In this document: piece after piece, positions 1 through 64,000 of the stretch | Numbering within the stretch: the first letter of the stretch is position 1 | Layout of the letters: each line of letters begins with the position of its first letter | Assembly (NCBI RefSeq): GCF_000331245.1 | Contig: NZ_ANFZ01000007.1 | Span: forward strand, 1 to 64,000 | Length of the DNA: 64,000 bases | Direction: 5' to 3' | DNA from: Blastomonas sp. AAP53 | GTDB lineage: Bacteria > Pseudomonadota > Alphaproteobacteria > Sphingomonadales > Sphingomonadaceae | Notes under the pieces: generated by a model | Databases searched by the model: none | Told to the model about the DNA's origin: nothing | Seen by the model: only the letters and a program-made list of their open reading frames with translations | Position numbers and translations under genes: made by a program

Positions 1-402
1 GATGGCGTGGCGCTGGTCGACGAGACCGGATCGGTGCTGGTGCAGATCAGCGACCGCGTCGCCGCGATCAACGTCCGCGTCGCAGAGATCTCGTCCTCCA
101 CCCAGACCCAGGCCGCGCGCCTGCAGCAGGTCAACATGGCCGTCAGCGAGATGGACAAGATGACGCAGCAGAACGCCGCGATGGTCGAGGAATCGAACGC
201 CGCAGCGCGCAGCCTGGCCGAAGAGGCCACCGACCTCACCAACGTCGTCCAGCGCTTCAGCGCCGGGCAAGGACAGGCCGCCAAGGCGTCGCCTGCCCCC
301 GCCCGCAGCGCCCGTCGCACGCCACCCGCCCGCATGCCGATGGTATCGGGCAACCTCGCCCTGAAGGTCGAAGAGACCCAGGACGATTGGTCCGAATTCT
401 GA
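1..402 (+). CDS. Methyl-accepting chemotaxis protein, C-terminal part (5' end outside window)
   Basis: The reading frame is open from the first base and ends at 402, so only about 133 C-terminal residues are seen. They form the end of the cytoplasmic signalling coiled coil: heptad-like Ala/Gln/Glu-rich helices with the typical MCP segment MTQQNAAMVEESNAAARSL. A disordered Ala/Pro/Arg tail follows and ends in DDWSEF, which resembles the C-terminal acidic-aromatic tether some receptors use to dock CheR or CheB. The role would be relaying ligand state to CheA/CheW. The STAS-like gene starts 18 bp downstream, so this receptor probably heads or belongs to the chemotaxis operon. Sensor domain and ligand lie outside the window. 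Confidence 0.9.
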   Translation, partial: DGVALVDETGSVLVQISDRVAAINVRVAEISSSTQTQAARLQQVNMAVSEMDKMTQQNAAMVEESNAAARSLAEEATDLTNVVQRFSAGQGQAAKASPAPARSARRTPPARMPMVSGNLALKVEETQDDWSEF

Positions 403-420
403 TCCCAAGGAGACAGGTTG

Positions 421-699
421 ATGCGTCACATGACACTGCCCAGCCGTTGCGACCGCCCTGCGGCGATCACATTCCACCCGGAGCTGCGCAATTATCTGCT
501 GAAGGGTCCGGTGGAAATCGATGGCACCGATGTCTCGCAACTTGGCCAGGCCATGCTGCAGCTGCTGTTGAGCGCTCGCCAGACCGCCACCAGGACCGGG
601 CATTCGCTGACCATCATTATGTCTGAAAAAATGCGCACAACGCTCGCCGGGGCAGGAGCTGACCCGGATACGCTGAGCGGAATTGGGATGCCGTCATGA
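421..699 (+). CDS. Small STAS-like chemotaxis-operon protein
   Basis: This is a 92-residue protein between the receptor and cheA. The ATG at 421 is preceded by AAGGAGA; a TTG directly before it (418) is the alternative start. The layout (an N-terminal strand, a segment around GPVEIDGTDVSQLGQAMLQL, then a helix and a final strand) fits a STAS/anti-sigma-antagonist-like fold, which is often encoded inside alphaproteobacterial che operons. Its stop overlaps the cheA start (ATGA), so translation is coupled. No conserved phosphorylatable Ser is evident, and its partner is unknown. Confidence 0.65.
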   Translation: MRHMTLPSRCDRPAAITFHPELRNYLLKGPVEIDGTDVSQLGQAMLQLLLSARQTATRTGHSLTIIMSEKMRTTLAGAGADPDTLSGIGMPS

Positions 700-2972
700 C
701 GAACGAAGAAATTCGCACGATCTTCTTTGCCGAGTGCGAAGAAGCGCTGGCCTCTGCCGAACGGGCCCTGACCGTTTGCCAGACGTCACCTGACAACATG
801 GACGCGGTGAACGACGTTTTCCGTTCGGTCCACTCGATCAAGGGCGGAGCCGGCGCGTTCGGCTATACCGCGCTGCAGGTTTACACCCATGGCTTCGAAA
901 CGCTCCTTTCGGACGTTCGCGATGGCATCCTGCCGATGTCCGAGGACCTGTTGTCGCTGCTGTTGCGCGCGCTTGACCTTCTGGGCGACCATGTTGGCCG
1001 CGCACTGAACGGTGAACCTGCGCCTGATGACGCGGCGATGATCGCCCAGCTTGCTGCTGCGCAGGCCGGTAACGCTGCATCGGCCGAAACTGCGGCCGTG
1101 GTCGCTGCCCCGGTCGAGGCCGCACCGGTGGAACCCAGCGTTCCCGAAGCTTCGGACCCTCCGGCTGCTGAGGCCGAAAGCTACGACGATCTGGCGTTCG
1201 ACCTCGATGCGATGCTGAACGACATCGCGACCGACATCGCGCCCTCCAAGCCCGCCTGGCGCATCGGCGTCACGCCGCAGCCAGCCGCGATGCTGAACGG
1301 CGGCGAGCCACTGCTGCTGCTGCGCGAACTGCGCGCGCTGGGTGACAGCACCGTCCGGCTGGACACCAGCGCCCTTCCCGATCTTGATGCCTTCGATCCG
1401 CAGGCCGCGTATCTCAGCTGGGAAGTCACGCTTCCCGGCGAAGTCGATCGCGACGCCATCGAGGACGTGTTCGGATTTTCCGGCGACGACCTGTTCGTCA
1501 ACATCGACACTGGCGCTTCGGTACCCGAAGCTGCAGCGCCGGAAGCGCCGAGCGCGGCGACCGAACCGCCCGTCGCCGAAGCTGCGCCGGTCGCAGCACC
1601 GGCACCCGAACAGCCGGTGGTCGCTGCCGCGCCGCCCGCCCCTGCTGCACCGGTCGCAGCGCCCGCTGCCGCAGCCGAACCCGCCAAGCCGGTCCTCGTC
1701 GCAACGCAGCCCGCGCCTGCTGCACCGGTTGCGGCCGCGGCACCTGCCGTGCCCGCAGCGGCTGCAGCACCTGCCGCGCCCGCCGCACCTGTGTCCCAGT
1801 CGGTCCGCATCGACCTGCGCAAGCTGGATCAGTTGATCGATACCGTGGGCGAAATGATGATCGCGCAAGCGATGCTGGGCCAGCACATGGGCATGCATGG
1901 CCTGCGCAACAGCAGCGAACTGGCGATGCTCGAATCGCTGACCCGCGATGTGCAGGAACGCGCCATGGCGATCCGCGCACAGCCGATCAGCACCGTGTTC
2001 AGCCGCATTCCGCGCCTGCTGCGCGACCTGCAGGCCAGCACCGGCAAGAACATCCGGCTGGAGGTTTCGGGTGAATCGACCGAAATCGACAAGACCATCA
2101 TCGAACGGTTGGGTGATCCGCTGACCCACCTCATCCGCAACGCTGCCGACCATGGCATCGAGGATGCCGAAACGCGCACTGCTGCGGGCAAGGACCCTGA
2201 AGGTACGCTGCGCATTTCGGCCGAGCAGCGTTCGGGCCGCATCCTGATCCGCATCGACGACGATGGCCGCGGCATCGACCAGGCCAAGGTTCTGAAAAAG
2301 GCCGTCGAAAAGGGCCTTGTTGCGCCCGATGCCAACCTGTCGCCTGACGAGATCAACAACCTGATCTTCGCGCCCGGCTTCTCGACCGCAGAAGTGGTCT
2401 CGAGCATCTCGGGTCGCGGCGTCGGCATGGATGTGGTGCGCCAGAACGTGAAGGATCTGGGCGGTCGCATCACCGTCAAGACCGAACCGGGTGCCGGCAC
2501 CAGCTTCATCCTCACCCTGCCGCTGACGCTCGCGATTGCCGATGGCATGACCGTGACGGTCGGATCGCAGACGCTCGTGCTGCCGCTGTCGCACATCGTC
2601 GAGAACCTGCGTCCGGGCCCGTCGGACATCCAGCGGCTGGGCAACGGCCGCCTGATGCTCAAGGCGCGCGACCGGTTCATTCCGGTTGTCGATATAGCCC
2701 GCGCGCTGGGCCTCGACGGACAGGTCAGCGACCCCACCCAGGCGGTTCTGATCATCGTCGATACCGAACTTGCAGGACAAGCCGCCCTGCTGGTGGATTC
2801 GATCGTCGATCAGCGCCAGATCGTCATCAAGAGCCTCAACGCCAACTACCGCTCGGTCGAGTGCGTGGCCGGTGCGACCATCCTGGGTGACGGCCGCGTC
2901 GCGCTGATCGTCGACATTGACGGTCTGGTCGCCGCAGAGGCCGGAACGCAGAGCTACCGGGAAGTCGCGTGA
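696..2972 (+). CDS. cheA: Chemotaxis histidine kinase CheA
   Basis: This is a 758-residue cytoplasmic kinase that phosphorylates the response regulators of this operon under receptor control. An N-terminal Hpt domain carries the phospho-accepting His46 in SVHSIKGGAGAFG. A P2-like regulator-binding region follows at about 180-270. Residues about 270-365 are a very long Ala/Pro linker. The dimerisation helix starts near 367 (RIDLRKLDQLIDTVGE), the ATPase N-box HLIRNAADHG is near 478 with G-boxes DDGRG and GRGVGMD, and the C-terminal CheW-like domain runs from about 607. The ATG overlaps the preceding stop by 4 bp, and the end overlaps cheR. Confidence 0.97.
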   Translation: MTNEEIRTIFFAECEEALASAERALTVCQTSPDNMDAVNDVFRSVHSIKGGAGAFGYTALQVYTHGFETLLSDVRDGILPMSEDLLSLLLRALDLLGDHVGRALNGEPAPDDAAMIAQLAAAQAGNAASAETAAVVAAPVEAAPVEPSVPEASDPPAAEAESYDDLAFDLDAMLNDIATDIAPSKPAWRIGVTPQPAAMLNGGEPLLLLRELRALGDSTVRLDTSALPDLDAFDPQAAYLSWEVTLPGEVDRDAIEDVFGFSGDDLFVNIDTGASVPEAAAPEAPSAATEPPVAEAAPVAAPAPEQPVVAAAPPAPAAPVAAPAAAAEPAKPVLVATQPAPAAPVAAAAPAVPAAAAAPAAPAAPVSQSVRIDLRKLDQLIDTVGEMMIAQAMLGQHMGMHGLRNSSELAMLESLTRDVQERAMAIRAQPISTVFSRIPRLLRDLQASTGKNIRLEVSGESTEIDKTIIERLGDPLTHLIRNAADHGIEDAETRTAAGKDPEGTLRISAEQRSGRILIRIDDDGRGIDQAKVLKKAVEKGLVAPDANLSPDEINNLIFAPGFSTAEVVSSISGRGVGMDVVRQNVKDLGGRITVKTEPGAGTSFILTLPLTLAIADGMTVTVGSQTLVLPLSHIVENLRPGPSDIQRLGNGRLMLKARDRFIPVVDIARALGLDGQVSDPTQAVLIIVDTELAGQAALLVDSIVDQRQIVIKSLNANYRSVECVAGATILGDGRVALIVDIDGLVAAEAGTQSYREVA

Positions 2973-3838
2973 ACGCTCAGTCCCTCTCCTTTGAAACGCT
3001 GCCGGGGATCAGCCGCGCGGTCTACTCGCCCGAGGATTTCGCCACGGTGCAGCGGATCGCGCACGAGACTGCGGGCATCGTGCTGGTGCCGGCAAAATCG
3101 ATGCTGGTCTATTCGCGCCTTGCCCCGCTGGTGCGCGAATCGCGTTTCACCACCTTTACCGACTATCTCGCCGGGCTGCGGCAGAACGAGGAGGAGCTCC
3201 GCCGCGTCATCTGCGCGCTGACCACCAACCACACCTATTTCTTCCGCGAAGAGCACCATTTCGATCATCTCAGCGAATCGGTCGCGCCCGGGCTTATCGC
3301 CAAGGCACGCCATGGCCATCCGGTGCGGATCTGGTCTGCCGGGTGTTCCAGTGGCGAGGAGACCTGGTCGATCGTCACCACGCTGCTGGGCGAGGATTCG
3401 CGCATGGCCGGAATGCTGGCAGAAACGGACCTGCGCATTCTGGCGACCGATCTGGACGACAACGTGCTGAACGCTGCCCGCGCGGCGACATACCCCACCG
3501 AAGGCATCTCTGCCATGCCGGCCGAGCTGCGCAGGCTGTGGACCCAGGCACAAGGTGCGACCACCACCATCAATCCGCAGGTCCGCCAGCTGGTCAGCTT
3601 CAATCGGCTGAACCTGTTGCATGATTGGCCCATGCGGCGGCAGTTTGATGTCATCTTCTGCCGTAACGTCATGATTTATTTCGACCAGCCAACAAAAGAA
3701 CGGCTGGTGTCGCGCTTCGCTGAGCATCTCCTACCCGGCGGGCATCTTTATATTGGCCACAGCGAGCGGGTTATTGGCCCGGCGACGGCCTGTCTTACGC
3801 AAATCGGTAAGACTATTTACGTTAAGGATAGCGCATGA
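2969..3838 (+). CDS. cheR: Chemotaxis protein methyltransferase CheR
   Basis: This is a 289-residue SAM-dependent glutamate O-methyltransferase that adds methyl groups to receptor helices during adaptation. The SAM-binding motif is IWSAGCSSGEE (residues about 111-121), followed by the acidic ATDLDDNVL and the CheR signature FDVIFCRNVMIYF. The N-terminal helical domain is also present, and the length matches the family. The start is a GTG at 2969 overlapping the cheA stop by 4 bp; the end overlaps cheB by 4 bp, indicating a translationally coupled operon. Confidence 0.96.
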   Translation: MNAQSLSFETLPGISRAVYSPEDFATVQRIAHETAGIVLVPAKSMLVYSRLAPLVRESRFTTFTDYLAGLRQNEEELRRVICALTTNHTYFFREEHHFDHLSESVAPGLIAKARHGHPVRIWSAGCSSGEETWSIVTTLLGEDSRMAGMLAETDLRILATDLDDNVLNAARAATYPTEGISAMPAELRRLWTQAQGATTTINPQVRQLVSFNRLNLLHDWPMRRQFDVIFCRNVMIYFDQPTKERLVSRFAEHLLPGGHLYIGHSERVIGPATACLTQIGKTIYVKDSA

Positions 3839-4872
3839 GTATTCGTGTCCTCATCGTCGATGATTCGCCCACCATGCGTGCGTTGCTGACCGAGGCCCTG
3901 CGCCCGGAACCAGGCATTGAGGTCGTGGGCACGGCCGTCGACGCGCGCGAGGCGCGCACCAAGATCAAGGAACTCAACCCCGACGTCGTCACGCTCGACA
4001 TCGAGATGCCGGGCATGAGCGGGCTCGAGTTTCTGGAAAAGCTGATGACGCTGCGTCCCACGCCGGTGGTGATCGTGTCCGGTCTGGCCGAGAGTGGCTC
4101 GGCGATGACGGCGCGTGCGCTCGAAATCGGCGCGGTCGAATGCTATGCCAAACCCAGCGGTGCTGCCGGCAATCTGCTGGTGTCCGATCAGGGACGGCTG
4201 GCCGAAATGATCCGCAACGCAGCACAGGCCAAGGTGCAGGCGCACGACAACGCGCGCGCCGCGCCCGCTCCTCGCCAGAAAATGGGCTCCGCACGCACCA
4301 GGCTGATCGCGATCGGCGCTTCGACCGGCGGGGTGGAGGCGCTCCACGTTCTGCTCAGCCAGTTCCCCGCCGATTGCCCGCCGACCATGGTCGTCCAGCA
4401 CATCAATGGCGCATTCGCCGAAGCGGTTGCCCGTCGTCTTGATACGGTGTGTGCGCCCAAGGTGATGATCGCCGAGCCGGACCTGCCGGTAAAGGCTGGC
4501 CATATCTATATCGCGCCGGGCACCGAACGTCACATGGAAGTGCGCGGCAATGCCAGCAACGGCATCTATGTGCGCGCGCGGCCCGGCCCCAAGGTCAGCG
4601 GCCATCGCCCCAGCGTCGACATGCTGTTCCATTCGGTTGCAGAAAATCTGGGCCCCGATGCGCTGGGCATTCAGCTCACCGGCATGGGCAGCGATGGCGC
4701 GCAGGGCCTGCTGGCCATGGCAGAAACCGGTGCGATGACCATCGCGCAGGACGAATCGACATCGGTGGTGTTCGGCATGCCCGGCGCGGCAATTGCCCTG
4801 GGTGCGGCCAGAATGGTCGCGCCGATCCATCGCATCGCCCAGCATGCGTTTGCAGGAAATGCGCTATGTTGA
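3835..4872 (+). CDS. cheB: Chemotaxis response regulator methylesterase CheB
   Basis: This is a 345-residue protein. The N-terminal receiver domain has acidic residues D10/D11 and the phospho-acceptor D55 in LDIEMPGMSG. A linker at about 130-150 leads to the methylesterase domain with an intact catalytic triad: Ser163 in GASTGG, His189 in VVQHI and Asp287 in TGMGSDGA. It removes methyl groups from, and deamidates, receptor glutamates opposite CheR. It overlaps cheR by 4 bp and cheD at its end. A paralogue that has lost two triad residues lies at 6319-7365. Confidence 0.97.
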   Translation: MSIRVLIVDDSPTMRALLTEALRPEPGIEVVGTAVDAREARTKIKELNPDVVTLDIEMPGMSGLEFLEKLMTLRPTPVVIVSGLAESGSAMTARALEIGAVECYAKPSGAAGNLLVSDQGRLAEMIRNAAQAKVQAHDNARAAPAPRQKMGSARTRLIAIGASTGGVEALHVLLSQFPADCPPTMVVQHINGAFAEAVARRLDTVCAPKVMIAEPDLPVKAGHIYIAPGTERHMEVRGNASNGIYVRARPGPKVSGHRPSVDMLFHSVAENLGPDALGIQLTGMGSDGAQGLLAMAETGAMTIAQDESTSVVFGMPGAAIALGAARMVAPIHRIAQHAFAGNALC

Positions 4873-5414
4873 TGGAAACAATAGACTTTTCAAAGCACAA
4901 GCGGGTCCGCTTGATGGTCATGCAGGGCCAGGCGCGGGTCAGCGGCGATCCTCGGCTGGAGCTGACGACAGTGCTGGGAAGCTGCATCGCCTGCTGCCTG
5001 TTCGATTCATCGAACAACGTCGGTGGTATGAACCACTTCCTGCTCGCCAGCCCCGGAAACGACGCCGGGCTCGACGAACATTACGGCGTTTACCTTATGG
5101 AAGTGCTTATCAACGAAATGCTCGCATATGGTGCCGATCGCCGGATGCTGCGGGCACATCTTTACGGGGGCGCTAACATGTCGAGCGGAATGAGCTGGAT
5201 TGGCACGGCCAATGCCGAGTTTGCTCACTCGTTCCTGAAGGCGGAAGGCATTCCGCTGGTCAGCCAGTCCCTGGGGGGGCCATCGGCCAGACGTGTCGAT
5301 TTCCGCCCCTACCATGGCATGGCGCGTTGCAAGATTGTCGACAACACCATGGCACCCAAAGACCTGCCGACACCAAAAATTCGTGAAGATCACGGCGATA
5401 TTGAGCTGTTCTGA
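4866..5414 (+). CDS. cheD: Chemoreceptor glutamine deamidase CheD
   Basis: About 182 residues of the CheD family, which deamidates receptor glutamines and in some bacteria binds CheC or CheY-P. The conserved core is visible: TTVLGSCIACCLFD with the nucleophilic Cys, and GGMNHFLL with the catalytic His, followed by HLYGGANM. The start overlaps the cheB stop. The ATG at 4866 follows AGGA at a sensible distance and is preferred, but an in-frame ATG at 4872 is possible. The C-terminus is longer than the minimal family and rich in charged residues. Confidence 0.93.
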   Translation: MLMETIDFSKHKRVRLMVMQGQARVSGDPRLELTTVLGSCIACCLFDSSNNVGGMNHFLLASPGNDAGLDEHYGVYLMEVLINEMLAYGADRRMLRAHLYGGANMSSGMSWIGTANAEFAHSFLKAEGIPLVSQSLGGPSARRVDFRPYHGMARCKIVDNTMAPKDLPTPKIREDHGDIELF

Positions 5415-5430
5415 GAAGAGGATCGAGAAG

Positions 5431-5811
5431 ATGACTTGCGCTCCGGATAAGACCCGCATTCTGACGGTGGATGACAGCCCCAGCATGCGGGCATTGCTGA
5501 TGCATGCGCTGACAGCGGAAGGCTTTCACGTGGACCAGGCCGACGACGGCGTTTCCGCGCTGGACTGGCTCAAGGAAAACGAATGCGATGTCGTGATCAC
5601 CGACATCAACATGCCCCGCATGGATGGCTTTGGCCTGATCGAGAACCTGCGTCGCGACGCCATCCATGATGGCCGCCCGATCCTGGTGCTCACCACCGAG
5701 GCTTCAGAAGAAAAGAAAGCGCAGGCGCGCCGTGCAGGTGCGACTGGCTGGATCGTCAAACCGTTTGACGCGGCCAAGCTGGCCGCAGCGGTGCGCAGGG
5801 TAACGCACTGA
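5431..5811 (+). CDS. CheY-like single-domain response regulator
   Basis: This is a 126-residue receiver domain with no output domain. The acidic pocket is in ILTVDDSPSMRAL, the phospho-acceptor Asp lies in VVITDINMPRMDG, the Thr switch in VLTTEAS and the conserved Lys in IVKPFD. It probably carries the phosphoryl signal from CheA to the flagellar motor, or acts as a phosphate sink. The ATG at 5431 lies 16 bp after cheD with a purine-rich GAGAAG just before it. An upstream in-frame extension would run through cheD and is unlikely. Confidence 0.93.
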   Translation: MTCAPDKTRILTVDDSPSMRALLMHALTAEGFHVDQADDGVSALDWLKENECDVVITDINMPRMDGFGLIENLRRDAIHDGRPILVLTTEASEEKKAQARRAGATGWIVKPFDAAKLAAAVRRVTH

Positions 5812-5842
5812 TTTTACGATATCGTACTCTTGGGGAATCAAC

Positions 5843-6280
5843 ATGAACCGTCAGCTTATTACGTTTGAAGTCGAAGGCCAGACCTTCGGAATCGACATCA
5901 TGGGCATCCGTGAAATCCGCGCCTGGTCACCAACGACCCGTCTGCCGCGTGTGCCGGACTTTGTGGCGGGCGTGGTGAATCTGCGCGGCATTGTATTGCC
6001 GGTGATCGATCTGGCTGCGCGCCTTGGATGGAACAAGTCCAATCCCGGCGAGCGTCATGTCATCATCGTCACCGAAGTGAACGGCCAGCTCAAGGGCATG
6101 ATTGTCGATGCCGTGCGCGATATCGTGACGTTCGATCAGGCCGCGTTGCAGCCGCCGCCGACCACCGGCGATGAGGTGCTGCCGTTCCTGGAAGGACTGG
6201 CATCTCTCGACGATCGGATGGTTATGGTTTTGGACCTTGCCGCCCTGACCCATGAGCTGGAATACCGCGACGCAGCTTGA
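5843..6280 (+). CDS. cheW: Chemotaxis adaptor CheW
   Basis: This is a 145-residue CheW domain protein bridging receptors and CheA. It has the SH3-like double-barrel pattern: QLITFEVEGQTFGIDI at the N-terminus, the IREIRAW strand, the motif GVVNLRGIVLPVIDL, and IVDAVRDIV near the C-terminus. The length is usual for the family. It starts 31 bp after the CheY-like gene, with TTGGGGAATC upstream. Confidence 0.96.
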   Translation: MNRQLITFEVEGQTFGIDIMGIREIRAWSPTTRLPRVPDFVAGVVNLRGIVLPVIDLAARLGWNKSNPGERHVIIVTEVNGQLKGMIVDAVRDIVTFDQAALQPPPTTGDEVLPFLEGLASLDDRMVMVLDLAALTHELEYRDAA

Positions 6281-6318
6281 AATCTTAACATTCATATCAA
6301 AACTGAAGGGTTGTTACC

Positions 6319-7365
6319 ATGACCACTGCTCGTGTCCTGATCGTCGATGACTCGATCACTATGCGCGCGCTTTTCTCCAGCGCTCTGGAGAAAGACAAGA
6401 ACATCACCGTGCTCGGAGCGGCACGCGATGTCGTGGAAGCCCGCGAAATGATGGCCGAGTTGCACCCCAATGTGCTGACGCTCGACATCGAAATGCCGGG
6501 CATGAACGGTATCGACTTTCTGGCGGAGCTGATGGCCGATCGACCAATCCCGGTGGTGATGCTGTCCACGCTGACCCAGAAGGGTGCGGATGTCTCGCTG
6601 CGCGCGATCGAGCTGGGCGCGGTCGACTGCTTCCCGAAGCCGCAAAAGGCAACCGCCGAAGAGTTTGCCAAGATTTCGGGCAAATTGTGCAAGACGGTGC
6701 TGACCGCCGCGCGCACCAATCTGAATGCGCAGCGCAAGTCCAAGGACGCTGTCGATATCAGCGCATCGTTCAATTATCGCTGGAACGGCCAGGTGCTCGC
6801 CATCGCCGGCGGCATGGGCTCGATCGATCCAGCGACAATGGCGGTGACAAGCCTGCCGACCAACTGCCCGCCAACGATCGTTTCGCTGGCCATCGACGAG
6901 GCCCTGTCGGCCTCGCTGGTCGGCAATCTCAACCGCGATTGCCGGGCCAAGATCAAGATCGCCGAAGATGGTGCGCTGCTCGAGCCTGGCGTCGTCCATG
7001 TCGCCATCGATCCGTTCTACCATGTCGTGATCGACAGCTGGCCGAACGGTCGCATCCGACTGGTCGGGCGCGATCCGGTCAACGGCGCGCGTCCTTCTGC
7101 CGACCTGTTGCTCGCCTCGCTTGCCAAGACCGTGGGCGGCAAGGGCATCGGCCTGCTGCTCTCGGGCGGCGGCGAAGATGGTGCAGCCGGCATGGCGGCC
7201 CTGCGCGGGGTAGAAGGCAAATGCCTGCTGCAATCACCCGAAACCGCCATCATCCCCGAGATGATCGGTGCCGCAATCGCCAAGGGCATCATGAACTTCG
7301 TGCAGCCCAGCCAGTTCGGCCCGGCGTTGTGCCCTGTGGAAGAGGCATCGCAGAATGCTGCATGA
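6319..7365 (+). CDS. CheB-like protein with inactivated methylesterase domain
   Basis: This is a 348-residue paralogue of CheB with the same two-domain layout. The receiver domain is intact (D10/D11, phospho-acceptor D56 in LDIEMPGMNG, KP at 107-108). The effector domain aligns throughout with the active CheB at 3835-4872, but GASTGG has become AGGMGS, so the nucleophilic Ser is Gly165. The His of VVQHI is Ala191 (VSLAI). The Asp is kept in SGGGEDGA. The protein therefore cannot use the CheB Ser-His-Asp mechanism and is inferred to be a phosphorylation-regulated binding or sink protein. It lies 38 bp after cheW in the same operon. Confidence 0.85.
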   Translation: MTTARVLIVDDSITMRALFSSALEKDKNITVLGAARDVVEAREMMAELHPNVLTLDIEMPGMNGIDFLAELMADRPIPVVMLSTLTQKGADVSLRAIELGAVDCFPKPQKATAEEFAKISGKLCKTVLTAARTNLNAQRKSKDAVDISASFNYRWNGQVLAIAGGMGSIDPATMAVTSLPTNCPPTIVSLAIDEALSASLVGNLNRDCRAKIKIAEDGALLEPGVVHVAIDPFYHVVIDSWPNGRIRLVGRDPVNGARPSADLLLASLAKTVGGKGIGLLLSGGGEDGAAGMAALRGVEGKCLLQSPETAIIPEMIGAAIAKGIMNFVQPSQFGPALCPVEEASQNAA

Positions 7366-7666
7366 CCGAATGGCCCTGCGAGTGATAGCAGACCTGCTAC
7401 GCTCGACAGGCGGCCTGACCGAGCGCGTGGGGTCTGCCCTGTGCGCCGATGCCGAAGTCATGACCCGCAACATCACGCTGCTGCAGGACATCGACCTGTT
7501 GTCACAACGCCAGATCGCCCTTGCCGACATTCTCGATTCGGACGATCTGGCGCACTCCCTGTCCACATGCCGGCTGGAATGGATTGCCAGCGCCTATCGT
7601 CCGGCCAATGAGGCGTTCGGCGAACCGGACAGCGAAGAAGACGACATCCTTTTCGGCAACGCCTGA
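7355..7666 (+). CDS. Small unknown protein at the end of the che operon
   Basis: 103 residues if started at the ATG at 7355, which overlaps the preceding gene by 11 bp; an in-frame ATG at 7370 is the alternative. It is predicted mainly alpha-helical with an acidic C-terminal tail (EPDSEEDDILFGNA). I do not recognise a family. The overlap with the CheB-like gene and its last position in the operon suggest an accessory chemotaxis role, possibly as a partner of the inactive CheB paralogue; this is inference from position only. Confidence 0.55.
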   Translation: MLHDRMALRVIADLLRSTGGLTERVGSALCADAEVMTRNITLLQDIDLLSQRQIALADILDSDDLAHSLSTCRLEWIASAYRPANEAFGEPDSEEDDILFGNA

Positions 7667-7705
7667 CAGACCGAAAAACCGACACGAAGGCACCGCCCCC
7701 CGCGC

Positions 7706-8173
7706 CTAGCCGGTCGGATACCCCCGCCACCGCTTTATGGTGCGGATGGCAAAGCTCGAGCGCATCGCGCTGACCCCCGGCAACCGCGCAAGACATTCGC
7801 GATGGATCCGGTCGAACTGCTCCAGATCATGCGCCGCGATCCTGAGAATATAGTCGGCACTTCCCGACATCAGATGACATTCAAGAATGTCCTCGAAATC
7901 CCCGACCGCCTGTTCAAAGCGATCCATTGACTCGCGGCTCTGGCTGTTGAGCGTGATCTCGACAAACGCCTGCAGCTTCAACCCCAGCCGCTGCGGATCG
8001 AGCCTGGCCGAAAAACCCATGATCAACCCGGCCGCCTCGAGCGACTTGATCCTGCGCTGACAGCCTGATGTCGATGTCCCGATTTCCTCGGCAAGATCGG
8101 CCAGCGATCGCGACGAGTCGGTCTGCAGGGCGTTCAACAGCAGCCGGTCGATACGATCCACAAAATTTCCCAT
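7706..8173 (-). CDS. Lrp/AsnC family transcriptional regulator
   Basis: 155 residues: an N-terminal winged helix-turn-helix (LNALQTDSSRSLADLAEEIG...SGCQRRIKSLEAAGLI) followed by an AsnC-type ligand-binding/oligomerisation domain (VEITLNSQSRESMDRFE, DILECHLMSGSADYILRI). It is divergent from the alanine dehydrogenase gene with 119 bp between start codons. That arrangement is typical of an AldR/Lrp activator responding to alanine or another amino acid and acting on ald. The upstream Shine-Dalgarno is weak. Confidence 0.92.
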   Translation of the reverse strand: MGNFVDRIDRLLLNALQTDSSRSLADLAEEIGTSTSGCQRRIKSLEAAGLIMGFSARLDPQRLGLKLQAFVEITLNSQSRESMDRFEQAVGDFEDILECHLMSGSADYILRIAAHDLEQFDRIHRECLARLPGVSAMRSSFAIRTIKRWRGYPTG

Positions 8174-8292
8174 ATTTGGCAGTCTCTGCGGGCAGATTTA
8201 TCACTTATCGCGCCGCCGTCCACCTCCTTTGGCAAGATTACCCTGAGATTCTGGTATAGCATGCGGTTCTGTTCATATCACGGAGGCTCCCC

Positions 8293-9408
8293 ATGCGCGT
8301 CGGCACTGTCACAGAAATCAAGAACCACGAATACCGGGTTGGATTGACACCGGAGAGCGCGCGCGAACTGGTGGCGCATGGCCATGATGTGTGGGTCGAA
8401 GCCGGCGCCGGCAACGGCATTGGCGCATCCGACGAGGCCTACGAAGCCGCAGGCGCCGTCATCAAGACGAACGCCTCGGAGATCTTCGCCGAATGCGAAA
8501 TGGTGGTGAAGGTCAAGGAACCGCAGCCAGTTGAACGCGCGCAGCTGCGCCAGGGCCAGATCCTGTACACCTATCTGCACCTAGCGCCCGACCCCGACCA
8601 GACCGCCGATCTGGTGAAGTCCGGCGTCACCGCGATCGCCTATGAAACCGTGACCGGCGCGGACAACTCGCTGCCGTTGCTCAAGCCGATGAGCCAGGTC
8701 GCCGGACGCATGTCGATCCAGGCTGGCGCCACCGCGCTGGAAAAGGCCCATGGCGGCCGCGGCGTGCTGCTGGGCGGTGTTCCCGGCGTGCTGCCGGCCA
8801 AGGTAGTCGTGATCGGTGGCGGCGTGGTCGGCTTCAATGCCGCGCAGATGGCGGTCGGCCTGGGTGCCAACGTCACCATTCTGGACCGCGACAACCTCGT
8901 GCTTGAACGGCTCGACAGCCACTTCGAAGGTCGCAGCCGCACGCTCTATTCGGGCAGCGCCGCGCTGGCTGCCGAAATCGCCGAGGCTGATCTGGTTATC
9001 GGTGCCGTGCTCGTCCCCGGAGCCGCCGCCCCCAAGCTCGTCACCCGCGAGATGCTGAAGACGATGAAGCCGGGCGCGGTGCTGGTCGATGTCGCGATCG
9101 ACCAAGGTGGCTGCTTTGAGACCAGCAAGGCGACCACCCATGCCGATCCGACCTATATCGTCGACGGCGTGGTGCACTATTGCGTCGCCAACATGCCGGG
9201 TGCCGTGGCGCGGACCAGCACCTATGCGCTCAACAATGTCACGCTGCCGCACGCGCTGCGCATCGCCGATCTGGGTTGGAAGGGTGCGCTCAAGGCCAAC
9301 CCGCATCTCGCCGCCGGACTGAACGTGCACGAAGGGCAGATCACCTACGAGGCTGTCGCGCGCGATCTGGGCCATGATTACGTTCCCGTGTCCTCGTTGC
9401 TGGGCTGA
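8293..9408 (+). CDS. ald: Alanine dehydrogenase
   Basis: 371 residues, the usual family length. It catalyses NAD-dependent oxidative deamination of L-alanine to pyruvate and ammonium. Visible features are the N-terminal [20 protein letters not shown], the substrate-binding Lys in VVKVKEPQP, the catalytic His in TYLHLAPD, and the Rossmann motif [13 protein letters not shown], followed by ILDRDN for NAD binding. The start has a good CGGAGG Shine-Dalgarno. The divergent Lrp-type gene is the likely regulator. It converges with the Lpd-like gene downstream. Confidence 0.95.
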
Positions 9409-9449
9409 ACGCAGACGGGCTCACATTCCGGAATCACGGCGGAGCGCTG

Positions 9450-10868
9450 TCAGGCGCCCGCCGGCGATCCGGCGTCCTGGTTTTCAGGTATCGCAATCGG
9501 CGTCGCGGCGCAGACCGTGCGCAGTGCCTGCTTCAACCCTTCCTCGATCGTCGGGTGATAAAAGGGCATTTCGAGCAGCTGTGTTGCAGTCATCTTCTGC
9601 TGGATCGCCCATGCCAGAAGGTGTCCCAGATGCTCGCCGGCAGGCGCGACAAGATCGGCACCGATCAGCACGCCATCGGGCGCGGCGGCATAGAGTGTCA
9701 GTGCGCCCTCGTTGCAAGCCTCAACCTTTGCCCGGCCCTGATCCGAGAAGTCGGCCGTGCCGCTGACCGCGCCGTCCTCTTCTGCCGCGCCGATGCTGAC
9801 AACCGGGGGATCGGTGAAGGTGATGCTGAACGGCACATAGCGATCAATCCGCACCGGCGCCGGATAGGCAGCCGCGTTGCGCCCGGCGATCGCGCCGTCG
9901 TGCGACGCCTCATGCAGCAACGGAAGGTCCGCAGCCACATCGCCGGCCAGAAAGATCTGGCTGTCGCCGCAGCGCATGGTGCCGCGGTCGTGTACCGGAA
10001 TGCCCTTGTCGTCGAGCTGCAACCCGGCCTTGTCGAGCGCCAGCCCGTCCAGCATGGGGGGGCGTCCCACGGCGACGAAGACATGGTCGAATGTAGCCCT
10101 GCCCTCGCCGCTCCCCGTCCAGCGCAGGACGACGTCATCGCCGTCGCGCTCGGGGGTCACCTCGACGCCGAGATGCAGCTCGATATCACGCGCAAGGATG
10201 TCTTGCAGCGCGGCGTGGACACGGGGGCAGCGCAGCTTGGCCATGGTCTTGGATGTGTCGAACAGCGTCACGTGAATGCCCAGCCGGGCAAAGGCCTGCG
10301 CCATTTCCAGCCCGATCGCACCCGATCCGACGACCGCAAGCCGTCGCGGCAAACTCGTGAGCTGAAAGACATTCTCATTCGTCAGCGCACGCTCGCCCAG
10401 CGCCGCGAACGGCTCTGGCAGCAATGGGCGCGATCCGGTGGCGATGATGATCGTCCGCGCGCTGATCGTGCGCCCATCGTCCAGCAACAGCTGACCGGGA
10501 GCGGTGAACTTCGCCCTGCCCCGTAGCCGGACGCCTTCGGGAATATCGGCGATGGTCTTGCGCGTGGATGCGACAAAGCGATCGCGCTCGTCGCGGACCC
10601 TCTGCATGACGGCTGCTTCTTCGAGGGTGACCTCGCCAACAGTTACGCCAAAAATCGCGGCACGGTCCACCGCGTGCCGCGCTTTGGCTGCAGCTATCAG
10701 CAGCTTGGACGGCATGCAGCCGACGTTGGCGCAAGTCGTCCCATTGAAGTCGGGATCGATCAGCAGCGTCGATGCGCCGTTCTTGCGCGCCGCGCGTTCG
10801 GCAGCGAGGCCGGCGGTGCCGGCCCCGATCACCGCGACATCACAGCGCAGACTGTCCCCGTTGCTCAT
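9450..10868 (-). CDS. Dihydrolipoamide dehydrogenase-like FAD/NAD(P) disulfide oxidoreductase
   Basis: 472 residues of the class I pyridine nucleotide-disulfide oxidoreductases. The FAD motif VIGAGTAGLAA is at about 13-23. The redox-active disulfide C46-C51 is in CANVGCMPSK, a second GxGxxG lies in VVGSGAIGLEMAQ, and the FAD-binding LAGDVAA is present. The dimerisation domain ends with the catalytic His-Glu pair in FYHPTIEEGLKQAL. It is not next to any E1/E2 dehydrogenase gene; it overlaps the upstream succinate-semialdehyde dehydrogenase by 4 bp. A role in redox balance or as a stand-alone Lpd paralogue is likely; the substrate is not proven. Confidence 0.85.
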   Translation of the reverse strand: MSNGDSLRCDVAVIGAGTAGLAAERAARKNGASTLLIDPDFNGTTCANVGCMPSKLLIAAAKARHAVDRAAIFGVTVGEVTLEEAAVMQRVRDERDRFVASTRKTIADIPEGVRLRGRAKFTAPGQLLLDDGRTISARTIIIATGSRPLLPEPFAALGERALTNENVFQLTSLPRRLAVVGSGAIGLEMAQAFARLGIHVTLFDTSKTMAKLRCPRVHAALQDILARDIELHLGVEVTPERDGDDVVLRWTGSGEGRATFDHVFVAVGRPPMLDGLALDKAGLQLDDKGIPVHDRGTMRCGDSQIFLAGDVAADLPLLHEASHDGAIAGRNAAAYPAPVRIDRYVPFSITFTDPPVVSIGAAEEDGAVSGTADFSDQGRAKVEACNEGALTLYAAAPDGVLIGADLVAPAGEHLGHLLAWAIQQKMTATQLLEMPFYHPTIEEGLKQALRTVCAATPIAIPENQDAGSPAGA

Positions 10869-12241
10869 GCAACCAGGATGGCCTTGGCGTTGACGAACTC
10901 CTTGAAGCCTTCATCACCATGCTCGCGGCCATAGCCGGAGTCCTTCACCCCGCCGAACGGCATGTCGGGCGAAGCGACGTTGAAGTTGTTGATGAACACC
11001 ATGCCGGTATCGAAATGCTTCGCCGCCAGCTCCTTGGCACGTTCGACATCGCGCGAGAAGATGCCGCCGCCCAGCCCATAGCGGCTGTCGTTGGCGATCC
11101 GCATCGCATCCTCGTCGTCCCTGGCGCGAATGATCGAGGCAGCAGGGCCGAACAGCTCGTCGTCATAGGCTGGCTGGCCAGGCTCGACATCGACCAGCAC
11201 GGTGGGCGGGTAGAACCAGCCCTTGCGGTCGGGCACTTGCCCGCCAGTCAGCACGCGCGCGCCCTTGGCGACGCTCTTTTCCACCTGATCGTGCAGCGAA
11301 TCGCGCTGGCGCTTCGATACCAGCGGGCCGAGCTGAGAATCCTCTGCAGTAGGATCGCCCATCTTCAGGCCCTCGAACTGGTCGACATAGCCCTTCACGA
11401 AAGCATCGTAATGGGCCTCGGTGACGATGAAGCGCTTCGCATTCACGCACGTCTGTCCGTTGTTGTAGATGCGGCCCTGCACGCACGTCTTGATCGCAAG
11501 CTCCAGATCGGCATCGTCGAGCACCAGATAGGCGTCGTTTGATCCCAGCTCGAGCACGGTCTTCTTGACCACTGACGCGGCCTTGGCGCCAACAGCGCGG
11601 CCAGCCTTGTCGCTTCCGGTCAGCGTCACGCCGCGCACATGCTTGTGCTCGATCACCCGATCGGACTGGTCATGATCGATGATCAGCACGCCGAACAACC
11701 CCTTGGGCAAGCCGGCGCGCTCGTACAGGTCACGCAGGAACAGCCCGCTGCCGGTGCAGCTTTCGGCATGCTTGAGCAGCACGCCATTGCCCGCCATCAG
11801 GCTGGCAATCGAATATCGCACCGCCTGATAGGCGGGAAAGTTCCAGGGCTGGATGCCGTAGACCACCCCGATCGGCGCGTGGGTGACGTAGCCATCTCCA
11901 TCCTGCGTCTGCCGCTTCTGTTCGGCGAGCGCCTTGGGACCGTTGCTTGCGGTATAATCGCAGATCCCGGCGACCAGGTCGACCTCCTGCAGGCTGTCAC
12001 GCAGCAGCTTGCCAACCTCCCCGGTCATCAATTGCGCGAATTCCTGCTTCGAAGCGCGCAGTTCGTCGGCAATTCGGCCGATCACTTCGGCGCGCGCCTC
12101 AAGGCTCTGCATGCGCCAATCGAGAAACGCCGCATGGCTGGCCTCGACGACCTGCGTCGCCTCGTCGTCCGACATGTAATGGTATGTCTCGATCGGCTCT
12201 TCGGTCAGCGGGTTGATCGTCTGAAAGCTGCGGTCAGTCAT
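10865..12241 (-). CDS. NAD(P)-dependent succinate-semialdehyde dehydrogenase (Sad/YneI type)
   Basis: 458 residues from the ATG at 12241, chosen because GGAG lies 6 bp upstream; an in-frame ATG at 12247 and TTG at 12253 are alternatives. It is an aldehyde dehydrogenase with the catalytic Glu in LELGSNDAYLV and the nucleophilic Cys in NNGQTCVNAKRF. The ELGSNDA signature and the short length fit the Sad/YneI branch that oxidises succinate semialdehyde, though other C4-C5 aldehydes or aromatic semialdehydes are possible. Its end overlaps the Lpd-like start by 4 bp, and an MBL-like gene lies 35 bp upstream on the same strand. Confidence 0.85.
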   Translation of the reverse strand: MTDRSFQTINPLTEEPIETYHYMSDDEATQVVEASHAAFLDWRMQSLEARAEVIGRIADELRASKQEFAQLMTGEVGKLLRDSLQEVDLVAGICDYTASNGPKALAEQKRQTQDGDGYVTHAPIGVVYGIQPWNFPAYQAVRYSIASLMAGNGVLLKHAESCTGSGLFLRDLYERAGLPKGLFGVLIIDHDQSDRVIEHKHVRGVTLTGSDKAGRAVGAKAASVVKKTVLELGSNDAYLVLDDADLELAIKTCVQGRIYNNGQTCVNAKRFIVTEAHYDAFVKGYVDQFEGLKMGDPTAEDSQLGPLVSKRQRDSLHDQVEKSVAKGARVLTGGQVPDRKGWFYPPTVLVDVEPGQPAYDDELFGPAASIIRARDDEDAMRIANDSRYGLGGGIFSRDVERAKELAAKHFDTGMVFINNFNVASPDMPFGGVKDSGYGREHGDEGFKEFVNAKAILVA

Positions 12242-12276
12242 GTTCATCTCCAAAGGTGGGGTAGGTTGCGGCCTGA

Positions 12277-13038
12277 TCAGCCGTGGGTGGCGCGGTGGCT
12301 GTCGAGCTTGTCCTCGACATCATTCAGCGCCTTGAGAATTTCAGTATGCCAGCCAGTGGGGGGCAGCGACCGGACCGCTGAATGCGCGGTACAAACGGTC
12401 TTGGTGCCGGCCCAATCCTCTGCAAGCTGGCGCGCCCAGCGGGCATAATCATCGGCGGCGCCACTGCGCTGCTGCAACGCCTTGGCCAGCATCGGATGAA
12501 AGCGCAGCCGGGGTTCGGGCAGGATTACACTCAACAGGCCTGGAGGCACGAACACGTTGATCGTATCATCGACATGCACGATACCGCTGGCGCGGTGCCG
12601 CACCAGAACCGAGGCGACATGCACCTTTTCGTCCGGACTGACGAAATCCACGCCGACGGGAATGGAAAAATCGAAGTCTGCTGCGAATTCGCTCTGGGTC
12701 GCGCCATCCTCTATCATGGCCGGGTCCCAGGGCAGGTTCGGCAGCTTTTCGTGATGACGCCTGGTCCCGATCAGCCGGACGCCAGGCAGAAAATCGAGCA
12801 GCGCGGCGCAGTGCAGCGTGTGGAAGGGATGGACATTGATGATGGCATCAACCTTGCGTCCCCCATCCGTCAGACGATCCAGCTCGGCGCGATCCTTGTC
12901 ATCCAGGGCATAGCTGTCGAGCACGACGAACCGACCGTTCGCCCGTCGCACGAGCGACATGTGCGTTCCGATGTCGATCAGCCTTGCGATCTTGAATGAA
13001 CCACGGAAATTCCAGAAATCGTCGTGCAGCCGGTCCAC
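12277..13038 (-). CDS. Unknown protein with degenerate metallo-beta-lactamase-like features
   Basis: 253 residues. The segment VDAIINVHPFHTLHC sits where MBL-fold enzymes carry HxHxDH, and later stretches such as SGIVHVDDTINV resemble the metal-binding His/Asp strands, so a divergent MBL fold is likely. The canonical zinc set is incomplete, so hydrolase activity is uncertain. It is the first gene of a minus-strand group with the aldehyde dehydrogenase and the Lpd-like flavoprotein. I cannot assign a specific function. Confidence 0.6.
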   Translation of the reverse strand: MDRLHDDFWNFRGSFKIARLIDIGTHMSLVRRANGRFVVLDSYALDDKDRAELDRLTDGGRKVDAIINVHPFHTLHCAALLDFLPGVRLIGTRRHHEKLPNLPWDPAMIEDGATQSEFAADFDFSIPVGVDFVSPDEKVHVASVLVRHRASGIVHVDDTINVFVPPGLLSVILPEPRLRFHPMLAKALQQRSGAADDYARWARQLAEDWAGTKTVCTAHSAVRSLPPTGWHTEILKALNDVEDKLDSHRATHG

Positions 13039-13366
13039 CGAACCTCCGTTTTCAGCCGCTCATCATGCGACACCACCTCTACGCAGCCGCCCCCAAGGCA
13101 GTTCCGGCAGCGACCAGACAGCCCGCACCGTGCGCGGTGCCGGAACGACATTTGCTCGATACATAAAGCGATCGAGAACCCTGCAGCGGGCAAACGCTGG
13201 TCGGCAGGCCCAGACTGATCGGGCGCTCCTGGGCCTATCCAGTTCCTCGCGCGGTGCGGATCGTCAGCATTGCCTGGCGGACCAACGCCTCGCCCCGGTC
13301 ATTCAGGAGCGGCTGACGAATTGTTGCCCTGATGGCCGACCCGCTCTTGGACAGCTGCGCTGATGC
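13039..13366. other. Intergenic stretch, 328 bp, no convincing gene
   Basis: It separates the DUF35 gene from the MBL-like gene, both on the minus strand, and must hold the promoter of the latter. On the minus strand the frame of the DUF35 gene stays open for about 45 more codons after its stop, with a protein-like stretch including RATIRQPLLNDRGEALVRQA near 13240-13320. This could be a gene remnant but has no start of its own. No other structure is evident. Confidence 0.5.
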
Positions 13367-13744
13367 TCAGATGTCGTGGGCAAACCCCGGCAGACCGCTG
13401 CCTAGATTGACTCCGCAAAAACGAACCACATCCCCAATGCGAACTGTTTGTGCATCATCGCCGTCAATGATTGCTAGAACCGTTGGTCCTTCAGCCAGCT
13501 TGACGTATGCGGGCACAGTCATCCCCGCCTTGGTCCGCCAGATCGTGATGGAATATACTTCGGCGAGCCCTGTAGCCTGCCTCCATGCGGTTGCGCCGCT
13601 GCCGCAGTAAGGACAGTAGCTGCGTGGATAGTGGTGACAGGTTCCGCACGAATCGCAGCTACGCACGAGCAATTGGCCGCGCTTCAGCGCATCATGATAC
13701 GCCGTGATGTCTTCGGCATCCGACCCAGGGATTACAGCGTTCAC
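13367..13744 (-). CDS. DUF35 / Zn-ribbon OB-fold protein
   Basis: 125 residues with a rubredoxin-like zinc ribbon (C30, C33, C44, C47 in CDSCG and CPYCG) followed by an OB-fold (TIWRTKAGMTVPAYVKLAEG...). Proteins of this family bind acyl-CoA and pair with thiolase-like partners; in steroid degradation the ChsH2 DUF35 domain and Ltp2 form a retro-aldolase. Here it overlaps the thiolase-like gene by 4 bp, which strongly suggests a heteromeric complex with it. Confidence 0.88.
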   Translation of the reverse strand: MNAVIPGSDAEDITAYHDALKRGQLLVRSCDSCGTCHHYPRSYCPYCGSGATAWRQATGLAEVYSITIWRTKAGMTVPAYVKLAEGPTVLAIIDGDDAQTVRIGDVVRFCGVNLGSGLPGFAHDI

Positions 13745-14937
13745 ATCCGTTCCAGAATGATGGTCGATGAACCGTGATGAGCACCGATTGCACCACCCGT
13801 GCCATGCGCCAGTGCCAGATCACAATTGGGTACCTGCACTGCGGGATGGGAAGTGCCGCGGATCTGGCGAGCGGCCTCAAGCAGTTTTGTCATTCCGCCC
13901 CGATTGCCAGGATGGTTGCTGCACAGCCCGCCACCATCGGTGTTGAACGGCAACTTGCCCACGCCTGAAATGAGGTTTCCGTCGGACACAAAGGCGCCGC
14001 CCTTGCCCTTTTCGCAAAAACCGATGTCCTCGATCTGGACGAGCACCGTGATCGTGAAGCTGTCGTATAGCGAGGCGTATTTGATATCGGCGCGTTCGAT
14101 ACCTGCCTCCCGAAACGCCTCGTTAGCCGATCGGACGCCGGCCGTGCTGGTCAGGTCAAACCGTCCGCCATTGCGGTGGCCGACGGCACAGCCACTTCCG
14201 CGCACCCGGACGAGCGGCCTGCCGAGCGTCCGGGCGATCTCTTCTCGCGCCACAATGACGGCGCCGCCACCATCGGTCATCACGCAACAGTCCAGACGAT
14301 GCAACGGATCGCAGACCAGCGGTGAGGCGAGCACGTCATCCACGGTCACGACATTGCGCAGCAATGCGTGCGGATTGTGCTGGGCATGATGCGAAGCAGC
14401 GACCTTGATCCATGCGAGCTGTTCGCTGGTGGTCCCGTATTCGTACATGTGCCGCGCAGCGACCATCGAATAGAGCGGCGTGGGGATCAGCCCCCCAAAA
14501 GCGATATCGGGTGATGACCCAACGTCGGGCCCAGTCAATCCGAACGGCCGTCTCTCGCCCATCTGGTTGTCGGCCATCGTGATCAAGGCTACGTTGCAAT
14601 GCCCCGCCCGGATCGCATCCATGGCATGCTGCACGTGGAACAGATAGGACGAGCCGCCGGTCTCGGTACTGTCGGCATACCGCAGGTTGTTGAGCCCCAG
14701 ATATTCACCCATGGCCAACGCACCCAGGCCGGGCGCATCCGCCGCGCAAAAATAGCCGTCCACATCGCCCAGCGACAGACCCGCGTCGGCCAGTGCCCCA
14801 TGGGCGACATCTGCGTGAAGACGCGCCCGGGTCAAGCCCTCGGCCTTCCGTGTCGGATGTTCGTACAAGCCGACGATAAAGCTGTTTGCGTCCTTCACTC
14901 GCGCTGTCTCATCCGCCTGCACTGTCGCCAGCGCCAT
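13741..14937 (-). CDS. Thiolase-superfamily protein lacking the nucleophilic Cys (Ltp2-like)
   Basis: 398 residues from the ATG at 14937, which overlaps the CoA ligase gene by 29 bp; longer in-frame starts would lie entirely inside that gene. The fold is of the SCP2-thiolase/lipid-transfer type. Where thiolases have the acylated Cys (C-x-T-G-S-S) the sequence reads DSTETGGSS (residues 89-97), so the Cys is absent. The C-terminal LALAHGTGGAIGAHHG is retained. With its DUF35 partner it more likely performs retro-aldol C-C cleavage of a 3-hydroxyacyl-CoA than classic thiolysis. It could shorten the side chain of an aromatic acyl-CoA made by the adjacent ligase. Confidence 0.82.
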   Translation of the reverse strand: MALATVQADETARVKDANSFIVGLYEHPTRKAEGLTRARLHADVAHGALADAGLSLGDVDGYFCAADAPGLGALAMGEYLGLNNLRYADSTETGGSSYLFHVQHAMDAIRAGHCNVALITMADNQMGERRPFGLTGPDVGSSPDIAFGGLIPTPLYSMVAARHMYEYGTTSEQLAWIKVAASHHAQHNPHALLRNVVTVDDVLASPLVCDPLHRLDCCVMTDGGGAVIVAREEIARTLGRPLVRVRGSGCAVGHRNGGRFDLTSTAGVRSANEAFREAGIERADIKYASLYDSFTITVLVQIEDIGFCEKGKGGAFVSDGNLISGVGKLPFNTDGGGLCSNHPGNRGGMTKLLEAARQIRGTSHPAVQVPNCDLALAHGTGGAIGAHHGSSTIILERM

Positions 14938-16480
14938 CGGCCAGTGCCCATTCGCGCAAGTTGCGCTTGAGTATCTTGCCACTGGCATTACGCGGCAGGG
15001 CATCGACGATATGGACCGCCTTGGGGGTCTTGAACCCGGCCAGCCGCGCCGAGCAGAACGCGCGGATATCGCTTTCATCGCACGACAATCCGGCACGCAG
15101 GACGACAAACGCAGTCACCGCCTCGATCCACACCGGATGCGGCAATCCGATGACTGCAACCTCTGACACCGCCGGGTGCGTGTAGAGCACCTCCTCCACT
15201 TCGCGTGATGCCACATTCTCGCCGCCCGACTTGATCATGTCCTTCTTGCGATCGACAATCGTCAGGTAACCTTCTGCATCGATCGTCGCGAGGTCTCCGC
15301 TGTGGAACCAGCCGCCGGCAAAGGCTTCGGCCGTTCGCTCAGGGTCATTCCAATAGCCGATCAGCAATTGGGGAGAGCGATGCACCACTTCGCCCACGTC
15401 TCCAGGCGCGACGTCATCCATGTTGTCATCGACCACGCGGGTTTCGACGTTGATCGTCGCACGACCGGCCGAACCGATGCGGGCGGCATGTTCTTCGGGA
15501 AACAGCACGGTGGCAACCGGCGCAATTTCAGTCTGGCCATAGAAATTCCACAGCCGCAGCCTCGGCAGGCGCCGCTGCATTTCGGCGATGACCTCGCGCG
15601 GCATGATCGAGGCGCCATAAAAGCCCCGTTCAAGGCGCGACAGGTCATGCAAATCAAACAGCGGCGATCGCAGCAGCGAGATCCACACGGTGGGCGGTGC
15701 GAAAAAGGCTGTCGCGGCGAAACGGTCCAGCAAAGGGATCACGTTTTCAGGAGCTGGGCTCGCCGTGATGACGTTGATCGCCCCGATTTGCAGCGCCGGG
15801 CCGATCATCGCATCAAGCTGCGCACAATGAAACAGCGGGAGCGCATGGACGGTGACCGTATCGCGCGTCCACTCGCCGTCGATGATGCAGCTTTGATATT
15901 CGAGGAGCACCGCATCGTGCGTGAGCATGGCCCCCTTGGGCCGGGATTCGGTGCCGCTGGTATAGATGATCTGCAGCAGGTCCTGCCGGTCGGCGACATC
16001 CTCCACCGGCGCGCCGTCGACAAGCAGCGCGCGCCAGGAGGCGACGCCCGACTTGTCGGGTTCGCCGCCATCCTCCTGTGTCAGGCCGAACACCCTCTCG
16101 ACGGCATCAGGGGCCGCAGCCAACCCCGTTTCGGCTGTTGTGCAATCGACAAACAGCAACCGGGCACCGCTGTTTTCGAGGATGAAGCGGACCTCTTCGG
16201 CGATCAGCATGAAGTTGATCGGCACGAAGACCGCGCCGATACGGGCCACCGCAAAGCGCAGCGCCATGAATGCGTGACTGTTGCGCGCCAGCACCGCCAC
16301 GCGGTCGCCCGGCACGATGTTCCGGGACGCCAGTCCGCGTGCGAGCTGATCGACCACCGCGTCGAAATCGGCGTAGCTCCACGCCACGTCACCGCAAATG
16401 ATCGCCTGGCGATCCCGGTGGCGCAGCGCCGATCGCCTTAGCATGTGCGACAAGCTGTCCTTGCGCGCCTGTAGCGTCAT
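14909..16480 (-). CDS. AMP-forming acyl-CoA ligase
   Basis: 523 residues from the ATG at 16480, preceded by GGTGGGGG. It is an ANL-superfamily ligase: the P-loop is in IIYTSGTESRPKGAM, followed by LPLFHCAQ, the A5 motif NFYGQTEIAPVA, the A7 aspartate in WFHSGDLATIDAEGYL, the hinge IVDRKKDMIKSGG, and the catalytic Lys near the end in RNASGKILKRNL. It activates a carboxylic acid to its CoA thioester. The neighbouring thiolase-like, DUF35 and amidohydrolase genes suggest an aromatic or phenylalkanoic substrate; this is inference. Confidence 0.92.
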   Translation of the reverse strand: MTLQARKDSLSHMLRRSALRHRDRQAIICGDVAWSYADFDAVVDQLARGLASRNIVPGDRVAVLARNSHAFMALRFAVARIGAVFVPINFMLIAEEVRFILENSGARLLFVDCTTAETGLAAAPDAVERVFGLTQEDGGEPDKSGVASWRALLVDGAPVEDVADRQDLLQIIYTSGTESRPKGAMLTHDAVLLEYQSCIIDGEWTRDTVTVHALPLFHCAQLDAMIGPALQIGAINVITASPAPENVIPLLDRFAATAFFAPPTVWISLLRSPLFDLHDLSRLERGFYGASIMPREVIAEMQRRLPRLRLWNFYGQTEIAPVATVLFPEEHAARIGSAGRATINVETRVVDDNMDDVAPGDVGEVVHRSPQLLIGYWNDPERTAEAFAGGWFHSGDLATIDAEGYLTIVDRKKDMIKSGGENVASREVEEVLYTHPAVSEVAVIGLPHPVWIEAVTAFVVLRAGLSCDESDIRAFCSARLAGFKTPKAVHIVDALPRNASGKILKRNLREWALADGAGDSAGG

Positions 16481-16516
16481 CGCCCCCACCTTTCCCGACC
16501 ACTTGCCGTTTGAACA

Positions 16517-17554
16517 CTAGCCATGATTGTGGGCACCGCCCAATGCGCCAAGGCCTGGGCAGACATGGCACGCGTTATCATGGAATATCTGGACTTTCTG
16601 GGCTTCTGTCAGAAAGTCGAAGCCTCCTATCACCGGGACCAGATCATCGCCGGGTCGGCCCGTTTCCGGACGGATGGCGCCGCCCGAACCGGGCGCTTCG
16701 GTGCCGAAGCAGATGTTGTTCGGCGTCTTCTGCTTGATGGCAGCTTCCAGGAAATGCAGGTCGGGCGCGTTGGTATCGAAGAACAGGTTCTTCGACACGT
16801 CACGTTGCGACATGTGGGCCTTGTCAGCCTTGATGAACCGGTCAAGCGCGCCGCCGCAATGGCAGATGACGACCTTGAGCTCGGGAAAGCGGTCGAACAC
16901 ATCGCTGTGGCTGAGCAGCTGAGTTGCCAGATACTGTTCCCAGACGAAGCCGATCTGGTAATTGTGGGGAACGATGTCGATGCGCGGATCCATGCAGTTG
17001 GTGCCATGGACTATGATGGGGATGCCATGCTTCTGGCAGCGATCATAGACCGGGTACCAATAGGGCTTGTCCATGCCCGGCGAACGACGGTCTCCGGTGG
17101 GATCGGGGCTAAGATAGACAGCCTTGAAACCGAGCTCCTCAACGCAACGGTCAAGCTCCGGAATGCAATGCGACAGGTCGTCGGCATCGGCGTTCTGCGG
17201 CAGCTGGCCAGCACCAACGAACCTGCCCGGCTCGAGGCTTACGTGCTTGTAGATCATGTTGTTGACGTAGCGCGTCCAGGCCGGAAGCAGATGATGGTTC
17301 ATCCAGCCCAGCATAAGGAACGGCCGCGGGCCGATCAGCTGGGCGTCGATATTGTAATCATCCAGCAGACGAACATGCGCGCCAACCGATTGCTCCCAGC
17401 CCTCCTCTGTCAAACCCAGCTTGAAATCCAGCGTGCTGCGCGGATCGATTTCGAGAGGGGTGTTCGACGCCAGCATGAAGGCCAGCATCGGCGTGCCGTG
17501 CATGGGAGCGGACACATGAGCGTGAATATCCAGAACCTTGGTTGACTTGTACAT
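16517..17554 (-). CDS. Amidohydrolase-2 family metal-dependent hydrolase/decarboxylase
   Basis: 345 residues from the ATG at 17554, which has CCAGGAGA upstream. It is an ACMSD-like TIM-barrel: metal ligands are HAH in LDIHAHVS at the N-terminus, a His in PIIVHGTN, a His in VVICHCGGALDR and an acidic residue in CFGTEAPGSGG. Family members include ACMSD, 5-carboxyvanillate decarboxylase (LigW) and 4-oxalomesaconate hydratase (LigJ); the GTEAPGSG end and LPQ segment are closest in style to LigJ-like enzymes. The exact reaction is unresolved. It leads the minus-strand group with the CoA ligase, thiolase-like and DUF35 genes. Confidence 0.85.
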   Translation of the reverse strand: MYKSTKVLDIHAHVSAPMHGTPMLAFMLASNTPLEIDPRSTLDFKLGLTEEGWEQSVGAHVRLLDDYNIDAQLIGPRPFLMLGWMNHHLLPAWTRYVNNMIYKHVSLEPGRFVGAGQLPQNADADDLSHCIPELDRCVEELGFKAVYLSPDPTGDRRSPGMDKPYWYPVYDRCQKHGIPIIVHGTNCMDPRIDIVPHNYQIGFVWEQYLATQLLSHSDVFDRFPELKVVICHCGGALDRFIKADKAHMSQRDVSKNLFFDTNAPDLHFLEAAIKQKTPNNICFGTEAPGSGGAIRPETGRPGDDLVPVIGGFDFLTEAQKVQIFHDNACHVCPGLGALGGAHNHG

Positions 17555-17696
17555 GCTGTCTCCTGGGGGAAAGGAAGTGAGCGGATTGGCTGACGGCAAC
17601 GCGTTGCGCCGCCGCCAGCGACCTGGTTGAACTTGTTATTGGGCCCGACCTCATGCCGCTTGCGCACACTCAAGGTCGGCCCGCGACATTGCCGGA

Positions 17697-19976
17697 TCAG
17701 AACCGGAAGGATGCCTGAACGCCGATAGTGCGCGGCATTTCTTCTGCCACCTGCGCAGCTCCGCTTGCTCCGGCCTGATTGAATCCGTAGTTCAATGCAT
17801 AAACGTCAAAGAGATTGCGTACGATCAGCGCCACCTCGACACCGCTGGGCTCGTGCTCGACGCCTAGCCGGATGTCGGTGCGGACCCGACCCGGCACACG
17901 CGCGAGGGGAAAGGTCGTGGCGTCGCTCAAGGCCTGACTAGAACGGAACTCGGCGGTAACATCGGATTTCAGCCGCAGCTCGGAGGTCAGGCCGGTTTCA
18001 TAGGCCAGATTGGCGATTCCGCTCCATTTGGGAGCAAAAGGCAGGCCGCGAATGGAATTTGCCGGGAGTGTGCCGATCTTTTTCACATCCGCATATGTTG
18101 CGGTCATGCTCGCCCGCAATCCGTCGATGATCTGCAGGTTGACCTGGGCCTCCGCGCCGCGGCTGCGGACCTGATCGTTGCGGATGACGAACCGCGTACC
18201 CAGGTTGACGCCAATCTGGTAGTCGCGCAGCCGTGTATCGAACACCGCGAAATTGATCGAGGAACCCGGCGCAAAGTTGGATTTGATACCACCTTCGATC
18301 GTCCGCGAATTTTCGGTATCGAAGAATGGATCGGTCACGACGCCGCCAGGCGAGGTGGGAGTGGCGACAAAACCGAAGCCCTTGGTGCCTGTCGAGTAGC
18401 TCGCATAGACGTTGGTGTCAGGGGTGATGAAATACTGGCCCTGCAACGAATAATCGAAATAGCTTTTGCCGCCCGTCCGCGAAAACGCCGGATAGGCGCC
18501 GTAGACGGCGATCGTCAGGCCACCTGGACGCTGGATTGTGCGGGCGCTGTAGTCGCCATCCTTGTTGAATCGTTCGGCACGGGCGCTGCCGCTGACCTGG
18601 AAACGGTCGCTGAATTTGTAGAGCAGCTGCCCGAACAGCGAGAATGTCTCGGTCGTCTGGCGGTAGGACGACTGGAATGCTCCGCCCAAAGAGGGCGCGG
18701 TCATTTGCGCGCCGTTGAAATCGAACAGATCCTCGTACGTCCATTTGTCGTGGTAATAATATCCGCCGACCAGCAGGCTGAAAGGCTTGCTGGGGTCAGT
18801 CGCAAGACGCAGTTCCTGCGAGAACGCCTTGTCGGTTTCAAAGCCTGCGCGCAGGACCGGACTGTTCACCATGTCGGCCGCGTCAATGATGAAGATGTCA
18901 TCATATTCCGAATAGCCGGTCACCGAGGTCAGCGTGATGTCCCCGAAGGAATAATTAAGCGTCGAGTTCAGCCGGATGCCGTCATTCTCTCCACCAATGC
19001 GGTCGAGCCCGCGATAGCTGAATCCGGTGCGAAAGGTGTTGCGGCTGGTGAACCGTTCCAGGGTATAGCCGGTATCGCCGCCAAGCACCGCATTGCGACG
19101 GGAATTGCCCAGCGTGTCGATGCCGGTGCGGAAGAACTGCCCGTCAAGGGACATGTCGGCGTACTGGAACGACATGGTCCAGTCGAGATCGACATTGGGA
19201 GAATAGCGTGCGGTGAGGCGCACTGCGGTGCGCTCGACCGACGGGGTATCCTTGCCGCCGAATGCCGAACGCATCCATCCGCCCTCGTTACTGTAAAGAC
19301 CGGCCAAGCGGATGGCGAAGGAATCGGACAGCGGGACGTTGATGGCAGCGTTAAGCGTATCGGTACCCAGCTCGAACTCGTGGTAGTAAGAGCCCTCTGC
19401 GCCAAATTCGAAATTGGGTTTGCGGGTCACGAGGGTCAGCGCGCCGACGCTGGTGTTCTTGCCCACCACCGCAGACTGCGTGCCCTTGAGCAGCTCGACA
19501 CGGTCGAGGTCGAACAGCGCTGCGGAATAGTCGCGCGGGTGGCCGGCAAAAATGCCATCAATGAACAGACCGACGGTTTGTTCGAAGGAGTTGTTCGAAG
19601 GGCTGGATCCCAGGCCGCGAACTACGGGATTGACCAGGCCGCCGGGCGCCTGGTTGATACGTACGCCGGGAACCGCCGCTGTCAGCTGCTCGACCGAGGT
19701 CAGTCCCTTGCTGACGATCGCATCGCCTGAAACGATGTTGACCGTGACCGGAACCTTCTGCGCACTCACGCCGCCTTTCAGCGCGGTGACGATAATCTCG
19801 CCATCGCTCATGGCCGAGTTTCGTTCCTGCTGGGTCTCGCGGCCATCAGCACGGCTGCCGGTTTCGGGCGTCGATTGGGCATGCGCGATACCCGCTGCGG
19901 ACATCAGAACCGTTGCCAGTGCCGACCATCCTGCATTCCGCACGAGACGTGCACGATTGTTGGAAAAAAACGTCAT
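17697..19976 (-). CDS. TonB-dependent outer-membrane receptor
   Basis: 759 residues. An N-terminal signal peptide (cleavage around AHAQS) is followed by the TonB-box region and plug (IIVTALKGGVSAQKVPVTVN; SVEQLTAAVPGVRINQAPGG). A 22-strand barrel follows and ends in aromatic-terminated ...ASFRF. The start has a strong GGGGAGG. Sphingomonads use many such receptors to import lignin-derived aromatics and other large or scarce compounds, and its place between catabolic operons fits this. Substrate unknown. It is divergent from the hydroxyacid dehydrogenase with 128 bp between them. Confidence 0.94.
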   Translation of the reverse strand: MTFFSNNRARLVRNAGWSALATVLMSAAGIAHAQSTPETGSRADGRETQQERNSAMSDGEIIVTALKGGVSAQKVPVTVNIVSGDAIVSKGLTSVEQLTAAVPGVRINQAPGGLVNPVVRGLGSSPSNNSFEQTVGLFIDGIFAGHPRDYSAALFDLDRVELLKGTQSAVVGKNTSVGALTLVTRKPNFEFGAEGSYYHEFELGTDTLNAAINVPLSDSFAIRLAGLYSNEGGWMRSAFGGKDTPSVERTAVRLTARYSPNVDLDWTMSFQYADMSLDGQFFRTGIDTLGNSRRNAVLGGDTGYTLERFTSRNTFRTGFSYRGLDRIGGENDGIRLNSTLNYSFGDITLTSVTGYSEYDDIFIIDAADMVNSPVLRAGFETDKAFSQELRLATDPSKPFSLLVGGYYYHDKWTYEDLFDFNGAQMTAPSLGGAFQSSYRQTTETFSLFGQLLYKFSDRFQVSGSARAERFNKDGDYSARTIQRPGGLTIAVYGAYPAFSRTGGKSYFDYSLQGQYFITPDTNVYASYSTGTKGFGFVATPTSPGGVVTDPFFDTENSRTIEGGIKSNFAPGSSINFAVFDTRLRDYQIGVNLGTRFVIRNDQVRSRGAEAQVNLQIIDGLRASMTATYADVKKIGTLPANSIRGLPFAPKWSGIANLAYETGLTSELRLKSDVTAEFRSSQALSDATTFPLARVPGRVRTDIRLGVEHEPSGVEVALIVRNLFDVYALNYGFNQAGASGAAQVAEEMPRTIGVQASFRF

Positions 19977-20104
19977 CGTCAGGTCCTCCCCTATGATAGC
20001 CGGACCATTCTGGTCTCTGCCGCTGCCCTACCACTAAACTGTCCACTAGGAATGATCAATACACTATAGACGAACCTTTCGTACAAGTTTAACCTCTGGA
20101 AAAA

Positions 20105-21136
20105 ATGGGCCCTTCACCAATTATGGTGTTGAAAACGAACGATCTTGGAGAGGCAGAGGTGGACATCGTCGTTGTGACGCCTGGAGGAACCGGTGAAATC
20201 GTCGCGCCGTTGCTGGCCAGGCTGACCTCTCTGGGATTCGCCGTTCATGCGCATCAGGGCGCGCTGGACGACATCGTGGCGTCCCACCACTGGCAACAGG
20301 CGACGATCCTTGTCGGCACGGGATTCGATTGTGCAAAGGCGCAACTTGACCGCGCGCCGGGCTTGCGGGCCATCATTGTACTCACCATCGGCCACGAAGG
20401 CGTCGATGTGGACGAGGCCACCTCACGCAACATTCTGGTCGTGAACGGCCAGACTCCAGAGAACTACCAAAGCATGGCCGAAGCCACGCTGCTGCTGATT
20501 CTTGCCGCACTCTATGATCTAGACGGAGCGCAAAATCGCCTGAGAAACGGGCAGTGGCATGTCCAGGGGCAACGCTCGCGGATGTTGAAGGGCAAAACGC
20601 TGGGAATCATTGGCTATGGCAATATTGCCCGCAGCCTGATCAAGCGTCTGCAAGGATGGGAGGTCAGCACCCTTGTCCACACCCGCAGGCCCCCCGCCGC
20701 TACTGGCTACGGCGAGCAGTTCGTACCGCTCGAAACACTGATTGCCCAAAGCGACATCGTCGTTCCTCTCGCCAGCCTCAATTCCACCAGCGTGCACCTG
20801 CTCGATGCCGAACGGCTGGGGCGCATGAAGCCGGGTGCCATTCTGGTCAATACCGCGCGCGGCGGGCTGATCGACGAGCGTGCACTTGTCCCCTTGGTCC
20901 GCTCTGGGCGGATATCGGCCATTGCACTCGATGTCTTTGAGGCAGAACCACTTTCCTGCGACAGTCCGCTGCTCGATCTGCCCAACGCGATCCTCACCCC
21001 CCACGACATCGGCCACACGCGCGAGAGCAGCGAAGGGATGATGCGAACCGGCATCGACCATCTGGTCGCTGTCAGCTGCGGAACGATACCGGCGGCTGCG
21101 ATCAATGCAGACGCGCTTGCAGAATGGTCGCTTTAA
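20105..21136 (+). CDS. D-isomer-specific 2-hydroxyacid dehydrogenase family protein
   Basis: 343 residues from 20105, or 337 from the ATG at 20123; neither has a strong Shine-Dalgarno. The NAD-binding Rossmann core GIIGYGNIARSLIKRLQGW is near 165-185. Catalytic-type residues are the Arg in VNTARGGLIDERAL, the Glu in ALDVFEAEPL and the His in LTPHDIGH. Family members reduce 2-oxoacids or glyoxylate/hydroxypyruvate. It is followed by an MFS transporter 66 bp downstream, so it probably acts on the imported compound or its product. Substrate unknown. Confidence 0.88.
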   Translation: MGPSPIMVLKTNDLGEAEVDIVVVTPGGTGEIVAPLLARLTSLGFAVHAHQGALDDIVASHHWQQATILVGTGFDCAKAQLDRAPGLRAIIVLTIGHEGVDVDEATSRNILVVNGQTPENYQSMAEATLLLILAALYDLDGAQNRLRNGQWHVQGQRSRMLKGKTLGIIGYGNIARSLIKRLQGWEVSTLVHTRRPPAATGYGEQFVPLETLIAQSDIVVPLASLNSTSVHLLDAERLGRMKPGAILVNTARGGLIDERALVPLVRSGRISAIALDVFEAEPLSCDSPLLDLPNAILTPHDIGHTRESSEGMMRTGIDHLVAVSCGTIPAAAINADALAEWSL

Positions 21137-21202
21137 GGCGGGCGGACGACTTCACATTCCACCAAGCCCCGCGAGAGGGCATTCAGCCAGGACGAGGAAC
21201 AT

Positions 21203-22510
21203 ATGGCCCAGGGGCAGCAAACCACTTCAGCGCAGGCCATGCCGCTTCAGGCGCGCGATCCCTGGGGCGTATTGGCGATCATGGCGCTGCTGATCATCAT
21301 GTCGATGATCGATCGGCTGATCCTGGCATTGCTCGTCCGGCCGTTGAAGGCCGATCTGGATCTGAGCGATGTCCAGCTGGGCCTGCTGTTCGGGACCGCA
21401 TTTGCGGTTTTCTACGGCATGATGGGGCTGCCGCTGGCGCGGATTGCCGACAGGTACAACCGTATCAGGCTGATCACGCTAGCGGTGACGCTGTGGAGCA
21501 TCTGCACCATCCTTTCGGGCTTTGCGAATGCGTTCTGGCAGCTCCTGCTGCTGCGCGCCGGGCTGGCGATCGGCGAGGCTGCGCTGTTTCCTGCGGTGCA
21601 TTCCCTGATCTACGACCTGTTCCGCGTACAGCGCCGACCGCTGGCCGCATCCATCGCCACCGCAGCTGCGCCGCTGGGTGGCGCGCTGGCGTTTATTGCC
21701 GGCGGCGCTCTGGTCGACAGCATGAGCGTCTGGGTGGACCAGGGCGGCGGTGGAGGCTTTCGCACATGGCAGATCGTGTTTTTTGCGGTCGGCATTCCAA
21801 GCCTGATGCTCGGCCTGATCTTCGGCGGAGTGGTGCGAGAGCCTGCACGGGTGGCCCGCGCGGACGAAGAACACAAGGTGGGCGCGTTGGAGGCGTTGCG
21901 CGGACGGCGGATGATGTTTCTCTGGCTGCTGCTGGCCGGTGGCATCTGCCAGGTGGTGCCCTATGCCTATCAGGCATGGGCACCGACGCTGCTGACCGAA
22001 AAATACGGTCTTTCAATGAGCCAGGCGGGAATCTCGCTGGGACTGGTCGGCGCACTGGGGGCGGTGCTGGGGACGTTTCTGGTGCCCTTGCCTGTCATGC
22101 GCTTGTACGATCGGGGAACGACCAGTGCACTGACCAGACTGCCGATGCTGATTGTCGCCGTCGGCACGGTCAGTTTTGCGCTGGGTCCGCTTTCGTCCAG
22201 TGTGTCCATGCTGCTGGCCGCCTATTTTTTAGGAGCCTTTGCGCTGATGGGCACCAACGCCACGGTGTTCGTGTCGATGCAGCGGCTCGCCCCTGACAGC
22301 GTGCGAGCGACGCTGGTGGCGGGGACGCTGCTCGTCTCGTCCAGCCTTGGTCTGGGGCTGGGGCCAATCACCGTAGCGTATCTGGCCAATGCCATCGGAC
22401 CGATCCCCCGGTTCGACATTGCAATGTCTGCGCTTGCGGTCGTGACGGGTATCGGCTCGCTGGTGTTTTTCTGGCTGGCGGGGCGGCGCCTGGCCATCCC
22501 GGCTGGCTGA
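21203..22510 (+). CDS. MFS transporter
   Basis: 435 residues with about 12 predicted transmembrane helices. It carries the MFS signature between helices 2 and 3 (GLPLARIADRYNRI) and a long hydrophilic central loop near residues 170-235. The family includes spinster-like and aromatic-acid (4-hydroxybenzoate type) exchangers. GAGGAA precedes the ATG at 21203. Placed just before the IclR/Rieske gene set, it likely imports the aromatic or hydroxy acid used there; direction and substrate are inferred. Confidence 0.9.
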   Translation: MAQGQQTTSAQAMPLQARDPWGVLAIMALLIIMSMIDRLILALLVRPLKADLDLSDVQLGLLFGTAFAVFYGMMGLPLARIADRYNRIRLITLAVTLWSICTILSGFANAFWQLLLLRAGLAIGEAALFPAVHSLIYDLFRVQRRPLAASIATAAAPLGGALAFIAGGALVDSMSVWVDQGGGGGFRTWQIVFFAVGIPSLMLGLIFGGVVREPARVARADEEHKVGALEALRGRRMMFLWLLLAGGICQVVPYAYQAWAPTLLTEKYGLSMSQAGISLGLVGALGAVLGTFLVPLPVMRLYDRGTTSALTRLPMLIVAVGTVSFALGPLSSSVSMLLAAYFLGAFALMGTNATVFVSMQRLAPDSVRATLVAGTLLVSSSLGLGLGPITVAYLANAIGPIPRFDIAMSALAVVTGIGSLVFFWLAGRRLAIPAG

Positions 22511-22581
22511 TCAACTCGGCTCTGGTGTTGGACGGACCTTGGCGGCATGACGCTGGGCATCATCAAGACACAAGAGGCACC

Positions 22582-23358
22582 ATGGACAATCTTCAACGCG
22601 TCCAATCCGTCGTCACCGCGCACCAGATTCTCGATGCGCTCGCCGCCCGGCCCGGCGGCTGTTCGCTGAGCGAACTGGCGCGACACCTCGACATGACGCC
22701 GTCGCGGGTGCTCCGCCACCTGGGCACCCTTGTCGAACTGGAGCTCATCGAGCGCACTGGAAACGATCCGGTCTATCGGCTGGGCATCGGGCTTGTACGA
22801 CTGGCAACACAGGCCGCAAACCAGCATGAGGTCGGCAGGGTGGCGATACCGGCCCTTCGCAGATTGCATGACGACACCGGTCAGGCGGTGTATCTTGCGA
22901 GGCCGCAGCACACCAGCGCAACCGTCTGGCTGTCATTCGAAAGCGCAGGTTCGCCCCGTCTGACCATGGCGCCCGGCATGACATTCTCGCTCAGCGGATC
23001 CGCCTGCGGCCGTGCCATTCTCGCTTTTTCCGAGCCGCGGGCCGATCTGGAGCTTGCAAGCCAGCCCGACGACCGTTTTCCTGATCCGATCGCCACGCAT
23101 GATGAACTGGCAGAGCGACTCGCCGCTATCCGGCAGCGGGGCTATGACCATTACGGCACGGATCTGCCGAATGCGGCGTTCAGCATTGCCGCGCCCGTGT
23201 TCGATCATCAGGGGTGCGCCGTCGGAGCCATCGGCATGCTCGGGTTTTCGCTGCATTATCATGAAAACGGGGACTTGCTGCTGCAGGCACTCGTCCGGGC
23301 GGCGCAATCCGTGTCGGCGCAGATGGGTTATACAGGCCCCCCCATCGCCCCTGCTTGA
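22582..23358 (+). CDS. IclR family transcriptional regulator
   Basis: 258 residues from the ATG at 22582 (AAGAGG upstream). The N-terminal winged HTH reads SLSELARHLDMTPSRVLRHL; the C-terminal IclR effector domain includes SAGSPRLTMAPGMTFSLSGS and GCAVGAIGMLGFSL. IclR proteins commonly control aromatic catabolism (PcaR, PobR, MhpR). Only 48 bp separate its stop from the Rieske oxygenase start, and a 15-bp perfect inverted repeat fills that gap, so it most likely regulates the downstream operon. Confidence 0.93.
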   Translation: MDNLQRVQSVVTAHQILDALAARPGGCSLSELARHLDMTPSRVLRHLGTLVELELIERTGNDPVYRLGIGLVRLATQAANQHEVGRVAIPALRRLHDDTGQAVYLARPQHTSATVWLSFESAGSPRLTMAPGMTFSLSGSACGRAILAFSEPRADLELASQPDDRFPDPIATHDELAERLAAIRQRGYDHYGTDLPNAAFSIAAPVFDHQGCAVGAIGMLGFSLHYHENGDLLLQALVRAAQSVSAQMGYTGPPIAPA

Positions 23359-23359
23359 C

Positions 23360-23398
23360 TTTATCGTATAGCGATATACTCTGTCGCTATACGATAAA
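23360..23398. promoter_or_regulatory. Candidate IclR operator: 15-bp perfect inverted repeat
   Basis: Arms TTTATCGTATAGCGA (23360-23374) and TCGCTATACGATAAA (23384-23398) are exact reverse complements around a 9-bp spacer. Each arm is itself a partial palindrome of the form TATCG-N5-CGATA, giving two binding sites in tandem. A TTGACT and a TATACT lie within the region (23355-23360, 23375-23380) but are only 14 bp apart, so a promoter needing activator help is possible. The AT-rich stem and the lack of a T-run argue against a terminator. Confidence 0.75.
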
Positions 23399-23406
23399 CG
23401 GAGCGG

Positions 23407-24768
23407 ATGATGCTGGCAAGTTGGGATCGACTGGTCGACGATCAGGGGCAGCACGGTGCATTGCGCGTACGCCGCGATATTTTCTCGGACCCGGATGTGC
23501 ACCTTGCCGAGCTTGAGACACTTTTCGAAAGCGGATGGATCTATCTGGCCCACAGCTCGCAGCTGCGTGCGGCCAATGATTATGTGACGGTCAACGCAGG
23601 CCGCAGGCCGGTGGTGATCATGCGCGGACAGGACGGCACCCTGCGCGCCTTTCACAACGCCTGCCCGCACAAGGGGGCGATGGTCTGCGCGCTGGATCGC
23701 GGCAACAGCAAGCTGCATGTCTGCCCCTATCACAGCTGGTCCTTCGGCAGCGATGGCGCCAACCGGGCTATCAAGGCAAAAAGTGACGGTGCCTATTCCG
23801 ATGCGTTTCTGGCGACACGACAGGACCTTGTGCCGATCGCTCGCTTCGGGGCCTATCGCGGTTTCCTGTTTGGCAGCCTGACACCCGACGTTCCCAGCCT
23901 TGAGGACTATCTGGGCGATGCAAAGGTGTTCATCGACCTGTGCGAGGACCAAAGTCCGGACGGGCTGGAGCTGGTCCCGGGTCAATCGACCTTTACCTAT
24001 GACGGCAACTGGAAGCACCAGCTCGAGAACTGCTCGGACGCCTATCATGTGACGTCGGTTCACCCCACCTATCTCAAGGTCGCGCAGGACCGGGCGCGCG
24101 AAAACATCGACAAGGAAACGGGCGGCATCTGGGAGCGCACCATGGCGATGCTGGACGAAAAGGCCAGCGCGGCGCGGGCGGGCAGCTTCAGCTTTGCCCA
24201 TGGCCACACGGCCACCTGGGCGGCGGGCCTGCCCAGTCCGGGGCATCCACTATTCGACAAGCGCGAGGAGCTGGTCAAACGGCTTGGACCGGTCAGAGCG
24301 AAATGGATGTTCTATGGCCGCAATGTATCGATCTTCCCGAACCTTCAGTTTGTCGACAATTTTTCCAGCCAGATCCGGGTGTTGCGACCGCTTGCCGCGG
24401 GCAAGACCGAGATGGCGACCTGGTGCGTCGGACCGCAGGGGGAGGCTCCGCGCGCCCGCGCTCAACGCCTTCGGCAGTATGAGGACTTCTTCATGCCCAG
24501 CGGCATGGCGACGCCCGACGATCTGTGCGTCTATCAGGATTGTCAGGTGGCCGATACCGGCGCGCACGACCTGTGGCAGTCCTATGAGCGCGGGGTGACG
24601 AAGCAGCTTGACGGACCAACCGAAGAAACCGCCGAACTGGGCATAGCGCCGCTCTGGTCGACGCGGGGCGGACCTTCGATGTGGGATGAGACGCTGATGC
24701 ACAATTATTATCGGGCATGGCGCGATCGGCTGACCGGCCAGACGGTACGCCAGACGGTGACGGCGTGA
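23407..24768 (+). CDS. Rieske aromatic ring-hydroxylating oxygenase, alpha subunit
   Basis: 453 residues. The [2Fe-2S] Rieske ligands are C86-x-H88 (ACPHKG) and C106-x2-H109 (CPYHSW). The catalytic mononuclear iron site is D211, H214 and H219 in SDAYHVTSVHP, inside the alpha-subunit signature following NWKHQLEN. The protein binds and oxygenates an aromatic carboxylate or similar compound. The next gene encodes the beta subunit, with a 4-bp overlap. No ferredoxin or reductase gene is nearby, so electrons must come from a protein encoded elsewhere. ATGs at 23407 and 23410 are both possible, with CGGAG upstream. Confidence 0.94.
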   Translation: MMLASWDRLVDDQGQHGALRVRRDIFSDPDVHLAELETLFESGWIYLAHSSQLRAANDYVTVNAGRRPVVIMRGQDGTLRAFHNACPHKGAMVCALDRGNSKLHVCPYHSWSFGSDGANRAIKAKSDGAYSDAFLATRQDLVPIARFGAYRGFLFGSLTPDVPSLEDYLGDAKVFIDLCEDQSPDGLELVPGQSTFTYDGNWKHQLENCSDAYHVTSVHPTYLKVAQDRARENIDKETGGIWERTMAMLDEKASAARAGSFSFAHGHTATWAAGLPSPGHPLFDKREELVKRLGPVRAKWMFYGRNVSIFPNLQFVDNFSSQIRVLRPLAAGKTEMATWCVGPQGEAPRARAQRLRQYEDFFMPSGMATPDDLCVYQDCQVADTGAHDLWQSYERGVTKQLDGPTEETAELGIAPLWSTRGGPSMWDETLMHNYYRAWRDRLTGQTVRQTVTA

Positions 24769-25286
24769 GCAGCCAGACTCTGACCGCAGCGCCCGGAGCC
24801 GTGATCGCCCCATCCTCCGCCGAACGCCTGATCATCGAAGAGGCAGCATGCCTGGATGAGCAGCGCTGGGATGACTGGCTGGCACTCTTCGTCGATGATG
24901 CCCGTTTCTGGGTGCCCAGCTGGGACGATTATTCCACGCCCACTACCGATCCGGAAAGCCAGTTGTCGCTGATCTTCTACGCCAGCAGGAAACGTCTTGA
25001 GGAGCGCGTCTGGCGGCTGCGTTCGGGACAGTCGCCGGCGTCCGTGCCGCTGCACCGCACCGTGCACAGCATCACCAACATCAGGGTGGATATGCAGGCC
25101 CCGCATGTCATCCATTCCAATGTGGTGGTGCACAGCTTCAATCCGCGCCGCAAGGAAACCACAGTGCTGTTCGGCACCTATCGCCACAGCCTGGTGGCGG
25201 GGCCGGATGGGCCAATGATTGCCGAGAAGAAGATATTGATCATGAACGATTATCTGCCCGCGTCGGTGGATATTTATACCATTTGA
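24765..25286 (+). CDS. Rieske aromatic ring-hydroxylating oxygenase, beta subunit
   Basis: 173 residues from the GTG at 24765, which overlaps the alpha-subunit stop by 4 bp (GTGA). It has the SnoaL-like alpha+beta cone fold of beta subunits: EEAACLDEQRWDDWLALFVD near the N-terminus and a SVPLHRTVHSITNI segment. The protein is structural and contributes to the alpha3beta3 assembly. A start further upstream would lie inside the alpha gene and is rejected. Confidence 0.93.
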   Translation: MSSQTLTAAPGAVIAPSSAERLIIEEAACLDEQRWDDWLALFVDDARFWVPSWDDYSTPTTDPESQLSLIFYASRKRLEERVWRLRSGQSPASVPLHRTVHSITNIRVDMQAPHVIHSNVVVHSFNPRRKETTVLFGTYRHSLVAGPDGPMIAEKKILIMNDYLPASVDIYTI

Positions 25287-25297
25287 AGGAGAGCAGC

Positions 25298-26113
25298 ATG
25301 CTGAACGAACACAGATCAGACGCCATGACCGCCAGCCCTATGCAGCAGGGCGGACAGGACCGCAGCAGCGCCGATGTGCGCAGCAGGGTCAGCGCTGAGG
25401 AATGGGAGGCGCGCGTCGAACTGGCTGCGCTCTACCGGCTGGTTGCCCATTACAAATGGACCGACACCATCTACACGCATATCTCGATGCGGGTGCCCGG
25501 CGAGCATACCTTCCTGATCAACGCCTTTGGTCTGTTGTATGAGGAAATCACCGCATCATCGCTGGTCAAGATCGATGTGCACGGCACGGTTCTGGATGAC
25601 CCGACGGGCCTGGGCATCAACCGCGCCGGCTTCGTCATCCATGGCGCGATCCATGCCGCCCGTCATGATGTGGCCTGCGTGATCCACACCCACACCCGGG
25701 CCGGTGCGGGCGTTTCGGCGCAGGAGCATGGCCTTCTGCCGATCAGCCAGCACGCCGCAATCTTCATGGGGCGGCTCGCCTATCACGAGTTCGAAGGCAT
25801 CGCCGTGAACGAAGCAGAGCAGGAGCGGCTGGTGGCCGATCTGGGCGACAAGCGCGTCATGATCCTGCGCAACCATGGCCTGCTCGCTGCCGGACGAAAT
25901 GCCGGAGAGGCCTTTTATTATCTCAACACGCTGGAACGGGCGTGCGAGATCCAGATCGCGGCCCTGGCCGGTGGCGGACGCGTGCGGATGATTTCCGACG
26001 AATCGATCCAGGCCTGCTCGGCCGTGGTGGACTCGGTCGGATCGGATTTCTCGCGCGACTGGTCTGCGATGATGCGTCTGGCAGATCGGCTCGGACCCGA
26101 TTTCAGGAACTGA
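25298..26113 (+). CDS. Class II aldolase/adducin family protein
   Basis: 271 residues from the ATG at 25298, preceded by AAGGAGAG. Zinc-binding histidines are seen in VIHTHTRAG (HxH) and in ILRNHGLLA, as in fuculose-1-phosphate aldolase and its relatives. In aromatic pathways the family supplies decarboxylases or aldolases acting on ring-cleavage or hydroxylation products. It lies 11 bp after the beta subunit and is cotranscribed. The reaction is not determined by sequence. Confidence 0.87.
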   Translation: MLNEHRSDAMTASPMQQGGQDRSSADVRSRVSAEEWEARVELAALYRLVAHYKWTDTIYTHISMRVPGEHTFLINAFGLLYEEITASSLVKIDVHGTVLDDPTGLGINRAGFVIHGAIHAARHDVACVIHTHTRAGAGVSAQEHGLLPISQHAAIFMGRLAYHEFEGIAVNEAEQERLVADLGDKRVMILRNHGLLAAGRNAGEAFYYLNTLERACEIQIAALAGGGRVRMISDESIQACSAVVDSVGSDFSRDWSAMMRLADRLGPDFRN

Positions 26114-26232
26114 GAAGCGATCTAATTATCTGACTATATGATCAGTCTTGTGCCCTTAAACTGTCCGCATGATTTAATTACTTGACACGCCTGTCCCCGC
26201 TGGCAATTTGCTGGCGAGGAGAGGCCAACGCC

Positions 26233-28113
26233 ATGACAACGATAGCCCAGGCGGGACAGGCATGTCCCGCCGCTTTGAAGCCGGTCAACTTCATGCCGCG
26301 CGATATCGACTGCGTGCAAGAGGCGGACGGGACAATCTTTCTGCGCTCGCGCACCCCGCTCAGGCCGTGCCGCAATCATCTGCTGGATTACCTGCACCAC
26401 CATGCAGACCACCGGCCAGACGCCACCTGGCTCGCCGAGCGTCGCGCCTATGGCGAAGGCTGGTCCAGCATCACATTTGCCGATGCCCGGCAGCAGGTCG
26501 ATGCGCTGACCGAAGGCCTGCTGGTGCGGCTGGGTGATCATCCGGCAAATGATGCCCGCCTGGCGCTGCTGGGTGACAATTCCATCGACTATGCGCTGAT
26601 CATGCTGGCGGCAATGCAGGCCAGGATCACCGTCGTCCCCCTTTCCGCAGCGTATGCCATGCCAGGCAACGACCATGCGCGGCTGCGCGGCCTGATCGAG
26701 ACGGCCCAGCCGACCTTCATCTTCGCAGATAGCGTGGACCGGTTTGGTGATGCACTCCGCTCGCTGGCCGATTTCGGCATGCAGGTGTTCACCAGGACCG
26801 GCGGCGAAGCCTGGCCCCAGGCAGAGACGCTCGCCATGCTGCGCGGGAACCCGGGCGAAAGGGTATCGGCTTCGCGTCATGCCATCGACCCGCTGGCTCC
26901 TGCACGGCTGATGTTCACATCGGGATCGACCGGTCTACCCAAGGCGGTCATTCACACCCAGCGCGCCATGGTGGACGCTGCGGAATCGCTGTTGCAGGTC
27001 ACCGGCGTGGATGAGACCAAGCCGATGGTCAGGCTCGACTGGGCACCGTGGAGTCATGTTTTCGGCGTCACCAACCTGATGCTGACGCTGATCGTCGGTG
27101 GCACCTTCTATATCGATGACGGCCGCCCGAGCCCCGACGGCATGGCGCGCACGATCCGCAACCTGCGCGAGGTCTTGCCGACCGGCTATGCTAATGTGCC
27201 CGCTGGCTTTGCAGCGCTGGTCAGCGCGATGGAGGCCGATGCCACGCTGGCGGCGCGGTTCTTCAACACCGTCGACTACATCAGCTACGCATCGGCGCGC
27301 TTGCCCGATGACGTGTCTGAACGTCTCCAGGCCTTGAGCGTGGCCCATTGCGGTTATCGCCTGCCGATCACCAGCGGCTTCGGGTCCACAGAAACAGCGG
27401 CTGCCGGGTCTTTTGTCCACTGGCCGACGGCATCCTCGGGCCTGATCGGACTGCCTCAGCCGGGCGTTGAGCTGAAGCTGGTGCCCGTCGGCGATGGGCG
27501 ATACGAAGTGCGCCAGCGCGGTATCGGTATTTTCCCGGGCTATCACGCGAACCCTGTCGCGACCGCCGCGGCGTTCGATGATGACGGCTGGTACCGGTCA
27601 GGCGATGCCGCAAGCTTTGTCGATCCAGATGACATTCAGCAGGGGCTGGCATTTGCCGGACGTCTGACCGAAGAGTTCAAGCTTCAGACCGGCATTTTCG
27701 TGAAAGTGGGGCCGTTGCGCGCCGAGATCATGGCGCAGGCCGGCCCCCTTATCCAGGATATCGTGCTGTGCGGCGAGGGCGAGGCGTATGTGACGGCGCT
27801 GGTCTGGCTGAACCCGATGTGGTGCGGCAGGCTGGCAGCCCTCGACCCGGCCGACCGCGCTGCGATCAACGCAAACCTTCAGGTCCGCGCAGACCTTTCC
27901 GGAGCGCTGGCCAGGTTCAACGCCAGCCACACGGCATCAAGCGAGCGGCTTTGCCGGGTGATGCTGCTGGATGAGCCACCGTGCCTCGAGAGCGGCGAGA
28001 TCACCGACAAGGGCACCATCAACCAGGCGCTGGTCCGTCGGCGCCGCGCAGATTCAGTGGCCGCCTTGTACGCCGCACAACCTGCATCAACGCTGCTGGT
28101 ACTTGATCGCTGA
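26233..28113 (+). CDS. Feruloyl-CoA synthase-like AMP-forming ligase
   Basis: 626 residues from the ATG at 26233, which follows GAGGAGAGG. It is an ANL ligase of the feruloyl/coumaroyl-CoA synthase branch, longer than typical acyl-CoA ligases and with the branch-like LALLGDNSIDYALIMLAAMQ segment. The ATP P-loop is in MFTSGSTGLPKAVIHT (about 228-243), the A5-like motif is SGFGSTETAAAG and the A7 Asp is in WYRSGDAASFVD. It would convert ferulate or 4-coumarate, CoA and ATP to the CoA thioester, the substrate of the hydratase-lyase at 34568-35404. A 119-bp gap with its own promoter-like sequence separates it from the aldolase gene. Confidence 0.87.
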   Translation: MTTIAQAGQACPAALKPVNFMPRDIDCVQEADGTIFLRSRTPLRPCRNHLLDYLHHHADHRPDATWLAERRAYGEGWSSITFADARQQVDALTEGLLVRLGDHPANDARLALLGDNSIDYALIMLAAMQARITVVPLSAAYAMPGNDHARLRGLIETAQPTFIFADSVDRFGDALRSLADFGMQVFTRTGGEAWPQAETLAMLRGNPGERVSASRHAIDPLAPARLMFTSGSTGLPKAVIHTQRAMVDAAESLLQVTGVDETKPMVRLDWAPWSHVFGVTNLMLTLIVGGTFYIDDGRPSPDGMARTIRNLREVLPTGYANVPAGFAALVSAMEADATLAARFFNTVDYISYASARLPDDVSERLQALSVAHCGYRLPITSGFGSTETAAAGSFVHWPTASSGLIGLPQPGVELKLVPVGDGRYEVRQRGIGIFPGYHANPVATAAAFDDDGWYRSGDAASFVDPDDIQQGLAFAGRLTEEFKLQTGIFVKVGPLRAEIMAQAGPLIQDIVLCGEGEAYVTALVWLNPMWCGRLAALDPADRAAINANLQVRADLSGALARFNASHTASSERLCRVMLLDEPPCLESGEITDKGTINQALVRRRRADSVAALYAAQPASTLLVLDR

Positions 28114-28158
28114 GATAGCGGCTCCCCCCCCGGAACAGCATCAGAAGGGAGATAGGAA

Positions 28159-28593
28159 ATGAGCGAGAATGATTCAGCCGCGAACTTTGAAGGCGGCTGT
28201 CTGTGCGGCGCGATACGCTATCGCTTCGACGGTCCCTTGATGGCGGTCGCGCAATGCTGCTGCCGCGATTGCCAGAAGGCGACGGGCACCGGCCATACCA
28301 CGATCATCGCCATCCGCGATCACCAGCTTCAGGTGGAGGGCAGCCCGCGCACCTTCACCGTTGCAGGGGAATCGGGGCATGATGTGACCCGCCATTTCTG
28401 CGGCACGTGCGGCAGCCGCCTGTATACCGGAGGCGGCCTGCTGCCCGACGTGGTCATGGTGCAGTCCGGGACGCTGGACGACCCCAACAGCATCAGCCCG
28501 CAAAGTGTGATCTATACCAGGGACGCCGTGAGCTGGGACCGGTTCGACCCCGCCCTGCCCCGCTTCGAGACGATGCCGCCGCTGCCGGTCTGA
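28159..28593 (+). CDS. GFA/CENP-V domain zinc protein
   Basis: 144 residues with the cysteine set of the glutathione-dependent formaldehyde-activating family: CLCG near the N-terminus, CCCRDCQKATG, and HFCGTCGSRLY. Members bind zinc and include S-(hydroxymethyl)glutathione synthase-like proteins. Formaldehyde is released by O-demethylation of methoxylated lignin aromatics, so a role in handling it is attractive but unproven. It starts 45 bp after the CoA ligase with GGGAGATAGGAA upstream, so it is probably in the same operon. Confidence 0.88.
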   Translation: MSENDSAANFEGGCLCGAIRYRFDGPLMAVAQCCCRDCQKATGTGHTTIIAIRDHQLQVEGSPRTFTVAGESGHDVTRHFCGTCGSRLYTGGGLLPDVVMVQSGTLDDPNSISPQSVIYTRDAVSWDRFDPALPRFETMPPLPV

Positions 28594-28621
28594 AGTCACC
28601 GGTAATGTTCCAACCATCGGG

Positions 28622-28651
28622 CCGGTCTGCCGGTAAATCCGTGCAGACCGG
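28622..28651. terminator. Hairpin between convergent genes (candidate bidirectional terminator)
   Basis: CCGGTCTGC (28622-28630) and GCAGACCGG (28643-28651) are perfect reverse complements with a 12-bp loop. It sits in the 69-bp space between the convergent GFA and RraA genes. No clear T-run follows on either strand. Confidence 0.45.
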
Positions 28652-28662
28652 ACTGTGCTCCG

Positions 28663-29322
28663 TCAGGCGTTTTCGGGCGTCTGGAGAGCGTGATAGCCCA
28701 GTTCGGCGCGTGCGGTGTCCAGCCGCTTGCCCGCCTTCACCGCGGCCCGGATCTGATCCTCCACGGCTTCGATCTGTTCGGCCAGCATCAGGACCTCTAG
28801 CGCACGGTCAGCAGGAATGGCGACCACGCCATCGGCATCGCCTGCCAACCAGTCGCCGGGATCGACACGAACACCGCCGATCTGCACCGGGATGTCATAA
28901 GCAATCGCGGTGACCCTGTCCTTGCCGGTGCGCATGGTGTTACCGCGCGCAAACACCGGATAGGACAGCTCGACGCAACGATCGGAATCGCGGCAAACGC
29001 CGTCGATCACGGTCCCGGCGATGCCCTTTTCGCTGGCCACCCAGGTCAGAATATCGCCCCACACGGTCGCATCCATCCTGCCATCATTGTCGATCACGAC
29101 AACCTGGCCGGGTTCGACATCATCGATATAGTCACCCACAGAGCCTCCGCTCTGCCCGACCGGCACCATGCGGATGGTGAACGCCCGCCCGGCAAAGCGC
29201 ATGGTGCGGACAACCGGCATGATTCCGAGCGCCTGGCCATCGATCTTCAACCTGTCGAGCGCATCGGAAAGTGCAGTGGTTCCAGCAGCGGCCAGCCGCC
29301 GTGCCAAGTCTTCGTCGGTCAT
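28663..29322 (-). CDS. RraA-family protein / aldolase-like (copy 1)
   Basis: 219 residues of the RraA/HMG-CHA aldolase family. The catalytic-type signature is GTVIDGVCRDSDRC, holding the conserved Arg-Asp of the pyruvate-enolate site, with GDADGVVAIP near the C-terminus for the metal site. In aromatic meta-cleavage pathways members (LigK/ProA) split 4-carboxy-4-hydroxy-2-oxoadipate to pyruvate and oxaloacetate. It is the last gene of the minus-strand operon and overlaps copy 2 by 4 bp. It may act with copy 2 as a heteromer. Confidence 0.87.
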   Translation of the reverse strand: MTDEDLARRLAAAGTTALSDALDRLKIDGQALGIMPVVRTMRFAGRAFTIRMVPVGQSGGSVGDYIDDVEPGQVVVIDNDGRMDATVWGDILTWVASEKGIAGTVIDGVCRDSDRCVELSYPVFARGNTMRTGKDRVTAIAYDIPVQIGGVRVDPGDWLAGDADGVVAIPADRALEVLMLAEQIEAVEDQIRAAVKAGKRLDTARAELGYHALQTPENA

Positions 29323-29978
29323 TTGCCGTCCTTCTTCAACATGTCCTCATAGTCCGCGCCGAGCACGTCGCCCAGCGGGCGGCCTGCTTCGATGTCGCGG
29401 GTCATCAGCTGCTCGCGGGCGAAAATCTGTTCCGCCACGGCAACGATTTCCTCGCCGCGGGTGTGGTCGATAAACACCACGCCGCTTGAGTCGGCCATGA
29501 CGATGTCACCCGGCCTGACGGCAATCCCCGCGATCGTCACCGGTTCGTTGAACGCGTGTTCCGCAACCCGGCCACGGGCGGTGACGGGCACGGCTGCACG
29601 GCCGTAGATCGGGAAGCCCAGATCGGTGGCTTCATCGATGTCACGGAATGCGCCGTCGATGACGACACCGGCAATCTGTTTGGCGATGGCCCCGCGCGAG
29701 AGCAGGCCTCCCCAGCCCGAGACATCCGTGCGGCCGCGATGCTCGACCACGATGATCTCGCCACCTTGGGCGGACATGATGGCGCCTGCGCCCAGGTGCC
29801 GCTTGGGCAGACCGGGCATCGGCGCGCCGAGCTTGACGGTAAGCGCAGGGCCGCAGATGCGGCGGCGCACGGTCATCGGTGCGATGCCGAACACGGCGCC
29901 TGCAAGCCCGAGCTTGTCGAGCGCATCCGACACCGTGGGGGTGTCCAGCTTCAGCAGGCGGGCAATGATCGTGGTCAT
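29319..29978 (-). CDS. RraA-family protein / aldolase-like (copy 2)
   Basis: 219 residues, same family and length as copy 1 but clearly diverged. It has GVVIDGAFRDIDEA with the Arg-Asp pair and ADSSGVVFID for the C-terminal metal site. It overlaps both copy 1 (4 bp) and the Rieske oxygenase upstream (4 bp), so it is translated as part of the same polycistron. An aldolase or decarboxylase role on a ring-cleavage product is inferred from family and context. Confidence 0.87.
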   Translation of the reverse strand: MTTIIARLLKLDTPTVSDALDKLGLAGAVFGIAPMTVRRRICGPALTVKLGAPMPGLPKRHLGAGAIMSAQGGEIIVVEHRGRTDVSGWGGLLSRGAIAKQIAGVVIDGAFRDIDEATDLGFPIYGRAAVPVTARGRVAEHAFNEPVTIAGIAVRPGDIVMADSSGVVFIDHTRGEEIVAVAEQIFAREQLMTRDIEAGRPLGDVLGADYEDMLKKDGK

Positions 29979-31285
29979 GCTGATTTCCTGTTGTCGAGCG
30001 CTGCGCGCAGCGAGAAGGATTCGAACGACGTGGCTTCAAGCCCCATCGCCGCCTCGAATTGCGCTTTGACATCGTCCGGTTGGCCAGCCTGGAACACATA
30101 GGTCGTGAACAGCATCCGAAGCCTGGGGTCGGCGAGGATCTGTGCCTTGGTGACGCCATCGCGCATCATGCCCAGCGTCATCATCGGCAGATCGACACCG
30201 GTATTGGCCGCCGGATCGCGGATCAGTCCCTTGGGCTCCTGGCCGTTTGACACGCGTTCAAGTTCATCGAAGAAGCGCCGCCGGACCATGACGATCCCCT
30301 TGTCGCTGAGGCCCAGATTTTCACGGGTGCGGTCGGTGATACGTCCCTGCCCCGCCCATGCCAGGAAATCCTGGTTCATCACATGCGAGGTGATCCAGTT
30401 GCCCTGCTCATCGAACACCGGACCATGCCAGGTGGGGATGTGCTCCTGCACATAGGGTTCCTGCTCGCGCGGGACGCGGGTGAACTTCCATGTAACGCTC
30501 AACGTGTTCTCGTCATCGATCGGCACCCGCCACTCGAAATGCTCGGTCAGGAAAAAGGCATTGGGCCACAGGAACACGCGGCCGATGGTCCAGTTCTCGT
30601 GGTTCTCGTCGGTGTCCTCCTTGATCCGCCGATAGACGAAGCCGTAATCGAACTCGTCAAAGTCGAGCTTGAGGTGGCGAGGGCTGTACTCGCCGTGATG
30701 GCCCTGAAGACGCATTCCCCAGTTCTCGTGCATCCACTCGAAATGCACCGGATCGATCGAGTTTTCCTGACACTGCAGCCAGTTGCAGGGCACCTGCGAA
30801 ATCACCACCTGGCTGAAGCCGTTCTCCCAGCCGAATGGCGCCCAGTCCGGCACGAGCGGCGCGGGCTGCGGCCCCATATAGGCCCACAGCATGCCTGCCT
30901 TGACCTCGACCGGATAGGCCTTGGCCTTCACACTGCCCCGTCCGCCCTTGCCGCCGCGCGCAACGTCCTCGAACGGCTGCTGGGTGCATGCACCGCTGTG
31001 ATCGAAGCACCAGCCGTGGTAGTTGCAGCGCAGCCCCTTCTCTTCGACCATGCCATAGGCAAGGTCCGCGCGCCGGTGGGGGCACTGGCGTTCGATCAGC
31101 CCGAACTGTCCCGACAGATCCTTGTACAGCACCAGGTCCTCGCCAAACAGCCGGACGGGCTTGACGGGCTTGTCGGCAAATTCGCTGACCCCGGCGACCG
31201 GGTGCCAATAGCGGCGCAGATAATCGCCCATCGGCGTGTCCTGCCCCACGCGCGTCAGCAGTTCATTCTGTTCCTGTGTCAGCAT
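29975..31285 (-). CDS. Rieske oxygenase, phthalate-4,5-dioxygenase-like single-component type
   Basis: 436 residues from the ATG at 31285 (AGGAGGG upstream). The Rieske ligands are C68/H70 (CPHRRA) and C87/H90 (CNYHGW). The mononuclear iron ligands are D178, H181 and H186 in SIDPVHFEWMH. It resembles alpha-only oxygenases of the phthalate dioxygenase/vanillate O-demethylase group, which hydroxylate or O-demethylate aromatic acids and need a separate reductase; none is encoded here. Downstream RraA and upstream RidA/LigB genes suggest it prepares the diol for ring cleavage. Confidence 0.92.
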   Translation of the reverse strand: MLTQEQNELLTRVGQDTPMGDYLRRYWHPVAGVSEFADKPVKPVRLFGEDLVLYKDLSGQFGLIERQCPHRRADLAYGMVEEKGLRCNYHGWCFDHSGACTQQPFEDVARGGKGGRGSVKAKAYPVEVKAGMLWAYMGPQPAPLVPDWAPFGWENGFSQVVISQVPCNWLQCQENSIDPVHFEWMHENWGMRLQGHHGEYSPRHLKLDFDEFDYGFVYRRIKEDTDENHENWTIGRVFLWPNAFFLTEHFEWRVPIDDENTLSVTWKFTRVPREQEPYVQEHIPTWHGPVFDEQGNWITSHVMNQDFLAWAGQGRITDRTRENLGLSDKGIVMVRRRFFDELERVSNGQEPKGLIRDPAANTGVDLPMMTLGMMRDGVTKAQILADPRLRMLFTTYVFQAGQPDDVKAQFEAAMGLEATSFESFSLRAALDNRKSA

Positions 31286-31302
31286 CGCACCCTCCTGCCT
31301 GC

Positions 31303-31695
31303 TCAATCACCGACGAATGCGGTCGCATCGCACTGGACCAGCATGTTGGCGGGCAGCGCTTCGTTCACCAGCGTATGACGGGCCGGTCGCGATGCCTCGT
31401 CGGGAAAGGCCACCAGCCACTGCCGGTTCACCGCCTGCCGCGCTTCGGGCACTTTGACATAAACCGTCATCCGCACGATGCTGTCCATGCTGCCGCCAGC
31501 CGCCGTCATGATGCGTTCCAGGTTCCAGAACATCAGCCGTGCCTGCTCGTCCAGGTCATCGGGAAGCGCGCGGGTTTCGGGATCGATCCCGCTGACCCCG
31601 CCCGTCATTACCAGCGGGCCGACGCGCGATGCTGCCGGGATGGGCAGGCCGCCGTGGTGATAGCCTTCTACGTCGATGCTGATCCGTTTTGCCAT
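31303..31695 (-). CDS. RidA family protein
   Basis: 130 residues from the ATG at 31695, one base after the dioxygenase stop, with TGGAG upstream. It has the RidA/YjgF trimer features: TGGVSGIDPETRALPDDLDE, AGGSMDSIVRMTVYV and the conserved Arg in PARHTLV with an acidic residue later. Members hydrolyse enamines/imines, and some act as 2-aminomuconate deaminases in aromatic pathways. In an operon with a ring-cleavage enzyme it may convert an enamine- or enol-type product. The role is inferred. Confidence 0.86.
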   Translation of the reverse strand: MAKRISIDVEGYHHGGLPIPAASRVGPLVMTGGVSGIDPETRALPDDLDEQARLMFWNLERIMTAAGGSMDSIVRMTVYVKVPEARQAVNRQWLVAFPDEASRPARHTLVNEALPANMLVQCDATAFVGD

Positions 31696-31696
31696 G

Positions 31697-32710
31697 TCAT
31701 TTGCTCCAGTAAGCGAAGGCAACGCCAATGCCGGTGCCTGCCGGTGTCCGGCGAATGGGTTCATAGGCCGACCATTGCAGCGCCAGCCCCGATGCGACGC
31801 CTGCGGTCATGATCCAGTTGAGGATTTCGGACGAGCCTTCCAGCAGCGCCTCACGCGGGATGCTCCGCAGGATGTCGCGTCCGCCTGAAAGATTGTCCAT
31901 CAGCCTGCGGTCGAGCCCTTCTTCGACCACAAAGTGGCTGAGCCCGCCCGATGCGAGAACCGCCACGCGATAATCCGAAGGCGACTGCTCGATGACCTGC
32001 CGCAGGGCTTCGCCCACATCATGGCAGCGCGCCGCCGACATCACGTTGGGCGGATAATAGGTATTGAGCAGAACCGGAATGATCGGGATCGACCGCTCGC
32101 CGAACAGGCGCTCGACCGGGAAGCCGAAGGCATGGCCGAACCCGGCGTTTTGAGGGTCCTTGACCTCGTTGCACACGGCAAGATCGACATCGCGGTCCAT
32201 CAGGCCGTGGATCAGTTCCAACGCAAAGTCGGGGTGCCCCGGAAAGACGTGCGTCTCGTCCATGGCATAGCCCTTGGCGACGGTCTTCATCCAGTCCGGG
32301 ATCTCGTCATCATAGCTGTGGGTGACGACATCCTGCCCCCAGTAGATGGCGATGGCAGGCATGTTGCCGGGACGATAGAGCTCGCTCTGGTCATCGCCGA
32401 TGACGATCACGATGTCGGGTGCCGCCCGTTCGATCTCGGCGGCCAGCCGGTCCAGGTGCTGCTGGCACCGATAGGCGATCTGGTTGAACATGGGAACCGT
32501 GGCGACATCGCCATAGGGCTCGCCATTGCGGGCGACCAGCTCCTCGTAATTGAGGACCGTGCCATCTTCCAGCGTCAGCCGGGGATTGCGCAAGTCGGCT
32601 GCAGCCCGGTTGTGCCATTCGCTGCCAGGCAGGGTGAGGATAGGTGTGTGCGACGTTCCGATCGCCAGGACTATTTCAGCCACGCATCGGTATCCCGTGG
32701 CGCGCCGCAT
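31697..32710 (-). CDS. Class III extradiol (LigB-type) ring-cleavage dioxygenase
   Basis: 337 residues from 32710; a GTG at 32683 (VAEIVLAIG) is an alternative, and neither has a strong Shine-Dalgarno. The LigB fold is visible in AIGTSHTPIL, with the first metal-type His21, then IVVIGDDQSE-like strand IVIGDDQSEL, GFGHAFGFPVER and the catalytic-type His in SGGLSHFVV. The second His of the classic 2-His-1-Glu site reads GDDQ here. It would open a catechol-type ring with a non-haem Fe(II) centre. It sits one base before ridA. Confidence 0.85.
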   Translation of the reverse strand: MRRATGYRCVAEIVLAIGTSHTPILTLPGSEWHNRAAADLRNPRLTLEDGTVLNYEELVARNGEPYGDVATVPMFNQIAYRCQQHLDRLAAEIERAAPDIVIVIGDDQSELYRPGNMPAIAIYWGQDVVTHSYDDEIPDWMKTVAKGYAMDETHVFPGHPDFALELIHGLMDRDVDLAVCNEVKDPQNAGFGHAFGFPVERLFGERSIPIIPVLLNTYYPPNVMSAARCHDVGEALRQVIEQSPSDYRVAVLASGGLSHFVVEEGLDRRLMDNLSGGRDILRSIPREALLEGSSEILNWIMTAGVASGLALQWSAYEPIRRTPAGTGIGVAFAYWSK

Positions 32711-32757
32711 TGGCGCACCGCCCCAAGGCTCCTGCCTTTACCATCATCCCATTCCTC

Positions 32758-33396
32758 CTAGAATTTGTAGACGTCCAGCGTTGTTGCGCCGGCCCGAAGC
32801 TTGTTCATGATCTCGACCTCGGCCAGGTCGCGCTTTTCCGATGCCTCGATCACGGCAGCCGCTTCGGCAGCCGGAAAGCAGACGAGCCCGTCGGCATCCC
32901 CCACCACCAGATCGCCCTTGCGCACCACGACCTCGCCAATGCGAACCGGATCGCCGACCGCGCCATCGCCCTTGTGGTTCTTGCCCGTGCCCAGAATGGT
33001 GACCGTACGGCAGAAGGTGGGCAGTCCCATCTCCACCAGGCGCAGGCTGTCGCGGACACCGCCGGTGATGACCAGTCCGGCCACGCCGCGCACCTGCGCT
33101 GCGGTGGCCATGATCTCACCCCAATAGCCGAAATCAGTGCCCTCTGCGGTATCGACCACCAGCACATCGTCGCTGGAAGCCTCGACCAGCGCATGATGGA
33201 TCCACAGATTGTCGCCCGCCGGGCACCGTATTGGCAGCGCGCGGCCTGCCATATGCATGGTGGGAGCCAGTGGCTTCAGCCAGCCCGGCAGCGCGCCTCG
33301 GCGGCCAGAGGCTTCGTGCAGGGTGGCAGAGCTCAATCGCCTGGCTCTTGCCAGCAAATCCATGGAATCAGCCTGGCCGATGTCCGGTTCCGTCAC
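32758..33396 (-). CDS. RraA-family protein / aldolase-like (copy 3)
   Basis: 212 residues starting at a GTG (33396) with GGGGCGG upstream; an ATG ten codons later is possible. It has GLVITGGVRDSLRLVEMG with the Arg-Asp pair and GDADGLVCFP near the end. This copy is the closest in pattern to genuine 4-carboxy-4-hydroxy-2-oxoadipate aldolases (GGVRDS). It is the first gene of the operon that continues through the LigB dioxygenase, RidA, Rieske oxygenase and the two other RraA copies. The 257 bp upstream hold the promoter, then the TetR gene. Confidence 0.88.
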   Translation of the reverse strand: MTEPDIGQADSMDLLARARRLSSATLHEASGRRGALPGWLKPLAPTMHMAGRALPIRCPAGDNLWIHHALVEASSDDVLVVDTAEGTDFGYWGEIMATAAQVRGVAGLVITGGVRDSLRLVEMGLPTFCRTVTILGTGKNHKGDGAVGDPVRIGEVVVRKGDLVVGDADGLVCFPAAEAAAVIEASEKRDLAEVEIMNKLRAGATTLDVYKF

Positions 33397-33653
33397 GCTA
33401 TCCGCCCCTTAAATTAACCTGTCGTTCTACTTGTCAGCCTCTATACTAATCATACGGATGGTTTAGCAAGGAGTATCTTTGCCGAGATGATAGACTTGCC
33501 AGCTGGCCGCACACAACGCAGCCGATGGCGCGCACGGACGCGCGCCTGCGCCACAGGCACAGCGATGCTCGATTCATGATATTTGAAAAAACTCTGCCAC
33601 TATCCGGTCGGCTGCCCGAATAGGGCCGTGCCGCTCACCGGATCACGATCCGA
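33397..33653 (-). promoter_or_regulatory. Promoter region of the RraA/LigB/Rieske operon
   Basis: AT-rich for this genome, particularly 33410-33475. On the minus strand CATCCGTATGATTAGTATAG occupies 33460-33441; its CCGTATGATTA core resembles CCGCATGATTT in front of the CoA ligase gene (26165-26175). No gene is seen here. The TetR-type gene immediately upstream on the same strand is the natural candidate regulator. Confidence 0.4.
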
Positions 33654-34340
33654 TCAGTTCACCGGATCGCGAAAAAACAGGGCCTGGCACATCTCGACAT
33701 GCTCTTCGACGAATTCGGGGGTGAAAGGCGAGCGTCCGGTCATCGCCTCGACTTCAGAGGCGAGCATGAAGATGCGGGCCGCTGCGCCGAGAAACAGATA
33801 ATGCAGATGGGTTGGATCGCCCTTGATATAGCGACCTGCATCCTGAGCTGCGGTAATCAGGTCGATAAAAAGTCTGAAGCTGTCCTTGAGGACGTTTTCC
33901 AGCAACCAGTCGAGGCGCTCGCCTCCGTGTCCGGCCTCGTGTGACATCAGCCAGTGAAGCTCGGGATGCTGGGCCCCGATGCGGATAAAATCCGCCTGCA
34001 GCAGCCTCAGCTTGGTGACATCATCCACGCCGTGCAGGCCCGCAAGCCGCTGGGTAAACGCCTCCTGGTACCAGTTGATGACGTAATGCATCACCGCTTG
34101 CCAGATTCCCAGCTTGGTTTCGAAATGATAGATCACCAGCGCGTGGCGCAGACCGGCACGCTCGGCAATCGAGCGGGTGGAGGCACCGTCAAACCCGCGC
34201 TCGGCAAATTCCTGCGCCGCAGCGGCCAGGATGCGGTTGCGCTTCTCGATCGAGCGGCCCTGTCGGCGGCGCACGTGCACCACCTCGTCCTTGTCAGAGG
34301 CCTCTTCGCCCCATATTTCGCCGATTTCGCGCTTCACCAA
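33654..34340 (-). CDS. TetR family transcriptional regulator
   Basis: 228 residues with an N-terminal TetR HTH: IEKRNRILAAAAQEFAERGF, then GASTRSIAERAGLRHALVIYHF, and an all-helical ligand domain. Upstream of the ring-cleavage operon and on the same strand, it probably represses that operon until an aromatic acid or CoA ester binds. The first about 25 residues are highly charged, and the true start could be a little further downstream. Confidence 0.92.
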   Translation of the reverse strand: MVKREIGEIWGEEASDKDEVVHVRRRQGRSIEKRNRILAAAAQEFAERGFDGASTRSIAERAGLRHALVIYHFETKLGIWQAVMHYVINWYQEAFTQRLAGLHGVDDVTKLRLLQADFIRIGAQHPELHWLMSHEAGHGGERLDWLLENVLKDSFRLFIDLITAAQDAGRYIKGDPTHLHYLFLGAAARIFMLASEVEAMTGRSPFTPEFVEEHVEMCQALFFRDPVN

Positions 34341-34567
34341 TCACCTTAACCCTATCAAACGATCCCTTTAAGGCCTGCTAACCTGCATCGCTGTTCAAAA
34401 CCAGTCCCTATCGGCATTCATCGGGAATGGCCAGTTTGACACGCGAAAGCCGCCGAACGGGTCTGGAGAACCTTCGGCATTTACAGGGCTACCGGAATCA
34501 TTGGGGCGATGCGGCACCACCCGACCGCCTCATGCGATCCGGGTGGCGCTGCACCGTCCGGGCAGGT

Positions 34568-35404
34568 TCAGACCTTTGTCTTGTTCAGGTCATAGGCCCC
34601 AAGGCCGGGCTTGTAGCTCTTTTCGTCAAGGAACTGCCGCAGACCTTCCTTGCGACCTTCGCCGTCATAATAGAACGCCGCTTCCTGCGCGCGCAGCAGA
34701 TAGTCTTCCGCATTGTCGTAGGTCATCTCGCGCACGCGACGCATCGCATCCTTGGTGGCCTTCAGCGCGACCGGGTTCTTGCCGAGCAGGATGTTGGCCA
34801 CCTGTGTCACCCGATCCTTCAGTTGCGCCAGCGGTGCGCTCTCGTTTACCAGGCCCCATTCGGCAGCCTTGGCGCCATCAACCATTTCGCCGGTCATGGC
34901 ATGGTACATCGAACGGCGGAACGAGAGCAGCTCTGCCGCCACCTTGGTAGCGCCGCCGCCGGGCAGGATGCCCCAGTTGATTTCAGACAGGCCGAACTGA
35001 GCCTCGTTGGCTGCAAACGCCAGATCGCAGCCGAGCAATGGGCCATAGCCACCGCCAAAGCACCAGCCGTTGACCATGGCGATCGTCGGCTTCTGGTACC
35101 AGCGCAGGCGACGCCACCAGCCATAGGATTCGCGCTGCGCCTTGCGGACACCGGCAAGCCCCTCTTTCTCCACATCACGGAAATACTCCTGAAGGTCCAT
35201 GCCTGCCGACCAGGAGGTGCCTTCGCCCGACAGGACGAGAACGCCGACTTCTGGGTCAAATTCGAGCCTGTCGAGCACATCCTTCATTTCGCGGTTGAGC
35301 GTGGGCGACATGCAGTTGCGCTTGTCGGGGCGGTTGAACCGCACCCATGCAATCCGGTCCACCACCTCATAGGCGACGGTGCCTTTGGGAGATACTTCCA
35401 CCAT
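34568..35404 (-). CDS. p-Hydroxycinnamoyl-CoA hydratase/lyase (feruloyl-CoA hydratase-lyase)
   Basis: 278 residues from the ATG at 35404. It matches the known HCHL family closely across its length: NRPDKRNCMSPTLNREM, SAGMDLQEYFRDV with the substrate-binding Tyr74, PTIAMVNGWCFGGG for the oxyanion hole and FGLSEINWGI with the catalytic Glu141. The C-terminus FLDEKSYKPG is also typical. It hydrates feruloyl- or coumaroyl-CoA and cleaves it to vanillin or 4-hydroxybenzaldehyde plus acetyl-CoA. Its partner synthase lies at 26233-28113 on the other strand. The divergent MarR gene starts 148 bp away. Confidence 0.94.
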   Translation of the reverse strand: MVEVSPKGTVAYEVVDRIAWVRFNRPDKRNCMSPTLNREMKDVLDRLEFDPEVGVLVLSGEGTSWSAGMDLQEYFRDVEKEGLAGVRKAQRESYGWWRRLRWYQKPTIAMVNGWCFGGGYGPLLGCDLAFAANEAQFGLSEINWGILPGGGATKVAAELLSFRRSMYHAMTGEMVDGAKAAEWGLVNESAPLAQLKDRVTQVANILLGKNPVALKATKDAMRRVREMTYDNAEDYLLRAQEAAFYYDGEGRKEGLRQFLDEKSYKPGLGAYDLNKTKV

Positions 35405-35494
35405 AATTCGGTCCTTTCTGCTCACTTTTGACAGGCTTGCCGGTGCGGGACGCGCCCGCGGCCAGCAGCCCGTGGCCCCTTGCGACCACGTTAC

Positions 35495-35510
35495 TATACT
35501 ATATAGCATA
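35495..35510. promoter_or_regulatory. Candidate MarR operator in the HCHL-marR divergent promoter
   Basis: The 16-bp element TATACTATATAGCATA matches its own reverse complement at 14 of 16 positions and has the perfect core CTATATAG. It lies midway between the two divergent start codons (35404 and 35553), in a strongly AT-rich patch. MarR-type ferulate regulators (FerC/CouR) bind such palindromes and release on binding the hydroxycinnamoyl-CoA thioester. Confidence 0.65.
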
Positions 35511-35552
35511 TATCATTTTGCAAAGGGCCGTTTTTTCAGCTACCGCAGCATC

Positions 35553-35987
35553 ATGACATCGAAGACCCACCATCCTCTGGGCAATGCGCTGGGCTATTGG
35601 CTGCGCCGTGCTACAAGCGCACTGATGGCTGACCTGGGGCGGCGGCTGGGCGATGTGGAGCTTTCGATTGTGGAGGCCACGGTCGTCGTTCTGATCGGTG
35701 CCAACGAGAATATCTCGCAGAGCACGCTGGGCCGCGAGCTGGGCATCAAGAGCGCCAACATGGCGCCGATGATCGCCCGGCTCACCGCCCGGGGTCTGGT
35801 CGCTCGCGGCCGGACCGAAGGGCGCTCTCAGGGCCTTGTTCTGACGGCGGCCGGCAAACGGACAGCAAAACAAGCATTTGAGATCGTCCAGCAGTTCGAG
35901 AACGAGATCGCTGCAGACCTGCCCGAACCGCTGCTCGAACAGATGCAGGCCAAGCTCAAGCAGATCGCGCAGCGCCGAAGCGATTAG
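35553..35987 (+). CDS. MarR family transcriptional regulator
   Basis: 144 residues from the ATG at 35553; an upstream in-frame extension would run across the operator and into the HCHL gene. It has a winged HTH with ISQSTLGRELGIKSANMAPMIARLTARGL and the beta-wing RGRTEGRSQGLVLT. It is divergent from the hydroxycinnamoyl-CoA hydratase-lyase gene, the same arrangement as FerC in sphingobia and CouR in Rhodopseudomonas, so it likely represses the HCHL gene and perhaps itself. Confidence 0.9.
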   Translation: MTSKTHHPLGNALGYWLRRATSALMADLGRRLGDVELSIVEATVVVLIGANENISQSTLGRELGIKSANMAPMIARLTARGLVARGRTEGRSQGLVLTAAGKRTAKQAFEIVQQFENEIAADLPEPLLEQMQAKLKQIAQRRSD

Positions 35988-36195
35988 CCATCCGGCATGA
36001 CGACGCGGCCAACGGCCTGCGGCAAGGGTTTCTCCAAGCAAGCTGATGTTTGGGCTTTGTCACGCGCAATATCCCGCAAATGCAGGACAGAGCAGGAAAT
36101 CCATAAATGACGGATTCAACTGAAGCTGGCCGACCACCTGCCCGTGCAGGGACGGAGCCTCTGTTTTGGCATGGTCAGTCAATCGCGGGCAGGAT

Positions 36196-37650
36196 TTAGT
36201 GCGCGATGCACACTGACTTTGTTTCAAGATAGGGATCCAGCCAGTCGACGCCGAAATCGCGACCGATTCCCGATTGCTTGTAGCCGCCAAACGGCATCGC
36301 AGGATCAATCAGCACATGCGTGTTGACCCAAACCGTGCCCGCTTCAATCCGAGGGATGGTCTGCATCGCCGTGGTGAGGTCGCTCGTCCACAGACTGGCG
36401 GCCAGGCCGGTGACGCCGGCATTGGCACGGGCCACAGCTTCATCGAGCGAGGCCACCGGCGTGATTGCCAGCACCGGCCCGAAGACCTCCTGCCTGGCCA
36501 GGTCGATATCATCAGCGGGGTCAAGAACCAGCGTCGGCTCGACATAAAATCCAGTATCGGGAACGCGCGCGCCCGCGACCAAGGTCGCGCCCTTCGCGCT
36601 GGCATCGGCCAGAAAGGCCCGGACGCGCGCCTGGTGCTGGCGACTGGCGAGCGGATTGACTGTCGCCGCCGGATTGCTGCCAGGACCAACCGGCATAGCC
36701 TGGATCATTGCCTCCAGCATTTCAGTCAGCGGACGATATAGCGTCGTATCGACAAAGATGCGCGATGCCGAGGCGCACACCTGCCCCTGATTGAGAAATG
36801 CGCCCAGCCCCATGCCCTGCACGACCTTGTCCAGATCGGCGTCAGCAGCAATGATCGCGGGGTTCTTGCCGCCCAGTTCCAGCGTTGTGCGCGCCATCCG
36901 GTCCATCGCCAGCCTGCCTATGCGCTTACCGGTGGCGATCGACCCGGTGAACGAGATTTTGGCGATATCGGGATGCACTGAGAGCGCCTGCCCGGCAACC
37001 GCGCCGCGGCCAGTGATGACATTAAACACGCCGTCCGGCACGCCGGCCTGGGTGGCAAGTTCGGCGAGGCGGAATGCGGTCAGCGGCGTGGTTTCTGATG
37101 GCTTGAGGACCAGGGTACACCCGGCGGCGAGCGCCGGTGCGATCTTCCAGATGGCGATCAGCGTGGGGAAATTCCACGGCACGATGCCGGCGACCGGCCC
37201 GATCGGCTCGCGCCGGGTGAATGTGGTCCAGTGCGTCGGACCTCCGGGTAGCGAAGTATCAAAACTGCGACCACTGATCTTGGTGGCAAGCCCGGCGGCA
37301 AACTGCATCCATTCCGCCCCAGCGCCGGCGCCCAGCATCCGCGAGACATTGATCGACTTGCCCTGTTCGCGGGTTTCCAGCTGCGCCAGCTCTTCGCCAT
37401 GCTCGTCAATCAGCATCGCGAAGCGAAAAAGGATGCGCTCGCGTTCAGCTGGGCGCAGGCTGCGCCAGCGTCCGTCTCGGTGCGCACGGACGGCAGCAGC
37501 GACCACGCGGTCGACATCGGCAGCGTCGGCATCAGCAGCGCAATCGAAAGCTTCGCCGGTTGCCGGGTCGTATACCGGCAGCCGGTCTGCACTGTTAAGC
37601 GAGATATATCCACCGTCGCAATAGGCCGAGGCTTCAGTCCGTGTAGTCAT
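36196..37650 (-). CDS. Aldehyde dehydrogenase (probable aromatic aldehyde)
   Basis: 484 residues from the ATG at 37650; GAAGGG lies about 13 bp upstream. It is an NAD(P)-dependent ALDH with the cofactor motif GIVPWNFP, the catalytic Glu in LELGGKNPAII and the nucleophilic Cys in NQGQVCASASRIF. The neighbouring HCHL gene yields vanillin or 4-hydroxybenzaldehyde, so oxidation of these aldehydes to the benzoates is the most likely job. It lies 16 bp downstream of the quinoprotein alcohol dehydrogenase on the same strand, consistent with an alcohol-aldehyde-acid sequence. Confidence 0.9.
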   Translation of the reverse strand: MTTRTEASAYCDGGYISLNSADRLPVYDPATGEAFDCAADADAADVDRVVAAAVRAHRDGRWRSLRPAERERILFRFAMLIDEHGEELAQLETREQGKSINVSRMLGAGAGAEWMQFAAGLATKISGRSFDTSLPGGPTHWTTFTRREPIGPVAGIVPWNFPTLIAIWKIAPALAAGCTLVLKPSETTPLTAFRLAELATQAGVPDGVFNVITGRGAVAGQALSVHPDIAKISFTGSIATGKRIGRLAMDRMARTTLELGGKNPAIIAADADLDKVVQGMGLGAFLNQGQVCASASRIFVDTTLYRPLTEMLEAMIQAMPVGPGSNPAATVNPLASRQHQARVRAFLADASAKGATLVAGARVPDTGFYVEPTLVLDPADDIDLARQEVFGPVLAITPVASLDEAVARANAGVTGLAASLWTSDLTTAMQTIPRIEAGTVWVNTHVLIDPAMPFGGYKQSGIGRDFGVDWLDPYLETKSVCIAH

Positions 37651-37666
37651 TGGGTCATGTTTCCCT

Positions 37667-39757
37667 TCAAAATCCGTTCGCACGTTCGACAACATAGGCG
37701 CGGACGGACTCCATCTGCGCTTCGGTCAGATCCCGACTGAATGAGACCATGCCGTTCTGCATCAGTACTCCGTCGCGGACCACGGAGAGCCACGCCTGTC
37801 GGTCGCCGATCGTGCTGGACCAGCGCAGTTCGGGGAGCACGCCGCCAGAGACGACGCCATCTCCATGGCAACCCGAGCAGCTGCGGGCATAGACCGTCCG
37901 CCCGGTCGCAATCTGCGCCGCCGTGCCGAAGCGTGCAGGCGGAGACGGCGGACGGCCGGTGGTGTTGGGCAGCGCAGGCAGGCTCGCCGTGCCATCAAGC
38001 GCAAATGTCAGCACGCGGGCACGATTGGGTCGGTCGTTGCTCTTTTTCGCCAGATGACCCAGCAGCAGCGGATAGATGCCACCCCAGCCGACCACGACCG
38101 ACACCATTTGCCGGTCGCCGATCGCATAAGTCACTGGCGGTGCGATGATCCCGGCCTGGGCAGGAAAGCTCCACAGTTTCTTGCCGTTCCGCGCATCATA
38201 AGCGACAAAATCACCAGCGGACGTGCCCTGGAAAACCAGATTGCCGGCGGTGGCCAGCAAACCACCGTTCCACGGGCCGACGTGTTCGACGCGCCAGCGT
38301 TCCTTGCCCGCAACCGGGTCCCAGGCGATGATCCGTCCCTTGAGGCTCGCCTTGATCTGGGCCATCGCCGCTTCATCGGTCACCGGCGGTCCCATCTTCT
38401 CAAGGTCCAGACCCAGGTTGACCGACTGTTTGCGCCAGCTGAACTGCTGATCGGGCACGTAAGGCGCGCCCACCTCCTGCGCGGGAATATAGACCAGCCC
38501 GGTCTGGGGGCTGAACGCCATGGGGTGCCAGTTATGCCCGCCAAGGAAGCCAGGCATACCCACCCAGGGCTGCTTGACGCGGTGATAGCGGGCAGCAGGA
38601 TTTACCTTTGGCCGCCCGGTCTTGAGGTCAACTCCGCTCGACCAGTTGACCGGCACGTAATTGTTGGCCGACAGCAGTTTGCCAGTCTCGCGGTCGAGCA
38701 CGTAGAAATAGCCGTTCTTTGGTGCCTGCATCAGCACCTTGCGCAGCTTGCCCTCGATCTTGAGGTCGGCAAGGATCATGTGCTGTGTTGCGGTGTAATC
38801 CCACTGGTCGCCGGGCGTGGTCTGGTAGTGCCAGACATATTCGCCCGTATCGGGACGCAGAGCGACGATGGATGACAGGAACAGGTTGTCGCCGCCGCCG
38901 GGAGACCGAATGGCGGGGTTCCAGGGCGATCCATTGCCGACGCCGATATAGACGAGGTTGAGATCAGGATCGTACGCCATCGAATCCCAGACCGTGCCGC
39001 CGCCGCCGACTTCATCCGGCTTGCCCGACCAGGTCTTGCCGGCCATCTTCTCGAAAATGGCATCGGATGCAGCGCCATCGCGCACACCCGCCTTGCCGGG
39101 TACGGTATAGAACCGCCACGCCAGCTTGCCGGTGGCCATGTCATAGGCGCTGACATAGCCGCGCACCCCGAATTCGCCGCCGCCGTTGCCGATCAGCACC
39201 TTGCCGGCAACAAGCCGCGGCGCGCCGGTGATGGTATAGTTGCGTTCCGGGTCAACCGTCATGGTCTCCCACAGCAATTTGCCGGTTTTCGCATCGAGAG
39301 CGAACAGACGGCCGTCGAAACTGGCCGAGAACAATGTGCCATTCTCGATAGCAACGCCGCGGTTGACGACATCGCAGCAGCCCTTGACCGCAGCTGCGCC
39401 GGGCACCTTGGGGTCATATTGCCACAGCAGCTTGCCGGTCGCGGCTTCAAACGCCTGCACCTTTGACCAGGCGGAGGTGGTGTACAGGATGCCGCCGACC
39501 ATGATCGGCGTCGCTTCCTGTCCGCGATTGACATCAAGGTCGTGATACCAGGCCAGTTTCAGTCCGCTCACCGTCTTGTCGTTGATGGCGGTGAGCGGAC
39601 TGAAGCGGTCTTCAGCCAGGGTACGGCCATGGCGTGCCCATTCGCCTTCGGCCCCCTCTGCCAAGACCGACTGACCGGCGGGCAGGTCACTGCAGGCCGC
39701 AGTGCCCGACAACAAGAGGCCCAACAGCGCCGCCGCAATTCCCTGCCCTGCCCTCAT
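37667..39757 (-). CDS. PQQ-dependent quinohaemoprotein alcohol dehydrogenase
   Basis: 696 residues from the ATG at 39757, which overlaps the TonB-receptor stop by one base (TGATG). An N-terminal export signal (MRAGQGIAAALLGLLLSGTA) puts it in the periplasm. An eight-bladed propeller with repeated W-docking motifs carries the adjacent disulfide C127-C128 (KGCCDVVNRG), typical of PQQ enzymes. A C-terminal cytochrome c domain has C627-S-G-C630-H631. It would oxidise an alcohol such as vanillyl or coniferyl alcohol and pass electrons through haem c. The aldehyde product would be taken by the ALDH downstream. Confidence 0.93.
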   Translation of the reverse strand: MRAGQGIAAALLGLLLSGTAACSDLPAGQSVLAEGAEGEWARHGRTLAEDRFSPLTAINDKTVSGLKLAWYHDLDVNRGQEATPIMVGGILYTTSAWSKVQAFEAATGKLLWQYDPKVPGAAAVKGCCDVVNRGVAIENGTLFSASFDGRLFALDAKTGKLLWETMTVDPERNYTITGAPRLVAGKVLIGNGGGEFGVRGYVSAYDMATGKLAWRFYTVPGKAGVRDGAASDAIFEKMAGKTWSGKPDEVGGGGTVWDSMAYDPDLNLVYIGVGNGSPWNPAIRSPGGGDNLFLSSIVALRPDTGEYVWHYQTTPGDQWDYTATQHMILADLKIEGKLRKVLMQAPKNGYFYVLDRETGKLLSANNYVPVNWSSGVDLKTGRPKVNPAARYHRVKQPWVGMPGFLGGHNWHPMAFSPQTGLVYIPAQEVGAPYVPDQQFSWRKQSVNLGLDLEKMGPPVTDEAAMAQIKASLKGRIIAWDPVAGKERWRVEHVGPWNGGLLATAGNLVFQGTSAGDFVAYDARNGKKLWSFPAQAGIIAPPVTYAIGDRQMVSVVVGWGGIYPLLLGHLAKKSNDRPNRARVLTFALDGTASLPALPNTTGRPPSPPARFGTAAQIATGRTVYARSCSGCHGDGVVSGGVLPELRWSSTIGDRQAWLSVVRDGVLMQNGMVSFSRDLTEAQMESVRAYVVERANGF

Positions 39758-42138
39758 CAGAAATTGTATCCGATCTGCAGATACCATTCGCGCGGACGGG
39801 CATGGGTTTCATAGATGAAGCCGACACCAGGCTGGTTGAACCCGGACACGATATAGCGCTTGTCCAGCAGGTTGGTCACGCCGCCGCCCAGGTACCAGCG
39901 GTCGTCATGGCTATAACGGACCGTGGCGTTGGCAATGCCATAGTCTTCCTGCACCAACTGCGGCGTATTCACCGCGTCGTTGAAAGTGTCGTCACGCCAG
40001 CTGTAATCCAGGTGGAACGCCATGAAGCTGGTGCCGGACAGTTCCAGTCGATAATCCGCAGCCAGCGAGAAGGTGTTTTCAGGCGTGTTGACGAACTGAT
40101 TGGTCAGGAAGATGCCCGCCGCATTGGCGCGTGCATCAAGCCGGGTGTATTTGGCATCGATATAGCCATAGCTGGCACTCAGCTGGAACGACGGGGTCAC
40201 GGCCCATGCGAGATCGACCTCTACCCCCCTGATCTTGGAAGATCCGGCATTGGTCGTCAGCGGCGAGATGCCCCGCTGCACGACCAGCTGCAGGTTGCGA
40301 TAGTCGGTCGAGAAGGCCGCGATGTTGAACCGCACCGAACGGTTTGCGAATTCCGATTTGACACCGGCTTCCCAGGAACGCGCGGTTTCCGGCTGGAACG
40401 ACGGGGCGACAAGCTCGGGACCGGTCAGACGCGTATCCCATCCACCCGCCTTGAAGCCTTCGGAATAGGAGACATAGGTGAAGATGTCGTCCGTCAGCTT
40501 GTATTGCACCCCACCACGGATCGACACGTCGTTGAAGGACTGCCGGTTGACCCCGGGCGGAAAGAGGATGGTGGTGTCGCTGGGCACGGGGAAGGCCGCC
40601 AGCGGAACACCCAGCTTGAAGCTCAGATCATTGAGGTCGCGCTGGCCGCCGACAAAGCGCTTGCGCTCTGCGGTGTAGCGCACGCCGAAGTTGGCGCTCA
40701 GGCGTTCGGTGAAGTTGAACGTGCCCTCGGTAAACGCCGCATAGCTTTTGTTGCGGATGTCGTTGGGGCCGAACACCTGGAACAGCCCGCCGCCCAAAGG
40801 CACGAGATCGTTGTTCTCGCCCGCTTCGTTGAAATAGTACAGGCCGGCGAGCCATTTGAAGTTGTCGCTGTCATAGGTCAGCTGCAGCTCCTGGCTGAAC
40901 TGATCCTGGTTGAGCTGGAAGCCGTGATGATCGATGACCAGTGGCGACATATCTGCGTCCTCGCCGAAGATCGAGGTCATCTTGCGATAGGCGGTGATCG
41001 ATCGCAGCGAGAAGGCATCTGACAGGTCGTGGTTCACGTCGAGGCTGATGCCCCAGACGTCGAGCTTCGTCCCTGCGATCGAATTGCCGTATGTCGTGTA
41101 CCGGTCCGGGGTGACAAAGCGGTTGTCATAGGGCGTGCGCGACGTGAACTGCGGGTTGATCTGCCCGCCCAGCAGGCCGTTGGTGATCGATCCGCACACC
41201 GGTAGCGGCGCGCCGGCAACACAGGCATTGTACAGGCCCGAAATGCCCTGGCCCGTGGTGGTGACCAGCGTCGATGGCGCGGCATTTTCGCGCGTGCGGG
41301 TGTAATCCGCAATCAGCCGGACCTCGGTATCACTGCCCGGCTCCCACAGCAGGTTGGCGCGGATGGTGTCCGAGTTTTCATTGCCCAGATCATTCCCGCT
41401 GGGCAGCCCGTTCAGAATGCCGTTGTCAATGCTGCGGAAGTTGGCCTGATCGGCGGGCAGCACGCCCGGAAAGGGAATGCGCTGGACGAAGCCGTCGCGG
41501 TTCTTGGTCGAGAAAGAGACCGACGCAAACAGCGTTTCGGCCAGCGGAATGTTCATCGAGCCACGAAGGTCGAGGCGGTTGTAACGGCCGGTTGTCGCTT
41601 CCAGCCGGGCACCGAAGTCCTTGCTCGGCCTCTTCGTCACCAGGCTGATCGCACCGCCGATCGTGTTGCGCCCGAACAGCGTGCCCTGCGGACCCTTGAG
41701 AATTTCGATGCGGTCAAGATCGAGCAGATCCATCACACCACCCACATTGCGGGCGATATACACTCCATCGACGTACAGGCCGACGCCTGGTTCGAAGTTC
41801 ATGGCATAGTCGGACTGGCCGATGCCGCGGATGTAGGCGACCAGCGCACTGGACGATCCCGAGATCGGAGCAGACCCGTCAAGAGTGACATTGGGTGCGA
41901 AATCGGCAATCTGCGACACGTTGGTGATGCCGCGCTGCTCAAGATTTTCTGCCGAGACGGCCGTGATGGAGATCGGCACTTCCTGCAGGTTTTCGGATGT
42001 CTTGCGCGCCGTGACGACGATTTCACTCAGGCCCGATGCGCCTTGATCGGCATCCTGCGCACAGGCCGGTGCCACTATCGCTGCACAGGCCGTGCCCAGC
42101 AGTGCGCAGCGCACCGACGTCTTGAATAGACTCTTCAT
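39757..42138 (-). CDS. TonB-dependent outer-membrane receptor
   Basis: 793 residues from the ATG at 42138, preceded by GGGGGAGG. It has a signal peptide cleaved near CAQDADQ, then the TonB-box-like EIVVTARKTSENLQEVPISI, the plug (RGIGQSDYAMNFEPGVGLYVDGVYI, with NTIGGAI and VTKRPS) and a beta barrel ending in YLQIGYNF. Translational coupling to the periplasmic quinoprotein suggests it imports that enzyme's substrate, probably a lignin-derived alcohol or dimer. The AraC gene upstream, same strand, may regulate it. Confidence 0.95.
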   Translation of the reverse strand: MKSLFKTSVRCALLGTACAAIVAPACAQDADQGASGLSEIVVTARKTSENLQEVPISITAVSAENLEQRGITNVSQIADFAPNVTLDGSAPISGSSSALVAYIRGIGQSDYAMNFEPGVGLYVDGVYIARNVGGVMDLLDLDRIEILKGPQGTLFGRNTIGGAISLVTKRPSKDFGARLEATTGRYNRLDLRGSMNIPLAETLFASVSFSTKNRDGFVQRIPFPGVLPADQANFRSIDNGILNGLPSGNDLGNENSDTIRANLLWEPGSDTEVRLIADYTRTRENAAPSTLVTTTGQGISGLYNACVAGAPLPVCGSITNGLLGGQINPQFTSRTPYDNRFVTPDRYTTYGNSIAGTKLDVWGISLDVNHDLSDAFSLRSITAYRKMTSIFGEDADMSPLVIDHHGFQLNQDQFSQELQLTYDSDNFKWLAGLYYFNEAGENNDLVPLGGGLFQVFGPNDIRNKSYAAFTEGTFNFTERLSANFGVRYTAERKRFVGGQRDLNDLSFKLGVPLAAFPVPSDTTILFPPGVNRQSFNDVSIRGGVQYKLTDDIFTYVSYSEGFKAGGWDTRLTGPELVAPSFQPETARSWEAGVKSEFANRSVRFNIAAFSTDYRNLQLVVQRGISPLTTNAGSSKIRGVEVDLAWAVTPSFQLSASYGYIDAKYTRLDARANAAGIFLTNQFVNTPENTFSLAADYRLELSGTSFMAFHLDYSWRDDTFNDAVNTPQLVQEDYGIANATVRYSHDDRWYLGGGVTNLLDKRYIVSGFNQPGVGFIYETHARPREWYLQIGYNF

Positions 42139-42217
42139 CTTGTCCTCCCCCGAATTTTTGGCTTGTTGATTGGGTGCTATGAAATCGCTGGCGTCATCGC
42201 TTGGAGCGACGCGCAAA

Positions 42218-43192
42218 TCATTGTGACAGATGCGCGCAGCGGTACCGCGCAGGCGGCATGCCGAAGCGTTTTCTGAACTGGCGGGTGAAATAGCTCAGGT
42301 CATTGAAGCCGCTGTCCAGGCAGATGCCCAAAATGCTCTCGTGGCGGTAGCCAGGGTTGGTCAGCAACCGGGCGGCGCAGTCCAGCCGTTGCGCCTGGAC
42401 ATGACTGGTCAGCGTTTCGCCGCGCTGCGCGAACAGCGCCTGCACATAGCGCGGCGAGACCCGCATTTGATTGGCCAGCGCTGACAAGTTGAGATCGGGA
42501 TGCGTCAGATGATCTTCAATGAAGCGCACCGCAGTGGTCCAGTGCCGGGCGTGCAGCGACCGGTCGGCGAGCTGCTCGGCGATCACCGGTCGATAGGCGA
42601 GCTGCAAGAGCGAGATCATCGCGTCTTCGAGGCTGTGGTCGACATCCTGCCAAGCACCCGCCTCGGCCCGGTCCCAGAACGTCTCGATGAAATTGGAAAA
42701 TAGCGCTGCACCCGGATTGCGGGATGACACCGGGATTGCGACCAGATCGTCAAGGCTGCCCAGCCGGTTGACGAGACGGTCCTGCCTCAGCCGCAGCACC
42801 AGCACGTCAGTCGGCGCATCGAACTGGATCGCATAGGGGCGTCCGGTATCGCAGAAGGTGAAGTCGCCCGGCTGCAGCAGCGCCTCGCGCCCGGCCTGGA
42901 TGTTGAGGCTGGTACCGCTCATCTGATAATGGATGATGAACTCGCGCTTGTCCTGTTTTACAAGATGGTCCTGGTCGTGGTTGATCCGGGCCGCGCTTGA
43001 CCGGGCGTGGGCAAGCATCAGGCTTCCATCGACGGAAAAGCAGCGGATCGATGCGGTGAAATTGTCGATCTCGAGCGGTGTGAACTGCTTGCCTGCAAAT
43101 TCCGTCGTCAGGACATCGGTCCATGTATCACGGTACCCACACTGGTCAGAGTGTACGTGATAGCTACGCAATTCAGCCATGCTGTTCATCAA
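42218..43192 (-). CDS. AraC family transcriptional regulator
   Basis: 324 residues. The N-terminal half resembles the AraC-binding-like cupin domain of XylS/FeaR-type activators (FTASIRCFSVDGSLMLAHARSS; LQPGDFTFCDTGRPYAIQF). The C-terminal double HTH includes NLSALANQMRVSPRYVQALF and GFNDLSYFTRQFRKRFGMPP. It lies 79 bp upstream of the TonB receptor/quinoprotein pair, which it likely activates in response to an aromatic effector. Confidence 0.92.
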   Translation of the reverse strand: MMNSMAELRSYHVHSDQCGYRDTWTDVLTTEFAGKQFTPLEIDNFTASIRCFSVDGSLMLAHARSSAARINHDQDHLVKQDKREFIIHYQMSGTSLNIQAGREALLQPGDFTFCDTGRPYAIQFDAPTDVLVLRLRQDRLVNRLGSLDDLVAIPVSSRNPGAALFSNFIETFWDRAEAGAWQDVDHSLEDAMISLLQLAYRPVIAEQLADRSLHARHWTTAVRFIEDHLTHPDLNLSALANQMRVSPRYVQALFAQRGETLTSHVQAQRLDCAARLLTNPGYRHESILGICLDSGFNDLSYFTRQFRKRFGMPPARYRCAHLSQ

Positions 43193-43252
43193 TATTTCCC
43201 TCCATTTTTATTACCGGCCGCGCTTGCTGCGCGATCTCAGTCGTGTTTTCGG

Positions 43253-43447
43253 CTATTTTGCATTGATGGCGATAGCCAAGGCCTCCTGGATGACTTTGGG
43301 GTCGCCGATATGATTGGCCAGCAACAGGACCAGTTTGGCGTTGATCTTCACACTTTCCGCCTCGCTCCGGCCGGCATGGGCGGCGAGCACCAGCGCATAG
43401 ATATCATCCGGCGCGGCGATGTTGGGGGTCGTGACAAGCGCGCTCAT
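43253..43447 (-). CDS. DUF2783-like small protein
   Basis: 64 residues from the ATG at 43447, overlapping the flavin monooxygenase stop by 4 bp (ATGA). It is short and helical, with NIAAPDDIYALVLAAH and LANHIGDPKVIQEALAIA. Small proteins of this type occur repeatedly next to FAD-dependent aromatic monooxygenases and may be accessory subunits. It lies in the gap before the AraC gene. Confidence 0.75.
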   Translation of the reverse strand: MSALVTTPNIAAPDDIYALVLAAHAGRSEAESVKINAKLVLLLANHIGDPKVIQEALAIAINAK

Positions 43448-45027
43448 ACGGCAAATCCAGTCGCGCGTGCCTTCGCCGTCGCGATCCCCCGAGCGGTCGG
43501 TGCGCGAAAGCGCGCTGCTACATATTGGTCGGGGCGCATCAGCACGGCAGCGCCCGGCGTCAGGTCGTACCGCTCGATGGCCAGCGGTGAATGCGCAACA
43601 TCGATCACCTCGATGTCGCTGGCTTCGACTGTTGGGAGCGCGCCGTGGCTGAGGAGCTTGAACCCCCCGCCCACCCGGTTCAGCAGCCAGCCATCGCCCA
43701 TCGGAGCATCCAGACCGGGGCACCCTGCGGATATGCCCTGCCAGTTCTCGTTCGCGGCATCCGGCGTGCTCAGCGCCGATTGCGGGTAATGGACGGCGGT
43801 GGACAACCGCCCAGAATTCACAAAGGGCCGGGCAAAGGCATGTTCGGACGCCAATTCCAGCACTGCATCGCGGAACGCCATTGCGATGCTGGATGCCGGT
43901 GCCATGAAATCGGTTGAGCGGGACGAATTGAGGATATTCTCATCGGCCGTGGCAATAGCTTCGCTGTTATAGCTTTCCAGCAGGTCAGGCCCTGCGGCAC
44001 CGGTCAGCACGGCATCGAGTTTCCAGCCCAGATTGTCGGCATCTGCCACACCGCCATTGCAGCCACGTGCGCCGAAGGGTGAAACAAGATGCGCGGAATC
44101 GCCTGCAAAGATCACACGGTCATGAACGAAGCGCGCCATTCTGCGGCACTGGAAGGTATAGACGCTGTACCACTCCGGCGTGAACTGAACGTCATCGCCC
44201 AGCATGGCGCGGACCAGCGGTTCGACATTTTCGGGTCTGATGCAGGCTTCGCGATCGATGTCCCAACCGAGCTGAAAATCGAGCCGCCAGACATCATCGG
44301 GTTGCTTGTGCAGCAGCGCCGATTTGCCCGGATTGAAAGGCGGGTCAAACCAGAACCATCGTTCGGAGGGCCGGGCCTGGGTCATGCGAATGTCGGCGAT
44401 CAGGAAATTGTCCTCGAACACCCGTCCCTCGAAATCGAGGCCCATGCGGTCTCGCACCGTCGATCTGTGCCCGTCACACGCGACGAGCCACTCGGTGTGC
44501 AGGGTATAGGCGCCCGCATCGGTGCCCACCTCCACATCAACCGCGTCATTGCGTACGCTGAGATCGGTAACCCAGTGCCCCCAGCGGAGCTCCACATTGG
44601 GCAAGACCGCCAACGCATCGATCAGGATCATTTCGGCATGATATTGCTGCAGGTTGATGAAGCCCGGCATCTTCTGGTTCTTCACCGGCAGCATATCGAA
44701 CTGGTAGACAGGTTCGCTATCCGCTCCCCAGAAGACTTTGCCTGTATCCCAGACCACGCCCTTGGCGACCATCGCTTCGCCCACGCCCAACCGGTCCCAG
44801 ATATCGAGCGTGCGCTTGGCAAAACAGATTGCCTTTGATCCGCCAGCCACGAAATCCAGCCGGTTCAGCACGACGACCCTATGGCCGCGCTGGCCCAGAT
44901 CCAGTGCCAGGGTCAGGCCCACCGGGCCGCCGCCGACGATCGTCACGGGGGCATCGTCGTTGGGTGATGATGGCAGGGGGCTGGCGCCGATGTCATGCCA
45001 CACCGGAATATCGGTTCGATTAGCCAT
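43444..45027 (-). CDS. FAD-dependent aromatic monooxygenase (MhpA/PheA-like)
   Basis: 527 residues from the ATG at 45027; longer in-frame starts run into the upstream gene. It is a class A flavoprotein hydroxylase with the Rossmann motif VGGGPVGLTL at 31-40, the DG motif in CDGHRSTVRDRMG and the FAD ribityl motif FAGDSAHLVSPFGARGCN. It would hydroxylate a phenolic acid using NAD(P)H and O2. It is 10 bp after the MBL-fold gene and overlaps the DUF2783-like gene, forming a three-gene unit. Confidence 0.92.
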   Translation of the reverse strand: MANRTDIPVWHDIGASPLPSSPNDDAPVTIVGGGPVGLTLALDLGQRGHRVVVLNRLDFVAGGSKAICFAKRTLDIWDRLGVGEAMVAKGVVWDTGKVFWGADSEPVYQFDMLPVKNQKMPGFINLQQYHAEMILIDALAVLPNVELRWGHWVTDLSVRNDAVDVEVGTDAGAYTLHTEWLVACDGHRSTVRDRMGLDFEGRVFEDNFLIADIRMTQARPSERWFWFDPPFNPGKSALLHKQPDDVWRLDFQLGWDIDREACIRPENVEPLVRAMLGDDVQFTPEWYSVYTFQCRRMARFVHDRVIFAGDSAHLVSPFGARGCNGGVADADNLGWKLDAVLTGAAGPDLLESYNSEAIATADENILNSSRSTDFMAPASSIAMAFRDAVLELASEHAFARPFVNSGRLSTAVHYPQSALSTPDAANENWQGISAGCPGLDAPMGDGWLLNRVGGGFKLLSHGALPTVEASDIEVIDVAHSPLAIERYDLTPGAAVLMRPDQYVAARFRAPTARGIATAKARATGFAV

Positions 45028-45037
45028 GATCGTGCCT

Positions 45038-45997
45038 TCAGCCCTGCAACTGCGCCCAGACCTCGCGGTCGCGTTCCATGGTCCAGATGCGTGGCCAGTC
45101 GATGCCGTCCATCTCGTCCCACAGACGCTGCACGTTGAACGGCAGACAATGCTCAAAGATAGGCCAATGGCCGAACTTCGGCGCCAAAGCTCTGTAGGTC
45201 GCCTCGAAAGCATCCTTCAGAGTTCCTCCGCTGCGATGCGCTGCGCCTACGTGCTCGATCATCCCCAACAGAAATCCGCGCGTCTGCTCGATCGCCGCAT
45301 CGGTGGCGTCGGTGCCGATCGCCACCGGTCCGCGTCCACCGACAAGGTGTTCGGCACGATAGGCCTTGAGCCGGTCCAGCGTTCCGGTCGACCAGTCCAT
45401 GTGGAAAGCATCGCCGGTATACAGCGCCGCCTGCGCCTCCACGAGGTCACCTGCGAACATCGTCTTGGTCTTGTCGTGCCAAGCGATGATATCCCCCGCA
45501 GTGTGGCCGCGACCACAAAATTGAAGGTCGATTCGCCCCCTGTTTCCGCCGAGCTCGATGACATGGCTGTCGGCAAAGGTCTGCGTCGGGCGGGTCAGCC
45601 CGGGAATCTCTTCTGGCTGCTTGAACAGACGCGGCATCCGGCCATATTCGCTGTCCCAATCCTGCATGCCGCGCTCCTCGATCAGCCTTGCGCTGGTCTG
45701 CGACATGATGATGTGCTCGGCATCAAAGGCACTGGCGCCCAGCACGCGCACAGCGTGGTAGTGGGTCAGCACCAGATAGCGCACCGGCTTGTCGGTGTGC
45801 TTGCGCAACTTGACCAGCCAATCCCGCGCGGCAGCAGGCGTTGCGCGGGCTTCGAAGCACACCAGAAAATCCTCGCCCTCGATTGCACCTACATTGGGAT
45901 CGCCCTCGGCGGTAAGGGCATAAACGCCGTCCGCGATCACATTGAGCGTTTCGACCTTGGGTGCGAGGTCGGCGGATGATGCGAAGGGTTTTGCCAT
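45038..45997 (-). CDS. MBL-fold metallo-hydrolase with altered metal motif
   Basis: 319 residues from the ATG at 45997 (GAGAGGC upstream). The MBL fold is clear: GVYALTAEGDPNVGAIEGED at the start, LVLTHYHAVRVLGA at motif 2, GRGHTAGDIIAWHD at motif 3 and MFAGDLVE at motif 4. Motif 2 keeps H79 and H81 but lacks the Asp-His of HxHxDH, so a standard dinuclear zinc site is unlikely. It is cotranscribed with the flavin monooxygenase and may hydrolyse its product. Divergent from a LuxR-type regulator. Confidence 0.85.
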   Translation of the reverse strand: MAKPFASSADLAPKVETLNVIADGVYALTAEGDPNVGAIEGEDFLVCFEARATPAAARDWLVKLRKHTDKPVRYLVLTHYHAVRVLGASAFDAEHIIMSQTSARLIEERGMQDWDSEYGRMPRLFKQPEEIPGLTRPTQTFADSHVIELGGNRGRIDLQFCGRGHTAGDIIAWHDKTKTMFAGDLVEAQAALYTGDAFHMDWSTGTLDRLKAYRAEHLVGGRGPVAIGTDATDAAIEQTRGFLLGMIEHVGAAHRSGGTLKDAFEATYRALAPKFGHWPIFEHCLPFNVQRLWDEMDGIDWPRIWTMERDREVWAQLQG

Positions 45998-46081
45998 GAC
46001 TTGCCTCTCTGTGAATTTCTGCTTTGTTGTGTCGACTGGATATCCCTGCGGCGCGATGCGCTTGTCATTAAGGTTGAGGAC

Positions 46082-46828
46082 ATGCGGCTGATCGATCCCG
46101 AAATCGCCATTTCGCTGCAGAAGGCAGCAGAGATCGAAGGTTTTGGCCTGGCATTGCTCGAAAAGGCGCAAGGCTTGGCGAGAGTGGACGAAATTTTCGG
46201 GTTCGTGCAGCGCACCGGCGAGCGGCCGATCAGCTTCGCCTCATCGAGCGCGCTCGATGGTGCCGATGATCGCGCCAACCTTTACGCAACCCGTTTCCAC
46301 CATTTCGATCCTGTAACATTCGAACGGGCCAAGACCCCGATCGGCCAGGGCTCGGCCACGGTGATCCTGGCAAACGACATTGCCCTGAGCGATTATCGTC
46401 AGCTGTGCTTCGATATGCCTGCGTTCAAGGCCAAATACTTCTTCGGTTGGCACTCGGCCGAAGGGTGGTACGTGATCAATTTCTACGCGCGTATCCTCAA
46501 CCGGGAGGAGGAGCGCCAGGCCCTGCTTCAGCTGTCGGGATATGGCCTCTCGATCATGATGTCGCACACCCTGCCGCTGGCCACCGGTATCGACGCCATA
46601 GCCACTTATGAAACCCGCTTGGGTCGTGTCGCCCCCGAACTGACGCCACGCGAGCAGCAGGTCTGCGCGCGCACGCTTGCCGGTCTGGATGCTCGTGCAA
46701 TTGAAAGCGACCTGGGCATAGGCATCAACACTGTTCGGACGTACCGGCAAAGAGCCTACCGTCGATATGGGATATCGAGTGCAAATGAGTTTTTGCCGTA
46801 TGTGATCAGCAACCGACTGTTCTCATAA
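46082..46828 (+). CDS. LuxR family transcriptional regulator (autoinducer-domain type)
   Basis: 248 residues from the ATG at 46082 (TTGAGG upstream). The N-terminal half resembles the PAS-like autoinducer-binding domain (IEGFGLALLEKAQ; HHFDPVTFERAKTPI; FFGWHSAEGWYV), and the C-terminal LuxR HTH is LTPREQQVCARTLAGLDARA with GIGINTVRTYRQRAYRRYG. No luxI synthase is nearby, so it is a solo that may sense an aromatic compound or exogenous signal. It is divergent from the MBL/monooxygenase unit, 84 bp between starts, and probably controls it. Confidence 0.9.
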   Translation: MRLIDPEIAISLQKAAEIEGFGLALLEKAQGLARVDEIFGFVQRTGERPISFASSSALDGADDRANLYATRFHHFDPVTFERAKTPIGQGSATVILANDIALSDYRQLCFDMPAFKAKYFFGWHSAEGWYVINFYARILNREEERQALLQLSGYGLSIMMSHTLPLATGIDAIATYETRLGRVAPELTPREQQVCARTLAGLDARAIESDLGIGINTVRTYRQRAYRRYGISSANEFLPYVISNRLFS

Positions 46829-47182
46829 GGCATTGTAAAGCCAACTCAATATCCGCACCAGCAAGCTTTGACCTTTGCCATCGGTCGCAAGGTACACGGG
46901 CTTTCAGGACATTGCGCTCACGATACCATCTTGGTGCGATCTGCGCTCGTCGGCGCTTGTGCATGGCCCGAATGACCCGGTAAAGGCAGCTTGTTCACCG
47001 TCCATATCGGCTTATGCGATCAGCAGCCTTTGTCTGGACCGGGATGTCATCACGGCTGACGGGAATGACCGACGCCGGACAGTTGCCCCCCATCGCAGGA
47101 AACGCGAGACCGTCCGCAGACAGACCGGCCAGCCGAAGCCGCTCCAAGGTCTGACGCCCGGGCCTTGCGCGCCACCTGGAAG
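46829..47182. other. Intergenic stretch, 354 bp, no supported gene
   Basis: It lies between the LuxR-type gene (+) and virB11 (-), which converge. A 103-codon + strand frame starting at 46875 has no Shine-Dalgarno, is Arg/Pro-rich and has no recognisable motif, so I regard it as spurious. No tRNA, repeat or clear hairpin is visible; it probably holds the 3' ends of both transcripts. Confidence 0.5.
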
Positions 47183-48202
47183 CTAGGCTGCGATTTTCCC
47201 GGAAATGCCCACGGGGCCGGTTTTCCTGTTCCAGTAGATGTCTGCCACCTGGCGCAGGCCTGCGACCCGTTCCAGCTGAATCACGATATCGACCAGACTG
47301 CCGATCAGTGTCCGCAATTCGCTCTGATCTATGCGCGCTCCGGATTGCAGGGCCAGCATCGCCATCTGGTCGAGCGCGCGTTCGGGGGAATCGGCATGGA
47401 TCGTGGTCATCGATCCAGGATGCCCGGTGTTGATCGCGCGAAGGAACGTCAAAGCCTCCTCGCCGCGGATCTCGCCCAGCAGAATACGGTCCGGACGCAA
47501 TCTCAAGGCGGCCTGGAGCAGCTCGTCAGTGCTGACGCCGCTCTCTCCCAGCCGGCCGCGAGACGCAATGAGTCCCACGGCATTTCCCTGACTGAAACTG
47601 AGCTCCGCACTGTCCTCGATGGCGACAAGGCGCTCGTTGGACGGTATCTCGCGGACAAGCGCATTGACCAGTGTGGTTTTGCCGGTCGAGGTGCCGCCGG
47701 ACACCACGATGGTCTTGCGGCGCTTTACCGCAGCCGCCATGAACGCCACCGGGTCCCCGTTATCATAGAGCGCATGCAGGTCTGCGTCGGGATCGCTCGC
47801 GCGCTTGAGCATGACCTTGCTGAACATCGCATGGTCATGCAGCTCATCCAGCCCATAATCAGTGGTGACCTGCCGTCGAAACGCGATCGCAAACCCTTCT
47901 CTGGTCGCTGGGGGGGCCACGATCTGGACACGGGTTCCGCACGGGAGCGTTCCCGATAACAGCGGCTCGGCGCGACTGATGCCCTGGTGCGACACGCGGG
48001 CAATCTGGCGAGAGAGATGCCAAAGCCATCCCTCATCGAGTGTTGCCTCGGTGTAACGGGCCATGGCTCCGCCGGTGCGTTCGACCCAAAGCTGGCCGCT
48101 GCCGTTGATGAACACATCGGTTACATCCGTCTGCGCCAGGAAAGGTGCAATCGGAGCAAGGAATGCAGCAAGGTAATCGTCATGCTGGGACAAGTGTGTC
48201 AT
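47183..48202 (-). CDS. virB11: Type IV secretion ATPase VirB11
   Basis: 339 residues forming a hexameric inner-membrane-associated ATPase. The Walker A motif is SGGTSTGKTT at 168-177. Asp-box, Walker-B-like RILLGEIRGEEA (about 239-250) and His-box TTIHADSPERAL are in the expected order. It is the last gene of the virB operon and overlaps virB10 by 4 bp. It would drive pilus assembly or substrate transfer with VirB4. Confidence 0.95.
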   Translation of the reverse strand: MTHLSQHDDYLAAFLAPIAPFLAQTDVTDVFINGSGQLWVERTGGAMARYTEATLDEGWLWHLSRQIARVSHQGISRAEPLLSGTLPCGTRVQIVAPPATREGFAIAFRRQVTTDYGLDELHDHAMFSKVMLKRASDPDADLHALYDNGDPVAFMAAAVKRRKTIVVSGGTSTGKTTLVNALVREIPSNERLVAIEDSAELSFSQGNAVGLIASRGRLGESGVSTDELLQAALRLRPDRILLGEIRGEEALTFLRAINTGHPGSMTTIHADSPERALDQMAMLALQSGARIDQSELRTLIGSLVDIVIQLERVAGLRQVADIYWNRKTGPVGISGKIAA

Positions 48203-49383
48203 CGGACCAGAGGAACTCCCGAAAAGTCGAGATCGCGAGCGGTGAAGACAGAGATCGAGGTGCCTGCCTGAACCCGCACGGTGGGCGGCAAATCGGCATT
48301 GGGTATGATGGCTTGGCTGACCATGCCGGGCATCTGGCCGGTTCCGCTGACGATCACATTGTTGCCGTTGCGGTTCGCACGATTGACACCAATCTGCAGG
48401 GCCGTTTGCAACGCGGCATTGGCGAACCTTGCCAGAAAATGGGTATCAACCTTGCCGGGGATTCCCATCGACCCGCTGGCGTCCGCTACCGGCGAGTCGA
48501 GCTTGATTGCAACGCCATCAGGCCGGATCAAACGGTTCCAGGTTGCCAGGACGCGACGTTTTCCGACCTGTTGATCGGCGCGGAATTCGCCAATCAGGCG
48601 GCTGCCCTTGGGGATCAGCACGCGGCTGCCATCGAAGCTGCGGACATCGCGGGATACGATGGCGCGGATCAGGCCAGGGCGTTCGGAGTTGACCGGGGTT
48701 TCAAGCGTTGCAGAGATGATCTCTCCTTGCGCCACCAGAGCAGGCCGGTTGCGGATGAGACTGGCGCGGACAGGTGCATTCTCGCCCGACAGCTTCTCGT
48801 CGTTTGCCCCGCCCGTCCCCGCATCGAATACGACGGAAGATCCCGGAGGCCCGGCGGTGCGCATTTGCGCGCCTGCAGGTGATCCCGGAGCGCCGGGCAT
48901 GGGCTCGGAACGGAAACCGCCAGCGAAACCCGATCCTTCCGAACTAGGCCCGGCTGGCGGCATCCTTGATGCGAAAGCGCCGCCCCCGTTTGCCCCGCCG
49001 CGGGGTGGACTGGTGGGCTGGGAAAAGGCGGGCGAGCCTGCGCGATAGGGCGGCTCGACCCGGACCATCACGGGGTCAGTCCCCGGCATCGGGGAGCCAA
49101 TGATGTCAAGGCCGCCTTCCAGACTGGACGGCAGCGGCGGCGCGGGGGATGCCCCATAGGATCGAGCCGAGGCGGCTGCAGCCTGATCGCCGCGCTGGCC
49201 ATTGAGGGTCAGCATCACAGCACTGCCGATGGCGACAGATGCCAGCACCAACGCCCAGGTGGGAACGCCAGCCGAGGGCAATGCCACCTGGGGGCGACAT
49301 TGCTCAGCCGTCGGCAGTTCAGGCACGACAGCAGCAGGGTCGCCTGACCCAGCCTGACCCGGCACATTGACAGAATCGATCAT
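48199..49383 (-). CDS. virB10: Type IV secretion core protein VirB10/TrbI
   Basis: 394 residues: a cytoplasmic N-terminus, one transmembrane helix at about 42-60, a Pro/Gly-rich periplasmic linker at about 75-175 and the conserved C-terminal beta-barrel domain (LVAQGEIISATLETPVNSE; LIPKGSRLIGEF; PPTVRVQAGTSISVFTARDLDF). It spans both membranes as the core-complex scaffold together with VirB9. It overlaps its neighbours by 4 bp on both sides. Confidence 0.93.
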   Translation of the reverse strand: MIDSVNVPGQAGSGDPAAVVPELPTAEQCRPQVALPSAGVPTWALVLASVAIGSAVMLTLNGQRGDQAAAASARSYGASPAPPLPSSLEGGLDIIGSPMPGTDPVMVRVEPPYRAGSPAFSQPTSPPRGGANGGGAFASRMPPAGPSSEGSGFAGGFRSEPMPGAPGSPAGAQMRTAGPPGSSVVFDAGTGGANDEKLSGENAPVRASLIRNRPALVAQGEIISATLETPVNSERPGLIRAIVSRDVRSFDGSRVLIPKGSRLIGEFRADQQVGKRRVLATWNRLIRPDGVAIKLDSPVADASGSMGIPGKVDTHFLARFANAALQTALQIGVNRANRNGNNVIVSGTGQMPGMVSQAIIPNADLPPTVRVQAGTSISVFTARDLDFSGVPLVR

Positions 49384-50183
49384 CTCTTGCCCCCATCGGA
49401 AGCACGGACGACCCTGGCATTGGCCTTGCCCAGTCGCAGCATGTATTCGGGCCAGATGCGATCGACCATCCAGCCATCTGGCACCTGGCGCAGGGTCACC
49501 AGCGTTTCCTGCTTGTGCTCGTCAATGGCGTATATCGCAGGCAGCGGCGCTGTTTCATCAAACGCGAACAGCGTCCGCATCCCATCGTCGCTGACAAAGA
49601 GCGGGCTTGCCAGCCGGTCACCCTTGATCCTGTAACTTGCTGAAACGGCGATGGCACCCTGCCCTGCCGGACTTCCACCGGGCATGGTTGTGGCTGGGGC
49701 CATGATGCTGTCAGGCTGGGCGGGCAGTTCGCCCGTGACGCCGCCCATCATGGGCGGAACACCAACCTGGCTTGGCAGCGATCCGCCAAAGGGTGCAGGC
49801 GGGCGCGTTTCCACGCCATCATCGGCAAAGCGCAGCTGGAACAGCGCCTCCGGATCGCCTTCAAACGTCGACTGCAGAACAAAGCTGTAGTGACGGCTGT
49901 CCGTCACCACCTCGACATTGGTCGAGGTGCCTGTCACCAGCGGCCGGACAAACAGATGGTCGCCGCTCTTGGAGGGGGTGACGTCCCAGGCGCTGCTGTT
50001 GCCGATTGCCACGCTCTGGATGCGATCTTGCGGGCTCAGCACCACTGTCGCGACATAACCTGGCACCACCCGCAAAGTGTAGACCGTGCCGGGACGGAAC
50101 GTGACTTCGCGGATGCGCGGGTCGTTCTGCGCATGCGCAGGCACGGCGATCAGGATCGCCAGTGTGGCGGCCAGCCATCTCAT
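49380..50183 (-). CDS. virB9: Type IV secretion core protein VirB9/TrbG
   Basis: 267 residues with a signal peptide cleaved after PAHA (about residue 18). The N-terminal VirB9 domain contains PGYVATVVLSPQDRIQSVAI and a typical DHLFVRPLVTGTSTNVEVVTD. A Pro/Gly-rich linker with many Met/Ala residues precedes the C-terminal domain (FAFDETAPLPAIYAID). It forms the outer-membrane core ring with VirB10. No virB7 lipoprotein gene is evident next to it. Confidence 0.92.
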   Translation of the reverse strand: MRWLAATLAILIAVPAHAQNDPRIREVTFRPGTVYTLRVVPGYVATVVLSPQDRIQSVAIGNSSAWDVTPSKSGDHLFVRPLVTGTSTNVEVVTDSRHYSFVLQSTFEGDPEALFQLRFADDGVETRPPAPFGGSLPSQVGVPPMMGGVTGELPAQPDSIMAPATTMPGGSPAGQGAIAVSASYRIKGDRLASPLFVSDDGMRTLFAFDETAPLPAIYAIDEHKQETLVTLRQVPDGWMVDRIWPEYMLRLGKANARVVRASDGGKR

Positions 50184-50953
50184 GGTTCGGACCTCATGAT
50201 CTGGGGTGCGTTGGCAGGTGTGGCCTGGTACGCCGCGCCTTCCGACCGGATGGCGGCGGGTGCAGGTAGCACCGGGGTTGGCGGGGGCGGTGCCTCAGCC
50301 GACACTCGATATGAAAGGACCTGAAAACCGAGCGGGTTGTTGAGCCGGTCTTCCAGTTCCATCGGCTCGCCACGAAAGGCGAACTTCATGGTTGCAACAT
50401 AGGGGCGCGCGCCTTCCCGGCGTCCATCGCGGCGGATCTGCGCGACGTTGAAGCGGACCATGGCGCTGTCCGGGCCCAGCATCGAAACACTCGATATCGT
50501 GGCTTCCAGGCCGATCGACCTCCCGCCCGATGCAATCTTCGTCGCCGGGCTGTTCTGCCCCATCTCGGAAATGTAGCTGGCACGCGCCTGGCGCGCGGAC
50601 CACAGCGCCACCTTGCGATAGGCCTGGCGCACGGTGATGGGGTCGTAGCTCTCCCGCGTGGTGACATATTGCGCCAGCAGCGCCTCCTGCAAGGCCACGT
50701 CGGCTGTCAACGTCTCCATCTGGTCCAGATTCACCCGTTCGACATGGCCGGTGGTCCGGTCGACCAGCACACCCACGGGGACCACTGTCTTGAGCGGCAT
50801 GGCAAGGGCAAGCGCCACGGCCTCCAGCAGCGCGATCGACACAGCGACCGTCGCGATCGTCCAAGCGATGCGACGCGACCGGGCACTGGCGATATCCCGT
50901 TCATCTGCCCAGCTGCGCGCAAGGTCGAAATAGGCGGGCTTGGGTTCGTTCAT
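50180..50953 (-). CDS. virB8: Type IV secretion inner-membrane protein VirB8
   Basis: 257 residues with a cytoplasmic N-terminus, one transmembrane helix at about 30-55 and a periplasmic NTF2-like domain (ALLAQYVTTRESYDPITVRQ; PYVATMKFAFRGEPMELEDR; NPLGFQVLSYRVSAE). VirB8 nucleates assembly and contacts VirB10. It overlaps virB9 and virB6 by 4 bp each. The C-terminal tail is Pro/Ala-rich. Confidence 0.92.
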   Translation of the reverse strand: MNEPKPAYFDLARSWADERDIASARSRRIAWTIATVAVSIALLEAVALALAMPLKTVVPVGVLVDRTTGHVERVNLDQMETLTADVALQEALLAQYVTTRESYDPITVRQAYRKVALWSARQARASYISEMGQNSPATKIASGGRSIGLEATISSVSMLGPDSAMVRFNVAQIRRDGRREGARPYVATMKFAFRGEPMELEDRLNNPLGFQVLSYRVSAEAPPPPTPVLPAPAAIRSEGAAYQATPANAPQIMRSEP

Positions 50954-52179
50954 GATTGCGCCTCCGGACGCTGGGAGAGAAGCCGACCTCGATCCGAGGC
51001 GGTGCGGCGGGCGCCATCGACGATCTGCGAACCGCGCCTGATGGTGCGGACGCCAACCGCCGAGGCGGCCTGGAAGACCAGCGCCGGGGCGGTCGTAGTC
51101 GGGACAGACAGGCTAGAGGCTCGCTCTCGGGCTTCGACCGCGCGCACGATTCCCGTGGTCCGCGATTGTGCCGCCGGCATGACAGTCGGCGCGTGCTGGT
51201 GCGACTGGCTATGCGTGGAGGATATGCTGGCCTGAGCAGTGACACCGGCGCCGGATTGGGTTTCTGCGATGCCCTGCTGTCCGGTCCTGGCCAATGGCAA
51301 CGGCACGGTAAGGCCTCCCGCCAGCCGGTGCATGGCATATAGCAGGCCCAGAATGACCAAAGTGAAGGACCAGATGATGGCGTTCAGCCCGGCAATTTCT
51401 GTCTCGCCAGCGCGCAATGCGGCGCGCACGGGGCCTTCCAGCATCTGCAGCTCGATCGATATCGCAATCGGGATCGCCAGTCCGGCCATTGCGGTCCCTA
51501 TCACCGCCCGCAGCCATCCGATGAACAAGCCAGCCGAGGCAGGAAAGAGCGACGCGGCAAAGGCGAACGGTCCCAGCGCCAGAAGCAGCGCCAGCGCCAG
51601 CCGCGCTGCCATCCACGATCCTGCGCCCGACACAACCATCACGCCGGCAGCGGCTCGCCGCTCCGTCATTGCCAGGCTTTCGGGCACCGTTGCATTTTCG
51701 GCAACGTTCGTGCCGCCAGGCTGCGCGCCATTGGGATCGGCGGCAGCTGTTGGCGAGGCTACGGCCTTTTCTGGTGGCGGCGCGATTGTGTCGTACGCGT
51801 TCTGCAGACGGGCAGGCAGATTGCCTGCATCGATTCCCGCTCCGGGGAAAAGCTCGCCCGCGATTTCCGCAGGGCCATCCATCGCGACCCGATAGATCAG
51901 CCGGTCATAGGCCTGCCAGCTGGTCGCCAATGCGATGACGACACCGATATGCAGCAGAAGAACGACGATATCGTCCGGCACCACCTGCCCGGCCATCAGC
52001 CGATAGCCCAGCCGCGCGATCGCCAGTGTGAGCAGACCGGTCAGCAGGATGTTGAACAGCGTGCTGCCCGACAGTCCCTGCCAGCCGCCCGCGCCAAGCA
52101 ACCCTGCCTGGCAGTCGGTCACCCCGATCAGGCTCTGGACCCAGGCATCAGGGTTTATCGTGCCGCACGTCTCGCTCAT
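50950..52179 (-). CDS. virB6: Type IV secretion polytopic membrane protein VirB6/TrbL
   Basis: 409 residues from the ATG at 52179, overlapping the virB4 stop by 4 bp (ATGA). It has five or more transmembrane helices: about 30-55 and 65-90, then a periplasmic loop and a hydrophobic C-terminal half with ALALLLALGPFAFAASLFPA, GTAMAGLAIPIAISIELQML and IIWSFTLVILGLLYAMHRLA. A long hydrophilic C-terminal tail follows. VirB6 forms part of the inner-membrane channel. Confidence 0.88.
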   Translation of the reverse strand: MSETCGTINPDAWVQSLIGVTDCQAGLLGAGGWQGLSGSTLFNILLTGLLTLAIARLGYRLMAGQVVPDDIVVLLLHIGVVIALATSWQAYDRLIYRVAMDGPAEIAGELFPGAGIDAGNLPARLQNAYDTIAPPPEKAVASPTAAADPNGAQPGGTNVAENATVPESLAMTERRAAAGVMVVSGAGSWMAARLALALLLALGPFAFAASLFPASAGLFIGWLRAVIGTAMAGLAIPIAISIELQMLEGPVRAALRAGETEIAGLNAIIWSFTLVILGLLYAMHRLAGGLTVPLPLARTGQQGIAETQSGAGVTAQASISSTHSQSHQHAPTVMPAAQSRTTGIVRAVEARERASSLSVPTTTAPALVFQAASAVGVRTIRRGSQIVDGARRTASDRGRLLSQRPEAQS

Positions 52180-54533
52180 GCCACAGCCTTCAGCAGGCGT
52201 GGCATCCACACCAGCGGTTCATCGCCCACTTCGCTGCGGATTTCATCAAGTCGGCGCACGGTTGTTTCGCGGCCCGACAGGATTGTGAGCAGATCAGGGT
52301 CCTGCGACAGATCAAGCTGGGCAACGACACTGTCGCGGCCGTGCTTGATAAGGAAAGCGCGGGAGTTGTCTGGCAGAACCCGGATGATGTCCAGTTCGTG
52401 CGCGGTGAGCCCAAAGCCTTCACAATAATGTTCGGCCTTGGCGCGCGGATTGGGCATGAATATCTGGGTCGCGGCCTGGTCCACGATGGCCGATGCGATG
52501 CGGCTTTCCAGCGCGTCTTCTGCGCTCTGCGTAGCGAACCCGACAATCCCGTTGCGCTTGCGGATCGTCTTTTCCCAGTCACGGATGCGGGCCACGAAGA
52601 CATCATCATCAAGTGCCTTCCAACCTTCATCAACCACGATGATGGCCGGTGTGCCGTCCAGCCGCTCCTCGATGCGGTGGAACAGATACATCATCACCGG
52701 GGTGCGCGTGCGCGGATCATCGAGCAGCCGCGTCATGTCAAAGCCGATGACCCGCTGATCGATATCAAGGGAATCACAGGCATTGTCGAACAGCCAGGCA
52801 TGCTCGCCGCCGCCGACCCAGGGTGCAAGCCGTGCCGCCAGGTCCCCCGCATGTGGACGGGCCCCGCCGCGCAGCAGCTGCACGAAATGGCGCAGCCGCC
52901 GCAGATGGGCCGGTGCTGCCATGTTGATGCCAACCGCGCTTTCGACCAGCGCCAGGTCTTCCGGAGACAGTTCACTGCCTGCCAGCCGCCCGATCCATTC
53001 AATCAGGAAGCGTCTGTTCTCGCTGGTGTCAGGCAGCAGCAACGGGTTGAGCCCCGAAGGCAGGCCTGGCCGAAGCACGTCATAAACGCCCCCCATGGCG
53101 CGGAGGAACAGTTCAGCGCCCCGGTCCTTGTCGAAGAAAACCACGCGAGGACGTATGCGTTGCGCCTGGGCGATCAGGAAGTTCAGCACCACGGTCTTGC
53201 CCGATCCTGAGGGGCCGATGATGGTGAAGTTCCCCAGATCGCCTTGGTGGAAATTGAAGTGATAGGGACCAGCAGCGGTTGTCTCGAGCAGCGTAATCGG
53301 CACGCCCCAGTGGTTGCCCTGGGACTGGCCGACGGCAAAGCTGTGCCAGCTTGCAAGGCTGGCAAAGTTGCGTGTGGAGACCAGCGCCTTGCGCGCGATG
53401 AAATCCTCATTACCCGGAAACTGCGCCCAGAAGGCCGGTTCAAGCCCGATGTCCTCGCGCACGGCGATCATCGACAAATCGGTGAGCGCCGCCTGAACTT
53501 CGGCAATGCCCGCATCAACAAGCGCGGGCGTATCGCCGTGAACTGCAATCGTCAGATGATGCTCGCCAAATCCTGCGCGCCCCGACGCTACGGAATCGCG
53601 CGCTTCGGTCAGCTCGTCGCGCAGCCCCATGGCCTCATCGTCGGCAGCCTTCATGCGCCGCAATGTCAGGTTGAGCCGGGCCAGGGCAGCCGCGCGATCA
53701 ACAAAGGCAAAGCTCTGCGTCACTGTCATCTCCACAGGCAGGCGCAAAAGCCCGTCGAGCATGCCAGGCGAGGTCATGCCCGGATAATCCTTGATGGAGA
53801 CGATGCCGGAAAACCGGCGTGGGGCATGACCCGTCGGTGCAAGCTCCAGGGCCTGGGCACCGAAGCTGACCCGGCGACCCGGTATGTGTTCTCCTGCATC
53901 GCCGAAGGGCAGCAGCACCTGCTGCGGATGGCCGTTGTACAGAGAGGAGAGATATTCGAGCGGCTCTGACAGCACGCCAGACGGCGATTCGCGTGTGCCC
54001 AACAGCGTTGGACGATAGGCACTGAGCGCCGCCAGAACCGCATCGCGCGCCGCATCAAGGGCATGGATTTCTGCAATCCGGCTGGCGGCACGTTCCGACT
54101 GACGCGACACCATCCGGGCCAGCGCGCTGCCAAGACCACGCGCGCCACTTTCGGGTCGGCGGATGATGGCAAGATAAAGCTCGTTTGCGTAAAGGGCCCG
54201 CTTCTGTCGCCGTTCGCGCCAGATGGCATCGAGGCTGGACGAGAAATGGTCCGGAAAATCGCCCGGAATATCGGAGTCGACCCGACGCCGGATGATGTGA
54301 TGATACAATGAAAAGCGCGACGAGCCGATCGCCTGCAGCAGGGCATCGCGCAGCTCCAGACGGTAGTTTATCTCATCACTGTCAGCGGTTTCGAACAGAA
54401 GTCCGTCAATGCGGATAACCTGCATCAGCCGCCCATCGCGCAGCATGATGGTGTGATCGTCCAGCTGCAATGCATAGGGCAGCATGCTCCCCGCAGACTG
54501 CTCGCGCTCCATGGCAAGTCGCCCCTGTTTCAT
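52176..54533 (-). CDS. virB4: Type IV secretion ATPase VirB4
   Basis: 785 residues from the ATG at 54533, which overlaps the virB3 stop by 4 bp. The N-terminal CagE/TrbE/VirB4 domain is followed by the Walker A motif GPSGSGKT near residue 440 and the Walker B in IIVVDEGWKALDDD near residue 632, then GIVGFATQSAEDALES, typical of the family. It is the main energising ATPase for pilus biogenesis and secretion. Length is normal for VirB4. Confidence 0.95.
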   Translation of the reverse strand: MKQGRLAMEREQSAGSMLPYALQLDDHTIMLRDGRLMQVIRIDGLLFETADSDEINYRLELRDALLQAIGSSRFSLYHHIIRRRVDSDIPGDFPDHFSSSLDAIWRERRQKRALYANELYLAIIRRPESGARGLGSALARMVSRQSERAASRIAEIHALDAARDAVLAALSAYRPTLLGTRESPSGVLSEPLEYLSSLYNGHPQQVLLPFGDAGEHIPGRRVSFGAQALELAPTGHAPRRFSGIVSIKDYPGMTSPGMLDGLLRLPVEMTVTQSFAFVDRAAALARLNLTLRRMKAADDEAMGLRDELTEARDSVASGRAGFGEHHLTIAVHGDTPALVDAGIAEVQAALTDLSMIAVREDIGLEPAFWAQFPGNEDFIARKALVSTRNFASLASWHSFAVGQSQGNHWGVPITLLETTAAGPYHFNFHQGDLGNFTIIGPSGSGKTVVLNFLIAQAQRIRPRVVFFDKDRGAELFLRAMGGVYDVLRPGLPSGLNPLLLPDTSENRRFLIEWIGRLAGSELSPEDLALVESAVGINMAAPAHLRRLRHFVQLLRGGARPHAGDLAARLAPWVGGGEHAWLFDNACDSLDIDQRVIGFDMTRLLDDPRTRTPVMMYLFHRIEERLDGTPAIIVVDEGWKALDDDVFVARIRDWEKTIRKRNGIVGFATQSAEDALESRIASAIVDQAATQIFMPNPRAKAEHYCEGFGLTAHELDIIRVLPDNSRAFLIKHGRDSVVAQLDLSQDPDLLTILSGRETTVRRLDEIRSEVGDEPLVWMPRLLKAVA

Positions 54534-54814
54534 GGGCGGTACGAATTGCATTGCCAGTAGCGGCGGTTCTTGACGCGAGGACATTTGCGCGCGCGGACCA
54601 GCCACAGGTCGACCAGCCTGGGTTCACGCAGACAACCCAGCCAGCACAGCGCATGGCCCAGCAGGCCTGCGACGATTACCCAGGGGGTGCGAAAAATCAG
54701 GAATAGCTCGAGAACGACGATGACATTGCCGATCACAAAGCCATAGGGAACACCCGCCAGGGTCACCGGGCGCGTCATGGCTACGAAGAGGGGGTCGCTG
54801 CGCAGCGGGTCCAT
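54530..54814 (-). CDS. virB3: Type IV secretion protein VirB3
   Basis: 94 residues from the ATG at 54814. Short membrane protein with PLRSDPLFVAMTRPVTLAGV, the family N-terminal signature, and two hydrophobic helices (GFVIGNVIVVLELFLIF; WVIVAGLLGHALCWLG). It works with VirB4 in pilus assembly. It lies between virB2 (13-bp gap) and virB4 (4-bp overlap). Confidence 0.92.
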   Translation of the reverse strand: MDPLRSDPLFVAMTRPVTLAGVPYGFVIGNVIVVLELFLIFRTPWVIVAGLLGHALCWLGCLREPRLVDLWLVRARKCPRVKNRRYWQCNSYRP

Positions 54815-54827
54815 GACGGGCCGCCCC

Positions 54828-55151
54828 TCAATATCCAGACTGCGCCGCAGTCTGGATCCCAGCGACGATACTCGCCGCGCCAAACAGGATAAAGCAGCCC
54901 ACGATGACCGCTGCACCGTGACGCCAGTTCATGCGCCCGGTCAGCATCATCAAGCCGACAAAGGCAACCGCAATGACCGCGATGGTGGTCGCTACCGTGC
55001 CCAGCAGCGTTCCCTGCAGCCAACTGACAGCGCCAACGATTGCACCGGAGCCCGCAGGATCGCCTGCCATCTGGGCGAAGGCGGAACCAGGGGCCAGGCT
55101 GACAGCAGAAAGCGCCAAAGCGGACCCTTTGCGCCAAACATTGCTCAACAT
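54828..55151 (-). CDS. virB2: Type IV secretion major pilin VirB2
   Basis: 107 residues from the ATG at 55151, with GAGGGGG 6 bp upstream. A signal peptide (cleavage near AFAQM, about residue 26) is followed by two hydrophobic helices (LLGTVATTIAVIAVAFVGLM; AAVIVGCFILFGAASIVAG) separated by a short charged loop (GRMNWRHG), the TrbC/VirB2 pilin layout. It is the first gene of the virB operon. Confidence 0.9.
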   Translation of the reverse strand: MLSNVWRKGSALALSAVSLAPGSAFAQMAGDPAGSGAIVGAVSWLQGTLLGTVATTIAVIAVAFVGLMMLTGRMNWRHGAAVIVGCFILFGAASIVAGIQTAAQSGY

Positions 55152-55287
55152 CGTCAGCCCCCTCACCACCAGAATTCAGTCATCGCTCTAAAGCGCCATC
55201 AGACCTAGTTCAGCAGTTTTAAAAACAGGTTAAGCATGTTCCAGTCACACTGGCCTGACATGTTGGCGCTTGTGCAAGCCATGCTAA

Positions 55288-55333
55288 AGCAACAGACCGT
55301 GCCACCATTGTCATGGTGCACGGTCTGCTTGCT
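55288..55333 (-). terminator. Long imperfect hairpin downstream of the copper oxidase gene
   Basis: Arms around CAGACCGTG and CACGGTCTG, extended by ACCAT/ATGGT and AGCAA/TTGCT-type pairing, form a roughly 20-bp stem with one bulge and a four-base loop. It lies 75 bp past the oxidase stop and before virB2, so it would separate the two transcripts. A smaller GCTTG-TG-CAAGC hairpin follows at 55268-55279. There is only a TTT after the stem. Confidence 0.5.
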
Positions 55334-55407
55334 CGTAACCGGCCTGTCAGCCAGCCGGAGCAGTATACTGCCAGGGCTTGCCAAGTCACGCCATGGATCA
55401 CACAGGA

Positions 55408-58400
55408 TCAGCGACGGAACATGATGCCTGCAGGGTTGCTGAAGATAAGCGTATTGGCGTTCGGCGTGGCCAATTCGACCGCCGTGCCGTCCAACCTGGT
55501 CCAGTTGGCGCGAGTATCGTTCGACGATTTGCGCCAGATGCTGCCATCGGTGCTGACCACCGTGACGGTTCCGTCACTTGATGCGGTCAGCTCAGTGGTG
55601 TTGTCACCAAAGCGGACGGGTGCCTGCCGCAGATCCGAACGCCACACACCGTTATCCGTCCCGATCATGAAGACCGAATTGCGATTGATCATGGCAACCT
55701 TCTTGGCACCGGCTCTGGGAACCTGTGTCCAGCTTTCGTTGTTGTCATCGGCCCGTTTGACCCAGACCGATCCATTGTTCGAGTTCACAACTGCGACACC
55801 TCCGTCGGCGCTTGCAGCAATGGATTGGCTATCCCGGCCAACCCGAACCCAGCGGCTGCTGTCCCAACGATAGACCATACGGTCCGTGCCAATCGCGTAA
55901 TAGCGCCCTGCCCCGATCACGGCCACATCGATAAAGCTGCCAGGCAGACGCTGCCATCCCCCATTGCGAACATTGACCCAGAACTCATTCTGCCTGTTGA
56001 CCGTTGCAACCGTGCCATCAGCACCGGCGGCGATCGTCAGCGTGCTGTGCCCGATCTCGGTAGCAACATTACCAGGCAGATCGGGGCTTGCCGGCGGAGA
56101 CGGCGGAGGCGGCGGTGGGGGCGGCGGAGGCGGCGGCGGCGGTGGAGGCGGCGGTGGCGGCGGTGGCGGCGGCGGCGTCACGACGGGCGGCGGCGGAGGT
56201 GCAACTGCCTGGTCGACCGGAGCACTGCCCGCCCGAAAGGTCGAACCTGCCCGGAAAGCGGCAGAGCCATCTGCCCTGTCCATCCAGACCTCGAAGTTGC
56301 GGTGACGGATGAAGAATCCAGGCCAATCCTGCGATTCCAGCGAAACATCCGAGGCATTGGCGCTGCTGTTCTGCGGAACGCGTGCACAGAATGTCGATCC
56401 GTTGCGAGAGACCGCGCTGTCCTGCGCCCTGATAATCCGGATGCGGAAGTTTTCGTGCTGCAGATAATGTCCAGGATAATTCGTTGATTCAAATGAGAAA
56501 CAGGCAGGATCGCCGCGGCCACGACGAACCACGAAGGAGGCGTCTGCGCGAGACACCGCGTCACTGTTCGTGTCGATCCGAGAGATGAACCCGTTAAAGC
56601 CAGCGTGACGGATCAGATGGCTGGGCCAGTCCGATGCCTCCAGGCTGATTGTGGAATCGACCACAAGCTGGCGCGCATCGCCGCCTTGCGCCGGAGGTGG
56701 AGCAGACGGCTGCCCGGAGGGCCCGGAGGGGGCCGGAGGTGCTGCCGCCGCGATGGCGATGATGACGCCGCGAGAGGGAACACCTGCAGCATTCACAACC
56801 GACAGCTGATAATAGCCCGGAGGCGCAAGATTTGCAGATCCCGGCATGGTAACCGAAAGCCCGCTGGCCGTCCGCTGAAAGGCGGCGCGCAGTCGCCGCT
56901 GATTGGAATCAAAGCTGTGCGTCACCGAACCCAGTGCAATCAGCGAAACCTCTGTGACCTCGTCGCCGGCTGCGGTTTGGACCTCAATATTCTGGCCATA
57001 GTTCGACGAAACGGTAGACAGGCTGATGATCTGTGGACGGCTTGCCAGGACCGACCGGCCACCTTCCTGCCGGAAGAGATATGGGGGATAGAAAATCTCA
57101 GCGTTCAGGTTCTGCAGCGGGCCCGGCGCGCCGCCACCGGCGATCAGCACCGTACCATTCAGGGTCAAAAGCGCTGACGAATGGTAGCCTCGATAAATCC
57201 CTGTTGCTGCGGCCGCCGTCCAGCGGGCCGTTGCAGGGTTCCAGATTTCAGATGGCAGAACGGCATTTCCGCCCGCCTCGTCCGCATAGCGCGATCCCCC
57301 CGTGACCAGAACATGCCCATTGGGCAGAACGGTGGCGTTTGGCCATTGCCTGGGATTGATCATTGGCGCGGTCTCGTTGACGGCCAGTTGGCCAGACCCG
57401 AGGCCATTGATGTCAAACACCGTGGCTGCGCCACTCGAAGGCGTAGGAAAGCCATTGAAATAGCCGTTGCCACCAACCTGCAGGATCCTGCCGGTGTCAA
57501 ACATGACTGCGGTCGATGTTGGTCCGATATTCGGGCGTGTGACGCTGTCGGCACGCGTCTTGAAATCACGCAGCGTCCGGATCGACCCGGAGCCCTCCAG
57601 CCGCATCTCCCAGATCTTCTCGCTCGAAATGCCGAACAACGTGCCAGCAGGCGAAACCCATTGGCGCGGATACCACCAGCGCGTGCTGCGAGGCCCAAAG
57701 GCATCGGTGCTGAATGCTCCAACAAGGCTGCGCCAACCCTGGCCCGGAGTGTAGACTTCTGGTGTCGACGAGATGTCCGGAGCGGACGCTTCTGGACGGT
57801 TAGGGTCCCCGTTTGCGTAAGGAACTCCGCCACCTGTGATGATGGCACGGCCATCGGGCAATTTGGTCATCGTGCCGTACCAGCGCGGCGCATTGAGGTC
57901 AAAGTCACGGCTCGCACTGGAACTGCGCCAGTCGAGCAACATGCTTTCGCGACTGGAAAACCCGGTGGCACCGCTGGCCCCGCCCGACGTCAACAGACGA
58001 CCATCGTTCAACAGGGTGGCAGAAGCACAAAAGCTGTCGACATTCTGGGCGTTTGGCAGGACCCGCAAGGCGGCTGATCCGGTGCCACGGCTTGGCTCCC
58101 AGAAGGCCAGGGTGCGGCCATCCTGGACGCCCGCAACACCTGGAGGCGCCCCGAATGTCAGAACGCGACCATCGGGGAGCAGCGAGGCATGGATGGCAAT
58201 CATGGGCCAGTCGAACACGCGAGACCACATCCCCGCCTGCGCCGCATTTGCCGGAATGGCCAGGTTGGACAGCAATGGATCAGGCGTGGTGTTGTCGATG
58301 ACCACCGGATGCACGGCGTCCTGCGCCATTGCCGGCATGGCGCTGACGCCAGCCATGAGAAGGGCGGCGACAGGCAAGGCCCTTGCAGACGCCAACAGGC

Positions 58401-58428
58401 GAACGGCGGCAGCACACTTGAGTGACAT
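55408..58428 (-). CDS. Secreted copper-radical (galactose/glyoxal) oxidase fused to AbfB and tectonin-like domains
   Basis: 1006 residues from the ATG at 58428 (TGGAG upstream). A Sec signal peptide is cut near AMAQD (about 36). The kelch propeller and DUF1929-type C-terminal domain carry every copper-radical site residue: C134 (FCASATLLNDG), Y184 (RWYGTM), Y415-H416 (RGYHSSAL) and H504 (SVTHSFDSNQR). C134 and Y184 would form the Cys-Tyr cofactor. Residues about 585-735 are an AbfB/CBM42-like sugar-binding domain with repeated SLESxDWPGxFIRHxxF patterns. A run of 25 prolines (752-776) then links to a tectonin-like propeller with GTDNGVWR-type repeats (about 795-1006). It would oxidise sugar or aldehyde groups to make H2O2 at a bound surface. 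Substrate unknown. Confidence 0.87.
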   Translation of the reverse strand: MSLKCAAAVRLLASARALPVAALLMAGVSAMPAMAQDAVHPVVIDNTTPDPLLSNLAIPANAAQAGMWSRVFDWPMIAIHASLLPDGRVLTFGAPPGVAGVQDGRTLAFWEPSRGTGSAALRVLPNAQNVDSFCASATLLNDGRLLTSGGASGATGFSSRESMLLDWRSSSASRDFDLNAPRWYGTMTKLPDGRAIITGGGVPYANGDPNRPEASAPDISSTPEVYTPGQGWRSLVGAFSTDAFGPRSTRWWYPRQWVSPAGTLFGISSEKIWEMRLEGSGSIRTLRDFKTRADSVTRPNIGPTSTAVMFDTGRILQVGGNGYFNGFPTPSSGAATVFDINGLGSGQLAVNETAPMINPRQWPNATVLPNGHVLVTGGSRYADEAGGNAVLPSEIWNPATARWTAAAATGIYRGYHSSALLTLNGTVLIAGGGAPGPLQNLNAEIFYPPYLFRQEGGRSVLASRPQIISLSTVSSNYGQNIEVQTAAGDEVTEVSLIALGSVTHSFDSNQRRLRAAFQRTASGLSVTMPGSANLAPPGYYQLSVVNAAGVPSRGVIIAIAAAAPPAPSGPSGQPSAPPPAQGGDARQLVVDSTISLEASDWPSHLIRHAGFNGFISRIDTNSDAVSRADASFVVRRGRGDPACFSFESTNYPGHYLQHENFRIRIIRAQDSAVSRNGSTFCARVPQNSSANASDVSLESQDWPGFFIRHRNFEVWMDRADGSAAFRAGSTFRAGSAPVDQAVAPPPPPVVTPPPPPPPPPPPPPPPPPPPPPPPPPSPPASPDLPGNVATEIGHSTLTIAAGADGTVATVNRQNEFWVNVRNGGWQRLPGSFIDVAVIGAGRYYAIGTDRMVYRWDSSRWVRVGRDSQSIAASADGGVAVVNSNNGSVWVKRADDNNESWTQVPRAGAKKVAMINRNSVFMIGTDNGVWRSDLRQAPVRFGDNTTELTASSDGTVTVVSTDGSIWRKSSNDTRANWTRLDGTAVELATPNANTLIFSNPAGIMFRR
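56101..56175. repeat. GGN triplet repeat encoding 25 consecutive prolines
   Basis: 75 bp made only of GGC, GGT, GGA and GGG triplets on the + strand, read as Pro codons on the minus strand. It separates the AbfB-like and tectonin-like domains of the copper oxidase. Being a triplet tract, length changes keep the frame, so linker length could vary between isolates. Confidence 0.85.
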
Positions 58429-58474
58429 GTAGAGTCTCCAGACGGTGAAACAGGGATGAGTTGAAAATTGGCTT

Positions 58475-59065
58475 TTATCGACGCGCCAGTTCGACCAGAG
58501 CGTCGATGTCAGCACGAATTTGACGAGCAGCCAGGGGCACGCCGGAATAGCGTTGGATCATCCGGTGCCGGGTATCGAAGAGCCGTACTTCGGTCGTATG
58601 CAAGGCCGAGCTGTCGTCCTGCGGGCGCAGCGCGACAAACTTGCGTACAACGCGCATGATGCGATCCGGGCGACCGGTCGCGAACGTCCACAGCTTGGGG
58701 TCTGCGCGATGCGCGCGAGCAAATGCCTGCAGTCTCGCTGGCTTGTCATTGCCCGGATCGACGCTGATCGACAGAACCGTGACACGCGAACGCAACGAGG
58801 GTGGCAAGGAGTTGTGAAAGCGCGCGAGTTCGGCGGTCTGCGTCGGGCAACTTGTGCCACAGCCGGTGAAGATGAAGTTCACCAGCACGAAACGACCGGC
58901 AAAGCGACCGACATTGATCGGGCGACCATTTTGATCAATCAGGCCTTCGACCATCTCGTAGAGCGGATCGGCGACCGGGGAAGCCGGCTTGGCCAAACTT
59001 GCGGTCATCGCCGGCAGAATAATTGCCAGCACCGCAACAATCGATTTAACAATCCTGTTAACCAT
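58475..59065 (-). CDS. SCO1/SenC family copper chaperone
   Basis: 196 residues from the ATG at 59065, with AGGGGG upstream. An N-terminal hydrophobic signal/anchor (VKSIVAVLAIILPAMTASLA) is followed by a thioredoxin-like fold. Copper ligands are C69-x3-C73 in FTGCGTSCPTQ and H156 in SALHTTEV, as in SCO proteins that deliver copper to cytochrome oxidase CuA or other periplasmic copper enzymes. It lies 46 bp upstream of the copper-radical oxidase gene on the same strand and is probably cotranscribed, so it may metallate that enzyme. Confidence 0.9.
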   Translation of the reverse strand: MVNRIVKSIVAVLAIILPAMTASLAKPASPVADPLYEMVEGLIDQNGRPINVGRFAGRFVLVNFIFTGCGTSCPTQTAELARFHNSLPPSLRSRVTVLSISVDPGNDKPARLQAFARAHRADPKLWTFATGRPDRIMRVVRKFVALRPQDDSSALHTTEVRLFDTRHRMIQRYSGVPLAARQIRADIDALVELARR

Positions 59066-59373
59066 AGAGCCCCCCTCATGACAGGGAGACAACTGCCCGA
59101 GCCAATTTAAAATTGAAACGATGCTTCATGGTTAAAATTACCTTTATACCGGTATGTGCGATTTTGGAACACCACCCCGCAAACTCATTAATCGCCCACC
59201 GCGCCTCTCTCGCGCAAGTTAATATTGATATTAATTCATGTTTTATTTACACATGCTGCCCAAAACATTTATCATCTCAAAGTAAAACCAACAAGTGAAG
59301 AGGCTGACCTCCGTGAAGGTTTCCCCACCGGCGGAAATTGTGAATTGGTCCGACAACAATAAGGAGGCTCGCG
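59066..59373. other. AT-rich intergenic stretch, 308 bp
   Basis: Base composition drops sharply compared with the rest of the window, especially 59105-59295, with many TTTA/AAAT runs. It carries the promoter for the SCO/oxidase operon on the minus strand. No gene is supported. The composition suggests acquired DNA and fits the recombinase remnant that follows. Confidence 0.6.
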
Positions 59374-59622
59374 ATGGCAGCGGCGATTGCGGGTCCGACC
59401 GCGCATGGATTTCGCGCGACTGGCAGTTCGCTGCTCAACGAAGAAGGCCGCTGGCCACCGGACATCATCGAGCATGCCCTCGCCCACAAGGACCGCGATG
59501 CCGTCCGCGCGATCTACAACCGGACGACCTACTGGAAGGCGCGCGCGGAGATGATCCAAGCCTGGAGCGATCGTATGGACGCACTGAGGGACGGCGAGTT
59601 CATCCTGCGGCTTGCGGCCTGA
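59374..59622 (+). pseudogene. Truncated tyrosine recombinase (P4-type integrase), C-terminal fragment
   Basis: 82 codons encode only the catalytic C-terminus of a phage-type integrase. TAHGFRATGSSLLNE holds the conserved Arg, DIIEHALAHKDRDAVRAIYN holds the second His-type motif, and YNRTTYWKARAEMIQAWSD holds the nucleophilic Tyr region. A full protein is about 400 residues, so the N-terminal arm-binding and core domains are missing. A GGAGG happens to lie upstream of the first ATG. The 3' end faces tRNA-Leu 240 bp away. It is a remnant of a mobile element that integrated at that tRNA. Confidence 0.8.
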
Positions 59623-59701
59623 CCGGGGTTGTCGCGACAGATGATTCGCGACCGATGCGGCCCTTCGGAGGGCTGATCAACACCTCCCACGAACGACCAA
59701 G

Positions 59702-59736
59702 GTGGGGCCAAAATTCGGCCCCAAAAATGGCCCCAC
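59702..59736. repeat. Hairpin downstream of the integrase fragment
   Basis: GTGGGGCCA (59702-59710) and TGGCCCCAC (59728-59736) are perfect reverse complements. The loop contains a further GGCCCC. The stem is followed by TTTG on the + strand. It could be the integrase transcript terminator or part of an old attachment region. Related GGGGCC/GGCCCC words recur up to 59765. Confidence 0.55.
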
Positions 59737-59861
59737 TTTGAGCCCCACTATGGCACCGGATAGCCCCATATTGCGTCGGACTTGTCCGAACTCGACTTTG
59801 TCAAAAACAACGGTTTTCCGGGGGCTTGGCCCATTCGCGAGGCTCTCAGCGAATGGGTGAA

Positions 59862-59948
59862 TGGTGCCCAGAAGAGGACTCGAACCTCCACGCCCTTGCG
59901 AGCGCCAGCACCTGAAGCTGGTGCGTCTACCAATTCCGCCATCTGGGC
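59862..59948 (-). tRNA. tRNA-Leu (CAG)
   Basis: 87 nt including an encoded CCA (59864-59862). The acceptor stem GCCCAGA pairs with TCTGGGC. The D-arm has TGGCGGAATTGGTAGAC, the anticodon stem CCAGC/GCTGG encloses the loop TTCAGGT with anticodon CAG, a long class II variable arm follows, and the T-arm contains GGTTCGAGTCC. The long variable arm and the D-arm sequence identify leucine. Its 3' end faces the integrase remnant, the usual attachment-site position. Confidence 0.95.
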
Positions 59949-60181
59949 ACGGGGTAGGAGCGGGCCACTAGCCTGACTGTTTGCGGGCGTCAACAGCCTC
60001 TTGCATCATTCACAAAAGAAATTGTGGAGGCATCCGCCGATGAGGGGGACAAAAGCGCAATTGCGGCGTTGCGCGGCGCGTTTGGCTGATGCAAAGGCAA
60101 TACGGCGAGACGCAGTGCGTTGGTGCGCGGGCCCATCTGTGTGGCGCGGCGCGGACGCGGCAACATCACGGGACGGATAGC

Positions 60182-61129
60182 ATGCGCGACAGTTTGATCA
60201 CGATTTTTGGCGGCGGCGGGTTTCTGGGTCGCCATATCACCCAGCAGCTGACGGCGGCAGGCGCACGCGTGCGCATCGCCCAGCGCAACATCCGCATCGC
60301 GCAGGATGTGAAGCCGCTGGGCAATCTGGGCCAGACCCAGCTGGTTGCCGCCGACATCCTGAAACCCGAGAGCGTGGCGCGCGCGGTGCATGGCGCCGAT
60401 GCCGTGATCAATCTGGTCGGCATCCTCAAGGGCGATTTCGACGCGTTTCATCACCGGGGTGCTGCAAACGTCGCTCAGGCAGCGGCGGCTGCAGGCGTAT
60501 CGGCGCTGGTGCATGTCTCGGCGATTGGCGCAGATCCGCAATCGAAGAGCGGATACGGTCGCAGCAAGGCGGACGGCGAAGCGGCCGTGCGCGCTGCCTT
60601 CCCCCAGGCAACGATCCTGCGCCCTTCGATCGTGTTCGGACGCGAGGACCAGTTCGTCAATCGCTTCGCCGGGCTGATCGCCGCGCTGCCCATCGTGCCG
60701 ATCATCGGCGGCAAGGCCCGGTTCCAGCCGGTCTATGTCGAGGATGTGGCCGAGGCCGTCGCCAATAGCCTGGCAGAGCCCGCCCGCTTTGGCGGACGCA
60801 CGTTCGAGCTGGGCGGCCCCGAAACGGTGAGCATGGCCGAGCTGAACAAGCGGATTGCGCACGAAATTGGCGCGAATCCGACGTTCATCGACATGCCCGA
60901 TGGCCTTTCCGGACTGATGGCAGGGATGACCGGATGGCTGCCGGGCGCGCCGATCACCAGCGACCAATGGGCGATGCTGCAGACCGACAATGTCGTTGCC
61001 GATGGCGCAGACGGGTTCGCCGCATTTGGCATCACCCCCACGCCGATGGCGGCGGTGATCGGCGACTATCTGGTGCGCTTCCGCAAGCAGGGCCGCTTCG
61101 GCGCGCGCGCCAAGGGTCGCACTGACTGA
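60182..61129 (+). CDS. NDUFA9-like atypical SDR / NAD(P)-binding protein
   Basis: 315 residues from the ATG at 60182. It has the extended/atypical SDR nucleotide-binding motif TIFGGGGFLGRHI at the N-terminus, ADAVINLVGIL, and YGRSKADGEAAVR with a Lys of the YxxxK type. It belongs to the complex-I 39-kDa-subunit-like branch (NDUFA9). In bacteria these proteins are stand-alone and of uncertain function, possibly in quinone or respiratory-chain assembly. The 233 bp upstream hold its promoter and the tRNA-Leu promoter. Confidence 0.9.
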   Translation: MRDSLITIFGGGGFLGRHITQQLTAAGARVRIAQRNIRIAQDVKPLGNLGQTQLVAADILKPESVARAVHGADAVINLVGILKGDFDAFHHRGAANVAQAAAAAGVSALVHVSAIGADPQSKSGYGRSKADGEAAVRAAFPQATILRPSIVFGREDQFVNRFAGLIAALPIVPIIGGKARFQPVYVEDVAEAVANSLAEPARFGGRTFELGGPETVSMAELNKRIAHEIGANPTFIDMPDGLSGLMAGMTGWLPGAPITSDQWAMLQTDNVVADGADGFAAFGITPTPMAAVIGDYLVRFRKQGRFGARAKGRTD

Positions 61130-61140
61130 CAGGATGCAGT

Positions 61141-61737
61141 TCAGGCGGGCAGTTCTGTCCGCCACTGCTCCAGCGACGCGCTGAGCTGCTTTTCAGCCAG
61201 CGCCCGGCCGGTGTCACGATCAAGCCCCAGCGCGCCTGCCAGCTGCGCGCCCATCAACGCGTCGCCAAGCGCCATCGTGCACAAGGTCAGCGTGTCCTCG
61301 TGCAGAGAGCGCCCCTCGGGCGCATGTTCAGCCAGTTCATCGACCAGCTGGTGAATCGCCTCGACGATCGGGTCGAGCGCGTCCTCGTTCCCTGACAGCA
61401 GCATCCAGCAGGCCAGCGCCCCTGCCCCCTCGCGGTCGAAGGCATCGAACGCCATGTCGACGATGTCGCGTGGCGTGCCGTCGCCATTGCGCAGGCGAAT
61501 CACCGCCGCCCCGATCATCTGGCAGATCGACGTTGCCAGATACTCCGCCAGCGCCTTTTGCAGACCCGATGCCGACCCGAAATGATGGAGCAGATTGGCG
61601 TGCGTCCGCCCGATCCGCCCGCTCACCGCCTTGAGGGTGACCGCCTGCGGTCCGGTTTCGATCAGCAGCTCGCGTGCAGCAGCAAGCGCAGCGGTGCGGC
61701 TCTGCTCGGGGCTCAGCCGTCTCTTCGCTATTGACAT
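61141..61737 (-). CDS. TetR family transcriptional regulator
   Basis: 198 residues. The N-terminal HTH is AALAAARELLIETGPQAVTL with SGRIGRTHANLLHHFGSASG. The ligand domain is helical with no specific signature. It is divergent from the metal-dependent hydrolase gene, with 48 bp between start codons holding a repeated motif, so it likely regulates that gene and itself. It converges with the NDUFA9-like gene. Confidence 0.92.
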   Translation of the reverse strand: MSIAKRRLSPEQSRTAALAAARELLIETGPQAVTLKAVSGRIGRTHANLLHHFGSASGLQKALAEYLATSICQMIGAAVIRLRNGDGTPRDIVDMAFDAFDREGAGALACWMLLSGNEDALDPIVEAIHQLVDELAEHAPEGRSLHEDTLTLCTMALGDALMGAQLAGALGLDRDTGRALAEKQLSASLEQWRTELPA

Positions 61738-61740
61738 CTA

Positions 61741-61774
61741 TGTAAGTAACCCTATTGTCATCGGTGTAAGCAAC
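61741..61774. promoter_or_regulatory. Repeated 10-bp motif in the TetR/hydrolase divergent promoter
   Basis: TGTAAGTAAC (61741-61750) and TGTAAGCAAC (61765-61774) repeat with a 24-bp period inside the 48-bp space between divergent start codons. The placement fits an operator for the adjacent TetR protein, although the two copies are direct rather than inverted. Confidence 0.5.
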
Positions 61775-61785
61775 ATTCCCGCATT

Positions 61786-62709
61786 ATGGACCCCGCCATG
61801 AACGCTCCGCAATCCTTTTCAACGCCCGCCCCGATTGATCGCCAGCATACACCTGCCGATCTGGAACTTGTGATCCGCGATCGCCGCTTTGGCCGCAATG
61901 AAAAGCAGCGCCGCTGGTGGATGGGGGGCGACCCCATCGGCACCGCGTTCTACAACGCGCTGTCGGTGACGTTCCCCAAGGGCGAAGCCTTTTTCATCGA
62001 GAGCGTCAAGGCGTTCCGCGAAGGCACGCCCGAGCGGCTTTCGCACGAGATTCGCGCCTTCGTGAAGCAGGAGATCAACCACACGCGCGAGCATGTCGCC
62101 TTCAACCGCCGCGTGGTCGAAGCTGGGTATGACGTCCGCGCGCTGGAAGAGCATGTCGATCAGGCGCTGGCGCTGACCAAGGACAAGCCCAAGATCGCCA
62201 ACTTGGCCTCGACGATGGCGCTCGAGCATTTCACCGCGATCCTGGCGCAGCAGCTGCTCGCCAACCCCAGGCATCTGGGCACCGCCGATGCCGAATCGCG
62301 CGATCTGTGGCGCTGGCATGCGATGGAAGAGATCGAGCACAAGGGCGTCGCGTTCGACACCTGGAACTTTGCGACCAAGGACTGGAGCCGCTGGCAGCGG
62401 TGGAAGGTCAAGTCGCTGGTGATGCTGATCGTCACCAAGAACTTCCTGCATCACCGCGCGATCGGCATGCTCGAACTGCTGCGGCAGGACGGCCTGACTG
62501 GCCCCAAGGTCTGGGCGCAGCTGTTCTGGTACGCCTTCGGCAACCCCGGCATGGCGCGAAAGATCATCCTGCCCTGGTTCAGCTATTTCCTGCCCGGCTT
62601 CCACCCGTGGAAGCATGACGACCGCCACCTGATCCAGCTCGCCGAAAGCGACTATCAGGACGCGGTGATGGCCAAGGCTGCGGAGCCTGCGCTGGTGCCC
62701 GCGGAATAA
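61786..62709 (+). CDS. Ferritin-like metal-dependent hydrolase (PF10118-type)
   Basis: 307 residues from 61786; an ATG four codons later is also possible. Helical protein with paired Glu/His motifs characteristic of a di-iron or di-metal four-helix site: FVKQEINHTREHVAFNRRV, MALEHFTAI and WHAMEEIEHKGVAFD. Members are annotated as predicted metal-dependent hydrolases; the reaction is unknown. The divergent TetR gene probably regulates it. Downstream is a palindromic repeat, then recR. Confidence 0.87.
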   Translation: MDPAMNAPQSFSTPAPIDRQHTPADLELVIRDRRFGRNEKQRRWWMGGDPIGTAFYNALSVTFPKGEAFFIESVKAFREGTPERLSHEIRAFVKQEINHTREHVAFNRRVVEAGYDVRALEEHVDQALALTKDKPKIANLASTMALEHFTAILAQQLLANPRHLGTADAESRDLWRWHAMEEIEHKGVAFDTWNFATKDWSRWQRWKVKSLVMLIVTKNFLHHRAIGMLELLRQDGLTGPKVWAQLFWYAFGNPGMARKIILPWFSYFLPGFHPWKHDDRHLIQLAESDYQDAVMAKAAEPALVPAE

Positions 62710-62742
62710 CAGTCGATACCCAATTCCGTTTGCCTCGAGCGT

Positions 62743-62836
62743 GTCGAGGGACGCATGCGCTACTGTTTGCGATTACGTCCCTCGACTTCAGCCGTAGGCT
62801 GAAGTTTATCCTGAGCGACGCCGACAGGCGGCGTCG
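62743..62836. repeat. Extragenic palindromic element with three inverted repeats
   Basis: It has three nested structures between convergent genes: GTCGAGGGACG/CGTCCCTCGAC (62743-62753 and 62776-62786), the hairpin TTCAGCC-GTA-GGCTGAA (62787-62803), and CGACGCC/GGCGTCG (62816-62822 and 62830-62836). Short elements of this composition are scattered between genes in sphingomonad genomes, and they can serve as transcript terminators. Confidence 0.75.
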
Positions 62837-62897
62837 AAGGGCTCGGGACAAACGGATGTGAAATAAGCGCGCCACGCGGTGAACCGTGGCGTAGGCG

Positions 62898-63494
62898 CTA
62901 CACCATAGGTTTGCGCGCCCGCAGCGCCTGTGCCAGCGTGCCCTCGTCAAGATAATCGAGCTCGCCGCCCATCGGCAGGCCCTGCGCCAGCTGGGTGAGC
63001 CGCACCGGATAGCCCTCCAGCCGCTCGGCCAGATAATGCGCGGTCGTCTGCCCTTCCAGCGTGGCGTTCATCGCCAGCACGACCTCGTCGATGCCGCCAG
63101 CCGCGACGCGCGCCACCAGCGAGGCAACGCCCAGATCCTCCGGACCGATGCCATCGAGTGCCGACAAGCGCCCGCCCAGCACATGATAGCGCCCGACGAA
63201 CAGCCGCGAGCGATCAAGCGCCCACAGGTCCGACACCTCTTCGACCACGCACAGGCTGCGCGGATCGCGGCGTGGATCGGTGCAGATGCCGCAGGGGTTC
63301 TGCGTATCGACATTGCCGCACAGCTCGCAGGTGGAGAGGTTTTCGCGCACCCGCTCCATCGCTTCGACCAAAGGCGTAAACGCGGTTTCGCGCTTCTTGA
63401 GCAGATACAGCACCGCCCGGCGCGCCGAACGCGGCCCCAGGCCCGGCAAACGGGCGAGCGCGGCGGCCAGATCCTCAATCTCTTGCGATGCCAT
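62898..63494 (-). CDS. recR: Recombination mediator RecR
   Basis: 198 residues from the ATG at 63494. It has the HhH region [20 protein letters not shown], the C4 zinc finger CELCG...CGICT, and the Toprim domain starting at [11 protein letters not shown] with [18 protein letters not shown]. It acts with RecF/RecO in loading RecA at gaps. Standard length. It is divergent from fmt, with 56 bp between starts. Confidence 0.96.
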
Positions 63495-63550
63495 GGTCTG
63501 AGCTTTAGGGGCGTGGTGAACCGCCTGCAAAAGAAAAGTCATCCAGCCTC

Positions 63551-64000
63551 ATGCGCATCGCCTTTATGGGAACCCCCGATTTCGCCGTGCCGACGCTGCA
63601 GGCGCTCGTCGATGCAGGTCACGAGATCGCGGCGGTCTACAGCCAGCCGCCGCGCCCTGCCAATCGCGGCAAGAAGCTGACCCCCTCGCCCATCCAGCAG
63701 CTGGCGGAATCGCTCGGACTGAAGGTGCACACTCCGGTATCGTTGAAGGGCGAGGACGAGAAGGCTTCGTTTGCCGCGCTCGGTCTCGATGCGTGCGTGG
63801 TCGCGGCGTATGGCCTGATACTGCCGCGCGCGGTGCTCGATGCGCCGCGTCATGGCTGTCTCAACGTGCACGGATCACTGTTGCCGCGCTGGCGCGGCGC
63901 CGCGCCGGTGCAGCGCGCGATCCTCGCAGGCGATATCGCAACGGGCGTGACGATCATGCAGATGGAGGCCGGGCTCGATACCGGGCCGATGCTGCTCAAG
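63551..64000 (+). CDS. fmt: Methionyl-tRNA formyltransferase, N-terminal part (3' end outside window)
   Basis: 150 codons are present and the frame is open to the window end. The formyltransferase Rossmann core has [17 protein letters not shown] and the catalytic-region signature [20 protein letters not shown] with His and the SLLP loop. It adds a formyl group to initiator Met-tRNA. Confidence 0.96.

What the first reader, a model, noticed from the sequence alone, without database searches (positions are those of the whole stretch)
55408..58428. Copper-radical oxidase fused to AbfB, 25-proline and tectonin domains
All five active-site residues of galactose/glyoxal oxidases (C134, Y184, Y415, H416, H504) are present in a Sec-exported bacterial protein followed by an arabinofuranose-type binding module, a rigid polyproline spacer and a lectin-like propeller. 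The layout suggests an H2O2-producing oxidase anchored to glycans, for example to feed lignin or polysaccharide oxidation or to attack competitors. I know of no described protein with this exact architecture.
Basis: partly seen in the sequence, partly recalled or inferred. Interest (0 to 1): 0.75.

Follow-up and report, generated by a model that had tools for sequence, protein, structure and literature searches.

The report
Copper oxidase paired with secretion machine
A bacterium, probably a sphingomonad, carries a sugar-binding copper oxidase whose gene is kept together with its copper loader and with a secretion machine that may carry the finished enzyme out of the cell; this would be a new kind of cargo for such a machine.

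Summary
Window 55408-58428, MINUS strand, encodes 1006 aa: Sec-like signal, AA5 copper-radical-oxidase domain with all five active-site residues, E-set, AbfB/CBM42 trefoil, exactly 25 prolines and a tectonin propeller. Among the seven oxidase loci I read, this exact layout occurs only here; the relatives carry other C-terminal modules.

A SCO1/SenC copper chaperone lies 46 bp upstream and a VirB2-3-4-6-8-9-10-11 type IV secretion system (T4SS) downstream, same strand. Of the seven loci, 7 have a SCO gene beside the oxidase and 6 have this T4SS downstream; those six VirB4s form one clade. No VirD4 lies beside it and no gene for VirB5 fits in the cluster, as in the Ptl exporter, which moves a Sec-exported periplasmic protein outward. 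Best explanation: Sec export, copper loading by SCO, then outer-membrane export or display by the T4SS, and H2O2 production on a glycan surface. The enzyme's identity is well supported; transport is inferred from conserved linkage. Related T4SSs often adjoin RHS-repeat proteins. New variant of known parts.

The parts
55408..58428 (-). Copper radical oxidase gene, 1006 aa (P0001)
   Evidence: Pfam; PDB phmmer (9g8h, E 1.7e-41)
58321..58428 (-). Sec-type signal peptide, residues 1-36 (by eye: hydrophobic stretch, AMA-Q)
   Evidence: read from the translation; no signal-peptide program was run
57040..58233 (-). Kelch-type catalytic propeller, residues 66-463, with C134, Y184, Y415, H416
56752..57039 (-). 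GO-like E-set domain, residues 464-559, with H504
   Evidence: Pfam PF09118
56233..56646 (-). AbfB / CBM42 beta-trefoil, residues 595-732
   Evidence: Pfam PF05270; fold TM 0.87
56101..56175 (-). 25-proline run, residues 752-776
55480..56040 (-). Tectonin propeller, residues 797-983 (model covers 785-1006)
   Evidence: Pfam PF19193; model; Foldseek
58475..59065 (-). SCO1/SenC copper chaperone, CxxxCP and His present, 46 bp before the oxidase start
   Evidence: Pfam; alignment
55270..55345 (-). Strong hairpin between oxidase and virB2 (-43.8 kcal/mol); possible terminator or attenuator
   Evidence: not in the terminator list
54828..55169 (-). VirB2 pilin (an ATG start lies at 55151)
   Evidence: Pfam PF04956
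54530..54820 (-). VirB3 (start uncertain)
   Evidence: Pfam PF05101 (scanned as 54530-54916)
52176..54605 (-). VirB4 ATPase
   Evidence: NCBIfam TIGR00929 above cut-off
50950..52209 (-). VirB6
   Evidence: Pfam PF04610
50180..50953 (-). VirB8
   Evidence: Pfam PF04335
49380..50183 (-). VirB9
   Evidence: Pfam PF03524
48199..49383 (-). VirB10
   Evidence: Pfam PF03743
47183..48202 (-). VirB11 ATPase
   Evidence: NCBIfam TIGR02788 above cut-off
59374..59622 (+). Integrase-like fragment, 82 aa
   Evidence: Pfam PF00589 E 2.7e-4, below its cut-off
59862..59948 (-). tRNA-Leu (CAG) at the edge of the cluster

Best explanation
The gene encodes a secreted copper radical oxidase of the AA5 kind whose C-terminus carries exchangeable glycan-binding modules. 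It is kept together with a SCO copper chaperone and a T4SS without a VirD4 of its own. Most likely working order: (1) the Sec pathway takes the protein to the periplasm; (2) SCO loads copper, so that the Cys134-Tyr184 cofactor can form; (3) the folded, roughly 103-kDa enzyme crosses the outer membrane, or is shown at its surface, through the neighbouring VirB machine, in the way the Ptl system moves its Sec-exported substrate; (4) the AbfB and tectonin modules, spaced by a stiff proline rod, hold it on glycans, where it oxidises alcohol or aldehyde groups and releases H2O2. Shown here: domains, active-site residues, gene order, conserved linkage, no VirD4 beside the machine. Inferred: steps 1 to 4 as events, the substrate and the target surface.
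For: Active site complete in 7 of 7. SCO adjacent in 5 of 5 first relatives and in the sixth, L089; CxxxCP and His intact in 6 of 6 aligned. In Streptomyces lividans a sco deletion leaves the related oxidase GlxA immature and copper rescues it (PMC4736821, passages). T4SS downstream in 6 of 7 oxidase loci counting the window (in L089 with a SCO gene between). In 295 Sphingomonas genomes 6 have the oxidase, and in 5 of those 6 a VirB4 match starts 1.5-2.3 kb after the oxidase-domain match on the same strand, against a VirB4 anywhere in 72 of the other 289 (Fisher p 0.005 for mere presence, genomes not independent). The six linked VirB4s are one clade, SH-aLRT 99, although L089 and the window share only 52% in the oxidase domain and 65% in VirB4. 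No VirD4 beside it: the own genome's one PF02534 match lies in another T4SS cluster with its own VirB4 and VirB11; 15 of 43 genomes with the wider T4SS family have no PF02534 match at all. Ptl shows the same traits: substrate genes directly upstream, no VirD4, VirB5 or VirB1, Sec-exported substrate (PMC8402538, PMC12857230, passages). Sister T4SSs adjoin other large proteins: RHS-repeat runs in 13 of 24 group II loci and 0 of 16 others.
Against: No secretion, expression or activity data. L002 has SCO and oxidase, and its genome (a MAG; taken to be G516 by contig number and position) gave no VirB4 match, so the oxidase may occur without the T4SS. A strong hairpin separates oxidase and virB2, so they may be separate transcripts. 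The SCO-oxidase pair occurs without this T4SS in other proteobacteria. Oxidase and VirB4 identities correlate at 0.90 over 15 pairs but only 0.24 without L089. No VirB7 gene fits between virB6 and virB8, whereas Ptl has one. 28 of 43 genomes have some PF02534 protein that could serve this T4SS in trans, including 5 of the 6 T4SS-linked oxidase genomes. Other exporters of folded proteins, such as a type II system elsewhere in the genome, were not searched for. Many RHS proteins lie away from the T4SS. Six linked loci are a small sample.
Confidence: 0.5

Rival explanations
1. The oxidase is the tip or adhesin of the T4SS pilus rather than released cargo: it replaces the missing VirB5 and binds target glycans through AbfB and tectonin, with oxidation marking or fixing the contact.
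For: No VirB5 gene fits in the tightly packed cluster; C-terminal modules vary between relatives while the catalytic domain is conserved. A substrate standing in for VirB5 has been proposed for Ptl (PMC8402538, PMC12857230, passages).
Against: A 103-kDa enzyme is unlike known minor pilins (recalled); nothing shows pili here; no search with a VirB5 model was run.
Confidence: 0.15
2. The oxidase acts on the cell's own envelope or exopolysaccharide, like GlxA with CslA in Streptomyces, or leaves by another route such as a type II system; the T4SS only shares the locus and perhaps its regulation.
For: GlxA precedent (PMC4736821, passages; PMC11022532, listing only); SCO-oxidase pairs exist without this T4SS; hairpin between oxidase and virB2.
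Against: I noticed no glycan synthase beside the oxidase loci (by eye, not searched with models); does not explain why the oxidase stays with one VirB4 clade.
Confidence: 0.2
3. Hitch-hiking: SCO, oxidase and T4SS are merely neighbours on a genomic island, seen beside a tRNA-Leu and an integrase-like fragment in the window.
For: tRNA-Leu and integrase-like fragment at the edge; flanking genes differ between loci (by eye); the oxidase's GC3-GC2 contrast is low in the window, 0.10 against 0.18-0.43 for most neighbours.
Against: Same order and strand in 6 loci, with oxidase-domain identities down to 46% between some pairs; no tRNA in the five relatives' loci with T4SS; no copy of the tRNA 3' end elsewhere in the window; overall GC like the surroundings. 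Of 66 VirB4 loci compared, only the one clade has the oxidase.
Confidence: 0.15

Closest known systems
AA5 copper radical oxidases (fungal galactose oxidase; the Pseudarthrobacter siccitolerans galactose oxidase 9g43; Streptomyces GlxA)
   Same: Kelch and E-set sequence matches and the five active-site residues
   Different: About 27% identity to the best solved relatives; not a GlxA equivalog (124 bits against a cut-off of 800); a different set of binding modules; linked to a T4SS
SCO-GlxA copper pathway of Streptomyces (PMC4736821)
   Same: SCO chaperone with a copper radical oxidase; that paper already notes sco next to the glxA cluster in Frankia and co-occurrence in Burkholderia (passage)
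   Different: Here SCO and oxidase sit at the head of a T4SS cluster; I noticed no DtpA or CslA beside them (by eye)
Bordetella Ptl system (VirD4-less T4SS)
   Same: VirB2-3-4-6-8-9-10-11 present here (the assignment of Ptl genes to these names is recalled); no VirD4 beside it, no VirB5; Sec-type putative substrate encoded directly upstream
   Different: The putative substrate is a metalloenzyme of another family; no VirB7 found; export untested
CBM42/AbfB and tectonin lectins (Laccaria bicolor tectonin 2, carp fishelectin)
   Same: Pfam and fold matches
   Different: Ligands unknown; no solved relative of the tectonin part by sequence (best E 0.56)

Membership tests
AA5 copper radical oxidase | Cys, Tyr, Tyr-His, His active-site set | tested here: met
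   (7 of 7)
AA5 copper radical oxidase | Kelch propeller plus E-set | tested here: met
   Pfam and phmmer; Foldseek ranks galactose oxidases first (E 4e-16) but with TM only 0.13-0.29 because the model is poor
AA5 copper radical oxidase | Copper, Tyr-Cys crosslink, oxidase activity | not testable with these tools
   needs protein
GlxA equivalog (NF052501) | Score above curated cut-off 800 | tested here: not met
   124.3 bits
AbfB / CBM42 | Pfam score over cut-off and trefoil fold | tested here: met
AbfB / CBM42 | Arabinofuranose binding | not testable with these tools
   binding residues not assigned here
Tectonin | Pfam score over cut-off and propeller fold | tested here: met
SCO1/SenC | Pfam match, CxxxCP and conserved His | tested here: met
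   (6 of 6)
Ptl-like VirD4-less T4SS | VirB2-3-4-6-8-9-10-11 present | tested here: met
Ptl-like VirD4-less T4SS | No VirD4 belonging to the system | tested here: met
   none on the cluster's contig; those looked at sit beside another VirB4 or, by eye, a relaxase; use in trans not excluded; G243 C27 and C62 not looked at
Ptl-like VirD4-less T4SS | No relaxase (not a conjugation system) | tested here: inconclusive
   none noticed by eye near the cluster; no relaxase model was searched
Ptl-like VirD4-less T4SS | VirB7 lipoprotein | tested here: inconclusive
   virB6 and virB8 overlap by 4 bases, so none between them; not searched elsewhere
Ptl-like VirD4-less T4SS | Exports a Sec-exported periplasmic protein | not testable with these tools
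   needs mutants

The most novel reading that the evidence does not exclude
Sphingomonads hold a widespread family of T4SSs without VirD4 that export large Sec-exported surface proteins. One clade is devoted to a copper-loaded radical oxidase matured by its own chaperone, with interchangeable glycan-binding ends; sister clades handle RHS-repeat proteins. It would be, to my knowledge, the first T4SS that carries a metal-radical enzyme, and a tractable environmental model of two-step type IV secretion.
Probability: 0.35. Interest if true: 0.85.

Novelty: new variant of a known kind. Interest (0 to 1): 0.6.

Why it matters
How T4SSs without VirD4 pick up folded periplasmic proteins is called an open question in a recent review (PMC12857230, passages), whose examples in the passages I saw are pathogens. 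An environmental sphingomonad system with an enzyme cargo whose activity can be read by an H2O2 assay would make it directly testable. It would also give bacterial copper radical oxidases, which to my knowledge have few known roles outside Streptomyces, a delivery route and a place of action.

Tried and rejected
Lignin or polysaccharide degradation as the main role: I noticed no peroxidase or glycoside-hydrolase partner shared among the oxidase loci (by eye). Conjugative-element cargo: no coupling protein beside the T4SS; the genome's conjugation-type set is a separate locus (L040). A tRNA-flanked island: no repeat of the tRNA end within the window. Plasmid origin: 28 plasmid records match, none at 60% identity or more, none covering 80% of the query. 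Viral contigs: no relative. Full-length AlphaFold model: mean pLDDT 50.6, the oxidase domain unusable for substrate reasoning. Some aromatic residues near the active site were compared between relatives but not read for substrate.

Gene calls in fetched loci came from my own length and GC3 script, not a trained gene finder; relaxases, the L040 genes and most flanking genes were named by eye. The YD-repeat motif was recalled; Pfam found RHS in 13 of 17 chosen large proteins. Group II is L043-L066 (24 loci, inside one starred branch with the oxidase clade), the others L067-L082 (16). L045, L048, L049, L054, L058, L064 and L109 are shorter than 20 kb because of contig ends. The 20 further Sphingomonas loci (L094-L113) were my choice from 77 genomes. 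The trees are quick searches without bootstrap. VirB5, VirB7, relaxase and type II secretion genes were not searched with models.

Literature: searches are listings only. One search (two of galactose oxidase, AbfB, tectonin) listed 3 papers with unrelated titles; others (copper radical oxidase + type IV secretion; galactose oxidase + Sphingomonas + AA5) listed none; others (15 of 66 shown) showed no title about this sphingomonad T4SS. Subscription papers are mostly not held.
Full report
Observation. The frame 55408-58428 is open on the minus strand and broken by stops on the plus strand. It encodes 1006 residues and has one match in its genome, itself. C134, Y184, Y415, H416 and H504 are as stated and align with the active sites of solved galactose oxidases; best PDB match 9g8h, E 1.7e-41. 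Pfam places Glyoxal_oxid_N, GO-like E-set, AbfB and Tectonin above their cut-offs. The proline run is exactly 25 residues with mixed codons. The AbfB part matches CBM42 structures with TM 0.87-0.88. The tectonin part, modelled alone at pLDDT 83, matches tectonin 2 of Laccaria bicolor and carp fishelectin first, TM 0.75-0.82. The full-length model was poor in the oxidase domain (mean pLDDT 50.6), so Foldseek's galactose-oxidase matches there have low TM. The protein after residue 36 is about 103 kDa with three cysteines: Cys134 and two in the AbfB part.

Neighbours. Forty-six bases upstream, same strand, is a SCO1/SenC protein with the CxxxCP motif and a conserved histidine in 6 of 6 aligned members. 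Downstream, after a gap of about 240-260 bases that holds a strong hairpin, lie VirB2, 3, 4, 6, 8, 9, 10 and 11 on the same strand. Beyond SCO are an integrase-like fragment on the + strand (weak) and tRNA-Leu.

Relatives. A scan of genome contigs gave five loci, all titled Sphingomonas, 59-62% identical in the best segment. SCO is next to the oxidase in 5 of 5 and the VirB set directly downstream in 4 of 5, with VirB4 76-77% identical. Among 98 genomes spread over relatives of the window's genome only the window itself has the oxidase at E <= 1e-20. In 295 genomes of the relatives' genus the oxidase occurs in 6: three that the tool maps to L003, L005 and L006, two that I match to L002 and L004 by contig number and position, and a new one, G316, at 52% identity. 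VirB4 occurs in 77 of 295 at E <= 1e-200. In 5 of the 6 oxidase genomes VirB4 starts 1.5-2.3 kb after the oxidase-domain match on the same strand; the sixth, a MAG, has none. In G316 a SCO-like gene (CxxxC seen by eye, no Pfam match), the oxidase, a Pfam-confirmed SCO and VirB2 onward follow one another. None of 40 VirB4 loci from the window's family and none of 20 more from Sphingomonas has the oxidase by tblastn. A VirB4 tree of 66 loci puts all six oxidase-linked copies in one clade, SH-aLRT 99 (quick search). Oxidase and VirB4 identities correlate at 0.90 over 15 pairs, but at 0.24 without the distant L089, so co-evolution among the five close loci is not shown.

Modules. The catalytic part is conserved while the C-terminus changes: oxidase + AbfB repeats (L002-L005), oxidase + 20 prolines + tectonin (L006), oxidase + four Cys-containing repeats without a Pfam match (L089), and oxidase + AbfB + 25 prolines + tectonin (window).

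The T4SS. In the own genome the only VirD4-family match is on another contig, in a cluster whose VirB4 and VirB11 are 30-31% identical to the window's and which, by eye, holds a relaxase. In G243 (contig 24) and G245 a VirD4 match lies within 5 kb of a second, different VirB4; in G244 and G316 it sits beside relaxase-like genes on another contig (by eye); the MAG matched to L004 has none. Of 43 genomes with this T4SS family, 15 have no VirD4-family match at all, several of them in one or two contigs, such as G022, G054, G143, G016 and G165; the other 28 have one or more. This fits the class of systems lacking VirD4, in which the Ptl substrate is exported by Sec first and its genes lie directly upstream of the machine (PMC8402538 and PMC12857230, passages only).

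What else this machine family adjoins. RHS-repeat runs lie inside the fetched locus in 13 of 24 group II loci and in 0 of 16 others (Fisher p 3e-4); Pfam found RHS in 13 of 17 large proteins scanned. Genome-wide, RHS is in 22 of 24 group II genomes and 3 of 15 others (p 8e-6), so part of the local signal could be a lineage effect. Reading the cut listing by hand, RHS repeats lie within 20 kb of this VirB4 in 13 of the 24, and further RHS genes lie elsewhere. No RHS run was found in the window or L002-L006 nor in the called proteins of L089, although G244 and G245 have RHS on other contigs. In 6 of 20 further Sphingomonas loci proteins rich in the motif are near.

Copper loading. In Streptomyces lividans, GlxA stays immature without Sco and copper rescues it; the same paper notes sco next to such a cluster in Frankia and co-occurrence in Burkholderia (PMC4736821, passages). 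I saw SCO within 8 kb of the oxidase in 5 of 6 plasmid relatives, by annotation or tblastn, and the VirB set in 0 of 6. So the SCO-oxidase pair is known and general; the T4SS linkage is the new part, seen here only in sphingomonads.

Reading. A two-membrane cell needs a second step to move a Sec-exported protein outward, and an enzyme that gets its copper and cofactor in the periplasm would leave folded. A T4SS of the Ptl kind is the machine encoded beside it, in six of seven loci. That is the reason for the best explanation at 0.5. Rivals are pilus-tip display, action on the own envelope or exit by another exporter (not searched), and hitch-hiking. Nothing here shows transport, activity or target.

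Noticed in passing
L043-L066 and L094-L113 (VirB4 loci): VirB4 relatives occur at E <= 1e-100 in 104 of 199 genomes of the window's family (identities down to 38% included). The closer group often adjoins RHS-repeat proteins, and 15 of 43 genomes checked have no VirD4-family match.
   Followed up: partly
L089:9347-11965: The distant oxidase of G316 ends in four Cys-containing repeats with no Pfam match, perhaps an undescribed binding module.
   Followed up: no
L046:15372-17554, L098:14953-15921, L106 about 4346-5368 in VirB4 orientation: Similar 320-340-aa secreted-looking proteins near the T4SS that share an RTW(I/V)SG motif; kind not identified.
   Followed up: no
window 20000-46200: Aromatic-catabolism-like genes (by eye: Rieske oxygenases, LigB-like, flavin hydroxylase, TonB receptor) downstream of virB11.
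   Followed up: no
window 59374-59948: Integrase-like fragment beside tRNA-Leu, a possible old integration site; no matching repeat in the window.
   Followed up: partly
L041:7027-11277: Another oxidase-like protein (1416 aa, E-set above cut-off) in family genome G103, without SCO or VirB matches in the 20 kb read.
   Followed up: no
L116 (Burkholderia ambifaria plasmid): Oxidase + SCO pair with an annotated RHS protein about 6 kb away, without the VirB set within 8 kb.
   Followed up: no
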